A stretch of 49,695 bases of DNA from Spirochaetes bacterium GWB1_27_13 (GTDB taxonomy: Bacteria; Spirochaetota; GWE2-31-10; MWDO01), in assembly GCA_001829125.1 (NCBI GenBank), contig MIAN01000032.1, positions 1 through 49,695 of the forward strand, read 5' to 3'. Each line of letters opens with the position of its first letter. The stretch's first letter is position 1. The notes beneath the pieces are model-generated. The model saw only the letters and a list, made by a program, of their open reading frames with translations, had not been told where the DNA came from and did not search any database. Shown here piece after piece: positions 1 through 49,695 of this stretch. The position numbers and the translations under genes are program-made.

Positions 1-309
1 AATAAAATTTTAAATATTCAAGACGAAAATCTAAGAAATGAATATCAAAAATCAATAGATCAACACGAAAAACAAAGAAAATCAATTGAAGAACTAAAAA
101 ATCAAAAAGAAATAATTGATTTAAGGCTTATGTCATCTCTAACGTCTTTAAAACAACTCCAAATTGATTTTGCGAGAATTAAAGGTATTTATTCTCAAGA
201 GGATAATTCTTCAATCCGAAGTTTTGAAGAAACATCAAAGGATTTATCAAATTATGTTGAAAACATCAAAAATAGTTATAGAAATCTGGAACGAGAATTA
301 GAATATTGA
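1..309 (+). CDS. C-terminal fragment of a coiled-coil protein
   Basis: Reading frame 1 is open from the first base of the window to a TGA at 307-309, giving the last 102 residues of a gene that begins outside the window. The fragment is very rich in Lys, Glu, Gln and Asn with regularly spaced Leu and Ile (for example KQRKSIEELKNQKEIIDLRL), as expected of a long coiled coil. No catalytic motif or membrane segment is visible. It could be the tail of an SMC-like, chemotaxis-receptor-like or cytoskeletal protein, and the fragment alone cannot decide. It ends shortly before a repeat-bearing intergenic stretch. Confidence 0.7.
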   Translation, partial: NKILNIQDENLRNEYQKSIDQHEKQRKSIEELKNQKEIIDLRLMSSLTSLKQLQIDFARIKGIYSQEDNSSIRSFEETSKDLSNYVENIKNSYRNLERELEY

Positions 310-433
310 TTTTTTTGATATAAATTATTTAAAATAAGCTTGTTGAGTTGTATTTTGAGAAAAATATTAAATAATAGTCTAAAAGATAAGAAGTGTCATT
401 TTTTCTTGCAAACTTTTTAAAAATTTATTATAT

Positions 434-723
434 TATAACACAGATAACACTGAGGAAACAAGGGGTAGATACTCCTTGTTTCCTCAGTGTTATAGAAGAA
501 AAATTTAGAAATAACTTAAAATTTTATGATTACTTTAAAAAATATAATGGTATTGAGTTTAAATCGCCAGTGGATAGTTTTAAGATAGAAATAGATAAAT
601 ATAAGTTGGGTTTTTATCTAAATGGGATATTATTGCAATAAAAAGAAGCAAATACAGTCACTGCATATAGTTACAGCATTTAATCTGTGTTAATCTTCTA
701 AAATTTGTGTTAATCCGTGTTAT
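434..723. repeat. TATAACAC-type dispersed repeat region upstream of icd
   Basis: The stretch begins with TATAACACAGATAACAC (434-450) and ends with TAATCCGTGTTAT (about 711-723), so its two ends are inverted relative to each other. The clearest repeat portion is 679-723, which contains three TGTGT/CGTGT units (TAATCTGTGT, TTTGTGT, TAATCCGTGT). The right end lies directly against the GAGGAG ribosome-binding site of the isocitrate dehydrogenase gene. A large palindrome (444-493) sits inside. Whether the whole 290 bp is one element or a short element plus older sequence is uncertain. The GTG-initiated frame at 393-641 crosses the palindrome and is not called as a gene. Confidence 0.55.
444..493. 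repeat. 50-bp near-perfect palindrome
   Basis: Bases 444-467 and 470-493 are inverted repeats with one G/T mismatch and only two bases between them. The outer 20 bp (ATAACACTGAGG... / ...CCTCAGTGTTAT) are perfect. As DNA it could extrude a cruciform; as RNA it would be a very stable hairpin. No T-tract follows, so it does not look like an intrinsic terminator. Its ends carry the same ATAACAC motif as the dispersed repeat family. Confidence 0.85.
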
Positions 724-734
724 GAGGAGAATAT

Positions 735-1943
735 ATGATAAAAATAACTATGAAAACACCTTTGGTTGAAATCGATGGTGATGAGATGACGAGGGTTTTG
801 TGGCCCCTGATAAAAGAAAAATTAATAATGCCTTATGTGGATTTAAAAACAGAGTATTATGATCTTGGCATTAAAAAAAGGGACGAAACTGACGACAAAG
901 TTACAGTGGATTCTGCAAATGCTATTATGAAGTATGGTGTTGGCGTTAAGAATGCTACGATTACACCAAACGAAGATAGAGTTAAAGAATACAGTTTAAA
1001 AAAACAATGGAAAAGTCCAAATGGTACAATTAGGGCTATGCTTGATGGTACTGTTTTTAGAAAACCTATTCTTGTTAATAATATTAAACCAACTGTATCA
1101 ACATGGAAAAAACCTATTATCGTTGGTAGACATGCTTACGGTGATGTATATAAAAATGCAGAGATTTTTGCAGAAAATGGTGGTAAACTCGAAATTTGTG
1201 TTACCGATAAAAATGGTAATGTAAAAAGAGAGACTATTATGGAGCTTAACGAGGCTTCGATTGTTCAGGGAGTTCATAATACAGTTTCTTCTATTACAAG
1301 TTTTGCAAGAGCTTGTTTTGAATATGCTTTAGATCAAAAAGTTGATTGTTGGTTTGGTGCAAAAGATACTATTTCTAAAATATACGATCAAAAATTTAAA
1401 AATCTTTTTGATGAAGTGTTTAAAAAAGAATATAAAGATAAATTTGAAAAATCTGGCATTCAATATTTTTATACTCTAATTGATGACATAGTTGCAAGAA
1501 TCATGAAATCAGAAGGTGGGGTTTTGTGGGCTTGTAAAAATTATGATGGCGATGTTATGAGTGATATGGTTGCATCTGCTTTTGGTAGTCTTGCTATGAT
1601 GACATCTGTCCTTGTCTCACCAAAAGGTTATTTTGAATACGAGGCTGCTCACGGGACAGTTCAAAAGCATTACTATAAATATCTCAAGGGTGAAAAAACA
1701 TCGACAAACCCAGTTGCATTAATTTTTGCATGGACTGGTGCTTTAAGAAAAAGAGGTGAACTTGATAATATTAAAGACCTTGTTGATTTTACTGTTAAGT
1801 TAGAAAATGCAGTAATCGATACAATTGAGGGTGGAATAATGACTGGGGACTTGGCAATATTATGTAACCCGAAAGCAAAAAAAGTTGTGTATTCCGAAGA
1901 GTTTATTGACGAAATAGCAAATACATTAAACAAAAAAATGTAG
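735..1943 (+). CDS. icd: NADP-dependent isocitrate dehydrogenase
   Basis: The 402-residue product matches the homodimeric, eukaryote-like NADP-isocitrate dehydrogenases, which oxidatively decarboxylate isocitrate to 2-oxoglutarate with formation of NADPH in the cytosol. Visible signatures are the N-terminal [10 protein letters not shown] segment, the substrate loop SPNGTIR at residues 94-100, the metal-binding Asp segments [14 protein letters not shown] and NYDGDVMSD, and the cofactor segment [11 protein letters not shown] followed by STNP. The length is normal for the family. The ATG at 735 is preceded by GAGGAG (724-729) at five bases. A second ATG at 750 would trim five residues but lacks such a site. 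No other TCA-cycle gene is in the window. A dispersed repeat forms the immediate upstream region, and a terminator follows. Confidence 0.95.
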
Positions 1944-1961
1944 TCTTTACATATTAAGTAC

Positions 1962-2000
1962 AAAAACAAAGTCCTAATAAATTAAAGGGCTTTGTTTTTT
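1962..2000 (+). terminator. Intrinsic terminator after icd
   Basis: AAAAACAAAGTCC (1962-1974) pairs with GGGCTTTGTTTTT (from 1987) with one G-U pair, and the right arm runs into six T's. It lies 19 bp after the icd stop and ahead of the convergent ferredoxin gene. Confidence 0.8.
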
Positions 2001-2030
2001 ATACTTTAATTTAAAATTTTAGCTATTAGA

Positions 2031-2822
2031 TTATTTTAGCTTTAATACCAATTCATTTAATGGTTGTGGATACTGACATTCTCCTGAAAATTTTTTTGTA
2101 TATATAGCCTTTTGAGTACAATGATTATAGCATGCCCAGCATCCAAAACATTTTGAGTTATCAAAAACTGCTTTTGGCGATAATGATATTGCTTCATATG
2201 GGCATATATTTACACAAATACCACACTCGTTACAAAGAGAATTATTGACATATAGAATTCCAATATCCTTTTTAGCTTGAGTCCGAGCTAAATTAGGTAA
2301 TAAGCTATTTAAAAATCCAATTTTAATTATTCCTTGTTTTATTGTTTTATTGCTTATTAATAAATCCAATTGATTATCAAGTTTTTTAATGAAATTATCA
2401 AATTTATTCATCTCTTTTTTTAATGGGTATTTATCAGTATTAATTCCAGATTTTCTTATTGGTGGATAATTCTCTGGCATATGTAATGAAAATCCTAATA
2501 ATATTTTAAATTTTTTTTCTTTAACAAGATTCGCTAAAGTTTTTAATGTTTTGCCAGAGAGCATTCCATAAGTATTGAAAACAAAAGCATATTTATTAGA
2601 TACTTGTTGAATTTTTTCAATAAAATTATAATAATATTGTGGTACACCCCAAAAATCTGTGAAAGTTGCAAAACCAAAAACATCATATAGACTAATATCT
2701 GGAATATCTGTTTTTACAATATCATATAGATCAAAATTAACGTTTTTTATATTTTTCTTAATATATTCACAAGCAAGTTTTGTATTACCAGAACCTGAAT
2801 AATAAAAAATGATTCCTTTCAT
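2031..2822 (-). CDS. EFR1-type flavodoxin/ferredoxin fusion protein
   Basis: The 263-residue product has an N-terminal flavodoxin-like domain (YYSGSGNTK, the FMN phosphate loop) and a C-terminal bacterial ferredoxin domain with two four-Cys clusters, CNECGICVNICP and CFGCWACYNHC, which would hold two [4Fe-4S] centres. This is the layout of the EFR1 family, putative cytosolic electron-transfer proteins with no firmly established partner. The start is the ATG at 2822, preceded by GGAG at 2829-2832 with a six-base spacer. A longer frame with a TTG at 2834 would overlap the ribosome-binding site and is less likely. It is 43 bp downstream of the membrane protein gene on the same strand and probably cotranscribed with it. 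Confidence 0.85.
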   Translation of the reverse strand: MKGIIFYYSGSGNTKLACEYIKKNIKNVNFDLYDIVKTDIPDISLYDVFGFATFTDFWGVPQYYYNFIEKIQQVSNKYAFVFNTYGMLSGKTLKTLANLVKEKKFKILLGFSLHMPENYPPIRKSGINTDKYPLKKEMNKFDNFIKKLDNQLDLLISNKTIKQGIIKIGFLNSLLPNLARTQAKKDIGILYVNNSLCNECGICVNICPYEAISLSPKAVFDNSKCFGCWACYNHCTQKAIYTKKFSGECQYPQPLNELVLKLK

Positions 2823-2865
2823 CTTAATCTCCAAAAATAAAAATATTTATTTAACCAATATTTGG

Positions 2866-3468
2866 CTAACCATAAAATACTACTAAGAAAACCCAATAAG
2901 GTATCAAAGATAATAGAGCAATTATAAAAGATTGTAATCTATTTAATTTATGCACTATTTTTATACCTAAAGGCAATAAGAATATCTGCCATACTAGAAT
3001 AATTCCCATCGATATTTCAATTATCACTGGAACAATACTAGGAACATTAGGTGTTTGTATAAGATAAATTGCAATAATAAGTTCAAATAGCCAATAAAAA
3101 GCAAATGAAGCTGATAAAATATAAATACTCATAACTAGAGTATCATCGTAAGTTCCTTTACCATCAAATATTTTGATAAAAAATTGAATTGTCCCAGCAG
3201 TCATAATAAATAAGAAAAAATGAAGGGGATTCGACAAAACAAGAATCCAAAAATGATAATTTTCTGGAGTTACTTTCAAAAAAAGAATAGGAATGGTTGC
3301 ATTAACTTTGAAAATAACAAGAAGAGTCATATTTATTGAAAAAAGACACATGATAAAAAACATTAAAAAAATTGAATATTTTATTTTTTTTGAGTCTTCA
3401 ATCAGATTTATTAATGTTTTTTTGGGTACAAACAAAACTCCTATAAAGTATTTTAAAAATTTAAACAT
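2866..3468 (-). CDS. Multipass membrane protein, Yip1-like
   Basis: The 200-residue protein has about five hydrophobic segments and resembles bacterial Yip1/YIPF-type integral membrane proteins: a short cytosolic N-terminus with a PKKTLINLIED helix, then membrane helices with acidic and glycine turns such as FDGKGTYDDTL. The function of this family in bacteria is unknown. The ATG at 3468 has AGGAG at nine bases, which fixes the start. It is the first gene of a probable two-gene unit with the EFR1 ferredoxin. The family name rests on overall pattern rather than a diagnostic motif. Confidence 0.6.
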   Translation of the reverse strand: MFKFLKYFIGVLFVPKKTLINLIEDSKKIKYSIFLMFFIMCLFSINMTLLVIFKVNATIPILFLKVTPENYHFWILVLSNPLHFFLFIMTAGTIQFFIKIFDGKGTYDDTLVMSIYILSASFAFYWLFELIIAIYLIQTPNVPSIVPVIIEISMGIILVWQIFLLPLGIKIVHKLNRLQSFIIALLSLIPYWVFLVVFYG

Positions 3469-3808
3469 AAAACTTTTCTCCTTTTTAAATTAAATATTTA
3501 ACAAAAATTTTATAATTGTAACTTTTAGTATAAATGAGTTTTATTGATAATCAAATTATCCATTAGGATTATTATCCTAACTTAATATATACTTAAATAT
3601 CTATAAAATCAACTAAATACTAAAATTCTATATTACTTATAATTTGTTTTATATAAATTAATTTGTCACAAATTTAAAAAGTTAAATATAGTTATTGTAT
3701 ATATTTACGCTATTTAATTTGTGCCAATTAGCGAAAATCTTATAAATCAGATTAGAATAATAACTTTAACAATTATCATATCTAAAAAATTATAGAGTTT
3801 CAAATTTA
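3469..3808. other. 340-bp intergenic region with one repeat fragment
   Basis: There is no convincing coding frame. It should hold the promoter of the membrane protein/ferredoxin pair (minus strand) and the 3' end of the epimerase transcript. The only structure seen is the repeat fragment at 3661-3733, which is similar to 28961-29033. Confidence 0.6.
3661..3733 (+). repeat. Dispersed repeat fragment (partner of 28961-29033)
   Basis: These 73 bp align without gaps to 28961-29033. The shared core includes TTTGTCACAAATT and AAATATAGTTATTGTATATA. The outer part here has lost the TAATCTGTGTTATA end that the other copy keeps, so this is a decayed or partial copy. Confidence 0.8.
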
Positions 3809-4861
3809 TTACATCTTGTTTCTTTTATTAACTTTGATAATCCCTTTCTCTATAAACCATTGAACAGTTTCTGATATACCAATCTCACGATTTGAATATT
3901 TGAATTTGTAATCCAGTTTTTTTAGTTTACTATTAGAGAATCGATAGTCAACTGTTGCATAAAGCATTGTTTCGCGTAGGTAAATTAAAAATTTACATCG
4001 GATTATCTTTGAAAATAGTTTAACAAAAAAGTGTATAGATTTGAAAAATATTGTGTATATTCTGTAATCAATAGGTAACTCCACATATTTTTTATTTAAT
4101 AAAGGTGCAATGGTTTTAAAGAAATGGCGAGTGCTGTATTTTGGGTCATCAATAATATTATATACTTCACCATTCCGTTTTTCTTCTTCTGCAAGAAAAA
4201 GTGCAGCACCACAAACATCCGCAACATGCACATAGGGAAATCCTGAATCAAAATTATGTGGTAAAAATAATGCAGGAAATTTACTGTACGTCATCCACAT
4301 ATCCGCAAGTCCATACATTGCACGAGGTCCATAGATAGGAACACATCGAAGGATAGTAACAGGTAATTTATAATATTCAAGATACTCAAGGACAACTTGT
4401 TCTTGCATCATTTTTGATTTTCCATAATTATTACATGGATTTAAATGGTAGCCTTCACGAATTTCTTTATATTCTTTTCTGGGTAAACCATAAACACTAC
4501 CTGAAGACCAATTGATAAACCGTTTTACATTTCCGTATTGCACTAATGCTTGACAAAGATTTCTGGTTCCATTCACATTTATATCGTAAAGTTTTTTCCA
4601 AGAACCTTCATAAGCAAAAAATGCTGCAGTATGAAATACAAATTCTACATCTTTACAAACATCTTTAAGAGTTTCTGGTTTAGTAAGATCAGAAGGAATT
4701 ACTTCTATCCCCCTTTCTTTGAGAATTCCAAAATTAACGCCACGTTCAGAACCAATTAGATCAGTTGCTCTGACTTCATAACCATGATCTAGTAATAACT
4801 CAACCATATGAGACCCTACAAATCCACAAGCACCAGTAACCAAACATAATTTTTTCTTCAT
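3809..4861 (-). CDS. NAD-dependent epimerase/dehydratase (extended SDR)
   Basis: The 350-residue protein is an extended short-chain dehydrogenase. It has the nucleotide-binding motif TGACGFVG (residues 9-16), an acidic residue after strand 2 (ATDL), the HTAA segment, a catalytic Ser in SSGSVYG (about 119-122) and the YxxxK pair Tyr146/Lys150 in NNYGKSK. These enzymes act on nucleotide sugars or on 3-hydroxysteroid-like and isoprenoid alcohols. The basic hydrophobic stretch near residues 270-300 (YTIFFKSIHFFVKLFSKII) resembles the membrane-associating region of 3-beta-HSD-like members, so a lipid substrate is possible. The ATG at 4861 has AGGAGAT upstream. It stands alone, with no sugar-pathway neighbours. 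Confidence 0.85.
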   Translation of the reverse strand: MKKKLCLVTGACGFVGSHMVELLLDHGYEVRATDLIGSERGVNFGILKERGIEVIPSDLTKPETLKDVCKDVEFVFHTAAFFAYEGSWKKLYDINVNGTRNLCQALVQYGNVKRFINWSSGSVYGLPRKEYKEIREGYHLNPCNNYGKSKMMQEQVVLEYLEYYKLPVTILRCVPIYGPRAMYGLADMWMTYSKFPALFLPHNFDSGFPYVHVADVCGAALFLAEEEKRNGEVYNIIDDPKYSTRHFFKTIAPLLNKKYVELPIDYRIYTIFFKSIHFFVKLFSKIIRCKFLIYLRETMLYATVDYRFSNSKLKKLDYKFKYSNREIGISETVQWFIEKGIIKVNKRNKM

Positions 4862-5411
4862 AATTGGCGATCTCCTTTTTTAATTAATATTGATAAATAA
4901 CAGAAACTAATATTGATATAGAAATTATAATCCATAAGCTAAAAATTATCATCGCTTTTTTAGCGTAAAAAACTATCTAAATTAAAAAATTGTATCAATA
5001 ATATAATCGCATGAAAAATAAAATCCTATGAAAAAATTATTAATTTTAAAAGATTTATCAACTATATTTTGTATAACGAGGTTAATTTTTAGAATTTAGC
5101 ATTATTACAGCATTTTTTAGTTGAATAGAGGATTTTAAAAGTTAGAAAATAATTTATTTAGCATATAGAATTGGTTGAGTATATATACCTTAACATAGTA
5201 CTTATAATTTGTTTTAATAAACAAATTATAAGTACTATTAATTCTAAGATATTGACTATTTAGAAGTATTTAAGTATAGTTTAAAAAAAAATAGAAAATT
5301 ATAAATTCTAAAAAATTTGGGTAAAATTTTTTCCAAATAATTAGGTAAAGTTTACACGATAATTATGTAGCTAAATATCAAATCTGTATTCCAATTAATC
5401 TAATTAATCTC
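4862..5411. other. 550-bp AT-rich intergenic region
   Basis: No frame here has a ribosome-binding site or recognisable product. The one clear structure is the long hairpin at 5195-5238. The left edge should hold the epimerase promoter (minus strand). Confidence 0.6.
5195..5238. repeat. Perfect 20-bp inverted repeat (hairpin)
   Basis: Bases 5195-5214 and 5219-5238 are exact reverse complements separated by TAAT. The arms contain AGTACTTATAATTTG. No T-run follows on either strand, so it is not a typical terminator. It lies about 170 bp beyond the stop of the DUF3352 gene, so on the minus strand it could be a distal 3'-end or mRNA-stabilising structure. Confidence 0.85.
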
Positions 5412-8114
5412 CTAATTTTTACTTGCAGGGATTGAGTAAACATAGATATTTTTGTCAAAACTTCCAACGACCATCTCATAATTTTCGTCTCCATTAAAAT
5501 CTGTAAAAGATGGTTTTGTACTTCCTTTTAATGGAAAACCAGGTAGTAAAATACCTTTACTATCAAAAGCAAAAATATTATTTGTGCCTCCATAAACAAT
5601 AATTTCATCTTTTTTATCTTTGTTCATATCAAAAAGTAAGATTTTGCTTTCTTTTGAGTCCAAATCTTTTATGTATTTTTCAAAAAGTATTCTACCATCG
5701 AGATATAATACAGATAATTTACCATCTTTATCGAGAATAGCGATTTCTTTAAGTTTATCACCTTCAATATTGCCAATTTGAGGTTGATTATAAAAAACAC
5801 CATCAAATTTCATAGGAAAATTGTTAAATTTTGTACCATCAATCTTCCATAAGTTTAAAATACCAGACTGTGTTAAAAATATTATTTCGTTTTCTCCGTT
5901 ATTATCTATATCTATAAATTTTGGTGATCCATAAGATATACCACTTCCTTCTTGTGGCCAGTTTTCAAAAACAGCTCCGTTTTCATCTGTTAAATAAACA
6001 GTGCCAGAAAAACTTTTTGGATATATTGCAAAATAGTCTCCTACAATCGAAGGAGGAGTAAGAAGGGGTGATTTAAATTCAAAATTAAATTCTTTTTTAT
6101 TACCTTCAAAATCAATAAAATACATTTTTCTTTCTGAGTTGTTAAAAAGAACTAAATTATCTTTATAAATTATTGGATAGAAAGAATTATTAAAATTAGT
6201 TTCAATAGGGTAGGGGGCTTCCTCTTTGCCTTCATTATCAAATTTATGAAGAATTCCTTTATCTGTAAAACTAATTATATCAAGTTTACCATTCTTATTA
6301 AAATCAAAAATTAAAGGCGGATTTTCCGAACTTCCCTCAAGTCTTACAGGAAATCCAGTTATAGGAGTATTATTCATATCAGCGACAACGAGTTTATTAT
6401 CTTTTCTTATATAAATTAGCTCTGGTAAGTCAGATTCTAAAATATCTTTTGTTAAAATTTGTGAGTTAATTCCTTCACTAACTAATTTTGGAAATCCAGA
6501 AAACATTCTTGCTTTTGCTTTATTTATTCCACTTGCAGCAAAATTTAACTTTATACTTGAATTTGTTAAATTTATTGCAAGATTACCCTTCTCATAAAGT
6601 TTTATTAAGTCGAAAATTAGTTCCTTTTTGTTGAAAAATGGCGGTTGAGATATGCCAAGATTGAAATATAAAAATATATTAGCCTTTTTCTCAATATTTG
6701 CAGTAATTTCTTTATAAATTTTATCATATACGAGTGTATGGCTAGAATTATATTTATTTACTAAATTTGACAGAGGGCTTGGCTCCATAGAAAAGAAAAT
6801 AAAATCACCAACTACAACATAATAAGGCGTATCAAAACCTTTATAAAAACTATTTATAATAGTAAGAAAAAATTCTGGCATCTTAGTTTTATCGAGTTTA
6901 ACTCCTTCAAAGACAACATTTTCGTCATTATCGAGTAGTATTGAATTAAACATTTTTTTCATAACCCCTTCAAGTTTATTTTTGTCTTTGATTTCAAAAA
7001 ATATAACAGGTGAAGAAGAAACAGAAGAAGTAAAAAAACCAAGCTCATTACCAATCCAACTAAATACAAGCTCATTTATATCAGCTTGAAAAAATAATTT
7101 TGCAGCATCATTTATTTTTTTAATTGTGTCTTCATATTTTCCATTTTGTAGATAAACAAAAAGTTTATAAAATTCTTCAAAAGATTCAAAATTTATATCA
7201 CCATAAATATTCGTATCTTCTGGTAGGTATTTTGCAACTTCCATTTCTTGAGATTTATGATTTAAGAATGCTTTTATTAATTCATCAGTTGTCGAACTAT
7301 TTGTAAAAGTATCAAAAGATATATTTTCATTAGAAATATTAGTTGAAATCGCTGTATATTTTTCAAAATTTAGCTTATTTACTATATTATCTATATCAGA
7401 GAAGTTTTTTAAGAATGTTTTAGTTATTTCTTTAGTATTTATGTAAATTTCTGCTATTCCACCTTTTTTAATTTGATTTCTTATATAAAAAAAATCATCA
7501 CTATTATAAATTCCTGCGTTATCTTTTTTTGTTTTATAAATGTATTCTATATCAGATTGTTTTAAGCCAAAAATTAAAATATTATTTTTAATACTAAAAT
7601 AAAAAACTTGCATATTTGAAAAAAGAGTAAATTTATACAAATTATACCCTTCTTTTTTAATTTCTTCTATCGAAAAGTTGTCTGTTTTTGAAATAAATTT
7701 TGTTATAAATTTAGAACCTCGTAGTAAGAGAGATTTAAATCCAAGGTCAAACAAAAGAATTGGGCTATAATCTTTATTTAAAATAATATCAACTTTCATA
7801 TTTATTAGAGAAATTAAAAGTTTATTTTTAGCATATTTTGAACGTCTTACTTCTTGTAGTGTCTTATATATCTTTTTAAAGTCTTCTGTTGCAATAATTG
7901 TATCAATTGCTCGTAAATCTATTAGATTATCATAAGCTTTTGAAAGAGACTCAATTTTTACATACCCAAGAAAATCTTTAGGGATATATTTTTTTATGTC
8001 TTCTTTTGTAAATAAGTAATATAAAATAGAAATACCTGTTATTAATAAGAGTATAAAAATTGAAATTAGTAAAAATTTGACTAAAGAGCCAAAAAATGAT
8101 TTTTTCTTTTCCAT
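5412..8114 (-). CDS. Membrane-anchored DUF3352-like protein with C-terminal FG-GAP-like propeller repeats
   Basis: The 900-residue protein has a short basic N-terminus and one strong membrane helix (about residues 12-34), then a large extracytoplasmic part. Residues about 40-540 resemble DUF3352 proteins (the IPKDFLGYVKIESLSKAYDNL opening is typical). The last 350 residues form repeats of the FG-GAP/VCBS integrin-like type, each with an acidic turn such as DFNKNGKLDI, DIDNNGENEI, DMNKDKKDEI and DFNGDENYEM, which usually bind calcium in a beta-propeller. A role in surface or periplasmic protein contacts is inferred; no enzymatic motif is seen. The ATG at 8114 has AAGGAAAA upstream, and that site abuts the end of a dispersed repeat. 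Confidence 0.75.
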   Translation of the reverse strand: MEKKKSFFGSLVKFLLISIFILLLITGISILYYLFTKEDIKKYIPKDFLGYVKIESLSKAYDNLIDLRAIDTIIATEDFKKIYKTLQEVRRSKYAKNKLLISLINMKVDIILNKDYSPILLFDLGFKSLLLRGSKFITKFISKTDNFSIEEIKKEGYNLYKFTLFSNMQVFYFSIKNNILIFGLKQSDIEYIYKTKKDNAGIYNSDDFFYIRNQIKKGGIAEIYINTKEITKTFLKNFSDIDNIVNKLNFEKYTAISTNISNENISFDTFTNSSTTDELIKAFLNHKSQEMEVAKYLPEDTNIYGDINFESFEEFYKLFVYLQNGKYEDTIKKINDAAKLFFQADINELVFSWIGNELGFFTSSVSSSPVIFFEIKDKNKLEGVMKKMFNSILLDNDENVVFEGVKLDKTKMPEFFLTIINSFYKGFDTPYYVVVGDFIFFSMEPSPLSNLVNKYNSSHTLVYDKIYKEITANIEKKANIFLYFNLGISQPPFFNKKELIFDLIKLYEKGNLAINLTNSSIKLNFAASGINKAKARMFSGFPKLVSEGINSQILTKDILESDLPELIYIRKDNKLVVADMNNTPITGFPVRLEGSSENPPLIFDFNKNGKLDIISFTDKGILHKFDNEGKEEAPYPIETNFNNSFYPIIYKDNLVLFNNSERKMYFIDFEGNKKEFNFEFKSPLLTPPSIVGDYFAIYPKSFSGTVYLTDENGAVFENWPQEGSGISYGSPKFIDIDNNGENEIIFLTQSGILNLWKIDGTKFNNFPMKFDGVFYNQPQIGNIEGDKLKEIAILDKDGKLSVLYLDGRILFEKYIKDLDSKESKILLFDMNKDKKDEIIVYGGTNNIFAFDSKGILLPGFPLKGSTKPSFTDFNGDENYEMVVGSFDKNIYVYSIPASKN

Positions 8115-8127
8115 AATAAATTTTCCT

Positions 8128-8214
8128 TATAACACATATTAACACAGATTTCGCTGATTTTATATCCAGCTAATCTGTGTTTATCTCTTTTAATCCGTGT
8201 CGATCCGTGTTATA
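8128..8214. repeat. Dispersed repeat, full copy with inverted ends (87 bp)
   Basis: The left end TATAACAC and right end GTGTTATA are inverted. Inner arms ACACAGATTTCGCTG and CAGCTAATCTGTGT also pair, giving a nested fold-back structure. On the minus strand, the left end touches the AAGGA ribosome-binding site of the DUF3352 gene. On the plus strand, the right end lies upstream of the promoter of the gene at 8344. Confidence 0.85.
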
Positions 8215-8281
8215 TTATATAATACTTAAAAAATCTACACAATAGAATTTATTGTAAATTAAAAAATAATAAAATATTTTT

Positions 8282-8310
8282 TTGAATATTTTTGTTTTTT
8301 GATATATATT
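8282..8310 (+). promoter_or_regulatory. Sigma70-like promoter for the barrel-like protein gene
   Basis: TTGAAT (8282-8287), a 17-bp spacer and TATATT (8305-8310) lie about 34 bp before the ATG at 8344. This is sequence inspection only. Confidence 0.55.
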
Positions 8311-8343
8311 TTAATATGTGTAAATAAATTTTGGAGAACTTCT

Positions 8344-9108
8344 ATGAAAAAAATATTAATTTTTTGTTTACTTATTGTGTGCTTAATTAGTGCTTTTTCA
8401 AAAACAAAAAAATCAGATGAAAAAAGATTTCAGATAGGTTTTGGTGGAATGGTTAGTACAAGTAATTTAATGGGTATGATAGAGAATACTAAATTGTATC
8501 AGGCAATAGAAAATGGTAGTCAATACGATTATCCGGGATTGGATACTGAACAAAGTAAGGCTATAAATAATCTTGCGAAAAATATGGGACGTGCTATTCT
8601 TGTTGCAAATATTCTTGGTGGGCTTGAGTATGGTTTTGAAGCAAGGCTTTTATGGAATGCTTTGATGTTAGAATCAGACTTGATATTCTTGCCGTTTGAT
8701 GCGTCTTATAATGGTAGAATGGATTTTGTTGTTACTACTAATATTGGTATTAGAGCTCCTTTTTGGATTATGCCTTATATTACTGCTGGTGCAAATTTTA
8801 CATTTAGTTGGTATCCTGAGAATGTAACTAAAATAGATAAATGGAAATCATGGGGAGTTTTTAATAATTTTGTGTGGAGACCTGGCGTTAATTTGAGATG
8901 TGGATTGGATTTAAAATTTAGGCATTTTTCTATTGGTGCTTATTATCAGTACACTATTAAAGATTTTGACGAGTTTGTTGGATGGTGGCAAACTCTTTCT
9001 GATAATTTATATAATAAAGGTCTTAAAAATGCAGCAGAACAAGCAGCGGGTCTTATATTTGCATCTCAATCGCGATTTGGTATTAGCATGGTATTTTATT
9101 TTATGTAA
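8344..9108 (+). CDS. Secreted protein, probable outer-membrane beta-barrel
   Basis: The 254-residue product starts with a Sec signal peptide (MKKILIFCLLIVCLISAFSK). The mature part alternates polar and hydrophobic residues with many Trp, Tyr and Phe, for example GYFEAR-like, RAPFWIMPYITAGANFTFSW and FSIGAYYQYTI, and ends in an aromatic-rich strand (RFGISMVFYFM). These are traits of a small outer-membrane barrel. No specific family is recognised. The start is the ATG at 8344, with TTTTGGAGAAC placed correctly; an upstream TTG at 8299 would hide the signal peptide. A second secreted protein gene follows 134 bp later with its own promoter-like sequence. Confidence 0.7.
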   Translation: MKKILIFCLLIVCLISAFSKTKKSDEKRFQIGFGGMVSTSNLMGMIENTKLYQAIENGSQYDYPGLDTEQSKAINNLAKNMGRAILVANILGGLEYGFEARLLWNALMLESDLIFLPFDASYNGRMDFVVTTNIGIRAPFWIMPYITAGANFTFSWYPENVTKIDKWKSWGVFNNFVWRPGVNLRCGLDLKFRHFSIGAYYQYTIKDFDEFVGWWQTLSDNLYNKGLKNAAEQAAGLIFASQSRFGISMVFYFM

Positions 9109-9159
9109 AAAATCATTAAAGAATCATTAATAAAATATTAATAAATTTTACTTTTTCTA

Positions 9160-9188
9160 TTGAATTTTAGGATTTTTTAAATTATTAT
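9160..9188 (+). promoter_or_regulatory. Sigma70-like promoter for the secreted acidic protein gene
   Basis: TTGAAT (9160-9165), a 17-bp spacer and TATTAT (9183-9188) lie 54 bp before the ATG at 9243. Confidence 0.45.
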
Positions 9189-9242
9189 TAAAACAAACAT
9201 TTTAGCTTTTTACTAAGCTATAAAAAATAGAGGAGATATATT

Positions 9243-9863
9243 ATGAGATTATTTGCATTAGTTTTATTTTTATTTTGCCTTCAAATTCCTGTCTTTTCGC
9301 AAGATATTGAAGACAGAGATTCGACTGAGGTAAGTGATGTAACAGAAGCTTATACTCCAGACCAATGGTTAGTGAGTGAAGATGAAGAAGAAAAAGGCGA
9401 TCAACAAGTTAGTAATGCTCCTGAATGTGATATTAGAGCAGTTATGGGATGTTACGACAATGATAGATTAAGAATTGATATTCTTTTGTGGAATCCTGTT
9501 AGTTTCAAATGGTTGACTTATTTTGCTATCAAACTTGAATATGATGCAGGCGTTTCTGAATATTATGCTTATAATACAGACACAAAAAAAATTAGATACA
9601 TTAAATACGATAATGGCGAAACAGTAGAAGATTATTATCTTGACGAAGATGGTGAAGGCTTAGATATGGGTTTTGTAACTTCAAGCTATGGTAAGAAAAA
9701 TTGCTCTGTTGGTATTATTATTGATAAAGAAAAACATATTGGCGGTAAAAAAGGTAAAAGATATTATTTAACATGTGAATTTGAATCTGGATTTATCGAC
9801 AAAAAAGGAAACTTAAAAGTTGCAGATAGTACAAGAAGTGTAAATATGTACTTTGTTAAATAA
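9243..9863 (+). CDS. Secreted hypothetical protein with acidic N-terminal segment
   Basis: The 206-residue product has a Sec signal peptide (MRLFALVLFLFCLQIPVFSQ), then a strongly acidic, probably disordered linker (about residues 21-58, rich in Asp, Glu and Ser). A compact domain of about 145 residues follows, rich in Tyr, Asp and beta-strand-like patterns, with three Cys (CDIRAVMGCY and KNCSVG) that could form a disulphide. No family is recognised. The ATG at 9243 is preceded by GAGGAG at about seven bases. The gene ends just before a terminator shared with the convergent caspase gene. Confidence 0.65.
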   Translation: MRLFALVLFLFCLQIPVFSQDIEDRDSTEVSDVTEAYTPDQWLVSEDEEEKGDQQVSNAPECDIRAVMGCYDNDRLRIDILLWNPVSFKWLTYFAIKLEYDAGVSEYYAYNTDTKKIRYIKYDNGETVEDYYLDEDGEGLDMGFVTSSYGKKNCSVGIIIDKEKHIGGKKGKRYYLTCEFESGFIDKKGNLKVADSTRSVNMYFVK

Positions 9864-9884
9864 AAAAAATTTATAATTTTTATT

Positions 9885-9927
9885 AGACTAACTATAATGT
9901 CAAAGACTTTTTAGTTAGTCTTTTTTA
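9885..9927 (+). terminator. Intrinsic terminator between convergent genes
   Basis: AGACTAACTA (9885-9894) pairs with TAGTTAGTCT (9912-9921), followed by a run of T's. It ends the plus-strand gene at 9243. The caspase gene stop (9930) lies immediately beyond. Confidence 0.8.
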
Positions 9928-9929
9928 TT

Positions 9930-12545
9930 TTACTCATTCACCACTGGAAAAATCAATTTTTGATAGATGTTGTCTCTGTCAATTGTTGGATTTTGTTTTC
10001 CATCGCTTGATTTTGAGACTGCCGATAAAACGAAGCTTTTTAGTTCTTCCATCGTGATTTTACCGTCGCCGTTTGTGTCTGCCATATTTTTTTGGAAAGC
10101 GTTAATTATTTCTTCTGTAAATAAACCATTTTCTAGCCTACTATCTTCGTAAGAAAACTCGCCACCTTTTGATGACGAAAAAACTACAGCTCCACTTCTT
10201 CTTGCTAAGTCATTATAAATAAATCTATCCTTTTGCATAGAATAAAATTTTTTATTAGTAGTAGTTTTATTTTGGTTAGAAGAGATTCGTTTTAAGCTTC
10301 TTGCATTAAGAGTCGTGACTTTTTGTTCATTAGTTAAATTAATGTTTTCATCAGTGTCAAGTTCGCCAGATTCGCAAGTATCCATAAGGAAGAGTTTATT
10401 TCTTGCTTTTGCTTCTTGTAGAATATTTTCTATCAAATCAAAATCTGCTGCTGTTTTTGATAAATTTTTTATATCCGTATCATAGGTTACATAATAGTAA
10501 GTATTTTCTTTGTCATTATCATGAAGTCCATGTCCTGCTATAAATAAAATTAGAGTGTCATCAACTTTTGTATTTTGGACTAATTTTTTTGCATTTATAA
10601 TGTTATCTTTTTTGACATCTTTATCTAAGTAAGCGTAAGTATAGATATTGTTATAAAAATCTTTTTGCTTTGAGAATAATTGTTTTAAATCAGTAACGTC
10701 TTTATTTGCATATTCTAGATCTGTAATATCATCTGATAAATAGTTTGATACTCCAAAACCAATAAAATATAGGTCTCCTTTGACTTCCTTTTTATAATTA
10801 ATTTTTGTTAAGGCTCTAAAAGATTCTGCTCCTTTTTCGTTTGTGCATGTAATTTCAATTTTATTGTCGCCAGAGCCAAGCTCGATTATTTCTTTTATAG
10901 TTTGTGAGTTTCCAGAAGTTTCTTTGCCAAGTATTCCAAAGACAGGAACATCGTTTACAAAAATATTATATAATTTAAGATTAAAGTTATTATCCTTTAA
11001 TTTGAATGTTATTTCGGCTAATTTATCGTTTTGTTTTGCTTCTATTATTTTAACCTCTGGAACTTCCAATTTTTCTGCTAAATTTTCTTCTTTTAAATTA
11101 AATTTCCTGAGTCTTTTCTTAAATTGGTTATAATAATGGTCAATTATATCATTATTTTCAAACCCTATTCTTTTTAAAATAATGTCTGGTCTATTGTATT
11201 TTATTGCAAACTGGTCTACACCAAAAACTTCCATCTCATCGGTTACCATTGCAACAAGTTTTCCACCATACAAAGAGGCATCCCAATATCCATCTGGTGT
11301 AAAACAAAACCATTGTTCTTTTTCAGAAACAAGACTTACCAAATCACCTGTATTTAGATTTATAATATTAACAGTGCCATCCATAGAACCTACAATAACA
11401 TTTTTACAATCATCTGTAAGTTTGATAGAATAAGCTATTGACGACAAAATCGGGTAATTTTTAATTAAATTATCGGTAAAATCAACTGTTTTAATACCAG
11501 GAATGCTTCCACCCTTATTATCTGGTGTATAACTTGCCTCAACGATAAGTTTTTTATCAATACTAAAATCACCAAACCCGCCAAGACTGCGAGATTTATT
11601 TACCAAAAACACTCCTGAAAGATTGCAGACTTTAAAGGTAGAATGTGAAAATAAGCCAATAAGTTTACCTGACGAGTTAAATTTAATAGAAATCACATTT
11701 GGGTCACCTATTATAGTACTAGAACTACCGTCTGAGTAATCCCAAACTTTAATAAGTCCATCAAGCATACTATAACTTATAAAATTGGTTTTATCTGGGC
11801 TAAATATAATTTTAGTTACATATTTACTTGGATCAGTATTATGTAAACCAAATACTTTGATAAATTTCCCATCTAAAGAATACAAGTCTATTCTATTTAA
11901 ATATTCTACCTGTCCTTGTATATTTAGCTTTAATCTTGTGAAAAAATAAATTAAACTATAAACTTCATCAGAATTTGCATTTTCATCGAGGATATAGAGT
12001 TTTTTATCATTATCAAATAAAAAACAGTTTTTTAGAGCCTTAGTTTCTTCTTCTGTATTTGTTTTTGTTAGTAAAGCCTTAAATTTTTTTTCGTCAAACT
12101 CATAAGGAAAAAGTTTTGTTTGTGTAATTGCACTACCTATCAAAATATTTTTATTGTCAGGTGTAAAACTTATTGCATAAAGTTGTTTACTGCCAAAATC
12201 ATTCTTTGGTTTTACAGTTATTACTTTGCCAGTGAGTATATTTATGGTTTTAAAGCTCATTCCATCAGCAAGACCAAGATATTTGTTATCATAAGAAAAA
12301 CAAAAACTACCACTTGCCATATTATTATCATTATTAAAAACTCTAATAAGTTTACCTGTTTTATGCCAAATCCTAACATCATTATCATAGAATGTTGTAG
12401 TGGCAAAATATTCTCCATCATCGCTAAATTCAATTTTTGCAATGCTTCCAGTATTACCACCTTGCAGTACCATTTTTAAGTTTTGAGAATTTAAATTTAA
12501 CATAAAGCTAAATAAAAATAATAGAATTATAATCTTTGTTTTCAT
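9930..12545 (-). CDS. Secreted WD40-caspase (C14) protein with C-terminal EF-hand
   Basis: The 871-residue protein begins with a signal peptide (MKTKIIILLFLFSFMLNLNSQ). Residues about 25-420 are WD40-like repeats (SIAKIEFSDDGEYFATTTFYDNDVRIW; later KIIFSPDKTNFIS...IKVWDYSDG). Residues about 500-590 look like a beta-sandwich linker. Residues about 590-815 are a caspase-like peptidase domain with the dyad His672 (FIAGHGLHD) and Cys724 (LFLMDTCESGEL). Residues 823-834 (DTNGDGKITMEE) are a textbook EF-hand loop. The expected activity is cysteine proteolysis, possibly Ca2+-dependent as in metacaspases, acting outside the cytoplasm. The ATG at 12545 has GGAAGGTG directly after a dispersed-repeat end. 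The target and any partner are unknown. Confidence 0.88.
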   Translation of the reverse strand: MKTKIIILLFLFSFMLNLNSQNLKMVLQGGNTGSIAKIEFSDDGEYFATTTFYDNDVRIWHKTGKLIRVFNNDNNMASGSFCFSYDNKYLGLADGMSFKTINILTGKVITVKPKNDFGSKQLYAISFTPDNKNILIGSAITQTKLFPYEFDEKKFKALLTKTNTEEETKALKNCFLFDNDKKLYILDENANSDEVYSLIYFFTRLKLNIQGQVEYLNRIDLYSLDGKFIKVFGLHNTDPSKYVTKIIFSPDKTNFISYSMLDGLIKVWDYSDGSSSTIIGDPNVISIKFNSSGKLIGLFSHSTFKVCNLSGVFLVNKSRSLGGFGDFSIDKKLIVEASYTPDNKGGSIPGIKTVDFTDNLIKNYPILSSIAYSIKLTDDCKNVIVGSMDGTVNIINLNTGDLVSLVSEKEQWFCFTPDGYWDASLYGGKLVAMVTDEMEVFGVDQFAIKYNRPDIILKRIGFENNDIIDHYYNQFKKRLRKFNLKEENLAEKLEVPEVKIIEAKQNDKLAEITFKLKDNNFNLKLYNIFVNDVPVFGILGKETSGNSQTIKEIIELGSGDNKIEITCTNEKGAESFRALTKINYKKEVKGDLYFIGFGVSNYLSDDITDLEYANKDVTDLKQLFSKQKDFYNNIYTYAYLDKDVKKDNIINAKKLVQNTKVDDTLILFIAGHGLHDNDKENTYYYVTYDTDIKNLSKTAADFDLIENILQEAKARNKLFLMDTCESGELDTDENINLTNEQKVTTLNARSLKRISSNQNKTTTNKKFYSMQKDRFIYNDLARRSGAVVFSSSKGGEFSYEDSRLENGLFTEEIINAFQKNMADTNGDGKITMEELKSFVLSAVSKSSDGKQNPTIDRDNIYQKLIFPVVNE

Positions 12546-12560
12546 AAATATTCACCTTCC

Positions 12561-12615
12561 TATAACACGGATTTTCAGAGATTAAAACAAATTGACACAG
12601 ATTACGCTGGTTTTA
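12561..12615 (-). repeat. Dispersed repeat fragment upstream of the caspase gene
   Basis: On the minus strand it ends in AATCCGTGTTATA, immediately followed by the GGAAGG ribosome-binding site of the caspase gene. It also contains the ACACAGATTACGCTG module seen at 8143-8157. It is fused on the other side to the Rpn relic at 12702. Confidence 0.8.
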
Positions 12616-12702
12616 AATTTATCAAACATCTTAATTATTTCTAATAATGATTTGTATTCTTTATCATATATTGTTATGTATGTTAGTTAAATCTTTTTTC
12701 AT
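12600..12702 (-). pseudogene. Relic of an Rpn-type (PD-(D/E)XK) nuclease gene, 5' end only
   Basis: An ATG at 12702 opens MKKDLTNIHNNI and then meets a stop. One base out of frame, the sequence continues YDKEYKSLLEIIKMFDKFK, which fits the N-terminus of the recombination-promoting nuclease (Rpn/PDDEXK_2) family. It then runs into the dispersed repeat and stops. The start resembles that of the gene at 18887 (MKKEVINIHNNFF), and the promoters are almost identical. There is a frameshift, and nothing of the catalytic domain remains. Confidence 0.6.
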
Positions 12703-12708
12703 ATAAAA

Positions 12709-12737
12709 AATATAACTAAAATTTAGGGATTTGTCAA
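12709..12737 (-). promoter_or_regulatory. Sigma70-like promoter of the Rpn relic (duplicate of 18852-18880)
   Basis: On the minus strand: TTGACA (12737-12732), a 17-bp spacer and TATATT (12714-12709), with the ATG only six bases further. The segment matches the promoter at 18852 through most of its length, including ATTTT-GTTATATTTTTTATATG. Confidence 0.7.
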
Positions 12738-12761
12738 AAAGATTTTTTAACTCATCCATTT

Positions 12762-12794
12762 AAGCTGGTAGGTTTCTAAAAGCTGTCAGGTTTA
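12762..12794. repeat. Short direct repeat, AAGCTGNNAGGTTT type
   Basis: Two near-identical copies, AAGCTGGTAGGTTT and AAGCTGTCAGGTTT, lie a few bases apart. They resemble the arms of the hairpin at 19451-19481 (CTGTTAGGTTTT / CTGACAG) and may be decayed parts of the same kind of element. Confidence 0.45.
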
Positions 12795-12894
12795 TCTAAA
12801 GTTTCAAGACTATACCAGTATAATATACTTCGAATTTTTAATTTAATTTGGGATTTCTTATTACAAATTTGGTACATAATACAGGCTTGAGTTA

Positions 12895-12922
12895 TTGACT
12901 TTAAATAAATATGTTATATAAT
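12895..12922 (+). promoter_or_regulatory. Sigma70-like promoter for the WG-repeat gene
   Basis: TTGACT (12895-12900), a 16-bp spacer and TATAAT (12917-12922) lie 38 bp before the ATG at 12961. Confidence 0.65.
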
Positions 12923-12960
12923 TTATTTGAAGTTTAATCTAAATTTTAAGGGAGATTTTT

Positions 12961-14112
12961 ATGAAAATCGGCTATATTTTTTTATTTTTAGTATTGTTTA
13001 TTTCTTTTTCTTTTGCACAAGAAAAGGATAGTTTATTTCCAATTTGTAACTCTTTAGGTGAATATGGATTCATTGATAAGACTGGAAAAGTAGTAATAGA
13101 ACCTCAATTTGGTGGCTCTTTTTACTTTTCAGAGGGATTATGTGCCGTTAAGACTGGTTCAAAGTGGGGATATATTAATAAATCAGGTAAATATGTAATT
13201 AATCCCGCTTATGATGGAGTTGGTCCTTTTATGCAAGGAACAGCTGCTGTCTTATTAAATGGGAAATGGGGATATATTAATAAAAAGGGACAAACTATTA
13301 TTAAACCTACTTTTAATTGGTGTGGTAATTTTTCAAGATTTCTTACTGCTGTTTTGGTTGGTAAAAAATGGGGATATGTAGATCAAGATGGAGTTATGAT
13401 TATTAAACCACAGTATGACGAAGCTTATGAATTCACCAAGGATTTGGCTTTAGTTAAAATCGGAAATAAATGGGGATATATAGTGGATACAGGTGCTATG
13501 ATAATTAGTCCTCATGGCTATGATGATGCTTTTAGTTTTTCATCTTCAGGTCTTGCCGCTATAAAACAAAAAGATAAGTGGGGATATATCAATACGATAG
13601 GAGAAATAGTTATTAAACCTCAATTTGATTGTGTAACAACATTTAATGAAGGACTTGCATTAGCTTATGTTAGTGGGAAATGTGGATACATCAATGAAGA
13701 AGGTAATTTTGTTATAAATCCTAAATATGAAGAGGCAACAAATTTTTCTGAAGGACTTGCTGCAGTTAAAATTGATGGTAAATGGGGATATATTAATAAA
13801 AAGGGAAAAATCGTAATAGAACCAAAATTTGAAAATGTTTCAGGATTTTATAATGGCCTTGCATGGTGGATATCGGAAGACTATAACTGGGGATATATTG
13901 ACAAAAAAGGAACCACTATTTGGGAATTACATCCTAAAAAAGACACTGATCTTACTGCTGAAGAGATAAAAAATCAAGTACTTAAGGCATTTGAAGAACT
14001 TGAAAATGAACTAAGTCTTATAAAAGACCTTGAGGAAATTGATGTTGAAAATGGTCATGCTGTAGCTAAGTCAAATGCAGAAGACTGGAAAGAGGCAGCT
14101 TCCTCTGAATGA
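12961..14112 (+). CDS. Secreted WG-repeat protein
   Basis: The 383-residue product has a Sec signal peptide ending in SFAQ and then nine tandem WG repeats of about 32-36 residues, each with the core KWGYINKKGKIVIEPKF (first repeat EYGFIDKTG, seventh KCGYINEEG, ninth NWGYIDKKG). A short charged C-terminal tail rich in Glu follows. WG repeats are beta-rich surface or periplasmic modules of unknown function, usually assumed to mediate binding. The ATG at 12961 follows GGGAGA, and a good promoter lies upstream. It is a single gene, transcribed towards the hybrid kinase gene. Confidence 0.9.
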   Translation: MKIGYIFLFLVLFISFSFAQEKDSLFPICNSLGEYGFIDKTGKVVIEPQFGGSFYFSEGLCAVKTGSKWGYINKSGKYVINPAYDGVGPFMQGTAAVLLNGKWGYINKKGQTIIKPTFNWCGNFSRFLTAVLVGKKWGYVDQDGVMIIKPQYDEAYEFTKDLALVKIGNKWGYIVDTGAMIISPHGYDDAFSFSSSGLAAIKQKDKWGYINTIGEIVIKPQFDCVTTFNEGLALAYVSGKCGYINEEGNFVINPKYEEATNFSEGLAAVKIDGKWGYINKKGKIVIEPKFENVSGFYNGLAWWISEDYNWGYIDKKGTTIWELHPKKDTDLTAEEIKNQVLKAFEELENELSLIKDLEEIDVENGHAVAKSNAEDWKEAASSE

Positions 14113-14523
14113 TAATAAAAAAGAATCTCATTACTAAAATATATTGAATTAGATTATTAAATTTCTATATTAAAAAAAAATATACTCAAATTAGATTAAA
14201 AAATTTATATAACTAACGCTATATATAGTGGGTATTTCTTAATCTTAACACTATATATAGTGTATAAAAAAATCAAATTCTATTTTTCAGTAAACTCACG
14301 GACGCAAGAAATGTCGAACTTGACAATTTTTAAGCTGTCCACCCTGATTAAATAAATGTTATATAATCTATTATTTCTTTAAATATATTTTCTCTATTTA
14401 TCATAAATTATATCTCTTAAAATCTTATGATATTTTAATATATTTATTTCCCAAATCAAATATATTTTAGAAATATTTAGTAATTCAAAAGCAAAATTCG
14501 TCAAGGTGGCTTTTATATGTATT
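14113..14523. other. 411-bp convergent intergenic region with paired palindromes
   Basis: No coding frame is supported. It separates two convergent genes. It contains the CTATATATAG palindromes (14217-14263) and, around 14295-14345, a stretch that is less AT-rich than its surroundings (CACGGACGCAAGAAATGTCG and AAGCTGTCCACCC) and that I cannot assign. A TTGACA at 14320 has no -10 at the right distance. Confidence 0.55.
14217..14263. repeat. Two copies of a CACTATATATAGTG palindrome
   Basis: CGCTATATATAGTG (14217-14230) and ACACTATATATAGTGT (14248-14263) share a 12-bp palindromic core, with centres about 32 bp (three helical turns) apart. The second copy is a perfect 16-bp palindrome. The layout suits a dimeric DNA-binding protein, but the site lies between gene ends rather than at a promoter. 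Confidence 0.6.
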
Positions 14524-17500
14524 TCACCCAATAATTACTTTCAATTTTAACGCTAATTCTTTCATTGTATATGGTTTTTGCAAGAAATCGTTTACGCCGA
14601 GATTGAGTATGTCCATAACACGGTCGTCTTGTTTGAAGCCAGAGCTTAGTAGGACTTTTACATTTGGTTTTATTTTTTTTAGTTCGAGATAAACTTCTTT
14701 TCCAGACATTTTTGGCATAGCCATATCAAGAATCACGATTTTTATGTCGTTTTGTTTATATTTGAATAGTTTTATTCCAGTTTCGCCGTTATCTGCATCA
14801 ATAACATCGTATCCACAGTGTTTTAAAATTTTAATTGCAGTAGACCTAACCATAAAATCATCATCAATAATCAGAATCAACCCAGAGCCAGTAAAATCCT
14901 CAATTTGTTCTTTCTCTTTAGAAATAATTTCGTTTGGGTTTTCTGAGACTGGAAGATACACATTAAAAGTAGTGCCAATATTATACTCAGAGTAAACATC
15001 TATAAACCCTTTGTGTTGTTCAATAATAGAATAAGCCATTGAAAGCCCGAGTCCTGTCCCTTTACCATGTTTTGTAGTAAAAAAAGGATCAAAGATTTTT
15101 GTAATATCTTCTGAATGAATACCAACCCCATTATCAGAAATTATAATTATCCAATATATGTTTTCGGATGCTTTTGAATGATTTATCCTAAAATAATCAT
15201 CTATTTCTTTTTTTTCTATTGAAATATGAAGAATACCGCCTTGTTTTTCATTTTCTTGTCTCATTATAGTCATAGCATGCATAGCATTAATACAGAGATT
15301 TAGAACGACCTGTTCGATTTGGGCGGGGTCTCCAACGCAATGAGCTTTTTCCCAGTAGTAAGAGGATTTTATTTCAACAGATTTATCAAAAGTTGTTTGA
15401 CAAATTTTTATAACCCTTTTGATAGAATCATTCAAATCAATTGTAACAAATGATAATTCATATTTTTTTGATAAGGCAAGTAAATGTTTAATCATATCTG
15501 TTGATCTTTTTACAGCCTCTTCTATAAAATCAACATTTTCTTTCATTTCGTTTATATCAATTTGATCTTTTTGGAGCAAATATTTCATTAAGGTCGCAGT
15601 ACCACTTATTCCACCCAAAACATTGTTAAAGTCATGTGCTAAACCACCTGCAAGAGTGCCAACAGTTTCCATTTTTTGTGCCTGCCTCAACTGATTGTCT
15701 TTTTTTTCAAGTTCGGTTACATCGTCAATTTTAATTACGCCACCTTTTACACCTCTATAATCAAGTGGATATATTGAAACATTAAAATATTTCTTCTCAT
15801 TTGGGTTTAATATTTGTTTGTAAAGTTCTATTTTATCACTATTTTGTATAACTTTCTCAAAATCTTTTTTAAAATTGTTAAAAAAATCTACTATCTGCCA
15901 TAAATTCTTTGAAATTGCATCATTTTTAGATATATTTGTATATTTTTCTACCGCATCATTCCATTGAGTAATAATACCATCACGATTTGCATAAACAAGC
16001 ATAGAAGGGAAGGAGTCGAATATATTTTTAATTATTTCTTCGCCTTGTTCGATTTTTTCGAGGGTAATTGCAAGTTGATTTGCACCAATTGAAAGCATTT
16101 TCAGCTCATTATGAGTTAATTTATACTCATCTGTTAAAGAAATTAAACAGATAGTGCTATAAATTTTATCTTTTGTCATTACGGGCACTGCGATTATAGA
16201 ATGAAAATCAAAACTAAAAATATTTTTTTCTATATTTAGAATAAGATGGCTTTCTTCAAAAGAAACAATTTTTTTTATATCATCTTTTGATAATTTTATT
16301 TTATTAGAGCTTTTCTTTTTAAAACTAATTTTCCATGACTTTTCTTGTTTTTTTATAAAGAATATCGAATCCGCAAGAAAAGAATTTTCTATTAATTTAA
16401 TGACATTATCAATTAATATTTCTTTATCATAAGAATTTACAAGAATATTTTGCAAATTTGACAAAAAGTTAATATGGCTTACTCGCCTTTGAAAATCAAG
16501 TAGCCCAAGTTCGAGTTTCGCTGCATCATAAAAATATTTTAGTTTTATTTTTTTGCTTATAAAATTAAATGAAAGTTTAAATTTTTTATCTTTTAGTTTA
16601 GAATAAAGCAATTTTTGATAAAAAACTAGATTTAATTTTTTTGCATAAGCAAAGCCTTTTTTATAATTTTGTTTCGCTTTTGGAATATCTTTTTGTTCTT
16701 CATAAAATAAGCCATATTCATAATAAAACATTGGAGTAAAATAAGTTATAACATCATTTGTTTTTTGAGAAAAATAGTATGCTCTTTCAAAGTATAGTTT
16801 AGCCTTATCTAACTTGTTTTTTTCTTTTGAGATAAAGGCATTAAATAAAAAGTACAAAAAATATTCTTCATTCTTTTTGGGATAAGGTTTTAATTTTGTA
16901 TTTTTAATTTTTGTATAAATTTCATAACATTTATCTAAATTTCCAGTTTTATAATAAACAATTCCAAGTAAACTATATATACGAAATAAAGAATGATAAG
17001 GAAGATTGTTGATTTTTAATAATTGCATAAGTTTTAACATATTTTCTAAAAATCTAAGTGAATCTTTGTATTGTAAAGTGAGAAAATAATTTGATGCAAT
17101 GTTTAAAAAAGTATTTGTAATTTCAAGATAATTTTTTACTTTAAAAAGACAATCTAAAGCTTTTGCATAAAAAAAGTCTGATTTTTGGTATTTTCCAATT
17201 AAATAATTAAAAAAACCTAATCCATTATAAATATATGATAATTCGAGTTTGTTTTTTAATTTTAATTTAATTTCTTTACTTTTTTCAAAAAATGATAGTA
17301 CTTTAGAATAATTACCTAAAACAGAATAAACTATTCCTTTTGTTTGATATGCAGATGAAAGTCTATAATAATTTTTATATTTTATTGATAGTTTTATTCC
17401 CTTATTGTGAAGAATAGAGTTAAATTTGGTGTGATTTGAATAATCACTATATAAATAGATTAATGTATTTAACATATTAAGTTTTTTGCAATAATAAATC

Positions 17501-18651
17501 AATTTTTTATAAAAATTATTCCATTTATTAACGTTCATTTTTTTTAATTTACTTTCGTATTGATATAAAATAAACATTGATTTAAAAATTAATGACTTTT
17601 CTTTTATTTCTTTGGCTATTTTAAAACTCAATTTTGTAATATTTAAAGCTTTTTCGTATTCTCCCTTTTCAAGGTAGAGTATGCCAATTTTTTGATAAGA
17701 AATAGAAATAACCTTCTTATTATTATATTTTTGTCCAAAATCAAGTAATTGGTAATAATATATAAAAGCAATATTATGATTGCCAAGATAATAATTTACA
17801 TCACCAAATATCATTAACATTTTGATATAGTAATTATCTTCTATTTTATTATAATTATTTAAATATTGATTATATATTTTCTCAATGTATTCCTTTGCAT
17901 CAAACAAAGCACAAAGATTAAAGCAATTTTGTGATAAATCGATGAGTTTCAATGGATTTTCATTGTTTCCATTTGGATATTTGCTTAATAACTTTTCTTT
18001 ATGAATCTGGAATGTTAAATCCATTGACAATTTATTTTTTTCGATAAATTCTACAAAGTTAGAAAAATAGTTTTCTGTGTCTATATTAATTAATTCATCT
18101 TTATTAAAAAGAAAAAATATTAACACTTTTCCTTTAGTTTTTACTTTTAAAAACTTTTTTATTATTTCTATTGAGGAATACTTTATTTTATCAAAACATT
18201 GTATAACAATTATTTTAGGTTCATCAGATAAATTAATAAAATAAAAAAATAATTTAATAATGCTATTTATTATTTTTTGTTTTTCAAATTTTAGCTCACC
18301 AAAAATTATATCTTCAATTCTATTTGTTGTTTTTTTTGTAAAATAATCTATAAAAATGTCTTTATGAAAATGATAAACTTCGCATATATCAAAAATATTT
18401 TCTATTTCTGTAAGAGTTTTATTTTTTAAAAAATTGTCTATAATATCAAGAAATGGATAATAAGGCTCTGTAAAATAATTATCAATCGTTTTTTCTATAA
18501 GAATATTTGAAGAATTTCCAAAATAATCATAAATCAATTCTTTTAATTTAGTTATATTATTCGTATTGAAAAAAGTAAAAATTGGAGTGTTTTCACAAGT
18601 TTTTTTGTAATAATTTTCAAATAATTTATTATAATATTTAAATGTTTCCAT
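14524..18651 (-). CDS. Hybrid sensor histidine kinase: degenerate ATPase-like region, TPR, GAF, PAS, HisKA, HATPase, REC
   Basis: The product is about 1375 residues. The N-terminal 240 residues look like a STAND/AAA-type ATPase region (LSDEPKIIVIQCFDKIK resembles a Walker B strand), but no P-loop is visible. Tetratricopeptide-like helices fill about 270-670 (AFIYYYQLLDFGQKYNN; KALNITKLSFKIAKEI). A GAF-like domain (about 690-840) and a PAS domain (PSMLVYANRDGIITQWNDAV) follow. The kinase core has His at about 1006 (GGLAHDFNNVLGGISG), N-box NLCINAMHAM, DNGVGI and GTGLGLSMAYSI. The receiver has Asp near 1309 (VILDMAMPKMSG). It should phosphorylate itself and its own receiver in the cytoplasm. 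The ATG at 18651 is preferred over a TTG at 18738, but neither has a clear ribosome-binding site. Confidence 0.85.
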   Translation of the reverse strand: METFKYYNKLFENYYKKTCENTPIFTFFNTNNITKLKELIYDYFGNSSNILIEKTIDNYFTEPYYPFLDIIDNFLKNKTLTEIENIFDICEVYHFHKDIFIDYFTKKTTNRIEDIIFGELKFEKQKIINSIIKLFFYFINLSDEPKIIVIQCFDKIKYSSIEIIKKFLKVKTKGKVLIFFLFNKDELINIDTENYFSNFVEFIEKNKLSMDLTFQIHKEKLLSKYPNGNNENPLKLIDLSQNCFNLCALFDAKEYIEKIYNQYLNNYNKIEDNYYIKMLMIFGDVNYYLGNHNIAFIYYYQLLDFGQKYNNKKVISISYQKIGILYLEKGEYEKALNITKLSFKIAKEIKEKSLIFKSMFILYQYESKLKKMNVNKWNNFYKKLIYYCKKLNMLNTLIYLYSDYSNHTKFNSILHNKGIKLSIKYKNYYRLSSAYQTKGIVYSVLGNYSKVLSFFEKSKEIKLKLKNKLELSYIYNGLGFFNYLIGKYQKSDFFYAKALDCLFKVKNYLEITNTFLNIASNYFLTLQYKDSLRFLENMLKLMQLLKINNLPYHSLFRIYSLLGIVYYKTGNLDKCYEIYTKIKNTKLKPYPKKNEEYFLYFLFNAFISKEKNKLDKAKLYFERAYYFSQKTNDVITYFTPMFYYEYGLFYEEQKDIPKAKQNYKKGFAYAKKLNLVFYQKLLYSKLKDKKFKLSFNFISKKIKLKYFYDAAKLELGLLDFQRRVSHINFLSNLQNILVNSYDKEILIDNVIKLIENSFLADSIFFIKKQEKSWKISFKKKSSNKIKLSKDDIKKIVSFEESHLILNIEKNIFSFDFHSIIAVPVMTKDKIYSTICLISLTDEYKLTHNELKMLSIGANQLAITLEKIEQGEEIIKNIFDSFPSMLVYANRDGIITQWNDAVEKYTNISKNDAISKNLWQIVDFFNNFKKDFEKVIQNSDKIELYKQILNPNEKKYFNVSIYPLDYRGVKGGVIKIDDVTELEKKDNQLRQAQKMETVGTLAGGLAHDFNNVLGGISGTATLMKYLLQKDQIDINEMKENVDFIEEAVKRSTDMIKHLLALSKKYELSFVTIDLNDSIKRVIKICQTTFDKSVEIKSSYYWEKAHCVGDPAQIEQVVLNLCINAMHAMTIMRQENEKQGGILHISIEKKEIDDYFRINHSKASENIYWIIIISDNGVGIHSEDITKIFDPFFTTKHGKGTGLGLSMAYSIIEQHKGFIDVYSEYNIGTTFNVYLPVSENPNEIISKEKEQIEDFTGSGLILIIDDDFMVRSTAIKILKHCGYDVIDADNGETGIKLFKYKQNDIKIVILDMAMPKMSGKEVYLELKKIKPNVKVLLSSGFKQDDRVMDILNLGVNDFLQKPYTMKELALKLKVIIG

Positions 18652-18851
18652 AATATTAAAATTATATAATAAAAATGAAAAAAAGTAATTAGTTATATGA
18701 AAAATATTTGAAAATTTTAAAAAAATTACTCTTAACAAAAATAATGAAAAATCATCTACAAGAAGAATTATTCAACAGTTTAAAATCAAAAGATTGGTTT
18801 CTATCCCAAATATTTAAAATTACATCCCTCTTTTAATCAACTAAAATCTCT

Positions 18852-18880
18852 TTGACAAACTATGAAATTTTGGTTATATT
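18852..18880 (+). promoter_or_regulatory. Strong sigma70-like promoter of the Rpn-derived gene
   Basis: TTGACA (18852-18857), a 17-bp spacer and TATATT (18875-18880) lie six bases before the ATG at 18887. The expected transcription start falls on or next to the A of the start codon, so the message should be leaderless. No ribosome-binding site is present. It is nearly identical to the promoter at 12709-12737 (minus strand). Confidence 0.8.
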
Positions 18881-18886
18881 TTTTAT

Positions 18887-19255
18887 ATGAAAAAAGAAGT
18901 GATAAATATACATAACAATTTTTTTCTGCAACTCTTATCAAATAAACAAAACGCAATTGATTTTCTAAAGATTAGTCTATCAAATCAAATAACAAAAGAA
19001 TTATTTAGTGAAACTAAAGAGGAGGCAAGTATGGTAACATTTCTTGATGCAATTAAAATAGAAGGTAAAATAGAAGGTAAAATAGAAGAAAAACAAAAAA
19101 CTTTAATCCGTCAATTATCAAAAAAATTTGGGGTAATAACGGAAGATGAAAAGCAATTTATTAAAGAATGTTCTGATGGAGAGAAACTTGATAATGCTTT
19201 AGATGAAATAATTTTTGCTGATAGTAAACATAAAGTTTTAGACTGGTTAAAATAA
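18887..19255 (+). CDS. Internally deleted Rpn-family nuclease with DUF4351 tail
   Basis: The 122-residue frame begins with MKKEVINIHNNFFLQLLSN and NAIDFLK, the typical N-terminus of Rpn/PDDEXK_2 nucleases (recombination-promoting, transposase-like). It then jumps straight to a linker (IEGKIEGKIEEKQK) and a DUF4351-type tail (LIRQLSKKFG...LDWLK). Full-length members have roughly 200 more residues carrying the PD-(D/E)XK catalytic core, and that part is missing. The frame is intact, so a short protein may still be made, but nuclease activity is not expected. Whether it is a decaying gene or a retained helical domain cannot be decided here. Confidence 0.7.
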   Translation: MKKEVINIHNNFFLQLLSNKQNAIDFLKISLSNQITKELFSETKEEASMVTFLDAIKIEGKIEGKIEEKQKTLIRQLSKKFGVITEDEKQFIKECSDGEKLDNALDEIIFADSKHKVLDWLK

Positions 19256-19450
19256 GGTAAAACCCTAAAAATCTTTAATTTTTTTATAAAATATATTTAT
19301 TTGTAATTTATTTTATACTGATGAATTAATAGAGATAAGCGTTTAAGGTATAGAGACAATTTAAACAATTGTTAGTATAAAAAGTTTTTGATATAACAAA
19401 TGTTTCATTAGATTATGAAAATTGTCGAATATGTTGAAGCCAATTAATTA

Positions 19451-19481
19451 GACCTGTTAGGTTTTAAAAATCTGACAGGTC
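19451..19481 (+). repeat. Hairpin GACCTGTYAG, possible terminator
   Basis: GACCTGTTAGGTTTT and AAAATCTGACAGGTC form an almost complete palindrome centred near 19466, followed by a weak T-rich stretch (CTTATAATTT). It sits about 195 bp after the Rpn-derived gene and just before the activase gene. It may be a terminator or a copy of a dispersed hairpin element (compare 12762-12794). Confidence 0.55.
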
Positions 19482-19510
19482 TTATAATTTAATATATGTG
19501 GAGTGTTAAA

Positions 19511-22500
19511 ATGAGGCTTGGTTTTGATTTTGGTTCAAAAAATATTGGTGCTGTTGTAATTGATGGGAATAAAATAGTTAAGACTTATTATATTTCTCAT
19601 AATGGAGATATAGCAAAGAATTTTAGGCAAATTTCACAAGAAATATACTCAAATTATCCAATTGAGACTTTTGGTATAACTGGAAGTATAGATTTTGCTA
19701 ATCTTAAAACAATTGATTCAATTTTAGCAAATGTTGAAGCAAATAAATTTTTAAATACGAATTGTAGAAATATTTTTTATGTGGGCTGTGAAACTTTTAG
19801 TTTAATTATCCTTGATGAGAGTTACAACTATATTGAACACGCGATAAATCCTTTGTGTGCCTCAGGTACTGGTAGTTTTTTAGACCAACAAGCAGAAAGA
19901 ATTGGCTTAACAACCGAAAAACTCGCAGAAATTGCTTATAATTTTAATGGAAAAACTCCGTCAATTGCAACTCGATGTGCTGTTTTTGCAAAATCTGACA
20001 TTATTCACTCACAAGCAGATGGATATTCTAAAGAGGCAATAGCAACAGGTCTTTGCGAAGGAATGGCTTTAAGCATTGTGTCAAATCTTGTAAAAGGAAG
20101 AGAATTAATTGGTGATGCTTCGTTTATTGGTGGGGTTAGTAAAAACAAAAAAATTGTTAAAGAAGTATCAAAAATTTTGGATAAAGACATAAAAATTATT
20201 GAAAATGGAGAAATTTTTAGTGCAATTGGTGCTTGCGTACTTGGAAAAGAAACTAATTTTGATATTGAGAATATTCTTTCTAATATGCAAAAAAATCGTG
20301 AGAGAAGAGATAAACTTGAAATAAAATTGACAAATTATCCAGATTTTACAAATGACAAGTTTTATATTGAAGATGGAGTTGAGATAACAGAATACAAAAT
20401 ATTCGACAAAAAAGAATATTCTATTTATATTGGTGTTGATGTTGGCTCTACAAGCACAAAAGCGATAGTTACAGATGGAAATACAGATATTCTTTTGGGG
20501 CTTTATACAAAAACTGCAGGCGAACCTGTAATTGCAACTCAAAAACTTTTTGCTAAAATAAAAAAGATCTTTGATGGCAAGGATTTAACGATTAAAGGTG
20601 TGGGGACAACTGGCTCTGGTCGTAAACTTGTTAAAGAAATTATAAATGCAGACTTAGAAATTAACGAAATTACAGCACACGCAAAGGCTGCTATTTTTAT
20701 TGATCCAGAGGTTGACACGATTATAGAAATTGGTGGGCAGGATTCTAAATTTACACTACTAAAAGATGGAAATGTAATCCAGTCAACAATGAATTATGTT
20801 TGTGCTGCTGGTACTGGCTCATTTATCGAAGAACAAGCAAAAAGGCTTGGAGTAACACTCGATGAAATTTCTGAACTGGCGATTGGGCAAAAAGCACCTT
20901 ACACATCTGATAGATGTACTGTTTATATGGAAAGGGATTTAAATATATTTCTTTCTGAAGGTTGGACAAAACAAGAAATTTTGTCATCTGTTTTGTATAG
21001 TGTGCGAGATAATTATTTGTCAAAAGTTGTTGGTAAAACTCCTCTTGGTGAAAAAATATTTTTTCAAGGAGCTACTGCACGAAATAAGGCTTTAGTTGCT
21101 GTTTTTGAGAATGAAGTAGAACGACCTATTTCTGTATCAAAATATTGTCATTTAACTGGTGCTTTGGGGATTTGCATTATACTTAAAGAAAAAGGTATAA
21201 ATTTAACTAAATTTAGTGGAATGGACTTTAAATTTAACCAATCCACAGAAATTTGTAATCTTTGTATAAATAATTGTAATCTTACAATTTATGAAGTCAA
21301 TGGCAAAAAAACAGCATGGGGACTAAAATGTGGAAGGGATTATGATGATAAAAAATTCAAGATAAAGCCAAAAAATGCAACTATTGAGTCGAAATTTAAC
21401 GAAATATTTCAAAGTAATAATAATTTTGGTAAAAATAGGTTAAAAGTGGGTATTCCTGTAACGTTATATCTATCGGACTTGTATCCTTTGTTTAAAGATT
21501 TTTTTGAGAAACTTGGATTTGAAGTTATACTTGAAAAAGGAAATTCTAAAAAAATGAAAGAAGGGGCAAAATTGATTAACTCGGATTTTTGTGCTCCTAT
21601 GACTTTGATGGCAGGGTTAGTTCATTCTTTAAAAGATAGAGTTGATTATATTTTTTTACCAGCAATGATAAACGGTGAGTTAGTTAGAGAAGATTTTACT
21701 GATGACCCAAAATTTTACGATAAAATTAGAGACTCGTATTATTGTTATTATTCAGAATACGCTGCAACAATTGTAAATAATTTTCATTCTCTTGACATAA
21801 AGCAAAAACTTATTAGCCCTATGTTAAAATTTAATATAAATGATAAAAGTCTAATTGCAGAAGAAATTGCTAATAGTACACAAAAGATAACAAATTTTGA
21901 TAAAGAAGATATTAAAAGAATATTTTTGGAGTGTTTTGATGTTTTTAGGTCTAAAAAGCAACTTTGGCAAGATGAAGGCAAAAAAATTATTGAGCAAAAT
22001 CCAGATAAAATTAAAATTATGTTTATTGGTAGACCTTATTCAATCTTTGATAATAATATTAATCTTGGAATACCTGCAAAAATTGAAGAAATGGGCTTTG
22101 ATGTCGTTTATCAATCAATGTTTTCTTATAAAAATGAAGAGTTACCAGTATCAAAAAGGTTTTTACATAAAATGCACTGGTATTTTGGACAAGAAATTCT
22201 ACTTGCGGGAGAATATGCTGCAAAATCAAAAAATATTTATCCAGTATTTTTAACTTGTTTTAGGTGTAGTCCAGATTCTTACCTCATAACATATTTTAAA
22301 GAAATTATGAAAGAATATCAAAAACCATATCTTGTAATCCAACTTGATGAACATGCAAGCGATGTTGGTTATCAAACTCGTATTGAAGCTGCGATAGAGA
22401 CATTCTTAACAGATGCACAAAAAACAAAAAAAATTGATAAAATAGAAGAAAAATTACCAAAAAATGACAAAATTACAAAAGAAACAACAGTTTTGATTCC

Positions 22501-23611
22501 CTATTTGAGCCCAATTATAAGTCAGTTGCAAGAATATGCTTTTAAAGCATACAATTATAATGCGTTAGTATTGCCAATCGAGCAAAAAATGATAAATAGC
22601 GGCTATAAATATGCGTCTGGCGGCGAATGTATGCCAAATATAGCAATAATTGGTTCTTTAATCGAAACAATCAAGCAAAATAGCATTAATCCAGAAAAGG
22701 CAATTTTATATATGCCAACTGTTTGTATGGGTTGTAATTTCAATCAATATGCTGTGTTAATTGACCTCGCTTTAGAAAAGGCAGGATTTGGTAAAATTAA
22801 AATTGCAAATCCAAATACTTTAAAACAAATGGATGAGTTACCTAAAGAATTAAATGTAAATCTATTTGAAATTAATGTATTAGGTTCTATTTTATACAAA
22901 TTGTTGTTTAGATATAAACCTTATGAAAAAAATGTTGGTGAAACAAAAGATGTTTTTGAAAAATCGATTAATTTAATAAAAGATTATCTATTTACAAAAA
23001 AATCTTTGATGGAAGCAGCTAGAACAATAAAATCATATTTTGAGAATATTCAAATTGATAAAACAAAAAGAAAGCCTCGAATTGGAATTTTGGGTGATCT
23101 TTATGCAAAATATAATTATATTTTAAATCAAGATATTTATAGTTTAATAGAAGAACTCGATGGTGAGATTTTAATTCCATCTTTTACAGAAACAGTGTTA
23201 CATTTTCTTGATGCAGATATTCGTGAAAACGGGCTTGATGTTAAGTATAAAAAAGGTGCTATTTTGTTTGAAAGAAGGTATGAAAGGATATTTGAAGATT
23301 TGATAGGTGACAGTATTGAGCCAAATATCGATGAATGTAACGATTTAATGAAAGAATACGGCATAAATCATCTAATTGCAGGCGAAAGCTCTATGAATGT
23401 AGGTAGAATGCTTTATTATGCAAAACATAAGACTGTTGATGCAGTAGTTCATTTAAATCCAGTTTTTTGCTGTCCTGGTGTTGTTTCTTCTTCCCTTTTT
23501 AGGAAAATGCAAAAAGATTTTGATATACCTATAATAGATTTGTTTTATGATGGAACAAATAAGCCAAATAAAGTAATAATACCGCAGTTATATTATTTAA
23601 ATAAGAAATAA
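19511..23611 (+). CDS. Large acyl-CoA dehydratase activase (double BadF/BcrA ASKHA domains plus DUF2229-like region)
   Basis: The 1366-residue protein has two actin-fold ATPase domains of the BadF/BadG/BcrA/BcrD type: residues 1-245 (GFDFGSKNIG, cluster Cys116 in CASGTGSF and Cys156 in ATRCAVFAKSD) and 305-560 (GVDVGSTSTKA, Cys431 in CAAGTGSF, Cys469 in DRCTVYMERD). A long C-terminal region then has scattered Cys (CNLCINNC; CFRCSPDSY; MGCNFNQY; CCPGVVS), as in the DUF2229/activase-related proteins. Small relatives use ATP to inject an electron into 2-hydroxyacyl-CoA dehydratases through a [4Fe-4S] cluster. The role of the giant forms is not established. No dehydratase is nearby. GGAG at 19500-19503 selects the ATG at 19511 rather than the one at 19496. 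Confidence 0.88.
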   Translation: MRLGFDFGSKNIGAVVIDGNKIVKTYYISHNGDIAKNFRQISQEIYSNYPIETFGITGSIDFANLKTIDSILANVEANKFLNTNCRNIFYVGCETFSLIILDESYNYIEHAINPLCASGTGSFLDQQAERIGLTTEKLAEIAYNFNGKTPSIATRCAVFAKSDIIHSQADGYSKEAIATGLCEGMALSIVSNLVKGRELIGDASFIGGVSKNKKIVKEVSKILDKDIKIIENGEIFSAIGACVLGKETNFDIENILSNMQKNRERRDKLEIKLTNYPDFTNDKFYIEDGVEITEYKIFDKKEYSIYIGVDVGSTSTKAIVTDGNTDILLGLYTKTAGEPVIATQKLFAKIKKIFDGKDLTIKGVGTTGSGRKLVKEIINADLEINEITAHAKAAIFIDPEVDTIIEIGGQDSKFTLLKDGNVIQSTMNYVCAAGTGSFIEEQAKRLGVTLDEISELAIGQKAPYTSDRCTVYMERDLNIFLSEGWTKQEILSSVLYSVRDNYLSKVVGKTPLGEKIFFQGATARNKALVAVFENEVERPISVSKYCHLTGALGICIILKEKGINLTKFSGMDFKFNQSTEICNLCINNCNLTIYEVNGKKTAWGLKCGRDYDDKKFKIKPKNATIESKFNEIFQSNNNFGKNRLKVGIPVTLYLSDLYPLFKDFFEKLGFEVILEKGNSKKMKEGAKLINSDFCAPMTLMAGLVHSLKDRVDYIFLPAMINGELVREDFTDDPKFYDKIRDSYYCYYSEYAATIVNNFHSLDIKQKLISPMLKFNINDKSLIAEEIANSTQKITNFDKEDIKRIFLECFDVFRSKKQLWQDEGKKIIEQNPDKIKIMFIGRPYSIFDNNINLGIPAKIEEMGFDVVYQSMFSYKNEELPVSKRFLHKMHWYFGQEILLAGEYAAKSKNIYPVFLTCFRCSPDSYLITYFKEIMKEYQKPYLVIQLDEHASDVGYQTRIEAAIETFLTDAQKTKKIDKIEEKLPKNDKITKETTVLIPYLSPIISQLQEYAFKAYNYNALVLPIEQKMINSGYKYASGGECMPNIAIIGSLIETIKQNSINPEKAILYMPTVCMGCNFNQYAVLIDLALEKAGFGKIKIANPNTLKQMDELPKELNVNLFEINVLGSILYKLLFRYKPYEKNVGETKDVFEKSINLIKDYLFTKKSLMEAARTIKSYFENIQIDKTKRKPRIGILGDLYAKYNYILNQDIYSLIEELDGEILIPSFTETVLHFLDADIRENGLDVKYKKGAILFERRYERIFEDLIGDSIEPNIDECNDLMKEYGINHLIAGESSMNVGRMLYYAKHKTVDAVVHLNPVFCCPGVVSSSLFRKMQKDFDIPIIDLFYDGTNKPNKVIIPQLYYLNKK

Positions 23612-23658
23612 GGTTAATTATAACAAATACTAATCAGATTGTCACTGATTACATACAA

Positions 23659-23702
23659 TTTCACGGAAATATTTTTATTTATTTTTTTCGTGAAGTTTTT
23701 TT
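23659..23702 (+). terminator. Probable terminator of the activase gene
   Basis: TTTCACGGAAAT pairs with ATTTTTTTCGTGAA (right arm to about 23694), followed by G and seven T's. It lies 50-90 bp after the activase stop at 23611. Confidence 0.55.
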
Positions 23703-23773
23703 ACTAAATGTTAATTTAAAATTTTGATTTTAGTCAGTAGTAACTATAATATTATAAAAATTATAAGTTTTAT

Positions 23774-23827
23774 AAAAACTATATCAAAGTCTGTCCCAGA
23801 GGGACAGTCCTTGATATGGTTTTTTGC
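23774..23827 (+). repeat. Long GC-containing hairpin
   Basis: ATATCAA / TTGATAT and CTGTCCC / GGGACAG form two stacked stems separated by a small internal loop, with an AGA apical loop. The outer AAAAACT pairs partly with GGTTTTTT. The T-run on the right arm could make it a second terminator. The GC-rich core stands out against the AT-rich surroundings. Confidence 0.6.
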
Positions 23828-23925
23828 AAAGAGTATTATATTGTGTCTTCATAGTTTTAACTAATCTTAATTATCGCTAAAATCATTTAATAGTTTCTAT
23901 ATAATTAATCTGTGTAATAAAAAAT

Positions 23926-23954
23926 TTGACATATTTTTGTAAATAAATTATATT
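23926..23954 (+). promoter_or_regulatory. Strong sigma70-like promoter with no gene directly behind it
   Basis: TTGACA (23926-23931), a 17-bp spacer and TATATT (23949-23954). The predicted start is near 23961. A strong terminator follows at 24027, before the SNF2 gene. Confidence 0.75.
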
Positions 23955-23960
23955 ATCTTC

Positions 23961-24066
23961 CTATTTGTAAAATTAAATATGGCAAAAAAATAAAAACTAA
24001 TATTTCTTTTAATTTATTTTATAATAGCGGTCGTAAAAACTTTAATTTTTGTGACCGCATTTTTAT
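23961..24066 (+). ncRNA. Candidate small RNA or attenuated leader
   Basis: The interval runs from the predicted start of the 23926 promoter to the end of the terminator at 24027-24066, about 105 nt. Its only possible peptide is Met-Ala-Lys-Lys (ATG at 23979) without a ribosome-binding site, so it looks non-coding. It could be a stand-alone small RNA or a leader that attenuates transcription into the SNF2 helicase gene 160 bp further on. It matches no RNA family that I recognise. Confidence 0.5.
24027..24066 (+). terminator. Strong intrinsic terminator
   Basis: GCGGTCGTAAAAA (24027-24039) pairs with TTTTTGTGACCGC (24046-24058) through 13 pairs, two of them G-U. It is followed by ATTTTTATTT. 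Confidence 0.85.
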
Positions 24067-24226
24067 TTGGATTTGATTTACTTAGATAAAAAGCATTTTA
24101 TTTCTAGGTAAACATTTTAAGTATAGTTTTTTTTAAATATATTCAAAAGTTTTATATATTATAAATATTTTGTAATAATTTGTATAGTATTTAATTGTTA
24201 TCTAAAAATAATTTTTGGGGTAGGTA

Positions 24227-27200
24227 ATGAAAAAAAATATATCGTCTGATTTAAATTTAATTAGAAGATACTTTAATTCTGATATTTATCAAAGAGGAAA
24301 AGAATATTATAACCAATCTAGAGTTTCTAATGTAGTTGAAACCGAAGATATGGTAACAGCATTTGTTGATGGTTCACATAATAATAAATATCTTACAAGA
24401 ATATCTTTTGATACTAATGGTGATATAAAAAATGCTATTTGTTCTTGCCCTTATAAGATATTTTGTAAGCATGTTGTAGCCACTTTATTATATTTTGTTA
24501 GCAATGGTGCTCATAAAGTAGAAAAACCAGAAAATCCTTTAAAATTTATAGATATTATTGAAAAAAAAGAAACCATAATTAAAATTAAAGAAAACGATGG
24601 TGATACAAATAGATTTTCATACTTAAAAGAATCTTTTGAGAAAAATATTGTTCAAAAAACTAATAAACCGACTAAAGATAGATGGAAACCTATATTTATA
24701 ATTCATGAAGAAGAATCTTCTTATTTTTATGGCAATAAAGAAGATAATTTCATAGACTTTAGACTTGGTATGCAATATATAAAAAAAGATGGTAATCCTG
24801 GAAGAATAACTTATGATTTTGATGAATATAAAATTACAGAAGAAATTACTAATCAGGTTGAATTTGAACTTTATAAAAAAATTATTACTAAAATGGAACA
24901 AAAAGTTAAAATTGAAGTTGTTTTAGATAATTTAATAAAAAATGATAATATTCCAATTTATATTGAGAAACAAGGGATTATTCCTGCTAAATTGATAAAT
25001 ATTGATATTATTAAAGTTAATTTTATATTAGAAGGTGTTAGTTTTGATAAGAATATCACCTATTTTAGGTCTATATTCAGTGTTATTGATAATAATCAAA
25101 AAGAATATATAATGGATGAAGAATTTAACCATTATTTCTTTAATGAATACATTTTACTTATATCTAAAAATGGTAACATATTTTATAAGGAAAATTTTAA
25201 GCTTCTAACTAAATTTTTAAGTGAAATATTAAATTTTAAAAAACAACTTAATAGTACAGAAATTATTACATTAAAAGAATTAGTAAATGAAAAATTTCCA
25301 AATAAAGATATAATAATAAATTTTAACTCAAAATTAGTTAAAACTTTTTCTGGAATACCAACACCTATTATTGAAATAAGTACTGGAGTATCAGAAGGTA
25401 CTAATGTTAATTTGTTATTTTCATATCAAGAAAAAGAAATATATTTTAAAAACAAAGATATACAAATTTTAATTTTACCAAATACCAATAATCAAGAAGA
25501 AATTATAACTGTAAAAAGAGATTTTTATTTGGAAGATAGGATTTTTTCGTATCTATCTTATAAATTCTCTTCAATTTTTCAAAAATTTATTTATTCTATG
25601 TATAATAAAGATTTTGATTTTTACTTAAATATTCCAACAAAAAAATTCCTTGTAGAATATGGACTTCCTTTAATTGATGAAGGTTATGAAATAAAATTTA
25701 GAGAACACAAAAATAAATTATCAAGGAATTCGGGTAGAATATCAGTATTTGTAAATTCTGGTATAGATTGGTTTGATTTAGAAACACAATTTATAGATAA
25801 AGATGGAAATAAATTAGGTTTTAAGTTTAGTAAAGAGGACATTCTGAATGGTTTAATAGAAATAGATAATAAATTTGTAATTCTTTCTAAAGAAGATATT
25901 GAAGCATTGGCAAATTTACTTGATGAAGGAATGGACAAAAATGGTAAATTAAAAGTTTCAAAGTTAAATTTTGGAATAATTGATAAATTATATAATAATA
26001 TTGCTAATAAAGATGATTCTGAATTAAAAGCAGTGAAAGATATTTCAGAAAAATTAAAAAACTTCAAAAAGATTGAAAAACAGAAATTGCCAAATAAATT
26101 TATCGGAAAACTAAGAGATTATCAAAAATCTGGCTATAATTGGCTACATTTTTTAAATAAATACAATATTAACGGTTGTCTTGCCGATGATATGGGACTT
26201 GGTAAAACAGTTCAAACCCTTGCATTCTTACAAAAACTTAAAGAAGATGGTAATTTGGGAATAGTTTTGTTAGTTGTTCCTGTAACTACTATCGCAAACT
26301 GGGAGAATGAAATTGAGAAATTTTCTCCAGATTTGAGGTATAATCGTCATTTTGGACAACAAAGGCAAAAAGAAGCCGAATTATTGAAGGATTTTGATAT
26401 AATTATAGTTAGTTATCATACTTTAAGGAACGATATTGAGTTATTTAATAATATTGAGTTCAATTATCTAATTCTTGATGAGGCACAATATATAAAAAAC
26501 TATAATTCATTAATGTTTAAATCTGTAAAATTAATAAATACAAAACATAAACTTTCTCTTACAGGTACACCAATTGAGAATAATACTTTAGAATTATGGT
26601 CACAGATGGATTTTTTAAATCATGGGCTTTTGGGTAGTTTAAATGAGTTTAAAGCAAATTTTAGTCAAAAAATAGAAGCCGAAAAAGATAAAAAAGCAGC
26701 AGAAAGACTAAGGCGAACAATTTTTCCTTTCTTATTGAGACGAAAGAAAGAAGATGTTGCAAAAGACCTTCCAGAAAAGGAAGAAATAGTTTTATTTTGT
26801 GAAATGGAACCACCTCAAAGAAAAGTTTACGAAGAGTTAAAAGAATATTATAAAATGCAAATCACAGAACAAATAGATAAAAATGGAGTACAAAAATCAA
26901 CAATACAAATTTTTGAGGCATTGTTAAGATTGAGGCAGGCTGCTTTATTTCCGTCATTAATTGATAAAAAGTATTCAGATATTGAGTCTGTTAAGTTTGA
27001 AACAATGAAAAAAATGCTTGACGAAATACTTCAAGAAGAACATAAAATTTTAATATTCTCTCAGTTTGTTCAATCATTAAAAATAATAGAAGAAGATATA
27101 AAAAAAACTAAAAGAAAATATTCTTATATTGATGGTTCTGTAAAACATAGAGATAAACAAATAAAACAATTTCAGGATGATAAAGATACAAATGTATTCT

Positions 27201-27493
27201 TGCTTAGCTTAAAAGCTGGTGGGGTTGGTATAAATCTAACTGCTGCTGACTATGTTTTTCTTTTTGATCCATGGTGGAATCCTGCGGTAGAAAGACAAGC
27301 GGTTGATAGAAGCCATAGAATTGGTCAAACAAAAAAAGTAATTGTTTATAAATTTATTGTTAAAAATACAGTTGAAGAAAAAATATTAAAATTGCAAGAA
27401 AGTAAAAAAGAATTAGTATCTCAACTTATAACAGAAGAGGCGAGTTTCTTTAAATCTCTTTCAAAAAGTGATATTATTAATTTGTTTAATTAG
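24227..27493 (+). CDS. SWIM-domain SNF2-family helicase
   Basis: The 1088-residue protein has an N-terminal SWIM zinc finger (Cys72-x-Cys74, Cys80-x-His82 in ICSCPYKIFCKHV), a middle region of about 500 residues typical of bacterial SWIM-SNF2 proteins, and a full SNF2 ATPase core. The core shows Q-like RDYQKSGYNWL, Walker A DDMGLGKT (about residue 655-662), Walker B DEAQ (about 750), SLTGTPIEN, and C-terminal motifs LSLKAGGVGINLTAAD, DPWWNPAVE and VDRSHRIGQ (about 1024). These proteins translocate on double-stranded DNA and remodel protein-DNA complexes; the exact substrate of the bacterial SWIM group is unknown. The ATG at 24227 follows GGGGTAGG. No methylase or nuclease partner that would mark a DISARM-type defence locus is adjacent. 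Confidence 0.92.
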   Translation: MKKNISSDLNLIRRYFNSDIYQRGKEYYNQSRVSNVVETEDMVTAFVDGSHNNKYLTRISFDTNGDIKNAICSCPYKIFCKHVVATLLYFVSNGAHKVEKPENPLKFIDIIEKKETIIKIKENDGDTNRFSYLKESFEKNIVQKTNKPTKDRWKPIFIIHEEESSYFYGNKEDNFIDFRLGMQYIKKDGNPGRITYDFDEYKITEEITNQVEFELYKKIITKMEQKVKIEVVLDNLIKNDNIPIYIEKQGIIPAKLINIDIIKVNFILEGVSFDKNITYFRSIFSVIDNNQKEYIMDEEFNHYFFNEYILLISKNGNIFYKENFKLLTKFLSEILNFKKQLNSTEIITLKELVNEKFPNKDIIINFNSKLVKTFSGIPTPIIEISTGVSEGTNVNLLFSYQEKEIYFKNKDIQILILPNTNNQEEIITVKRDFYLEDRIFSYLSYKFSSIFQKFIYSMYNKDFDFYLNIPTKKFLVEYGLPLIDEGYEIKFREHKNKLSRNSGRISVFVNSGIDWFDLETQFIDKDGNKLGFKFSKEDILNGLIEIDNKFVILSKEDIEALANLLDEGMDKNGKLKVSKLNFGIIDKLYNNIANKDDSELKAVKDISEKLKNFKKIEKQKLPNKFIGKLRDYQKSGYNWLHFLNKYNINGCLADDMGLGKTVQTLAFLQKLKEDGNLGIVLLVVPVTTIANWENEIEKFSPDLRYNRHFGQQRQKEAELLKDFDIIIVSYHTLRNDIELFNNIEFNYLILDEAQYIKNYNSLMFKSVKLINTKHKLSLTGTPIENNTLELWSQMDFLNHGLLGSLNEFKANFSQKIEAEKDKKAAERLRRTIFPFLLRRKKEDVAKDLPEKEEIVLFCEMEPPQRKVYEELKEYYKMQITEQIDKNGVQKSTIQIFEALLRLRQAALFPSLIDKKYSDIESVKFETMKKMLDEILQEEHKILIFSQFVQSLKIIEEDIKKTKRKYSYIDGSVKHRDKQIKQFQDDKDTNVFLLSLKAGGVGINLTAADYVFLFDPWWNPAVERQAVDRSHRIGQTKKVIVYKFIVKNTVEEKILKLQESKKELVSQLITEEASFFKSLSKSDIINLFN

Positions 27494-27543
27494 AAATTGA
27501 AAATTTCTTTATTATCAATTACCCAGTGTAGAGGATGAAATTA

Positions 27544-28683
27544 TTATATTATTTTTTTATTTAGAATGTCCACAATCAAGTTTAACAAATTATTTTTACC
27601 AAAAACATTCTCATAATTAGATAAATTTTTTTTCATTGTTTTTATTTTATCAGTAAATAAAATTTCATCAATCGTTTTTAAAAGGCTTTCTTTTGTTAGA
27701 TTATTTTCTTCTATAATAAAAGCTGCATTAATTTTTTGCATTATCATAGCATTTTTTAGTTGCTCATTATTTGTTGCTATTGCAAGAGGTATAAAAATCG
27801 AAGGGAGTCCCAAAGCCAAAAATTCGTTTACAGTTCCAGCACCACTTCTTGCTATTGCGAGGTCTGTTATTTTATAAATATCACCAATTTCTTCGTTTAC
27901 AAATTCAAACAAGGCAAATTTATTTTTTTTATCAGGTGTTAAAGACTCATATAATTTTTGCATTTCGACAAAATCTTTGCCATCGTTTGCTTTACCAGTC
28001 TGGAAAATAATATTTGCTTTATCCAGTAAATTAGGTATAATTTGAAGCCCTATTTCATTTAGAATATGACAACCAAGTCCACCACCCATAAAAAGTATAA
28101 CTGGCTGATTAAAATCAAAATTAAATCTTTTTTTTGCCACTTCAACATTACCTTCAAATATTTCGTCTCTTAATGGAATGCCTGTAATTAATGTCTTACT
28201 TTGTGGAAAGTATTTTTTACTTTCTGGAAAAGTTAAACAAATTTTAGTAGCAAATTTTGCTGCAATTTTATTGGCAAGCCCAGCATCAACTGTTTGTTCG
28301 TGGATTATAACTGGTATTTTTTTCATTTTACCAGCAACAACTGGAGGGACAGAGACAAATCCGCCAGTACTAAATATTAATTGAGGGCTAAATTTTTTAA
28401 TGATTTTTAGACTATCAAAAAAACCTTTTAATATTCTAAAAATATCACTAAAATTTTTAAAAGAAAAATATCTTCTAAGTTTACCTGTACTTATACTTAC
28501 AAAATCAATTTCATTTTTTGTTGCAATTTCTTTTTCAATACCATTATGAGAACCAACATATAAAATTTCACATTTAGTATTATTCTGTAAACAATATTTT
28601 TTTAAAGCCTGTATCATTGATATTGCTGGCATCGTGTGACCACCAGACCCACCGCCTGTAAATAAAACTCTTATTTCTTTCAT
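27544..28683 (-). CDS. murG: UDP-GlcNAc:lipid I GlcNAc transferase MurG
   Basis: The 379-residue protein has the MurG N-terminal loop TGGGSGGHTMPA (residues 9-20), an N-terminal Rossmann domain with a basic membrane-facing surface, and the UDP-GlcNAc site ARSGAGTVNEFLALGLPSIFIPL with NEQLKNA. It adds GlcNAc to lipid I on the inner face of the cytoplasmic membrane to form lipid II. The start is the ATG at 28683 (MKEIRVLF). A TTG at 28707 would add residues before the first strand and has no better ribosome-binding site. The gene stands apart from other mur/fts genes here, convergent with the SNF2 helicase. Confidence 0.93.
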   Translation of the reverse strand: MKEIRVLFTGGGSGGHTMPAISMIQALKKYCLQNNTKCEILYVGSHNGIEKEIATKNEIDFVSISTGKLRRYFSFKNFSDIFRILKGFFDSLKIIKKFSPQLIFSTGGFVSVPPVVAGKMKKIPVIIHEQTVDAGLANKIAAKFATKICLTFPESKKYFPQSKTLITGIPLRDEIFEGNVEVAKKRFNFDFNQPVILFMGGGLGCHILNEIGLQIIPNLLDKANIIFQTGKANDGKDFVEMQKLYESLTPDKKNKFALFEFVNEEIGDIYKITDLAIARSGAGTVNEFLALGLPSIFIPLAIATNNEQLKNAMIMQKINAAFIIEENNLTKESLLKTIDEILFTDKIKTMKKNLSNYENVFGKNNLLNLIVDILNKKII

Positions 28684-28960
28684 TGTTTTTCTTTCAATTT
28701 TTGTCAATATTCTACTATACTGCTACAAAGCATAATCTGTTTAATTCGCTTTAATCTAAAACTAATTTCTGTTATAACTTTTTAACTAATTAAAGTCAAT
28801 ATGCTAGATTGTATAGAATTTTATCTGAGAGGCAATTTTATTTTGTTACAAATTAATAATTTAAAACTTTATTTTTAATCTCACTTGATTTTTTTTTATC
28901 ATTTTAGTACAATAAATTTTGTATTAGATTCTAACTTTTTATCTATATCAGAAAGTCTTG

Positions 28961-29047
28961 GTTTGTCACAAATTCTAGAAGTAAAATATAGTTATTGTAT
29001 ATATTTACACGATTCAATCAGTAACAATTCGATTAATCTGTGTTATA
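28961..29047 (+). repeat. Dispersed repeat, right half, in the 5' region of the HD-GYP gene
   Basis: It aligns without gaps to 3661-3733 and additionally keeps the family end TAATCTGTGTTATA (29034-29047). The ribosome-binding site GGAG of the next gene begins 11 bp later, so the repeat forms most of the probable upstream region of that operon. Confidence 0.8.
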
Positions 29048-29066
29048 TTTTAATATTGGAGTATTT

Positions 29067-30158
29067 ATGGAGTTTATTAAATCTAAATATATTCTTGTTG
29101 TGGATGATGATTATACTATAAGGAAAAAACTTGAAATACTTTTAAAAAAAAATGGATTTAATGTAAATTCTTTTGAATCTGGAAAAGAAGTAATTGATGA
29201 ACTGAATATTAATTATGATAAGTATAGTTTGATTTTACTCGATGTTACTATGTTTGGTATGACAGGTTTTGAAACTGCTCAAGAAATTAAAAAAGATAAA
29301 AGGTTTGATGATATTCCAATTATTTTTATAACTGGAAATGCCGATGTAGAAGACAAAAAGAAAGGTTTTGAAGCGGGGTGCGTTGATTATATAACAAAAC
29401 CTTTTGATAATAATGAAGTTTTAATGAGAGTAAAGCTTCATCTTGAACTTGCATATAGAAGGGAAGAAGCACTAAATTACGCAAAAACTTTAGAAAAAAA
29501 AGTTGAAGAAAGAACTCTTGAGATTAATCTAACAAGAAAGGCTTTAATTGTAAGTTTGTCATCTCTTGCTGAATCAAGAGACCCAGAAACAGGGGCTCAT
29601 ATATTAAGAACACAAGAATATTCAAAAATAATAGCTGCCGAACTTGTAAATTATCAAAAGTATAAAAATGTGATAGATGATCTTTTTATTGAAAGAATGC
29701 ACGATTGTGCACCTCTACATGATATTGGTAAAGTTGGTATCCCAGACGATATTTTATTGAAACCAGGCAAGCTTACAGATGAAGAATTTGCTATTATGAA
29801 AACTCATTGTTATATAGGTAAAAAGACTTTAGAATCAGGGACGAATTTACTTATTGATCTTTCCTTTTTAAAATTTGCATCAGAAATTGCTTATTCTCAT
29901 CATGAAAAATTTGATGGGACTGGGTATCCAAGAATGTTAAAAGGAGAAGATATTCCTTTACAGGGTAGAATAATGGCTTTATCAGATGTATATGATGCTT
30001 TGACTTCTAAAAGGATTTACAAAAATTCGTGGTCACATCAAGAAGCAAGGAATTTAATACTTAGTGAGAGTTGTAAACATTTTGATCCATTAATAATAGA
30101 AGTTTTTTTAAAAATAGAAAATGATTTTATAAATATACAAAATAAATATAGAGATTAA
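29067..30158 (+). CDS. Response regulator with HD-GYP domain (cyclic-di-GMP phosphodiesterase)
   Basis: The 363-residue protein has a receiver domain (Asp12-14, phospho-acceptor Asp59 in LILLDV, Lys111 in ITKPF), a short helical linker (LEKKVEERTLEI) and an HD-GYP domain with His218-Asp219 (PLHDIGKVGIPD), HHEKFDGTGYP (GYP at 286-288) and LSDVYDALTS. The full set of metal ligands and the GYP motif are present, so hydrolysis of cyclic di-GMP is expected, controlled by phosphorylation. The start is the ATG at 29067 with GGAG at 29058-29061; an earlier GTG at 29040 lies inside the repeat. It is 15 bp upstream of the next regulator gene and probably cotranscribed with it. Confidence 0.93.
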   Translation: MEFIKSKYILVVDDDYTIRKKLEILLKKNGFNVNSFESGKEVIDELNINYDKYSLILLDVTMFGMTGFETAQEIKKDKRFDDIPIIFITGNADVEDKKKGFEAGCVDYITKPFDNNEVLMRVKLHLELAYRREEALNYAKTLEKKVEERTLEINLTRKALIVSLSSLAESRDPETGAHILRTQEYSKIIAAELVNYQKYKNVIDDLFIERMHDCAPLHDIGKVGIPDDILLKPGKLTDEEFAIMKTHCYIGKKTLESGTNLLIDLSFLKFASEIAYSHHEKFDGTGYPRMLKGEDIPLQGRIMALSDVYDALTSKRIYKNSWSHQEARNLILSESCKHFDPLIIEVFLKIENDFINIQNKYRD

Positions 30159-30173
30159 ATAAAAGGATAAGAA

Positions 30174-31430
30174 ATGAATGAAAAAATCTTAGTTGTAGAT
30201 GATGATTTTGGTACAGTAAAATTAATTGAAAGTATTCTTACAAAAAATAACTTAATTGCAAATTGTTTTACATCACCTTTAGATGCTCTTAAAAGTTTTG
30301 ATATGAATGAATATGATTTAGTTTTATCAGATTTTTTTATGCCAGAAATTAATGGAGAAGAGTTTTTAAATATAATAAGAAGTAAAAATAAATATATTCC
30401 ATTTATTGTACTAACTGTGAATAATGATATACAAAATGCTATTAATTTATTAAAAGAAGGTGCTGATGATTATATTAGTAAACCAATTGTAAAAGAAGAA
30501 CTTATTTTTAGGATACAAAAAAATATAGAAGAGAAAAAAAATAGAAAAATTCTTGATAGAATTGAAAAAGAAAAAGAAATATTAAGTTTGGAAAGTAAAA
30601 GAATGGTGAACTGGAAATTGCTTTATGCTACAAAAGATGTAAAGCAAACAGACCAAATAATAAATCTATTTACAAGGACTTTAAATCAAGGTGGAGGATT
30701 TATTTGGCTTGATATTTTAAAGACTCAAACAGAAAAAATCGATGAAGAGTATTATAAAATACATTCTGCTTTAATTAATTTAATTATAAAATCAGCAGAG
30801 CAAAATCAACTTTTTTTTGATAATATAACATTCCTATCAAATCTTGATAGTATGGATGTTCAATTTAAACCTTATTCTTATACTGAAATGATAAACATAT
30901 TTCATGATTATATTCAAAATGATTTGAACGATATTGCAGAAAAATACAAAAGAAAATTTATTATACAAAAAGCAAATCAAAATATTTCTGGAGATATATC
31001 ATTAAATATTCCTTATTTTCAAAAAATGCTTAAAGAATTATTTATTAATGCAATAAAGTATTCTCCTGAAGACACAAATATATATTTTATGGTAGAAAAA
31101 AATACATCGAATGCCTCTAACTACGGAAAAAATATAGATATAAGTATAAAAAATACGCCCAAAAAAATGAATGCAAAAGACCTTGATGGAAATGATATAA
31201 TTGGTATTCCTTATGAATATTCTGAATTAGTTTTTGATTTGTTTTATACAATAGAAGCTTTTCCTACTGGTAGTGATGATGAGGAATGGAATAATGGAAC
31301 AGGTCTTTATATTGTAAGAAAAATAGTAAAAAGACATAATGGTTGGATAAAAACTGCAAATGGAATAGATTATACTAAAGGAGCTCCAGAACCTTATGTA
31401 AAATTTAGTATTACACTACCTTATAATTAG
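30174..31430 (+). CDS. Receiver-HATPase signalling protein without a recognisable HisKA histidine
   Basis: The 418-residue protein has an N-terminal receiver (Asp9-11, Asp53 in LVLSDFFMP, Lys103 in ISKPI), a helical middle region and a C-terminal GHKL ATPase domain (N-box KELFINAIKYSPED; G2-like GTGLYIVRKIVKRHNG). The usual H-E/D-x-x-x-P phospho-acceptor is missing and the G1 DxGxG motif is not evident. It may be a regulator whose ATPase-like domain is controlled by the receiver, or a degenerate kinase. The ATG at 30174 has AGGATAAG. It follows the HD-GYP gene closely, which suggests a joint role in cyclic-di-GMP signalling (inference). Confidence 0.8.
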   Translation: MNEKILVVDDDFGTVKLIESILTKNNLIANCFTSPLDALKSFDMNEYDLVLSDFFMPEINGEEFLNIIRSKNKYIPFIVLTVNNDIQNAINLLKEGADDYISKPIVKEELIFRIQKNIEEKKNRKILDRIEKEKEILSLESKRMVNWKLLYATKDVKQTDQIINLFTRTLNQGGGFIWLDILKTQTEKIDEEYYKIHSALINLIIKSAEQNQLFFDNITFLSNLDSMDVQFKPYSYTEMINIFHDYIQNDLNDIAEKYKRKFIIQKANQNISGDISLNIPYFQKMLKELFINAIKYSPEDTNIYFMVEKNTSNASNYGKNIDISIKNTPKKMNAKDLDGNDIIGIPYEYSELVFDLFYTIEAFPTGSDDEEWNNGTGLYIVRKIVKRHNGWIKTANGIDYTKGAPEPYVKFSITLPYN

Positions 31431-31472
31431 TTAAAAAATTTAAAAAAATTATATAAAAAATTTTTATTTTGT

Positions 31473-31583
31473 TAGAAATAATAAATCTAATTACTTTAAT
31501 ATCAAGTAATTAGTCGGTGTTAATCTGTGGCTTGCACTCGCTTGACGGGTGAATCTCTGACAATCTGATTAATCCGTGTTATA
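31473..31583 (+). repeat. Dispersed repeat, long copy
   Basis: It contains TTAATCTGTGGCTTGCACTCG, then CGGGTGAATCTCTGACAATCTGATTAATCCGTGTTATA, and so matches 48992-49052 over about 60 bp. The left boundary is approximate. The right end is TAATCCGTGTTATA (31570-31583). Confidence 0.8.
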
Positions 31584-31642
31584 AAATCTTTGAAAAAATA
31601 GTTTCTTATACTATAAAAATAATATTAATATAGCCGAAAATA

Positions 31643-31690
31643 TATAACACAGATTATAACAAATTGAGATTTTGTATAATCTGTGTTATA
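31643..31690. repeat. Dispersed repeat, minimal 48-bp palindromic copy
   Basis: TATAACACAGATTATA (31643-31658) and TATAATCTGTGTTATA (31675-31690) are perfect 16-bp inverted repeats separated by 16 bp. It appears to consist of just the two element ends. On the plus strand the right end reads TGTTATAAT, which fits an extended -10 promoter consensus, 40 bp before the ATG at 31731. Confidence 0.85.
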
Positions 31691-31730
31691 ATAAAGAGGG
31701 AATTTATCTTAAAATACTTAGGAAAACTAA

Positions 31731-32558
31731 ATGGCTAAAATAACTCAAAAAGAACGAGACGAATACCAAGAAAGAATTAATTTATACAAAGCGAAGATGG
31801 AAGAGTTGAATGGTAAAATTAAAGCAAATTCATTAGAGATGTTAAAAGATAAAAGTAAAGAATTTATTTTGAGATTAGAAAATGCTAACTATTATTTAAA
31901 TCAAATAACTCTTTATTGCGGAATGAACGAAGTAAGCGTTTTTCTCTTGGCTGTAAAAAATACTGCTTATCTTGAAAGAGCAAGACAATTAATTTATGAA
32001 GCTGTGATGTGTATAGAAAAAATAGTAACAAATTTTTTGGATGTTCCTTTCTCTGATTATGCAGAACAATTAAATAGAATTGCAGATATTTCTGATGCTG
32101 TAAGATTGAATCTTATCAAAAAATTTGGATACTGTATTGATTTGGTGAAAGAAAATTTTGGTGAAAATACAAAATGGAAATGGTCTTTTGCTGAAATTGA
32201 TGGTAGAATGGCTGTAATTACTAAAAATCTTTTTGATTTAAGAAGATTCCAAAAACTTGATGATCCAAGAGAAGAAGGTTTTCAGGATAGAAGAGCACAT
32301 GTAACAATAATTCAGAGACTTTTGCTTGAAGCATCACAAAGTTACAGAGAGAAATTTGAACTTAGTACAAAGGATATCGAAGATTTAAGAAAAGCGATTG
32401 ATTATCAAAAAGCACTTCTTAGGATAAATCAATTACTCGGTGATAATGAAAAAATAGAAACAGCAAAAAAACAAATTGATGTGTGGAATACTCTCTTAGA
32501 AAAACACGCAAACCAAGTAGAAGAAGAAAAGAGAAAGAAAAATTTAAAGATAACTTAA
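31731..32558 (+). CDS. Conserved-looking helical protein of unknown function
   Basis: The 275-residue product is almost wholly alpha-helical and charged, without signal peptide or membrane segment. It begins and ends with coiled-coil-like stretches (KERDEYQERINLYKAKMEELNGK; KQIDVWNTLLEKHANQVEEEKRKK) and has a core with Trp and Arg motifs (TKWKWSFAEIDGRMAVI; DLRRFQKLDDPREEG). I do not recognise the family. The ATG at 31731 follows AGGAAAAC. Its stop is one base from the ATG of the radical SAM gene, so the two are almost certainly cotranscribed and perhaps translationally coupled, which suggests a functional link. Confidence 0.7.
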   Translation: MAKITQKERDEYQERINLYKAKMEELNGKIKANSLEMLKDKSKEFILRLENANYYLNQITLYCGMNEVSVFLLAVKNTAYLERARQLIYEAVMCIEKIVTNFLDVPFSDYAEQLNRIADISDAVRLNLIKKFGYCIDLVKENFGENTKWKWSFAEIDGRMAVITKNLFDLRRFQKLDDPREEGFQDRRAHVTIIQRLLLEASQSYREKFELSTKDIEDLRKAIDYQKALLRINQLLGDNEKIETAKKQIDVWNTLLEKHANQVEEEKRKKNLKIT

Positions 32559-32559
32559 T

Positions 32560-33684
32560 ATGATTAATTTTACATATCCAAACTCATATTCTAAAAATAT
32601 AATAAAACTATTTGGAAATATTAGTAATAATTTATGGAATGATTGGAATTGGCAGTTAAAAAATTCTATAAAAACTTACAAAGATTTAACAAATATTATT
32701 CCTCAATTAAAAAATAAAATATCAGAAGACGTATTTGAGAAATATCATTTTTCTATAACGCCATATTTCTTTTGTTTGATTGATTTTGATAATATTGAGG
32801 CTGATCCTATTGCTAATCAGGTAATTCCATCAAATTTTGAGTTAAAACACGATAATTTTTTATCAATAGATCCTTTTAGTGAAAAAATTAAAACCCCTGC
32901 TAAAAATCTTATTCAAAGGTATCCAGATAGAATACTTTTACTTACAACAAATTTATGTGCTTCTTATTGCAGATACTGTACAAGAAAATGGAATTGGAAT
33001 ACAAATCAAACTTTAAAAAAAGAAGATATTACTTATACAAAAGAATTTTTAGAAAAAAATCCGCAAATAAGAGAAGTTATTATTTCAGGAGGAGATCCAT
33101 TATTACTTGACTTTGATTTTCTTGAAGAAATTATTTTTAACTTAATTAATGTAAAAACAATAGAAGTAATTAGGATAGCCTCAAGAGTTCCATCATTTTT
33201 GCCACAAAGGATAACAGATGATTTGGCAAATATTCTAAAAAAATATAAAACAATATGGCTCATAACACATTTTAATCATCCAAACGAAATTACCCCAAAA
33301 ACAGAAGAAGCAATCGATAAACTTATATATTCTGGAGTTTCTTTGGCAAATCAGACCGTATTATTAAAAAATATTAACGATGATCTTAAAACTATGAAAA
33401 AACTTCTATATTCATTAGAAGCCTTACGAATTAAACCTTATTATTTATTTAATTGTGATCTTGTTGAGGGTACAGCACATTTTAGGACTTCGATTGACTC
33501 TGGATTGCAATTATTAAAAGAATTGTGGAATAATATTGGTGGTTTATGTATCCCAAATTATGTTGTTGATCTACCAGAATTGGGCAAAATACCAATTTTA
33601 CCTCAGTACATTTTATCAGAAGACGAAAATTGTATAGTATTCAAAAATTCTTTTGGAAAAACATTTTCTTATCCAAAGAAATAG
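32560..33684 (+). CDS. KamA-family radical SAM aminomutase-like enzyme
   Basis: The 374-residue protein has the radical SAM cluster motif CASYCRYC (Cys133, Cys137, Cys140), the IISGGDPLLL segment, LITHFNHPNE, SLANQTVLLKNIND, and YYLFNCDLVEGTAHFR. All are characteristic of lysine 2,3-aminomutase and relatives, including EpmB and glutamate 2,3-aminomutase. The probable PLP lysine is Lys343 in VVDLPELGKIPILP; the family's glycine-rich stretch before it is shortened here. The reaction would be a 1,2-amino shift on a free or protein-bound amino acid. Its size lies between EpmB and the classical aminomutases. No EF-P gene is in the window to support an EpmB role. Confidence 0.85.
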   Translation: MINFTYPNSYSKNIIKLFGNISNNLWNDWNWQLKNSIKTYKDLTNIIPQLKNKISEDVFEKYHFSITPYFFCLIDFDNIEADPIANQVIPSNFELKHDNFLSIDPFSEKIKTPAKNLIQRYPDRILLLTTNLCASYCRYCTRKWNWNTNQTLKKEDITYTKEFLEKNPQIREVIISGGDPLLLDFDFLEEIIFNLINVKTIEVIRIASRVPSFLPQRITDDLANILKKYKTIWLITHFNHPNEITPKTEEAIDKLIYSGVSLANQTVLLKNINDDLKTMKKLLYSLEALRIKPYYLFNCDLVEGTAHFRTSIDSGLQLLKELWNNIGGLCIPNYVVDLPELGKIPILPQYILSEDENCIVFKNSFGKTFSYPKK

Positions 33685-33699
33685 TATTTGAGTTGTATT

Positions 33700-36600
33700 T
33701 TATATAATTCCAATCAGTTTATTTATTTTTATAAAAAATTCTTCTATTTTTATTGGTTTTGATACATAATCATTCATACCAGCTTGAATACACCTATCTT
33801 TATCTCCTTTCATTGCATAAGCCGTCAATGCAATAATAGGAAGATTATTAAACTTTTCTTTAGCTCTTATTATTTTTGTAGTTTCTATTCCATCCATCTC
33901 TGGCATCTCAACATCCATTAATATTAAGTCAAAATTATCTTTTTCTAAATTTTCTATAACTTCTAAACCATTTGAAACGGCTACTACTCCAAAGCCTTTC
34001 TTCTTGAGTAAAATACTCATAAATTCTTGATTGATTGTATTATCTTCGGCAAGCAATATATTAATTTTTCTGTTTACAAGTATAATTTCTTCTTTTTTTA
34101 CATCATTATTTTTGTTATCAGTAATGGTATTTTCTAAAATTAAACCAAAAATAACAGAAAAATAAAAAGTACTTCCTTTATTTTCATTACTTTCAAACCA
34201 CATTCTACCACTCATCATTTCAACAAGTTTTTTTGAAATAATAAGCCCAAGTCCTGTTCCACCGTATTTTCTTGTTGAAGAGCTATCCACTTGACTAAAA
34301 CTTTTAAATAATCGCTCTTTTTTTTCTTCTGGGATTCCTATTCCTGTATCCTTTACTGAGATTTGTAATTCCAAAGTATTGTTAAAACTTTTTATTTGTT
34401 TTATAGAAAGAAATATTTGTCCTTTTTCTGTGAATTTAATTGCATTTCCTATTAAATTAATTAAAATTTGTCTAAATTTAGCAGGATCGCCTTTTAATAA
34501 ATCTGGAATTTTAAAATCTATACTGTATGATAGATTGATGTTTTTATCTTTTGCCTTAAAAAGAAATTCATTTATTATTATTTCAATCGTACCTCTTATA
34601 TTAAATGCTATATTTTCTAATTCTAATTTTCCTGCCTCTATTTTTGAATAATCTAAAATGTCATCAACAATTTTAGCAAGATAGTCAGCAGAAGTTTTTG
34701 CCATTGTCAAATATTTATTTTGTTCAGTAGTTAAATTTGTATCAAAGGCAAGATTAAGCATTCCAATAATTCCTCCTATGGGAGTTCTTATTTCATGACT
34801 CATTGTTGCAAGAAATTCACTTTTTGTTTTATTTGCATCCTCTGCTAATTCTTTTGCTTTTTTTATTTCTTCTTCATTTTTCTTTCTATCAGTAATATCT
34901 ATAAGCAATGTTAAAAATAGCATTTCATTTTCATACATAACATTCATAGAACGAGATATTACAGTCTTTTTTTCACCTGATTTAGAAAGTAAAACGAGTT
35001 CGTGGTCTTGTATAGATTCTCCTACCATTCTTTTTTTCATATTTGTTAAAACAATAGGTTTATACTCATCGTATATAAAATTGAAAATAGAATTCCCTAT
35101 TACTTCTTCTGGAGAATACCCAGTGAAATTTAGACTTGATTCATTAACAAAAATAATTTTATCTTCTCTATGAATAATAATTAATTCTGGCAGTTGGGAA
35201 ACGAGCCTTCTATATCTTTCTTCACTTTCTTTAAGGCTTTTTTCCATAAGTCTTTTTTGAATCAAAATAGAGGCTTGATGGACAAATGTTTCAATTATGT
35301 TAATACTTTTTTGATCTAATGGTTTATTTTTTTGAGTAAATATTATAATATTTCCAAGTAGATCATTACCTCTTGCAAAGCCCATCGCATAAATTGTGCC
35401 AATATTAAGTATTTCCTCTATTTTATTACATTTTTCTTCAGGAAATAGATTAGAAGTTATCTCATAAATACCATGTTTAACAATATATAAACTTGATTCT
35501 AATAATTTTTCTTCTAAGTTTTTATCAATAGGATAAGTCATGACAAACGGATTTTTATTTAATTCTTTTTCTATATCTGTAAAAAAATGTTCTGGAAGAA
35601 GAGAAACTTTTATATTTAATGCATTTCTTAGTTTATCATAAGAATTAAGTATCACAAAACAGTCATCAACTATTTCTTTTATTTTTTGTCCTATAAATTT
35701 ATAAATATCCATCTCTATTGGCAATTGGACGAAATCTATTGCTGATTTTGAAAGAAATTTCATAATATCAGTATATTCTTTTTCTTTTTCCTCGGCATCT
35801 TCTCTTTCTTTAATTTCTTCTTTTAATTGTTGTGTAAGTCTTATATCCTGACCTACTATAACCATACTAATATCATCATTAAAATTATCATTTAAAATAG
35901 AACAGGATATATCAACAGGAATTTTATTGCCATTTTTAGCAATATATTTTACTTCAGTAGAATAATTTTTATTTTCTTTATCATTAAATAAAGTCAACAT
36001 TTTTTTTTCTATAATATTTTTTTCTAATATTAAATTATCTAAATATTTACCAAGTAATTCTTTTTCATTAAAACCAAGTAAATCTTCTAATTTACGATTT
36101 GTTTTTATAATTTTACCGTCTTTATCAATTATTATAAGTAAATCCATCATTTTAGATATTATTTCTTCAAATGCAACAGAAAAAGAAGATGGTTTCATAA
36201 GTTTATATTTAATAATTGAATACCATATTCCAAAAGCCCATATAATTATAAAAATATTAGACATTGGGCGATGAAAATAGATTTTAAAAAAAGGTAAAAG
36301 AGAATCAATTACAGTTCCAAGAAAGAAAGGTATTACAGCTGACAAGAAAAGAATCATCGATTGTTTTTTTTCAATTGTTTTTGTAGTTTTTTTTCCCCAT
36401 TGCCATATTAAGAAAACATAAATTATAATAAAACCAAAGTGATATATCATATAAAGAACGAGCCAAATAGAAAATGCAGGGACAAATTTTATACTAACTT
36501 TTTCTATTATAATCTCTTTTATTAACATTTCACTTGCTAATGAGTTAAATAAAAAGATTAGACCAGGCACATAAAGCAAAAAGTAAATCCAACGCTTTTT

Positions 36601-36879
36601 TAGTATTTTTTGTTGATTTGTGAGAATAAAAACGAAATGAATACCAAAACCTTGTAAAAAGCACCAGCCAAACGATGATATTCTAAACCAAAACCATACT
36701 TGTTCCTTATCTTTTAAAGAAAATAAAAAAGCATAGGAAAAAGCCCATATAGATAAAGTTAAACATAGAGCAAAAAATATTTTATTTAGACTAGATTTTT
36801 TGTTTAAATATAGACCATATACACCAAGATAGAGGTAAATTATAAATGCAAGAAAAGACAAAAAAGAAAAGAAAATCAA
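33700..36879 (-). CDS. 7TM hybrid sensor histidine kinase (7TM-PAS-GAF-like-PAS-HisKA-HATPase-REC)
   Basis: The 1059-residue protein has seven N-terminal membrane helices (about 1-230, histidine-kinase 7TM type), a PAS domain (MMDLLIIIDKDGKIIKTNRKLEDLLGF), a GAF-like domain, a second PAS (VNESSLNFTGYSPEEVIG), HisKA (SHEIRTPIGGIIGM), HATPase (LINLIGNAIKFTEKG, DTGIGIP, YGGTGLGLIISKKLVEMM) and a C-terminal receiver (LLAEDNTINQ, LILMDVEMPEMDG, YVSKPI). It would sense a membrane or small-molecule signal and pass phosphate to its own receiver. The start is a TTG at 36879 with GGAG (36887-36890) at seven bases, and no in-frame ATG fits. It lies 27 bp after the phosphatase gene in the same operon. 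Confidence 0.9.
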   Translation of the reverse strand: MIFFSFLSFLAFIIYLYLGVYGLYLNKKSSLNKIFFALCLTLSIWAFSYAFLFSLKDKEQVWFWFRISSFGWCFLQGFGIHFVFILTNQQKILKKRWIYFLLYVPGLIFLFNSLASEMLIKEIIIEKVSIKFVPAFSIWLVLYMIYHFGFIIIYVFLIWQWGKKTTKTIEKKQSMILFLSAVIPFFLGTVIDSLLPFFKIYFHRPMSNIFIIIWAFGIWYSIIKYKLMKPSSFSVAFEEIISKMMDLLIIIDKDGKIIKTNRKLEDLLGFNEKELLGKYLDNLILEKNIIEKKMLTLFNDKENKNYSTEVKYIAKNGNKIPVDISCSILNDNFNDDISMVIVGQDIRLTQQLKEEIKEREDAEEKEKEYTDIMKFLSKSAIDFVQLPIEMDIYKFIGQKIKEIVDDCFVILNSYDKLRNALNIKVSLLPEHFFTDIEKELNKNPFVMTYPIDKNLEEKLLESSLYIVKHGIYEITSNLFPEEKCNKIEEILNIGTIYAMGFARGNDLLGNIIIFTQKNKPLDQKSINIIETFVHQASILIQKRLMEKSLKESEERYRRLVSQLPELIIIHREDKIIFVNESSLNFTGYSPEEVIGNSIFNFIYDEYKPIVLTNMKKRMVGESIQDHELVLLSKSGEKKTVISRSMNVMYENEMLFLTLLIDITDRKKNEEEIKKAKELAEDANKTKSEFLATMSHEIRTPIGGIIGMLNLAFDTNLTTEQNKYLTMAKTSADYLAKIVDDILDYSKIEAGKLELENIAFNIRGTIEIIINEFLFKAKDKNINLSYSIDFKIPDLLKGDPAKFRQILINLIGNAIKFTEKGQIFLSIKQIKSFNNTLELQISVKDTGIGIPEEKKERLFKSFSQVDSSSTRKYGGTGLGLIISKKLVEMMSGRMWFESNENKGSTFYFSVIFGLILENTITDNKNNDVKKEEIILVNRKINILLAEDNTINQEFMSILLKKKGFGVVAVSNGLEVIENLEKDNFDLILMDVEMPEMDGIETTKIIRAKEKFNNLPIIALTAYAMKGDKDRCIQAGMNDYVSKPIKIEEFFIKINKLIGII

Positions 36880-36906
36880 ATTTTTGCTCCATTTTATAAT
36901 AAAAAT

Positions 36907-38088
36907 CTAAATTCTTTTTACACAAACAATTGTCGCATCATCACTAAATTCTTCTTTGTTTACAAATTTATATAAATCAAATATAGTTTCATCTACTATT
37001 GTTTCTGGACTTTCTTTATAAATCTTTTTTAGTTTCTCATAAAAATACTTTTCATAAAATTCACCTTCTTGATTTTGGGCTTCTATAATACCATCTGTGA
37101 TAAAAATAATCATATCACCTTTTTCTATATTAGTGTCAACATTGCCCATATCAAGTTCATCAATAACGCCAAGCATCATGCCATTTATATCTACAACTTT
37201 TACCTCTCCATTGTTTTTTAGTATTATAGGTGGAGTATGACCACAGTCTAATATACTAATGTTACCATTATTAGTATCTATTCTTGCAAAAATCAAAGTA
37301 ACGAATATAGTAGCATTAGATAAAATCCCATGCATATCATTTTTTACTGCTTCTAAAATATCTTCTGGTGTTTTATATTCAGCAATCCTTGTTTGTAAAG
37401 ACATTTTTAACATCATAGTTATTAGTGCAGATGGAACTCCATGACCTGTAACATCAGCAATAATAAAATCAATATATCTATCTTCTGTTTTCCATACAGA
37501 AAAAAAATCACCGCTAACTATACTTGCAGCCTTTAATCTTGAATATAGAGAGAAATTATTAATAGTTTCATTTATTTCAGGAAATATACCTTTCTGAACT
37601 TCTCTTGCAAGATTGAGCTGGCGTAGCATTTCATCATCTTTTTGTTTTAATAACTTATACGCTTTCTCTTTTTCTATTATAACAGTGTCAAGTTCTATTG
37701 TTTTTGTAGTTAAACTATCATAAAGTTCTTCAAATATTTTTTTATAAGAAACAAAATCAGTAACATTTTTAAATGATAAAAAAAGATATTTATTTTCATC
37801 AATGTCTATTTTTTTTTGTGATAATAAAAAATAGAGTATAAATCCCTCTGGTTTTTTATAAGTTATTTCTCTATTTTCAAATTCAAATTCAAAATAACTT
37901 TTTATAATAGACGGATCAAATATATTTTCAGAATTAGAATTCAAAAAATTAACATTATAAAGATAATTTTTTTCTTCAATAATTTCTCCGAATATCTCTT
38001 TTATTTTTTCATTAGCCATTAGTATTTTGCCGTCATTATCAGCAATTACAGAAGCTTCAGGAGCTTTATAAAAAAATACATTATCCAA
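36907..38088 (-). CDS. PAS-linked PP2C/SpoIIE-type serine phosphatase
   Basis: The product is about 393 residues. It has an N-terminal PAS-like domain (APEASVIADNDGKILMANEKI), a coiled coil (about 130-165) and a PPM/SpoIIE phosphatase domain with VSGDFFSVWK, IIADVTGHGVPSALITMML, LDCGHTPPIIL, MIIFITDGIIEAQN and EFSDDATIVCVKR, containing the metal-binding Asp residues of the family. Relatives dephosphorylate anti-sigma-factor antagonists in partner-switching circuits; no such partner is in this window. The most likely start is a TTG at 38088 with GGAG (38095-38098) six bases away; a TTG at 38112 is also in frame. It precedes the 7TM hybrid kinase, so the two probably form one signalling unit. 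Confidence 0.85.
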   Translation of the reverse strand: MDNVFFYKAPEASVIADNDGKILMANEKIKEIFGEIIEEKNYLYNVNFLNSNSENIFDPSIIKSYFEFEFENREITYKKPEGFILYFLLSQKKIDIDENKYLFLSFKNVTDFVSYKKIFEELYDSLTTKTIELDTVIIEKEKAYKLLKQKDDEMLRQLNLAREVQKGIFPEINETINNFSLYSRLKAASIVSGDFFSVWKTEDRYIDFIIADVTGHGVPSALITMMLKMSLQTRIAEYKTPEDILEAVKNDMHGILSNATIFVTLIFARIDTNNGNISILDCGHTPPIILKNNGEVKVVDINGMMLGVIDELDMGNVDTNIEKGDMIIFITDGIIEAQNQEGEFYEKYFYEKLKKIYKESPETIVDETIFDLYKFVNKEEFSDDATIVCVKRI

Positions 38089-38250
38089 AATATTCTCCAA
38101 AAAACAATACAAATTCCTTTTTGATTTTATATGAATTATTGAAAAAAATCAAGTATTTATGCTTAGAATGTTTAAATTATTATTGACAATATTAAAAGAT
38201 GTTAATTTATGGGAAAAATTTTAATATTTAATATATTTTAACTATATTTA

Positions 38251-38934
38251 TTAACGAATAATATATTTGTCTTCTTCAGATGGAAAGAATATTTTTTGAA
38301 TAGCATTAATTCTAAAAAAGAATAATAAATAAAAAAAACCAAATAAAAAACCAAAAAGATGAGTTATATGTGCTATCCCGTCATTAAAATTGGTTAATTC
38401 AGAAAATAATTCTATCCCAGTGAATAACAAAATAGCCCATTTAGCTTTAATAGGTAAAAGTGCAAAAAAATACAATTTTATATCGGGGTAATAAGTTACA
38501 AAAGCAAGTAAAACTGCATAAATAGCGCCAGATGCACCAAGTAGAGAAATTGGATTATTAGATTGCATAAAAATAAATACTGATGCAATATTTGCTAAGA
38601 TGCCAGTAGTTAAATAAAAAAGCAAAAATTTAGTCCCCCCCCATTTATTTATGAGTGGCTTGCCAAATATATAAAGTGCATACATATTAAAAATAATATG
38701 AAAAATTCCACCGTGCATAAACATTGCAGATAAAATCTGCCAATAAGCCCCATCATTTATAGAATAAAAATTATTCGGATGATTTATATTTAGATTTAAA
38801 AAATTAGAAACAATAGCATACAAATATGGAATTTGAAATATTTTATAAGTTATATATGGAATAAAGAGAATTACATTAATAATTATAATTGTATTTATTA
38901 CTTTAGTTTGTTTTTTTTGTTCAAAATTATTCAT
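38251..38934 (-). CDS. Rhomboid family intramembrane serine protease
   Basis: The 227-residue protein has at least six membrane helices and the rhomboid signatures: FMHGGIFHIIFNMYAL, catalytic Ser135 in LLGASGAIYA, and catalytic His192 in AHITHLFGFLFG. It should cleave transmembrane helices within the cytoplasmic membrane. It has a short cytosolic N-terminus and a basic C-terminal tail. The ATG at 38934 has no clear ribosome-binding site. It is separated by about 160 bp from the phosphatase gene on the same strand. Confidence 0.92.
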   Translation of the reverse strand: MNNFEQKKQTKVINTIIIINVILFIPYITYKIFQIPYLYAIVSNFLNLNINHPNNFYSINDGAYWQILSAMFMHGGIFHIIFNMYALYIFGKPLINKWGGTKFLLFYLTTGILANIASVFIFMQSNNPISLLGASGAIYAVLLAFVTYYPDIKLYFFALLPIKAKWAILLFTGIELFSELTNFNDGIAHITHLFGFLFGFFYLLFFFRINAIQKIFFPSEEDKYIIR

Positions 38935-39133
38935 AAGTATAAAATAAAAAAAGATTGATAATAAGTCAAGTAAATAAATATGAAAACTTGACTTTTTTAT
39001 TTTTAATATTATAATTAAATATGAGGTTATATAAAAAGTTTTAATTTAGATAGTAAGAGTTTATAAATATATTTAGAAAGTTTTTATTTTATCAAAAATT
39101 AAAAAATTTAGTTTACAAACTATTCAAAAATTG

Positions 39134-39156
39134 TAATCAGTATAATCTGTATCATT
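39134..39156 (+). repeat. Degenerate dispersed repeat end before the DnaJ-like gene
   Basis: AATCAGTATAATCTGTATCAT resembles the family end AATCTGATTAATCTGTGTTAT and is followed directly by the AGGA ribosome-binding site of the gene at 39170. The position fits the family rule, but the match is weak. Confidence 0.4.
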
Positions 39157-39169
39157 AGGAATTTAATTT

Positions 39170-39919
39170 ATGAATACAAAATTTTCAATCAAAGGTAAAT
39201 TAGTTGGGTTTGCTTTAGGTATCTTGATAAGTAGTAATATTTTAGGTGGACTTATAGGTTTACTGATAGGTCATATTCTATTTGATAGGTTAGCTACAAA
39301 TGATAATGAAGAATATTTTATAGAAGATAGTCTTTATGTAGAGAATACAAATATTATTACATTTATTATAAAACTTTGTTATGGATTAGTAAATCAAAAA
39401 GAAGATATTTTATTAACAGAAGTAGACACAATTAAACAATTTTTAAGAAAAGAATTTGGGATTGATAAATTGTATATATCTAAAGTAGATTTAATATTTT
39501 CAAACTTAATGGATGACAAGTCTAATTTAAATGTTGATTCTGTTATTCATAGTATAAATCATTATTGTAGCTATGATGAAAAGCAGAAAATAATAGAGTT
39601 ACTTTTTGTTGTTGCGGTTTCTGATAAAAACATTTCAAAGGAAGAAATAGACTATATTCACAATGTTTATCATAAACTAAAAGTTAAATTAAATGATTAT
39701 TTAAAGATTAAAAATAAGTTTATAAAGGAAGAATTAGAGTATTACAAAATTCTTGGTGTAAATGAGAGTGCAACAGATGCAGAAATTAAGACTGCATATA
39801 GAAAATTAGTAAATCTACATCATCCTGATAAAGTAAAAGAAGCTGATTATGATAAAGAAAAATTTCAACAGATAGTAAAAGCTTATAACGAATTAAAAAA
39901 ATTTAAAAGAATTCATTAA
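39170..39919 (+). CDS. Membrane-anchored TerB/DnaJ-domain protein (DjlA-like)
   Basis: The 249-residue protein has an N-terminal glycine-rich hydrophobic anchor (about residues 10-38), a TerB-like helical domain (about 60-175) and a C-terminal J domain (about 189-247) with the HPD motif His218-Pro219-Asp220 in NLHHPDK. This is the layout of DjlA-type co-chaperones, which stimulate DnaK ATPase from the inner membrane. The ATG at 39170 follows AGGA. It is divergent from the rhomboid gene. No dnaK or grpE is in the window. Confidence 0.88.
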   Translation: MNTKFSIKGKLVGFALGILISSNILGGLIGLLIGHILFDRLATNDNEEYFIEDSLYVENTNIITFIIKLCYGLVNQKEDILLTEVDTIKQFLRKEFGIDKLYISKVDLIFSNLMDDKSNLNVDSVIHSINHYCSYDEKQKIIELLFVVAVSDKNISKEEIDYIHNVYHKLKVKLNDYLKIKNKFIKEELEYYKILGVNESATDAEIKTAYRKLVNLHHPDKVKEADYDKEKFQQIVKAYNELKKFKRIH

Positions 39920-40153
39920 AAATATTGAGATATAGCATTGTTTTTTTTAAATTTAGATTAAATTTGATATTTAAATGAAATTTTTACATACTTTAAATTT
40001 TTTGTTGCAAATAGAATGAAAATAGATTAAATTTTATACAGTTTTTTTACGAAATTCTAAAAAAAAAAAATTAATAATTTTTATTTTTTATATTTTCTAA
40101 AAATTAAATTTGTAATTTTATAAAAAATATTATATTATAATGAAGGAGGAAAA

Positions 40154-40741
40154 ATGAAGAAGTTTTTCTATAACTTTTTAGTTGCTTTATTAGTAATTTT
40201 TTCTATTGTGATGTGTAAAACCACAGATAAAAATGAGGACACTACTACTACTATTGAAATAACTACTACGACAACAGTGGTTGTAACAACAACAACTGTA
40301 AAATCTAATGGAGTGATTGATAGTAAGATAGACCAAAGAATGGTTTTTGTAATTGACAAGGATAAGATTACAGAGGATCAGTTAAAAAGTTTTATGAAAA
40401 ATCTTTTCACTGCAATAGAAGAAAAAATTGCGATGGGAGATTTTGATGGGTGGTATAGTTCTATAAGTAAAGGGTATAAATTTTATATAAATGATCCTGT
40501 GATTTTAAAGAAAATGTCGGAAGATTCTGATTTTCTTTCAAATAGGAATGTAAAATTAAAAACTCCAAAAGATTATTTTGAATATGTTGTGATCCAAGCA
40601 AGACAAGGGAAATCTTTGAAATTCTTTGATTATAAATATATTGACAAATTTAATGTAAAAGTAATTTGTATACTTGACGACAGTTTGAAATTTGTATACA
40701 ATTTTATATATGAAGATGGCTCTTGGAAATTAGATCGCTAA
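40154..40741 (+). CDS. Putative lipoprotein with threonine-rich linker
   Basis: The 195-residue product has a lipoprotein signal with Cys21 (FSIVMC; a loose lipobox). A Thr/Val-rich linker follows (about 30-50, EITTTTTVVVTTTTV), probably extended and possibly glycosylated. The folded C-terminal domain of about 130 residues resembles NTF2-like/DUF4440-type folds only in general pattern (FTAIEEKIAMGDFDGWYSSIS...YEDGSWKLDR); this assignment is tentative. The ATG at 40154 has a strong AAGGAGGA site. The HEAT protein gene follows 40 bp later, probably in one transcript. Confidence 0.75.
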   Translation: MKKFFYNFLVALLVIFSIVMCKTTDKNEDTTTTIEITTTTTVVVTTTTVKSNGVIDSKIDQRMVFVIDKDKITEDQLKSFMKNLFTAIEEKIAMGDFDGWYSSISKGYKFYINDPVILKKMSEDSDFLSNRNVKLKTPKDYFEYVVIQARQGKSLKFFDYKYIDKFNVKVICILDDSLKFVYNFIYEDGSWKLDR

Positions 40742-40781
40742 TTTTTAGCGAATTAAATTTAATAGATTATAGGAAGTTAAG

Positions 40782-41468
40782 ATGAAAAATATAAATGTTG
40801 TTTTTTGTCTAATTGCATTTTTACTTTTTTCTTCTTTTGGCATCTTTTCTGATACAATAGAAGAAGTTTTGTTAAAACAAAAAGAGGCAAAAATAAAGAC
40901 CTATTTTTATCAAGCAAAAGTAGGGGATAAATCTCAAAAAGTAGAAATCTTGGATTCTGTTTTAGCCGAATTTGATAAGGCGAAATATACAAACAAGGAT
41001 AAGGAACTTGTAAACCTTGTTACTTATCTTTCTGAAGAAGGTAGTACAAGAAAAGAATTTGAAAATAATAGATTAATAAATGATTATCCAGAAGTAAGAA
41101 GAAAATCAGTAATGGTTTTAGCTAAACTTGGTGGAGATCAGGCAAGAGATGCTCTCATAAATATTTTAACAAACGATCAAAATCCTAGTGTTAAGGCAGA
41201 AGCTTGTAATGCGTTAGCAGAGGTTAGAGATAATGATAATGGTGAAGCATTAAGGGCTTTAGTCTATGTTTATAGATCAACTTATAAGCCAGATCCTAAT
41301 TTAATTTTTGCTATAATAAATGCTGTTAAAGAAATAGCTAATTCAAATGCTTCATCTTATGCTGATTCTATTTATATTCTTTCAGAAATACAGATGGGCA
41401 ACTATAATAGAAAAATAAGAGAAGCAGCTTATGAGGCTATTCAACAATTAAGTAGTGGTAAGAAATAA
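40782..41468 (+). CDS. Secreted HEAT-repeat protein
   Basis: The 228-residue product has a Sec signal peptide (ending near FGIFSD) and then HEAT-like helical repeats (EVRRKSVMVLAKLGGDQARD; SVKAEACNALAEVRDNDN; KIREAAYEAIQQLS). HEAT repeats are protein-binding scaffolds; the secreted version would act in the periplasm or on the surface. No catalytic signature is seen. The ATG at 40782 follows AGGAAG. It is paired with the upstream lipoprotein gene and ended by a strong terminator. Confidence 0.85.
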   Translation: MKNINVVFCLIAFLLFSSFGIFSDTIEEVLLKQKEAKIKTYFYQAKVGDKSQKVEILDSVLAEFDKAKYTNKDKELVNLVTYLSEEGSTRKEFENNRLINDYPEVRRKSVMVLAKLGGDQARDALINILTNDQNPSVKAEACNALAEVRDNDNGEALRALVYVYRSTYKPDPNLIFAIINAVKEIANSNASSYADSIYILSEIQMGNYNRKIREAAYEAIQQLSSGKK

Positions 41469-41489
41469 TTTGTTTTTTCTCTGATTACT

Positions 41490-41540
41490 ACCATCTTAAA
41501 GGCTTTTTTGAATTTAAAAAATCTTTAAGATGGTTTTTCT
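41490..41540 (+). terminator. Intrinsic terminator after the HEAT gene
   Basis: ACCATCTTAAAG (41490-41501) pairs perfectly with CTTTAAGATGGT (41523-41534), followed by TTTTTCT. It separates the lipoprotein/HEAT unit from the cytochrome c maturation operon. Confidence 0.85.
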
Positions 41541-41586
41541 TTTATATTAAGAATTGTTCAAATTCTTGGTAAAAAATCTTTAAAAA

Positions 41587-42375
41587 ATGGATCTAATTAT
41601 GGAAGATAAAGGTTTTCTTAATAAACTTTATGATAATAATAATGAGGATTCACAAAACAATCAAATTTTGACAGATGAATTAAAAAATATATTTAATATT
41701 TGTAATAAAGAAAAATTCTTAGAAATTTCTTTATATCATTCAGATTTTTATAAATTCTTTTTAGATTATTTTAAAGAAGGCAGTTTTATTTCAGATGATT
41801 CTTATGAAGCTTTACTTACTTATCATTTTACTAAAAAAGACAATAAAAAAATTAATGTTTATAATTATTCTTTTACACCAAATAAACTTAGTTCTCTAAA
41901 TATAAATGAAAGTTATGATTTTGTTTTTTCATCTTATGGTTTATCTTATGAAAATATATATACAATTTTGCCTCAGTTGATAGGTTTTTTAAAAATAGAT
42001 GGCATTTTGTTTATAGAGTTGCCAGCTTATTGGTTTTTTAGAGAAAATTTGAATCAATATGAAAAGGATATACTTAATTATTCTAAAACTAATGATAAGA
42101 AATGGATTTTTACAGAACCAATAGATCAAATTATAAAAGAAAGTGGTGGTAATTTACTTTATTTAAAAGAGATAAATAATAAAAAAATAGTAAATCGACA
42201 TAAGCTTTCTTATTTGTCTTCATTAAATAAGCTTTATAAAGCTCATATAGAAAATAATATTGCAGTATTAGAGGTTGCAAATATTCCAGAAAATAATATA
42301 GAGTTAAGAAGTGCTATTTTAGTAGTACAAAAAGAAAAAAAGACTTTAACAAAAAATAATTTATTTAATTTTTAG
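41587..42375 (+). CDS. Methyltransferase-like protein with degenerate SAM-binding motif
   Basis: The 262-residue protein has the later strands of a class I methyltransferase fold (ESYDFVFSSYGLSYENIYTILPQLIGFLKIDGILFIELP, positions about 117-155), but motif I (ExGxGxG) is replaced by KEKFLEISLYHSD with no glycines. SAM binding is therefore doubtful and it may be a structural relative. It is the first gene of a compact five-gene run. Two in-frame starts exist, ATG at 41587 and ATG at 41599; the latter has a GGA seven bases upstream and may be the real one. Confidence 0.6.
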   Translation: MDLIMEDKGFLNKLYDNNNEDSQNNQILTDELKNIFNICNKEKFLEISLYHSDFYKFFLDYFKEGSFISDDSYEALLTYHFTKKDNKKINVYNYSFTPNKLSSLNINESYDFVFSSYGLSYENIYTILPQLIGFLKIDGILFIELPAYWFFRENLNQYEKDILNYSKTNDKKWIFTEPIDQIIKESGGNLLYLKEINNKKIVNRHKLSYLSSLNKLYKAHIENNIAVLEVANIPENNIELRSAILVVQKEKKTLTKNNLFNF

Positions 42376-42393
42376 GTTTTTAAAGGAGCATCT

Positions 42394-43320
42394 TTGGCTA
42401 ATAATTTTATAGGTAAAATTTTAAATTTAATATTAATATTAAATTTAATTATTCTTGCTGTATTTTCGATATTTTTATCTTTTATACCATCATTTTTAGT
42501 TCAAAATATAATTTCATCTCCATTTTATTTAATTTTTTGGGCTATATTATGTATTCTTATAATAATTTATCCATTTATTTCTAATATTGATTCTGAAAAA
42601 ACTTTAAAATTTAGTAGGATTCATATACCTTTTTTGTTTTTTGCCATATCTATTGTTTTTGTTTTTTTGACATCAAAATCAATTACTGTTAATATAGAGG
42701 AAGGAAATTTTATTTCTTTAAGTGATGTTTATAATAAAATGAACCTTAAATTAAAAAAAGACTCAATAATTAAACTTTATAGTTTTGAAGCAATAAAATA
42801 TAAAAAAAATAATAAATCAATCAAATCATTTAAATCAACTCTTCTTATTGATAATGAAAAAAAAATTATAGAAGTAAATAAGCCTTTAAAAATACAAAAT
42901 GTTAGAATATTTCAAAAAAGTTGGAAACTTGGGCTTAACTCATTAGTATATAATTTTAAAGATACAACTTATGATTTACTTTCTACAAAACAATTGCAAG
43001 TAGATGATAATACTTATTTTGGATTTTATCCAATAGAAATTGTAGATAAAAAAATTAATTACAAATGGGAAATAAAAAATAAAGAAAATGAGATAATACA
43101 TTCTGGTATGTTTTTAAATAATGATGATATTGCAAAGTCAGAACTTACCAAATATAATTTTGCTATAGTTAAAGAGGATTACAAATTTATTAGTATTTTT
43201 GAAATAACATACAAACCGTTTAATTTTATATTTGCTTTTGTTGCAGTCTTATTTATTTTTATGCTTTTATTTGAGTTTTGGTTAAGAGATTTTATTCAAA
43301 AAGTTAGAGTAAGGAAATAA
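42394..43320 (+). CDS. ResB/Ccs1-like cytochrome c maturation protein (short form)
   Basis: The 308-residue protein has three N-terminal membrane helices, a periplasmic domain of about 150 residues and a last helix near 275-295, the layout of ResB-type proteins of cytochrome c System II. It is shorter than classical ResB. It lies two bases before a CcsA-type gene, which strongly supports the assignment, because ResB and CcsA form the heme-export and ligation complex. The start is a TTG at 42394, with AAAGGAG (42382-42388) five bases away; no in-frame ATG is suitable. Confidence 0.7.
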   Translation: MANNFIGKILNLILILNLIILAVFSIFLSFIPSFLVQNIISSPFYLIFWAILCILIIIYPFISNIDSEKTLKFSRIHIPFLFFAISIVFVFLTSKSITVNIEEGNFISLSDVYNKMNLKLKKDSIIKLYSFEAIKYKKNNKSIKSFKSTLLIDNEKKIIEVNKPLKIQNVRIFQKSWKLGLNSLVYNFKDTTYDLLSTKQLQVDDNTYFGFYPIEIVDKKINYKWEIKNKENEIIHSGMFLNNDDIAKSELTKYNFAIVKEDYKFISIFEITYKPFNFIFAFVAVLFIFMLLFEFWLRDFIQKVRVRK

Positions 43321-43322
43321 AA

Positions 43323-44063
43323 ATGTTTACACTTATAGAATTTTTTTTAATATTTTTCGCTTTAGTCAGTTGGTGTATTTATTCGATATTTGTTTTGTTT
43401 AATTTAAGAAAAACTTTAACTGTATTTTTATATTGTGGATTATTTTTTCATTTTGCTTGGATTGTTTACAGAACAGTCTTAGTTACTCATGCTCCGTTTT
43501 CAAATGCTTATGAATCTATTTTATTTTTTAGTTTTTTGTATTTTTTGAAAATAAGTTTCTCAAAGTATTGGACTCAGAAAAGAAAAGCAATTTTAATACT
43601 GCCTGCAGAAATTTTATTGATAATAGGTTTACTTTTACCAGAAACTATGAAAATCCCTAATTTTCTAGTCCCCGCTTTGCAATCTTTTTGGATGTTTATT
43701 CATGTTCCTTCTTTTTTTATTGGTTATACATCGCTTACTTATCTTTTTGTTTTGTGCTTACTTGAATTCTTTTTAAAAAAAGATTTTAGTTTAATTATAA
43801 AAAGTGAATTAAAACAAAGTTTTTTTTTTATTACACTTGGTATAATTACAGGGGGGTTTTGGGCAGACCAATGTTGGGCATCTTTTTGGAATTGGGACCC
43901 AAAAGAAATATGGGCTTTAGTAACATTTATTTTGCTTACCGCAGCATTTCATTGTGAATCAAAAAAAATCAAATATATATTTATATATTTATCATTTTTT
44001 GCTATGCTTTTTACATATTTTGGAGTTATGTTTTTATTATCTGGTTTACATTCTTATAAATAG
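43323..44063 (+). CDS. ccsA: CcsA-type cytochrome c maturation protein
   Basis: The 246-residue protein is largely membrane helices and has the tryptophan-rich heme-handling motif of the CcmC/CcmF/CcsA family (GFWADQCWASFWNWDPKEIWAL, about 178-199). The likely heme-ligand histidines are His127 (WMFIHVPS) and His210 (LTAAFHCES), with further His near the ends (FFHF, GLHSY). It would handle heme at the outer face of the cytoplasmic membrane and attach it to apocytochromes together with ResB. The ATG at 43323 is two bases after the ResB-like stop, with AAGGAAAT inside the previous gene. No cytochrome c or thiol-reduction gene is present here. Confidence 0.85.
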   Translation: MFTLIEFFLIFFALVSWCIYSIFVLFNLRKTLTVFLYCGLFFHFAWIVYRTVLVTHAPFSNAYESILFFSFLYFLKISFSKYWTQKRKAILILPAEILLIIGLLLPETMKIPNFLVPALQSFWMFIHVPSFFIGYTSLTYLFVLCLLEFFLKKDFSLIIKSELKQSFFFITLGIITGGFWADQCWASFWNWDPKEIWALVTFILLTAAFHCESKKIKYIFIYLSFFAMLFTYFGVMFLLSGLHSYK

Positions 44064-44071
44064 AGGTGTTA

Positions 44072-45301
44072 ATGAAAATATTAAAACAAATTTTTGACTT
44101 TTTTAGAAGGTTCTTTTTAATAATTATTAAATCTTTTTCTAAATTCCACGAAGACCAAGGTTTTTTGGTATCAAGTGCTTTAGCTTATAAAACAATATTT
44201 GCTATAATACCTGTTTTTGCTGTATTTATTGGTATTTTTTCTGCTTTTCCTTCTTTTATTCAATATAAAGAAAGATTTTTTGACTTTTTATTGCATTATA
44301 TGATTCCTACTTCTGTAAATGATGCAATTATATGGATAAATACATTTCTCAAAAATACAAAAACGATTGGTACAATTGGAACAATTGCTTTAATTTATGT
44401 TTCATTAGATTTATTTATTACCTTGGATAATCAGGTAAATAGAATTTGGACTTCAAATATGAGTCGTTCTATTTTACATAAAATATTAATTTATTGGGCT
44501 TTGTTATCAGTAACACCTATTTTACTTGTAGGATATTTTTATTATTCTGGTGTGCTTCATACAATTTTAACACCTTTTAGTCAGCTTGGTTTTTTGCAGG
44601 AATATTTTTATATTGGTATTTCATTTGTTTTATTAGAGGCGTTTTTCTTTTTTTTATTTTATGTTATTCCAAATACAAAAGTTAATATTATAAAAGCGTT
44701 TATTATTTCTTCTGTTGTCTCTGTAATATGGACTTTGCTTAGATATTTTTTTACTTATTATACAAAGATTTTTGTTACAAATTGGGTAATTTATGGCTCT
44801 ATTGCTGCTATTTTATTCTTTATGATGTGGATATACCTAAATTGGATTATTCTTTTACTGGGAATGGAATTTTTATATGTTTGGCAAAGCAAATATTATC
44901 TTGGAATATTCAACAATGTTAAAGACTTTTATTTGTTTGATATTTGTCTTATTATTTTAATTTTAAAAGAATTTCATAAAGATTTTAAGGGAAAAGGACA
45001 TGGACTTTCAGCAAGTGATATTTCGGCGAATTTGAGTTATAATAGAAAAAATACAGAAGAAATTTTACTTTTACTTGAAAAGGAAGAGCTACTTGTTACT
45101 AAATTAAAGGGTGATAAAAAATTTTATATAACAAAAGATATTAGTAATATGAAACTTTCTGAAATAGAAAAAGTTATAAATAACAAATTTTTTTATAAAA
45201 ATTTTAGTAATTCTTCAGACTTTCAAAGCTTATATGATAAAATTTCAAAACTGTATTATCAAAAAAAGGATGAGTTTTATCTTGGTAAAATTTTGTATTA
45301 G
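44072..45301 (+). CDS. YihY/BrkB-type membrane protein with C-terminal winged-helix-like domain
   Basis: The 409-residue protein has about six membrane helices in the YihY/UPF0761 (BrkB) pattern (SSALAYKTIFAIIPVFAVFIG; YGSIAAILFFMMWIYLNWIILLLGMEF). This family was once annotated as RNase BN; its true role is uncertain. The C-terminal 130 residues form a soluble domain that looks like a winged helix (GLSASDISANLSYNRKNTEEILLLLEKEELLVTK), as in several family members. The start is the ATG at 44072 after AGAGGTG; a GTG at 44066 lies within that site. It is eight bases after the CcsA gene. Confidence 0.88.
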   Translation: MKILKQIFDFFRRFFLIIIKSFSKFHEDQGFLVSSALAYKTIFAIIPVFAVFIGIFSAFPSFIQYKERFFDFLLHYMIPTSVNDAIIWINTFLKNTKTIGTIGTIALIYVSLDLFITLDNQVNRIWTSNMSRSILHKILIYWALLSVTPILLVGYFYYSGVLHTILTPFSQLGFLQEYFYIGISFVLLEAFFFFLFYVIPNTKVNIIKAFIISSVVSVIWTLLRYFFTYYTKIFVTNWVIYGSIAAILFFMMWIYLNWIILLLGMEFLYVWQSKYYLGIFNNVKDFYLFDICLIILILKEFHKDFKGKGHGLSASDISANLSYNRKNTEEILLLLEKEELLVTKLKGDKKFYITKDISNMKLSEIEKVINNKFFYKNFSNSSDFQSLYDKISKLYYQKKDEFYLGKILY

Positions 45302-45309
45302 GAAAACTT

Positions 45310-45654
45310 ATGTATTATCCAAATTGTCCTTTTTGTAAAGGAACATTTACTGAAATAGCAAAGATTATTACAGAAAGTGATGATGGGATAAAAACATATC
45401 ATCATAGATGGTTTCAATGTAAAAAATGCAAAAAAAAATATTATTCTTTAGCTACTGAATATGTGTTTGACGACTCGCTTGACTATTATATGTATGAAGT
45501 AGAAGAAAATATTTGGACTGAGCATGTTAAATTGATAAAAAAATGTAAACAAAAAAATAATCCTTTGTGTAATTGCGATTCACATAAATTAGCAAAAAAT
45601 GTTGGATATGAAAATTTTATATGCACCGACTATACTCTTAGGTCAGAAGAATGA
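45310..45654 (+). CDS. Small zinc-ribbon protein
   Basis: The 114-residue protein has paired Cys motifs CPFC (residues 6-9) and CKKC (38-41), a likely zinc ribbon, and further Cys residues (NPLCNCDSH, FICTDY) that might form a second site. No DNA-binding or enzymatic signature is recognisable. The ATG at 45310 follows AGGAAAAC and lies eight bases after the YihY/BrkB gene, so it is probably the last gene of the run that starts at 41587. Confidence 0.75.
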   Translation: MYYPNCPFCKGTFTEIAKIITESDDGIKTYHHRWFQCKKCKKKYYSLATEYVFDDSLDYYMYEVEENIWTEHVKLIKKCKQKNNPLCNCDSHKLAKNVGYENFICTDYTLRSEE

Positions 45655-45713
45655 TTTTTATACAATAAAATATTATGTACCTTTTAGAATTTTATAAAAT
45701 AGGATAACGGTTT

Positions 45714-45839
45714 GCAAGTTGCCGAAGTTAGTCATGTTAACTTATAAAACTATATTTTTGAAAAATAAATCAACTATAATTTACAAAATCTGTGGCTAAT
45801 TTGGATGGATGTGGTAATCCGCCGGAATCGGTAACTTGC
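45714..45839. repeat. 126-bp element bounded by GCAAGTTRCCGA inverted repeats
   Basis: GCAAGTTGCCGA (45714-45725) and TCGGTAACTTGC (45828-45839) are inverted with one mismatch. The interval and its right flank (GGATGGATGTGGTAATCCGCC; GTTGTCGGATGTGTTCGG) are clearly less AT-rich than the neighbourhood. There is no coding frame. It is probably a small non-autonomous element or its remnant. Confidence 0.55.
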
Positions 45840-45905
45840 TGTTGTCGGATGTGTTCGGATATTTTTTTCAAAAATTTTAACTTATATTAACTATTTTTAA
45901 AATTA

Positions 45906-46394
45906 TTAGATTTTTTTAAAACTATTATTATTATTTTTGTAATAATCCAATACAAATTGACAATATTTTTCAATTTTAAAATCTTTTGAATATTTTTCAT
46001 ACCATATTCTTTCAAGATATAAATAATTTTCCTCAGATAAATTAAAACCATAATTTATTAATTCTTTCTTGTGATTAACATGATTTTCGTAATAAATATC
46101 TAACTTATCATATATATTTAATTTTTTTATTAAATCGTCAATTAATATTCGTACTACAACTTCATCAACAAAATCGGTTTCATCTTCCTTTAATTCATGT
46201 ATCCATCTTGCAGATTTTGTTATAAAAGCATGCCCTGTTTCATGTAAAAATATATAAAATAATTGTTTTCTACCAATAACATAATCATTATCATCTATAG
46301 TCAAGTTTAAAATTTTTTCCATTGATTCTAATAAAACATATAAATCATCAAGAGGAGAAAATATTTTTTTTGTTATATATTTATTTTTTCTCAT
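45906..46394 (-). CDS. Small putative zinc metalloprotease (HETGH)
   Basis: The 162-residue cytosolic protein has a gluzincin-type motif HETGH at residues 51-55 (YIFLHETGHAFITK) and a downstream acidic helix (DETDFVDEVVVRILIDD) whose Glu78 could be the third zinc ligand. This spacing recalls ImmA/IrrE-like and related small zincins. No DNA-binding or signal sequence is present. I do not recognise the family. The ATG at 46394 lacks a clear ribosome-binding site. It has no obvious regulator partner next to it. Confidence 0.65.
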   Translation of the reverse strand: MRKNKYITKKIFSPLDDLYVLLESMEKILNLTIDDNDYVIGRKQLFYIFLHETGHAFITKSARWIHELKEDETDFVDEVVVRILIDDLIKKLNIYDKLDIYYENHVNHKKELINYGFNLSEENYLYLERIWYEKYSKDFKIEKYCQFVLDYYKNNNNSFKKI

Positions 46395-46436
46395 AAATTA
46401 TTCAATTTTACACCCGAACATTTCTGATAATATGAA

Positions 46437-46531
46437 GAACACGAAGAAATTCTAATAAAAAATGCTATATTTTAACTTAATTTTAGCTTTCTAATGGAAT
46501 GCTAATTTAAACTTGCATTATCTCCGTGTTC
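46437..46531. repeat. Inverted GAACACGRAGA repeat
   Basis: GAACACGAAGA (46437-46447) and TCTCCGTGTTC (46521-46531) are inverted with one mismatch and enclose about 73 bp without a gene. This resembles the TATAACACRG family in style (CGTGTT core) but has its own sequence. Confidence 0.5.
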
Positions 46532-46566
46532 TAACTAGTTAATCTTAAAATTATTTAAAAAAGAGA

Positions 46567-46848
46567 CTATTTATACTCACAAACATAAGCTGTATCTTCT
46601 TCTACTTTTAGGTGAAATTTTTTCTTTGCTTCAATTGTAAAACTTTGGTTTTTATGAAATGTTTGCCATTCATCAGAATCTGGTAATTTTACAATCAATT
46701 TTCCTGAAACAATAGTCATTATTTCTTTTGTTGATGTTCCAAACTCATATTCTCCTTTTTGCATAACGCCAACTGTTGCAGTTTCACCTTCTGCATTAAA
46801 AGCAATTGATTTAACTTTGCCATCAAAATATTCGTTTACTTTTAACAT
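46567..46848 (-). CDS. ppnP: Pyrimidine/purine nucleoside phosphorylase PpnP
   Basis: The 93-residue protein matches PpnP (formerly DUF1255/YaiE), a small cupin that phosphorolyses several nucleosides to base and ribose-1-phosphate in the cytosol. Diagnostic segments are [14 protein letters not shown] at the N-terminus, [24 protein letters not shown] in the middle and the closing YVCEYK. The length is normal. The ATG at 46848 is preceded by AGGAGAAT at a good distance. It lies 48 bp downstream of recQ on the same strand. Confidence 0.95.
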
Positions 46849-46896
46849 TATATTCTCCTATAAAATTATTTTTTATGCAATAAATTTTATTACATA

Positions 46897-48882
46897 TTAT
46901 TTAAAAGAAACACTATTCTTTTTTATTTCAGATAATCCTTTATTAGATAATCTTATGGTAGGATATTTACCATCTTTAATTTGTATTATATCATTTTTTA
47001 ATAGAATATTCAACTCACTTTCGATTTCATTTAGATTGTAGGATTTTAAGTTTCCGCATTCATCAAACTCCCTATATTTTGGCTCTAAATCATAACTTCC
47101 TTTTAAAATTTTAATTAGTTTAAGTTTACCAACTTTACCAGAATGTTTAAGAGCAAAAAAAATTATTTCTTTTTGAATTTCATTAAATGTTACTATATTA
47201 ATATTTTTATAAGTTCCCCTACAAATATCGCATTTTCCACAATTATCTTCTTTAAATTCTTCACCAAAATAATTTAGCAAATATTTTCTTCTGCAAGTAC
47301 AAAGATTACCATATTGAATTACAGCGTCAAGTTTTGCTTGATCTATCTCTTTTTTATGAGTCAATTTTTGATTATACTCTTTTTCTTCTGTTGGTGGAAT
47401 ATTATCTTTTAATATTTTAATTGTTTTGCCAGATTTTATAATATTATATTCGATTATTTTTTTTTCTGAAAGTTCAAGCAATTTTTCTTTTAGAATACGT
47501 TCTGGTAGATCAAATCTTTTTGCAAGTTGTTTTGTTGAAATATTTAGAGTTGAACTATCATAATCTTTTAAAACTTTGAGTTCATCCAAAAAATTTATGT
47601 CATCTTCTGTTTTAGGTTTTGTTTTTCTTAAATTAATTTCAATTTTTTCTTCTGCTATAAACTCAAAATCAATACAATTAATAAAATGTAGTTGTTTTAA
47701 AATAGCATCAATTTTAAAATTACTCAGTTTTGAACTAGTAAGTAAAGAGTAGTCATCAATATATAAATTATCATTTTTAGAATATTTTTTTATATTCACT
47801 AAAACCTCTAATAAAGATTCAAAACTTGGATTTTTTGCTTCAATAAAAAATTTTTGTATATAAATATCTCTATCATATTCTAAAAGTAAACAATAACTTA
47901 TTTTGCCATCCCTTCCAGCTCTTCCTGTTTCCTGATAATATGCTTCAATAGTGCCGGGTATAGAATAATGCACTACAAATCTAATATCGAGTTTGTTGAC
48001 ACCCATACCAAAAGCATTAGTTGCAATTAAAACATCTATTTTATTAGCCAAAAAATCATCTTGCATTTTTTTTCTTATCTGTGGCGGAAGACTGCCATGA
48101 TACAAACCTACTTTTCTATTAAGATTTGATTTTAGAACATTAAAAAGTGATTCTGCTGTTTTTATAGAAGAAGTGTAGACAATTCCAGCTCCTGATATTT
48201 TGTTGATAAATTCAATCAAAGCTTTATTTTTTTCTTCTTCGGATATATGATTTTGAACACCATAAATAAGGTTGTCCCTATTGAATCCACTAACGAAAAT
48301 ATTTGGAGTTTTCATATCTAAGGCTTTTATTATGTCATCTCTAACTTCTTTAGTTGCTGTTGCAGTTAGAGCAAGGACTATTGGGTCACCAAGTTCTTTT
48401 ATTATTGTTGAGAGCCTTCTGTATTCTGGTCTAAAATCATGCCCCCATTCAGAAATACAATGAGCCTCATCAATAGCAAAAATTGATATATCAATTGCTG
48501 AAATCCATTCCAAAAAATTACTACTTCTAAATCGTTCTGGTGTCAAATACAAAACTTTAATTTGTTTATTTTCAACCATTGACATAACATCTCTTTGTTG
48601 TTGGAATGTTATTGTTGAATTTAGCATCTCTGCAGGGTAATTTATAGAATATAAAAAATCAATTTGATCTTTCATAAGTGAAATCAAAGGCGAAATTACA
48701 ATCGTCAATCCTTCAAAACATAAAGCAGGTATTTGATAACATAAACTTTTACCGCCGCCAGTAGGCATTATGCCAAGAGTGTTTTTTTTTTGTAAAACAG
48801 AGTCAATTATGAGTTCTTGCCCTTTTCTAAATTCTTTATAACCAAAGTATTTTTGTAAATAATTTTTTGCTATTTCTATCAT
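46897..48882 (-). CDS. recQ: RecQ-family ATP-dependent DNA helicase
   Basis: The 661-residue protein has the RecQ core: motif 0 FRKGQELIIDSVL, Walker A MPTGGGKS (residues 39-46), DEAH (138-141) in FAIDEAHCISEWGHDFR, ALTATAT, and motifs V and VI (ATNAFGMGVNK; YYQETGRAGRDG). After the helicase lobes comes a winged-helix-like region, and only then a zinc-binding segment (CTCRRKYLLNYFGE...CGKCDIC). The Cys segment is thus set later than in E. coli RecQ, as in one RecQ subgroup. There is no HRDC domain. It unwinds DNA 3' to 5' in recombination repair. The ATG at 48882 lies downstream of a dispersed-repeat end. Confidence 0.94.
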   Translation of the reverse strand: MIEIAKNYLQKYFGYKEFRKGQELIIDSVLQKKNTLGIMPTGGGKSLCYQIPALCFEGLTIVISPLISLMKDQIDFLYSINYPAEMLNSTITFQQQRDVMSMVENKQIKVLYLTPERFRSSNFLEWISAIDISIFAIDEAHCISEWGHDFRPEYRRLSTIIKELGDPIVLALTATATKEVRDDIIKALDMKTPNIFVSGFNRDNLIYGVQNHISEEEKNKALIEFINKISGAGIVYTSSIKTAESLFNVLKSNLNRKVGLYHGSLPPQIRKKMQDDFLANKIDVLIATNAFGMGVNKLDIRFVVHYSIPGTIEAYYQETGRAGRDGKISYCLLLEYDRDIYIQKFFIEAKNPSFESLLEVLVNIKKYSKNDNLYIDDYSLLTSSKLSNFKIDAILKQLHFINCIDFEFIAEEKIEINLRKTKPKTEDDINFLDELKVLKDYDSSTLNISTKQLAKRFDLPERILKEKLLELSEKKIIEYNIIKSGKTIKILKDNIPPTEEKEYNQKLTHKKEIDQAKLDAVIQYGNLCTCRRKYLLNYFGEEFKEDNCGKCDICRGTYKNINIVTFNEIQKEIIFFALKHSGKVGKLKLIKILKGSYDLEPKYREFDECGNLKSYNLNEIESELNILLKNDIIQIKDGKYPTIRLSNKGLSEIKKNSVSFK

Positions 48883-48915
48883 CTTTTTTATTTAATTTTC
48901 ATCCTATAATAGAGA

Positions 48916-49052
48916 TATAACACGGATTATATAGAAATGTTTTGAGTTAGTCAGAAATCACAAATATTAATATAAAGTAATATTCAATTTTAATCTGTGG
49001 CTTATACTCGCTTACGGGTGAATCCGTAACAATCTGATTAATCTGTGTTATA
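48916..49052. repeat. Dispersed repeat, best full-length copy (137 bp)
   Basis: The terminal inverted repeats are TATAACACGGATTA (48916-48929) and TAATCTGTGTTATA (49039-49052), 14 bp with one mismatch. The interior aligns on its left with 49301-49370 (GAAATGTTT...GTCA.AAATCACAAA) and on its right with 31513-31583 (AATCTGTGGCTT...CTCGCTT..CGGGTGAATC). The copy has no coding capacity. It lies between recQ and an Rpn relic. Confidence 0.85.
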
Positions 49053-49062
49053 AATACTGTAA

Positions 49063-49264
49063 TTATTTTAATTTTTCTATTTCACTAATTGATAAACCTG
49101 TAACTTTTGAAATAATTACTATATTTATTCCTTCATTTAGTAAATTCTTTGGTTTCAATTTTATCTTCAATTTTGCCTTTTGTTATTAATTTTTCACCTA
49201 AAATTGGCATAGCATCCTCCTCTGATTCTTCATAATCTGAATTTATTATTAAAAATTGCTTTTG
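49063..49264 (-). pseudogene. Frameshifted C-terminal relic of an Rpn-family nuclease gene
   Basis: On the minus strand the frame from 49264 reads ...NSDYEESEEDAMPILGEKL and ITKGKIEDKIETKEFTK, then stops. One base out of frame, KNLLNEGINIVIISKVTGL and SISEIEKLK end at a TAA at 49063-49065. Together they make the typical Rpn/PDDEXK_2 C-terminal tail with a single frameshift near the ACCAAAG sequence. The N-terminal catalytic part is missing. A TTGACA-like box (49263-49268) lies at its upstream edge. Confidence 0.6.
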
Positions 49265-49300
49265 TCAAACATTTTATTTAGGCAAATTATCTATACTGAA

Positions 49301-49434
49301 ATGTTTCAGGTTTGTCAAAAATCACAAAATTGCATAACTACTATAATATTAAGTAATTATACGATTTTAATCTGTATAATCTGAGAAAATCTGTGTCAAT
49401 TTGTGTTTTATAATCTGTGCTAATCCGTGTTATA
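49301..49434 (-). repeat. Dispersed repeat copy overlapping a gene end
   Basis: The interior matches 48936-48998 (GAAATGTTT...GTCAAAAATCACAAA...TTTTAATCTGT). The outer end TAATCCGTGTTATA (49421-49434) is joined to the end of the coding sequence at 49420. The left boundary is approximate. Confidence 0.75.
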
Positions 49435-49695
49435 AAATTCACCAATTACTATATTTGTAAAATTAGTTGTACTTATAGTAATATTATCTTTTGTTAATAT
49501 ACTTTTATCAATTTTAGTTTTTATACCAAAACTTATATTTAATAGCCAGACACCTTTCTCTCCTGAGATTTTTTCTGTGATATATTTTTTTTCTTGATCT
49601 ACATAGCTCAACTTCAAACTTTTTGTTTTTAGAGTTCCTTGTTTTATAGAAATCGAAGAAATATATAGAATAGAAAAAATTTTATCCACTAAAAT
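49420..49695 (-). CDS. C-terminal part of a hypothetical protein running off the window
   Basis: The frame is open to the last base of the window, so the gene begins outside; 91 residues are visible (ILVDKIFSILYISSI at the start of the fragment). The fragment has beta-rich alternation (TLKTKSLKLSYVDQEKKYITEKI; NITISTTNFTNIVIGEF), and no family is recognised. A GTG at 49689 has no good ribosome-binding site and is not a convincing start. The last four codons (Tyr-Asn-Thr-Asp) and the TAG stop are formed by the end of a dispersed repeat, so the original C-terminus was probably different. Confidence 0.6.
   Translation of the reverse strand: MLVDKIFSILYISSISIKQGTLKTKSLKLSYVDQEKKYITEKISGEKGVWLLNISFGIKTKIDKSILTKDNITISTTNFTNIVIGEFYNTD

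Follow-up and report, generated by a model that had tools for sequence, protein, structure and literature searches.

Introduction

Among the partner domains of prokaryotic caspase homologues, WD40 repeats are the most frequent (73 of 671; PMC3501461). Orthocaspases are delimited among these homologues by a published criterion based on domain models, namely a C14 p20 domain with its catalytic dyad and without a separate metacaspase p10 domain, and they show basic P1 specificity (PMC6426788). Discussion of calcium control among caspase relatives usually centres on the metacaspases, most of which need Ca2+ in eukaryotes, whereas prokaryotic orthocaspases are described as calcium-independent, as is the characterised enzyme MaOC1 (PMC5756287; the contrast is also cited to PMC7475262); paracaspases are likewise described as Ca2+-independent dimers (PMC8283722). 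The presence of EF-hand motifs in prokaryotic caspase homologues is already on record: such a motif was reported in 7 archaeal homologues, where it is given as an additional domain with no placement in the fold (PMC6426788). For the loop as part of the caspase fold we found no description in the open literature, many subscription papers lying outside the search.

Here we describe a spirochaetal protein in which structure prediction places an EF-hand inside the caspase fold, at a location that differs from the known calcium sites; it seems to be conserved at that place in a large set of exported C14 proteins from bacteria. If the loop binds calcium, the rule of calcium independence for orthocaspases needs revision, Ca2+-free assays of such enzymes could overlook activity or stability, and one can test whether cell compartment and calcium are linked in a simple way.

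Gene and domain organization

The window (the whole stretch of DNA analysed, 49,695 nucleotides from Spirochaetes bacterium GWB1_27_13) carries the gene on its reverse strand, with the following features.

9930-12545, minus strand: whole ORF of 871 aa, with signal peptide, WD40 repeats and a C14 domain with an embedded EF-hand loop
12553-12561, minus strand: Shine-Dalgarno-like AGGAAGGTG 5' of the ATG start (from sequence)
12486-12545, minus strand: signal peptide, residues about 1-20, MKTKIIILLFLFSFMLNLNS (from sequence, heuristic call)
11256-12482, minus strand: WD40 repeat region, residues about 22-430, approximate boundaries (Pfam WD40 and related propeller models, phmmer)
9957-10754, minus strand: Peptidase_C14 (caspase) domain, residues 598-863, enclosing the EF loop
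10530-10532, minus strand: catalytic His672, invariant in alignment A2
10374-10376, minus strand: catalytic Cys724, invariant in alignment A2
10203-10370, minus strand: low-confidence linker 3' of the Cys motif, residues about 726-781, several Lys/Arg (pLDDT <50 over much of it)
10092-10124, minus strand: helix alpha4, residues 808-818, E helix of the EF-hand (AlphaFold2 model)
10044-10079, minus strand: EF-hand loop, residues 823-834, DTNGDGKITMEE (sequence, Pfam, alignment of relatives)
10008-10052, minus strand: helix alpha5, residues 832-846, F helix of the EF-hand (AlphaFold2 model)
9975-9986, minus strand: beta strand, residues 854-857, after the EF-hand and within a conserved Q[NH]PTxDRDN tail (alignment A2, AlphaFold2 model)

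The initial annotation had read a signal peptide, WD40 repeats and a caspase domain in this one chain, and Pfam bears out both domains: Peptidase_C14 (PF00656) matches residues 598-863 with E=1.6e-16 (61 bits, the cut-off being 21.4) and the WD40 repeats with E=1e-11, while phmmer matched WD40 structures, the best being 2ymu (E=2.4e-25). The signal peptide MKTKIIILLFLFSFMLNLNSQ was called by eye and by a hydropathy heuristic. The catalytic dyad lies intact at exactly the residues that had been claimed, His672 within FIAGHGL and Cys724 within MDTCESGE, and a canonical EF-hand loop does occupy residues 823-834, where EF-hand_5 (PF13202) matches residues 820-839 above its gathering score (E=3.1e-6). 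The full PROSITE EF-hand pattern is also matched there, this being its one match in the 14,182 residues of the 31 window ORFs taken as genes. No separate p10 domain model of Pfam matched the protein, and its C-terminal half of alpha4, alpha5 and strand is present in the predicted fold. By profile, fold search (see below) and His-Cys dyad the window protein is a member of the C14 caspase-fold family, proteolysis itself being predicted.

The linker at residues 726-781 is a candidate autoprocessing linker. It is closed by a block strongly conserved in the A2 consensus, KDR[YF]IYNDLxRRSGA, itself a candidate autoprocessing or substrate-binding element.

Position of the loop in the predicted fold

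Residues 586-871 were modelled with AlphaFold2 using an input alignment of 45 members, giving a mean pLDDT of 82.5 and a pTM of 0.84. In the model the loop at 823-834 (pLDDT about 95) has a helix on either side, 808-818 before it and 832-846 after it, and a strand follows at 854-857; by their order and general knowledge of the fold, we take the two helices to be caspase alpha4 and alpha5. A 12-residue PROSITE/Pfam loop between two helices, the usual definition of an EF-hand, is thus found here (PF13202, helices 808-818 and 832-846). The Pfam C14 envelope extends beyond the loop, and since the strand at 854-857 comes after the EF-hand the C14 domain continues past it. Because the envelope passes the loop and the model sets the loop between caspase helices, the EF-hand is, as modelled, part of the protease domain, lying in the turn between the alpha4 and alpha5 equivalents and not forming an appended module.

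The initial annotation had instead put the EF-hand C-terminal of the protease domain, which was wrong; what stands of its interpretation is that this exported caspase homologue, its dyad intact, has a real and conserved EF-type loop. It had proposed structure prediction as a check, and had set against its own reading an EF-hand on a detached, dockerin-like tail. Such tails share with the window protein an EF-hand-type loop close to the C-terminus; however, a dockerin has two EF loops in a separate C-terminal module, whereas here a single loop lies inside the C14 envelope and fold, with caspase helices alpha4 and alpha5 on its two sides as E and F helices and a further strand of the C14 domain behind them. 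A detached tail is therefore ruled out.

Comparison with known caspase relatives

Foldseek searches with the model returned the paracaspase MALT1 as top structural match (E=8.6e-12, 16% identity), together with bacterial GSU0716 (3bij), metacaspase 9 and caspases; MALT1 differs from the window protein in its partner domains. With orthocaspases such as MaOC1 of Microcystis the window protein shares the p20 core, the His-Cys dyad, an acidic residue before the Cys and WD40 as a common partner. It differs in its alpha4-alpha5 EF loop, MaOC1 being compared here by its published Ca2+ independence and not by sequence.

Type I-III metacaspases, most of them Ca2+-controlled, resemble the protein in their C14 fold, as the match to metacaspase 9 indicates, but the EF loop lies elsewhere than their p20 site or 280-loop. 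The Asp-rich Ca2+ motif of the metacaspase p20 part (D..GDE.DG.DE, between His and Cys) is absent from the window protein, which reads GHGLHDNDKENTYYYVTYDTD, and a metacaspase-type Ca2+ site is thus ruled out for it. Ten other proteins of the C14 set have this motif. All six from the sample of the spirochaete phylum (L018, L019, L121, L150, L152 and L172) carry the alpha4-alpha5 loop as well, against 0 of 4 from other phyla; judging from their motifs, each of these six exported proteins may possibly have two calcium sites. For a metacaspase-like relative from spirochaetes, alignment to solved metacaspases was confined to the p20 part. Sequence searches found no solved structure with the same loop, the A1 profile retrieving mainly calmodulin-type EF-hands and, weakly, metacaspase-4.

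Conservation and loss of the loop

A search for homologues with the same C-terminal loop, another check proposed in the initial annotation, found such relatives in the window's phylum and in GTDB genomes. The GTDB set comprised 67 loci, many from Spirochaetes MAGs and others from Delongbacteria, Bacteroidetes, Desulfobacteraceae, Myxococcales, SAR324 and others; the nearest relative lies on a contig of 5,246 bases (G008:C260) from the same order as the window's genome. In alignment A2 (45 relatives, 38-56% identity) both dyad residues are invariant, and loop position 1 is D in 44 sequences (a gap in one), D or N stands at position 3 in 43 and at position 5 in all 45, and position 12 is E in 44 (D in one). 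Positions 1, 3, 5 and 12 are all canonical in 43 of the 45, with positions 2, 4, 7, 10 and 11 variable, and the Pfam EF-hand_1 model matches 25 of the 45 members when scanned separately.

Many other bacterial C14 proteins have similar loops. Of 179 non-redundant C14 tails, 68 match the strict PROSITE pattern, compared with 0.03% of shuffled homologous segments; these shuffles, the ligand conservation and the single match among the 31 window ORFs rule out a chance match.

The loop is also lost. It is missing or degenerate in L064, L071, L077 and L093, all with an intact dyad, and degraded in L014, which reads ADYTGKGKITINML. We built a FastTree tree of 282 C14 sequences from an alignment stripped of the loop columns; on it the state of the loop, present or absent, changes at least 24 times, 7 of these within the DxCESG group. 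The loop-deleted L064 was predicted (pTM 0.85) with helices 221-232 and 238-252 joined by a short turn and with the same final strand; on the strength of this prediction, the caspase fold does not seem to require the loop.

Export and the loop

We compared loop presence with export, calling signal peptides throughout by a simple heuristic. A first test, which used automatic start calls, gave no association of the loop with a signal peptide (Fisher p 0.69), in part a consequence of the many miscalled starts. With those data already known, we then set up a cytoplasmic class of proteins that lack a signal peptide and start with the C14 domain at the very N-terminus; to make this class larger we brought in genomes from two more phyla, and we deleted two of its rows (L374 and L345) manually. 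With these classes the loop is found in 0 of 24 clearly cytoplasmic proteins against 105 of 216 C14 proteins with a heuristically called signal peptide. The corresponding Fisher value of 7e-7 treats related sequences as independent and is not a real probability: the 24 cytoplasmic proteins amount to 8 lineages, and when sequences were paired on the tree, the informative pairs were too few for a test, with none of them contrary. The contrast between export and loop is suggestive and, with phylogeny considered, not yet significant. The loop was also absent from all 26 new proteobacterial C14 proteins, 22 of which have a called signal peptide; export therefore does not require the loop.

Possible roles of calcium

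We favour, with a probability of roughly 0.55, the reading of the window protein as an exported, caspase-like protease stabilised by a Ca2+ clamp, the loop being no separate sensor. The chain, presumably exported, would combine WD40 repeats, which probably hold a partner or substrate, with an orthocaspase-like C14 cysteine protease of caspase fold, expected to cleave most likely after Arg or Lys if it shares the P1 preference of orthocaspases. An insertion in the alpha4-alpha5 turn would form a single EF-hand, at whose loop Ca2+, plentiful outside the cytoplasm, would be held more or less permanently; the bound ion may clamp alpha4 and alpha5 and stabilise the C-terminal (p10-like) half. The prediction for L064, in which the same helix-turn-helix persists without the loop and with the dyad intact, is as expected of a stabilising add-on. 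Near-invariant ligands would fit a regulatory site too, however, many exported C14 proteins have no loop, and on the cytoplasmic side the export contrast draws on 8 lineages, with signal peptides called heuristically. Activation of the window protease by Ca2+, as the initial annotation suggested, is possible. A switch of this kind, in which the apo protein would be inactive or unfolded in the calcium-poor cytoplasm until Ca2+ met after export orders the p10-like half and activates the protease, is in our view unlikely, although the near-invariant ligands, the lack of the loop in cytoplasmic C14 proteins and its presence in all six exported spirochaetal proteins with the p20 motif agree with it. 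Our preference for a clamp over a switch has two grounds: the loop has been lost from relatives whose dyad and predicted fold are retained (with 7 or more state changes in the DxCESG group), and calcium is as a rule not limiting outside the cell. The alpha4-alpha5 turn of caspases is, besides, expected on the face away from the active site, which also speaks against a switch, although a Ca2+ requirement does have its precedent in most eukaryotic metacaspases (PMC5756287). More doubtful is the wider proposal of an unrecognised Ca2+ safety device common to exported bacterial caspase homologues, by which an EF-hand on the p10-like helices would keep the protease unfolded or inactive in the cytoplasm and would let it fold and act only once outside, giving calcium dependence by a route other than the metacaspase site.

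Two further readings would give calcium another part or none. The turn might be an EF-like surface feature that binds no calcium in vivo, as its repeated loss or degradation across C14 (at least 24 changes in 282 sequences, L014 being an example) could indicate, but the four ligand positions kept in 43 of 45 divergent relatives and the EF-hand_1 matches in 25 of 45 members make this improbable. EF-hands usually act in pairs and caspases often act as dimers, and only one EF-hand was found in the window protein; its loop could accordingly join the EF-hand of a second copy or of a partner, so that Ca2+ would control assembly and not stability. We consider such pairing quite improbable, given neighbouring genes without a partner EF-hand protein and relatives without conserved neighbours.

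Genomic context

The relatives showed no conserved gene neighbours, and none of the genes near this one in the window encodes a partner EF-hand protein. The adjacent, divergent gene (12961-14112, plus strand) encodes a WG-repeat protein (8 stretches matching PF14903, E=7.6e-93) with a signal-peptide-like N-terminus, and a TPR-containing histidine kinase lies farther away. PADLOC gave a partial caspase match (16.8 bits, E=7.8e-4); this match being weak and the neighbours not conserved, an anti-phage defence system was dropped. The context thus assigns nothing beyond an exported WD40 caspase homologue.

The same genome holds further C14 sequences. One C14 gene (L026, G000:C175) encodes a WD40 paralogue whose EF loop is intact; an exported C14 form with a DSCFSG motif (L003, G000:C118) has no EF loop that we could see. 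A third match (G000:C135:18076-18222) covers 49 residues corresponding to residues 821-869, with 57% identity and one stop, and is probably a remnant of the end of another C14 gene.

Follow-up and report, generated by a model that had tools for sequence, protein, structure and literature searches.

Positions 48916 to 49052 of a contig of Spirochaetes bacterium GWB1_27_13 hold a short intergenic repeat, which raises two questions: what kind of element it is, and why its ends so often lie against ribosome-binding sites. The initial annotation, made from the 49,695-nucleotide contig (the window), read it as one of about eleven copies of a dispersed, MITE-like family that may supply 5′ leaders or outward promoters. 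A very-high-copy repeat with promoter-like ends at gene starts could rewire expression genome wide, as Correia elements do in Neisseria. Here, we report the copies and types of this family, their placement relative to genes, and their relatives in other genomes.

Sequence data

The window is contig 32 of an assembly of 4.40 Mb in 273 contigs, 87% complete; its icd has its nearest named relative in Spirochaetes bacterium GWE1_32_154 (protein 83% identical). Several contigs end at or beside a repeat copy (C2, 16163 to 16179; C190, 33265 to 33377; C46, 22676 to 22769). Because contigs break at repeats, the family is probably larger than counted in this assembly, from which a coding copy may have dropped out. 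Position statistics cover 1.65 of the 4.40 Mb, a sample picked in part for contigs with matches, so that densities are biased upward while gene-relative positions should not be biased. Start codons in the position tests were set by a simple Shine-Dalgarno rule.

Copies in the window and in the genome

A genome-wide count, proposed with the initial annotation as a check, put both the family and its bias toward start codons far beyond chance: 533 ends match TATAACACRGATTA when up to one mismatch is allowed, whereas the reversed pattern gives 10. A 12-bp core is present in 353 exact copies in this genome, in none in eight same-order genomes searched, and in 0 to 3 in the other phylum genomes of the same set; no full copy of the type I consensus (see below) was found among 40 relatives searched. 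At unrelated loci, the repeats stand as discrete, sharply bounded units, and the family is short, high-copy, non-coding, and dispersed, as MITEs are. A literature search by repeat sequence returned matches in unrelated papers only.

Within the window, TATAACACRGATTA (at most two mismatches) matched 19 times against 2.0 ± 1.5 in shuffles, which bears out dispersed copies with shared ends. Eight family members were returned by profile HMMs (Table 1), the unit at 31643 to 31690 is an inverted repeat, and the copy placed at 23619 consists of fragments; two others were rejected. The one at 39134 was too weak and was returned by neither HMM, and the end at 434 is part of another long hairpin at about 433 to 495 (ACACTGAGGAAACAAGG...CCTTGTTTCCTCAGTGTTATA), which has only its TATAACAC start in common with the family. 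Gene identities were supported for icd, the response-regulator c-di-GMP phosphodiesterase (HD-GYP type), the DUF3352 gene, and the caspase gene. The junctions with Shine-Dalgarno sequences noted earlier at icd, the DUF3352 gene (8128), and the caspase gene (12561) are all present, as is TGTTATAAT, formed by the right end at 31690 and its flank and noted earlier as an extended −10 pattern. The gap before the HD-GYP gene, given as 11 bp, is also there, but the unit at 28949 to 29047 was measured to end about 10 nt ahead of GGAG and 19 nt upstream of the ATG.

Table 1. Family copies, fragments, and end motifs in the window, with the spans returned by profile HMMs.
Feature	Position	Strand	HMM span	Details
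Truncated type I unit with extra phased units	638..723	+	638-723	Right end TGTTATG joins AGGAG of icd (735-1943); upstream junction is TAATCCGTGTTATG, then AGGAG
Type I internal fragment without terminal TGTTATA	3660..3750	+	3660-3750	
Type II unit	8128..8214	.	8140-8214	8128 end adjoins Shine-Dalgarno of DUF3352 gene (5412-8114, minus strand)
Type II arm	12561..12614	+	12561-12614	Outer end 12561 adjoins GGAAGG of caspase-domain gene (9930-12545, minus strand)
Two decayed end fragments	23615-23650, 23906-23919	.		GTCTGTCCC/GGGACAG hairpin between
Type I unit before HD-GYP-type gene	28949..29047	+	28949-29047	GTAACA 29021-29026, 17 bp, TATATT
Type I unit, long subtype	31455..31583	+	31455-31583	Right end CTGACA 31557-31562, 17 bp, TATA
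Minimal type II unit, 48-bp hairpin	31643..31690	.		End-to-end inverted repeat, TATAACACAGATTA at each end
Extra TATAACACGGAT left of type I body	48916..48927	+		Common end motif, outside the alignable type I unit
Type I unit (copy named in the initial annotation)	48928..49052	+	48929-49052	Right end at 49052
Right −35-like GTAACA of the 48928-49052 copy	49026-49031			17-bp gap to the terminal TATA (49049-49052)
Type I unit, right end extended by AATCYGTG units	49292..49434	+	49293-49407	Left end read outward: TTGACA (49318-49313), 17 bp, TATA (49295-49292)

The copies fall into two linked types with a common terminal sequence, AATCYGTGTTATA. Type I, asymmetric and about 116 to 136 bp long, has a 116-bp HMM consensus (TATACtaAAAaGTTTTtggTTTGTCAaAAAT...AATCTGTGTtAATCtGTGAcAATCTGAtTAATCTGTGTTATA) and a subtype in which an insert of about 20 bp brings the length to about 136 bp. 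Its left end is TATACYNAAAWGTTTT, AATCYGTGTTATA stands at its right end only, and as inverted repeats the two are imperfect (TATAC.../...TGTTATA). Type II is hairpin-like and has terminal inverted repeats, with inverted arms of phased 10-bp CACRGATTNN units (layout, TATAACACRGATTNNCACRGATT...GACACAGATTA...TAATCTGTGTTATA); CACRGATT units on the same strand are spaced 10, 19 to 20, or 29 to 30 bp apart. The inverted ends of about 14 bp earlier ascribed to full copies thus describe the hairpin type (31643 to 31690 and 8128 to 8214) but not type I and so not most of the longer copies, which are asymmetric. Hairpin folding gave z values of −3.1, −8.3, and −7.5 for three type II copies and was not outstanding for one type I copy (z = −1.45). 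Compensatory changes were sought in the type I alignment and none were seen, Rfam covariance models gave no match in the window, and a structured RNA was rejected on these two grounds.

Placement relative to genes

In a first sample of 0.88 Mb, 24 of 158 ends lay inside open reading frames of at least 80 codons, which make up 86% of the sequence. An end was held by 35% of divergent, 17% of tandem, and 8% of convergent gaps (1.65 Mb). The plot of distance to start codons, also proposed earlier, showed non-random placement, with 45 ends at most 30 nt upstream of a start codon against 13.1 ± 3.5 by random placement in the same gaps. Because the element itself lengthens the gap that it occupies, this test was rerun with the element length removed: divergent gaps had 17 ends at most 20 nt from a start (3.6 expected), and tandem gaps, within the same distance, had 13 ends without a −35 (6.9 expected) and a single end with one (3.9 expected). 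Adjacency of ends to starts is therefore genuine yet non-uniform. In tandem gaps, ends faced starts and stops at 59:44 (P = 0.17, no significant preference), and nine ends lay at most 5 nt from a stop codon, so a neutral alternative, in which ends simply mark the edge of a permitted zone, keeps weight.

Promoter-like ends and leader junctions

Upstream regions of 499 repeat-free genes carry a sharp native signature, TTGACA-N17-TATAAT. Native −35/−10 pairs numbered 109 at a spacing of 17, against 14 to 32 at other spacings; within genes or in shuffles, spacing 17 gave 14 pairs. Type I ends carry TTGACA/GTGACA-N17-TATA pointing outward on both sides, with the spacing of native promoters: the right end has GTGACA-N17-TATA with a TGT extended element, and the left end has TTGACA or CTGACA-N17-TATA. 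A −35 with at most one mismatch accompanies 49% of type I ends, on either side, against 5.6% of other intergenic TATA sequences, a difference whose significance is partly post hoc, the promoter reading having been noticed in the consensus before it was tested on the copies. Positions five and six of the −10 box are supplied by the flank; a T stands at the sixth in just 25% of right and 44% of left ends, so many copies would be weak promoters.

Ends without a −35 behave differently. From TATA to start, native promoters measure 47 nt at the median and 24 nt at the 5th percentile, whereas these ends peak 9 to 15 nt from the start codon; in 19 of the 35 that lie at most 40 nt from a start, the Shine-Dalgarno sequence begins 0 to 2 nt past the TATA. 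Ends joined directly to a Shine-Dalgarno sequence are mostly of type II and lack a −35. At 9 to 15 nt from the start, with native distances of at least 24 nt (5th percentile), such ends occupy leader or junction positions and cannot act as ordinary promoters. A leader role and a promoter role must therefore be kept apart, and the single idea that the family supplies one or the other splits in two. Outward promoters may be supplied by type I ends, as their geometry suggests, with the reservation that the last −10 base is left to the flank. Leaders may be supplied by the mostly type II ends at junction positions, which are too near the start for an ordinary promoter.

Related units in other genomes and the search for a mobilizer

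The tandem unit CACRGATTNNCACRGATT occurs patchily in 27 of 393 phylum genomes, with zero control matches. It was counted 111 times in this genome, 58 in G347, 32 in G273, and 11 in G026; within the 393-genome set, none was found in other genomes of this family and order. Genomes that bear it hold discrete units with inverted arms, such as ATCCACAGATTTACACAGATTGTCACAGATT...AATCTGTGTATATCTGTGCTAATCTGTGGAT. Many similar units (GACACAGATTTACACRGATTTACGCGGATTT...ATCTGTGTTAATCTGCGTTAATCNGTGTC) lie in the Methanosarcinales archaeon CSMAG_2476 (L324 to L336), in which no GxxExxY gene was detected; a plasmid DNA search with the archaeal unit gave no match. In viral contigs, the tripled unit was found in 14 stretches, with no gene between paired arms.

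In many unit-bearing bacteria, phased inverted arms enclose a GxxExxY gene (TIGR04256; PF13366, PD-(D/E)XK). In G347, the arms of the GxxExxY gene and those of gene-less units are of one kind. The median arm inversion score was 32.5 for 20 GxxExxY genes and 17 for mismatched pairs, whose 95th percentile was exceeded by 12 of the 20 genes. Plasmid records of Bacteroides finegoldii and Bernardetia have the enclosed layout, built of another unit (CACAGAG). One 11-bp inverted unit is seen in a Treponema saccharophilum record, and the remaining records were not clear. Some genomes have a GxxExxY gene without a CACRGATT-type unit, in a co-occurrence comparison of genomes that were hand-picked rather than random. 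We found no description of the phased-arm GxxExxY layout in the literature searched, which hardly mentions the GxxExxY family. GxxExxY genes were also seen squeezed in between housekeeping genes that run in the same direction, with spacers of a few to tens of bases on either side; they lie between fabD and fabG on a Sphingomonas parapaucimobilis plasmid (L350) and between radA and the gene of a FAD-dependent protein on the B. finegoldii plasmid (L347).

In a Treponema-like genus, the orthologous gap before a purN-like gene (name read from flanks) contains an intact element in G296, one that lacks 157 internal bp between 11-bp direct repeats in G300, a shortened relative with CACAGATT arms in G448, and no insert in G458 and G231. 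Intact, deleted, and empty states thus reveal internal deletion of a GxxExxY-type element at a defined locus. In genus g52 (L299 to L323), this gap holds small repeats that are unrelated from species to species (hairpins and TAGGTGATAGGTTC arrays), in the manner of an insertion hotspot.

For the genome under study, the best match to a GxxExxY gene scored 21.4 bits, below the cut-off of 35, and the IS630 DDE_3 search returned one degraded fragment without matching ends. The TIGR02436 four-helix-bundle partner had no match here, in a search that was silent in every control genome too. Coding elements between family ends were considered and dropped, as permissive end pairs enclosed ordinary genes or unmatched open reading frames. 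Joined flanks, searched within the genome for empty sites, matched among repeats only, with no clean empty site; a target-site duplication is not readable, because the palindromic TATA ends would hide a TA duplication. The family's abundance and dispersal, its conserved ends, its bias toward intergenic DNA, and the lack of it in relatives support the non-autonomous, MITE-like reading of the initial annotation; the transposase with matching ends that should go with it was not found in this 87%-complete assembly, which breaks at repeats. With no GxxExxY gene above the cut-off here or detected in the archaeon, and with the gene present elsewhere without the unit, we infer the link between the family and GxxExxY from architecture.

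Interpretation

In our assessment, the family is probably a genome-specific, highly amplified, non-autonomous element of the MITE kind, with two types, of which type I has promoter-like ends and type II would derive from a GxxExxY-type element.

An ordinary MITE of a DDE transposase (IS630 driven, for instance, with a TA target) might instead be neutral clutter, its proximity to starts reflecting tolerated sites and its promoter-like ends being a by-product of AT richness. Terminal TATA would suit a TA-duplicating transposase, the degraded IS630-like fragment is at hand, the nine ends beside stop codons look as if copies fill a permitted zone, and the final −10 base is not enriched. We nevertheless regard this as rather unlikely, given that the excess at starts survives correction for element length (in divergent gaps, 17 ends where 3.6 were expected), that divergent gaps are favored over convergent ones (35% against 8%), and that the exact 17-bp spacing, matched −35 included, greatly exceeds background at both ends.

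Readings that dispense with an ordinary MITE fare worse. Whole sequences of 116 to 136 bp, extending beyond the boxes, are conserved across unrelated loci, relatives lack the family, and where similar units occur in other genomes they are discrete, all of which makes it very improbable that the repeats are non-mobile, whether as dispersed regulator binding-site arrays (helically phased CACRGATT boxes) or as structured 5′ leader RNA; the latter is further disfavored by the lack of compensatory pairs in type I and of Rfam matches in the window. Such a reading would draw on the unit spacing of about 10 bp (one DNA turn), on the long hairpins that type II transcripts would form (z of −3 to −8), and on the preference for upstream regions. 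REPs are short imperfect palindromes. REP-type repeats moved by a RAYT (IS200-like) transposase likewise come as hundreds of short, intergenic, hairpin-forming copies, and a different, REP-like hairpin (GGTCTGTCCC) does exist in this genome; arm architecture and length differ, however, since type I is asymmetric, 116 to 136 bp long, and without a conserved hairpin, while the arms of type II are phased repeats unlike REP palindromes, and we give this origin hardly any credence.

Under the favored reading of an amplified MITE-kind element in two types, type II would be a gene-less derivative of a GxxExxY-type element whose mobilizing protein lies outside this assembly. Each type I end would provide a −35 hexamer, an exact 17-bp spacer, and the TATA of a sigma-70-type −10, pointing outward, so that a copy upstream of a gene could become a promoter once the flank adds the last two −10 bases, as with Correia elements in Neisseria. 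Copies would survive outside coding DNA only and be retained mostly upstream of genes; often reaching the Shine-Dalgarno sequence, they would be incorporated into the gene's 5′ region.

Correia repeat enclosed elements (CREE/nemis) of Neisseria are described as small, high-copy, and intergenic, often just upstream of genes, with TATA termini that can create a promoter at one or both ends (PMC2649163; PMC10969869). The family resembles them in size, copy number, placement, and TATA ends, and their outward sigma-70 promoter geometry is matched, as far as sequence can indicate, in about half of type I copies; kinship in sequence is not claimed, and what sets the present family apart is its 10-bp phased arms and its asymmetric type I. 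RUP, BOX (pneumococcus), and ERIC are likewise dispersed, intergenic, non-autonomous repeats of about 100 to 130 bp (PMC3049150), but their sequences differ. The GxxExxY phased-arm elements of Spirochaetota and Bacteroidota have arms built like those of type II, in part the same CACRGATT unit, and gene-less units alongside, as here; this genome differs in having no such gene above the cut-off and in its ends, which are TATAACAC rather than CCACAG. Since no GxxExxY coding copy above the cut-off was found here, only the architecture is common and the family is not filed as a member of that group. We file it as MITE-like and as apparently working like Correia elements, not as a member of the Correia family, with a candidate link to a nuclease-bearing class of elements.

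Unrelated bacteria and an archaeon have arms of the same phased build, which in bacteria enclose a nuclease gene family. We raise tentatively, as a rather doubtful extension, that these repeats may belong to an undescribed cross-domain class of minimal mobile elements, which have inverted arrays of phased units of about 10 bp as ends, whose sole gene, if any, encodes a GxxExxY PD-(D/E)XK nuclease and not a transposase, and whose gene-less derivatives reach hundreds of copies, here with two outward promoters and at ribosome-binding sites. If GxxExxY proteins do move elements, this would be a distinct mobilization mechanism and a function for a common uncharacterized protein.

Other repeats

A second short hairpin family, REP-like in look, has arms GGTCTGTCCC...GGGACAGACC and lies inside some copies of the present family. 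It occurs genome wide (e.g., at about 23790 to 23820 of the window and 15843 to 16084 of L039); 0.88 Mb contained 23 exact 10-mers, where about 0.1 would be expected. The window also holds a pair of 77-nt inverted repeats (12670 to 12746 and 18843 to 18919; 83% complementary) that both HMMs place outside the family. Other phased-repeat fragments, made of CACGAAG units (e.g., CCACGAAATTCACGAAGAATG), were seen at 46416 to 46455 of the window and 745 to 770 of L180; units of this type also border a GxxExxY gene in G003, a genome of the same family.
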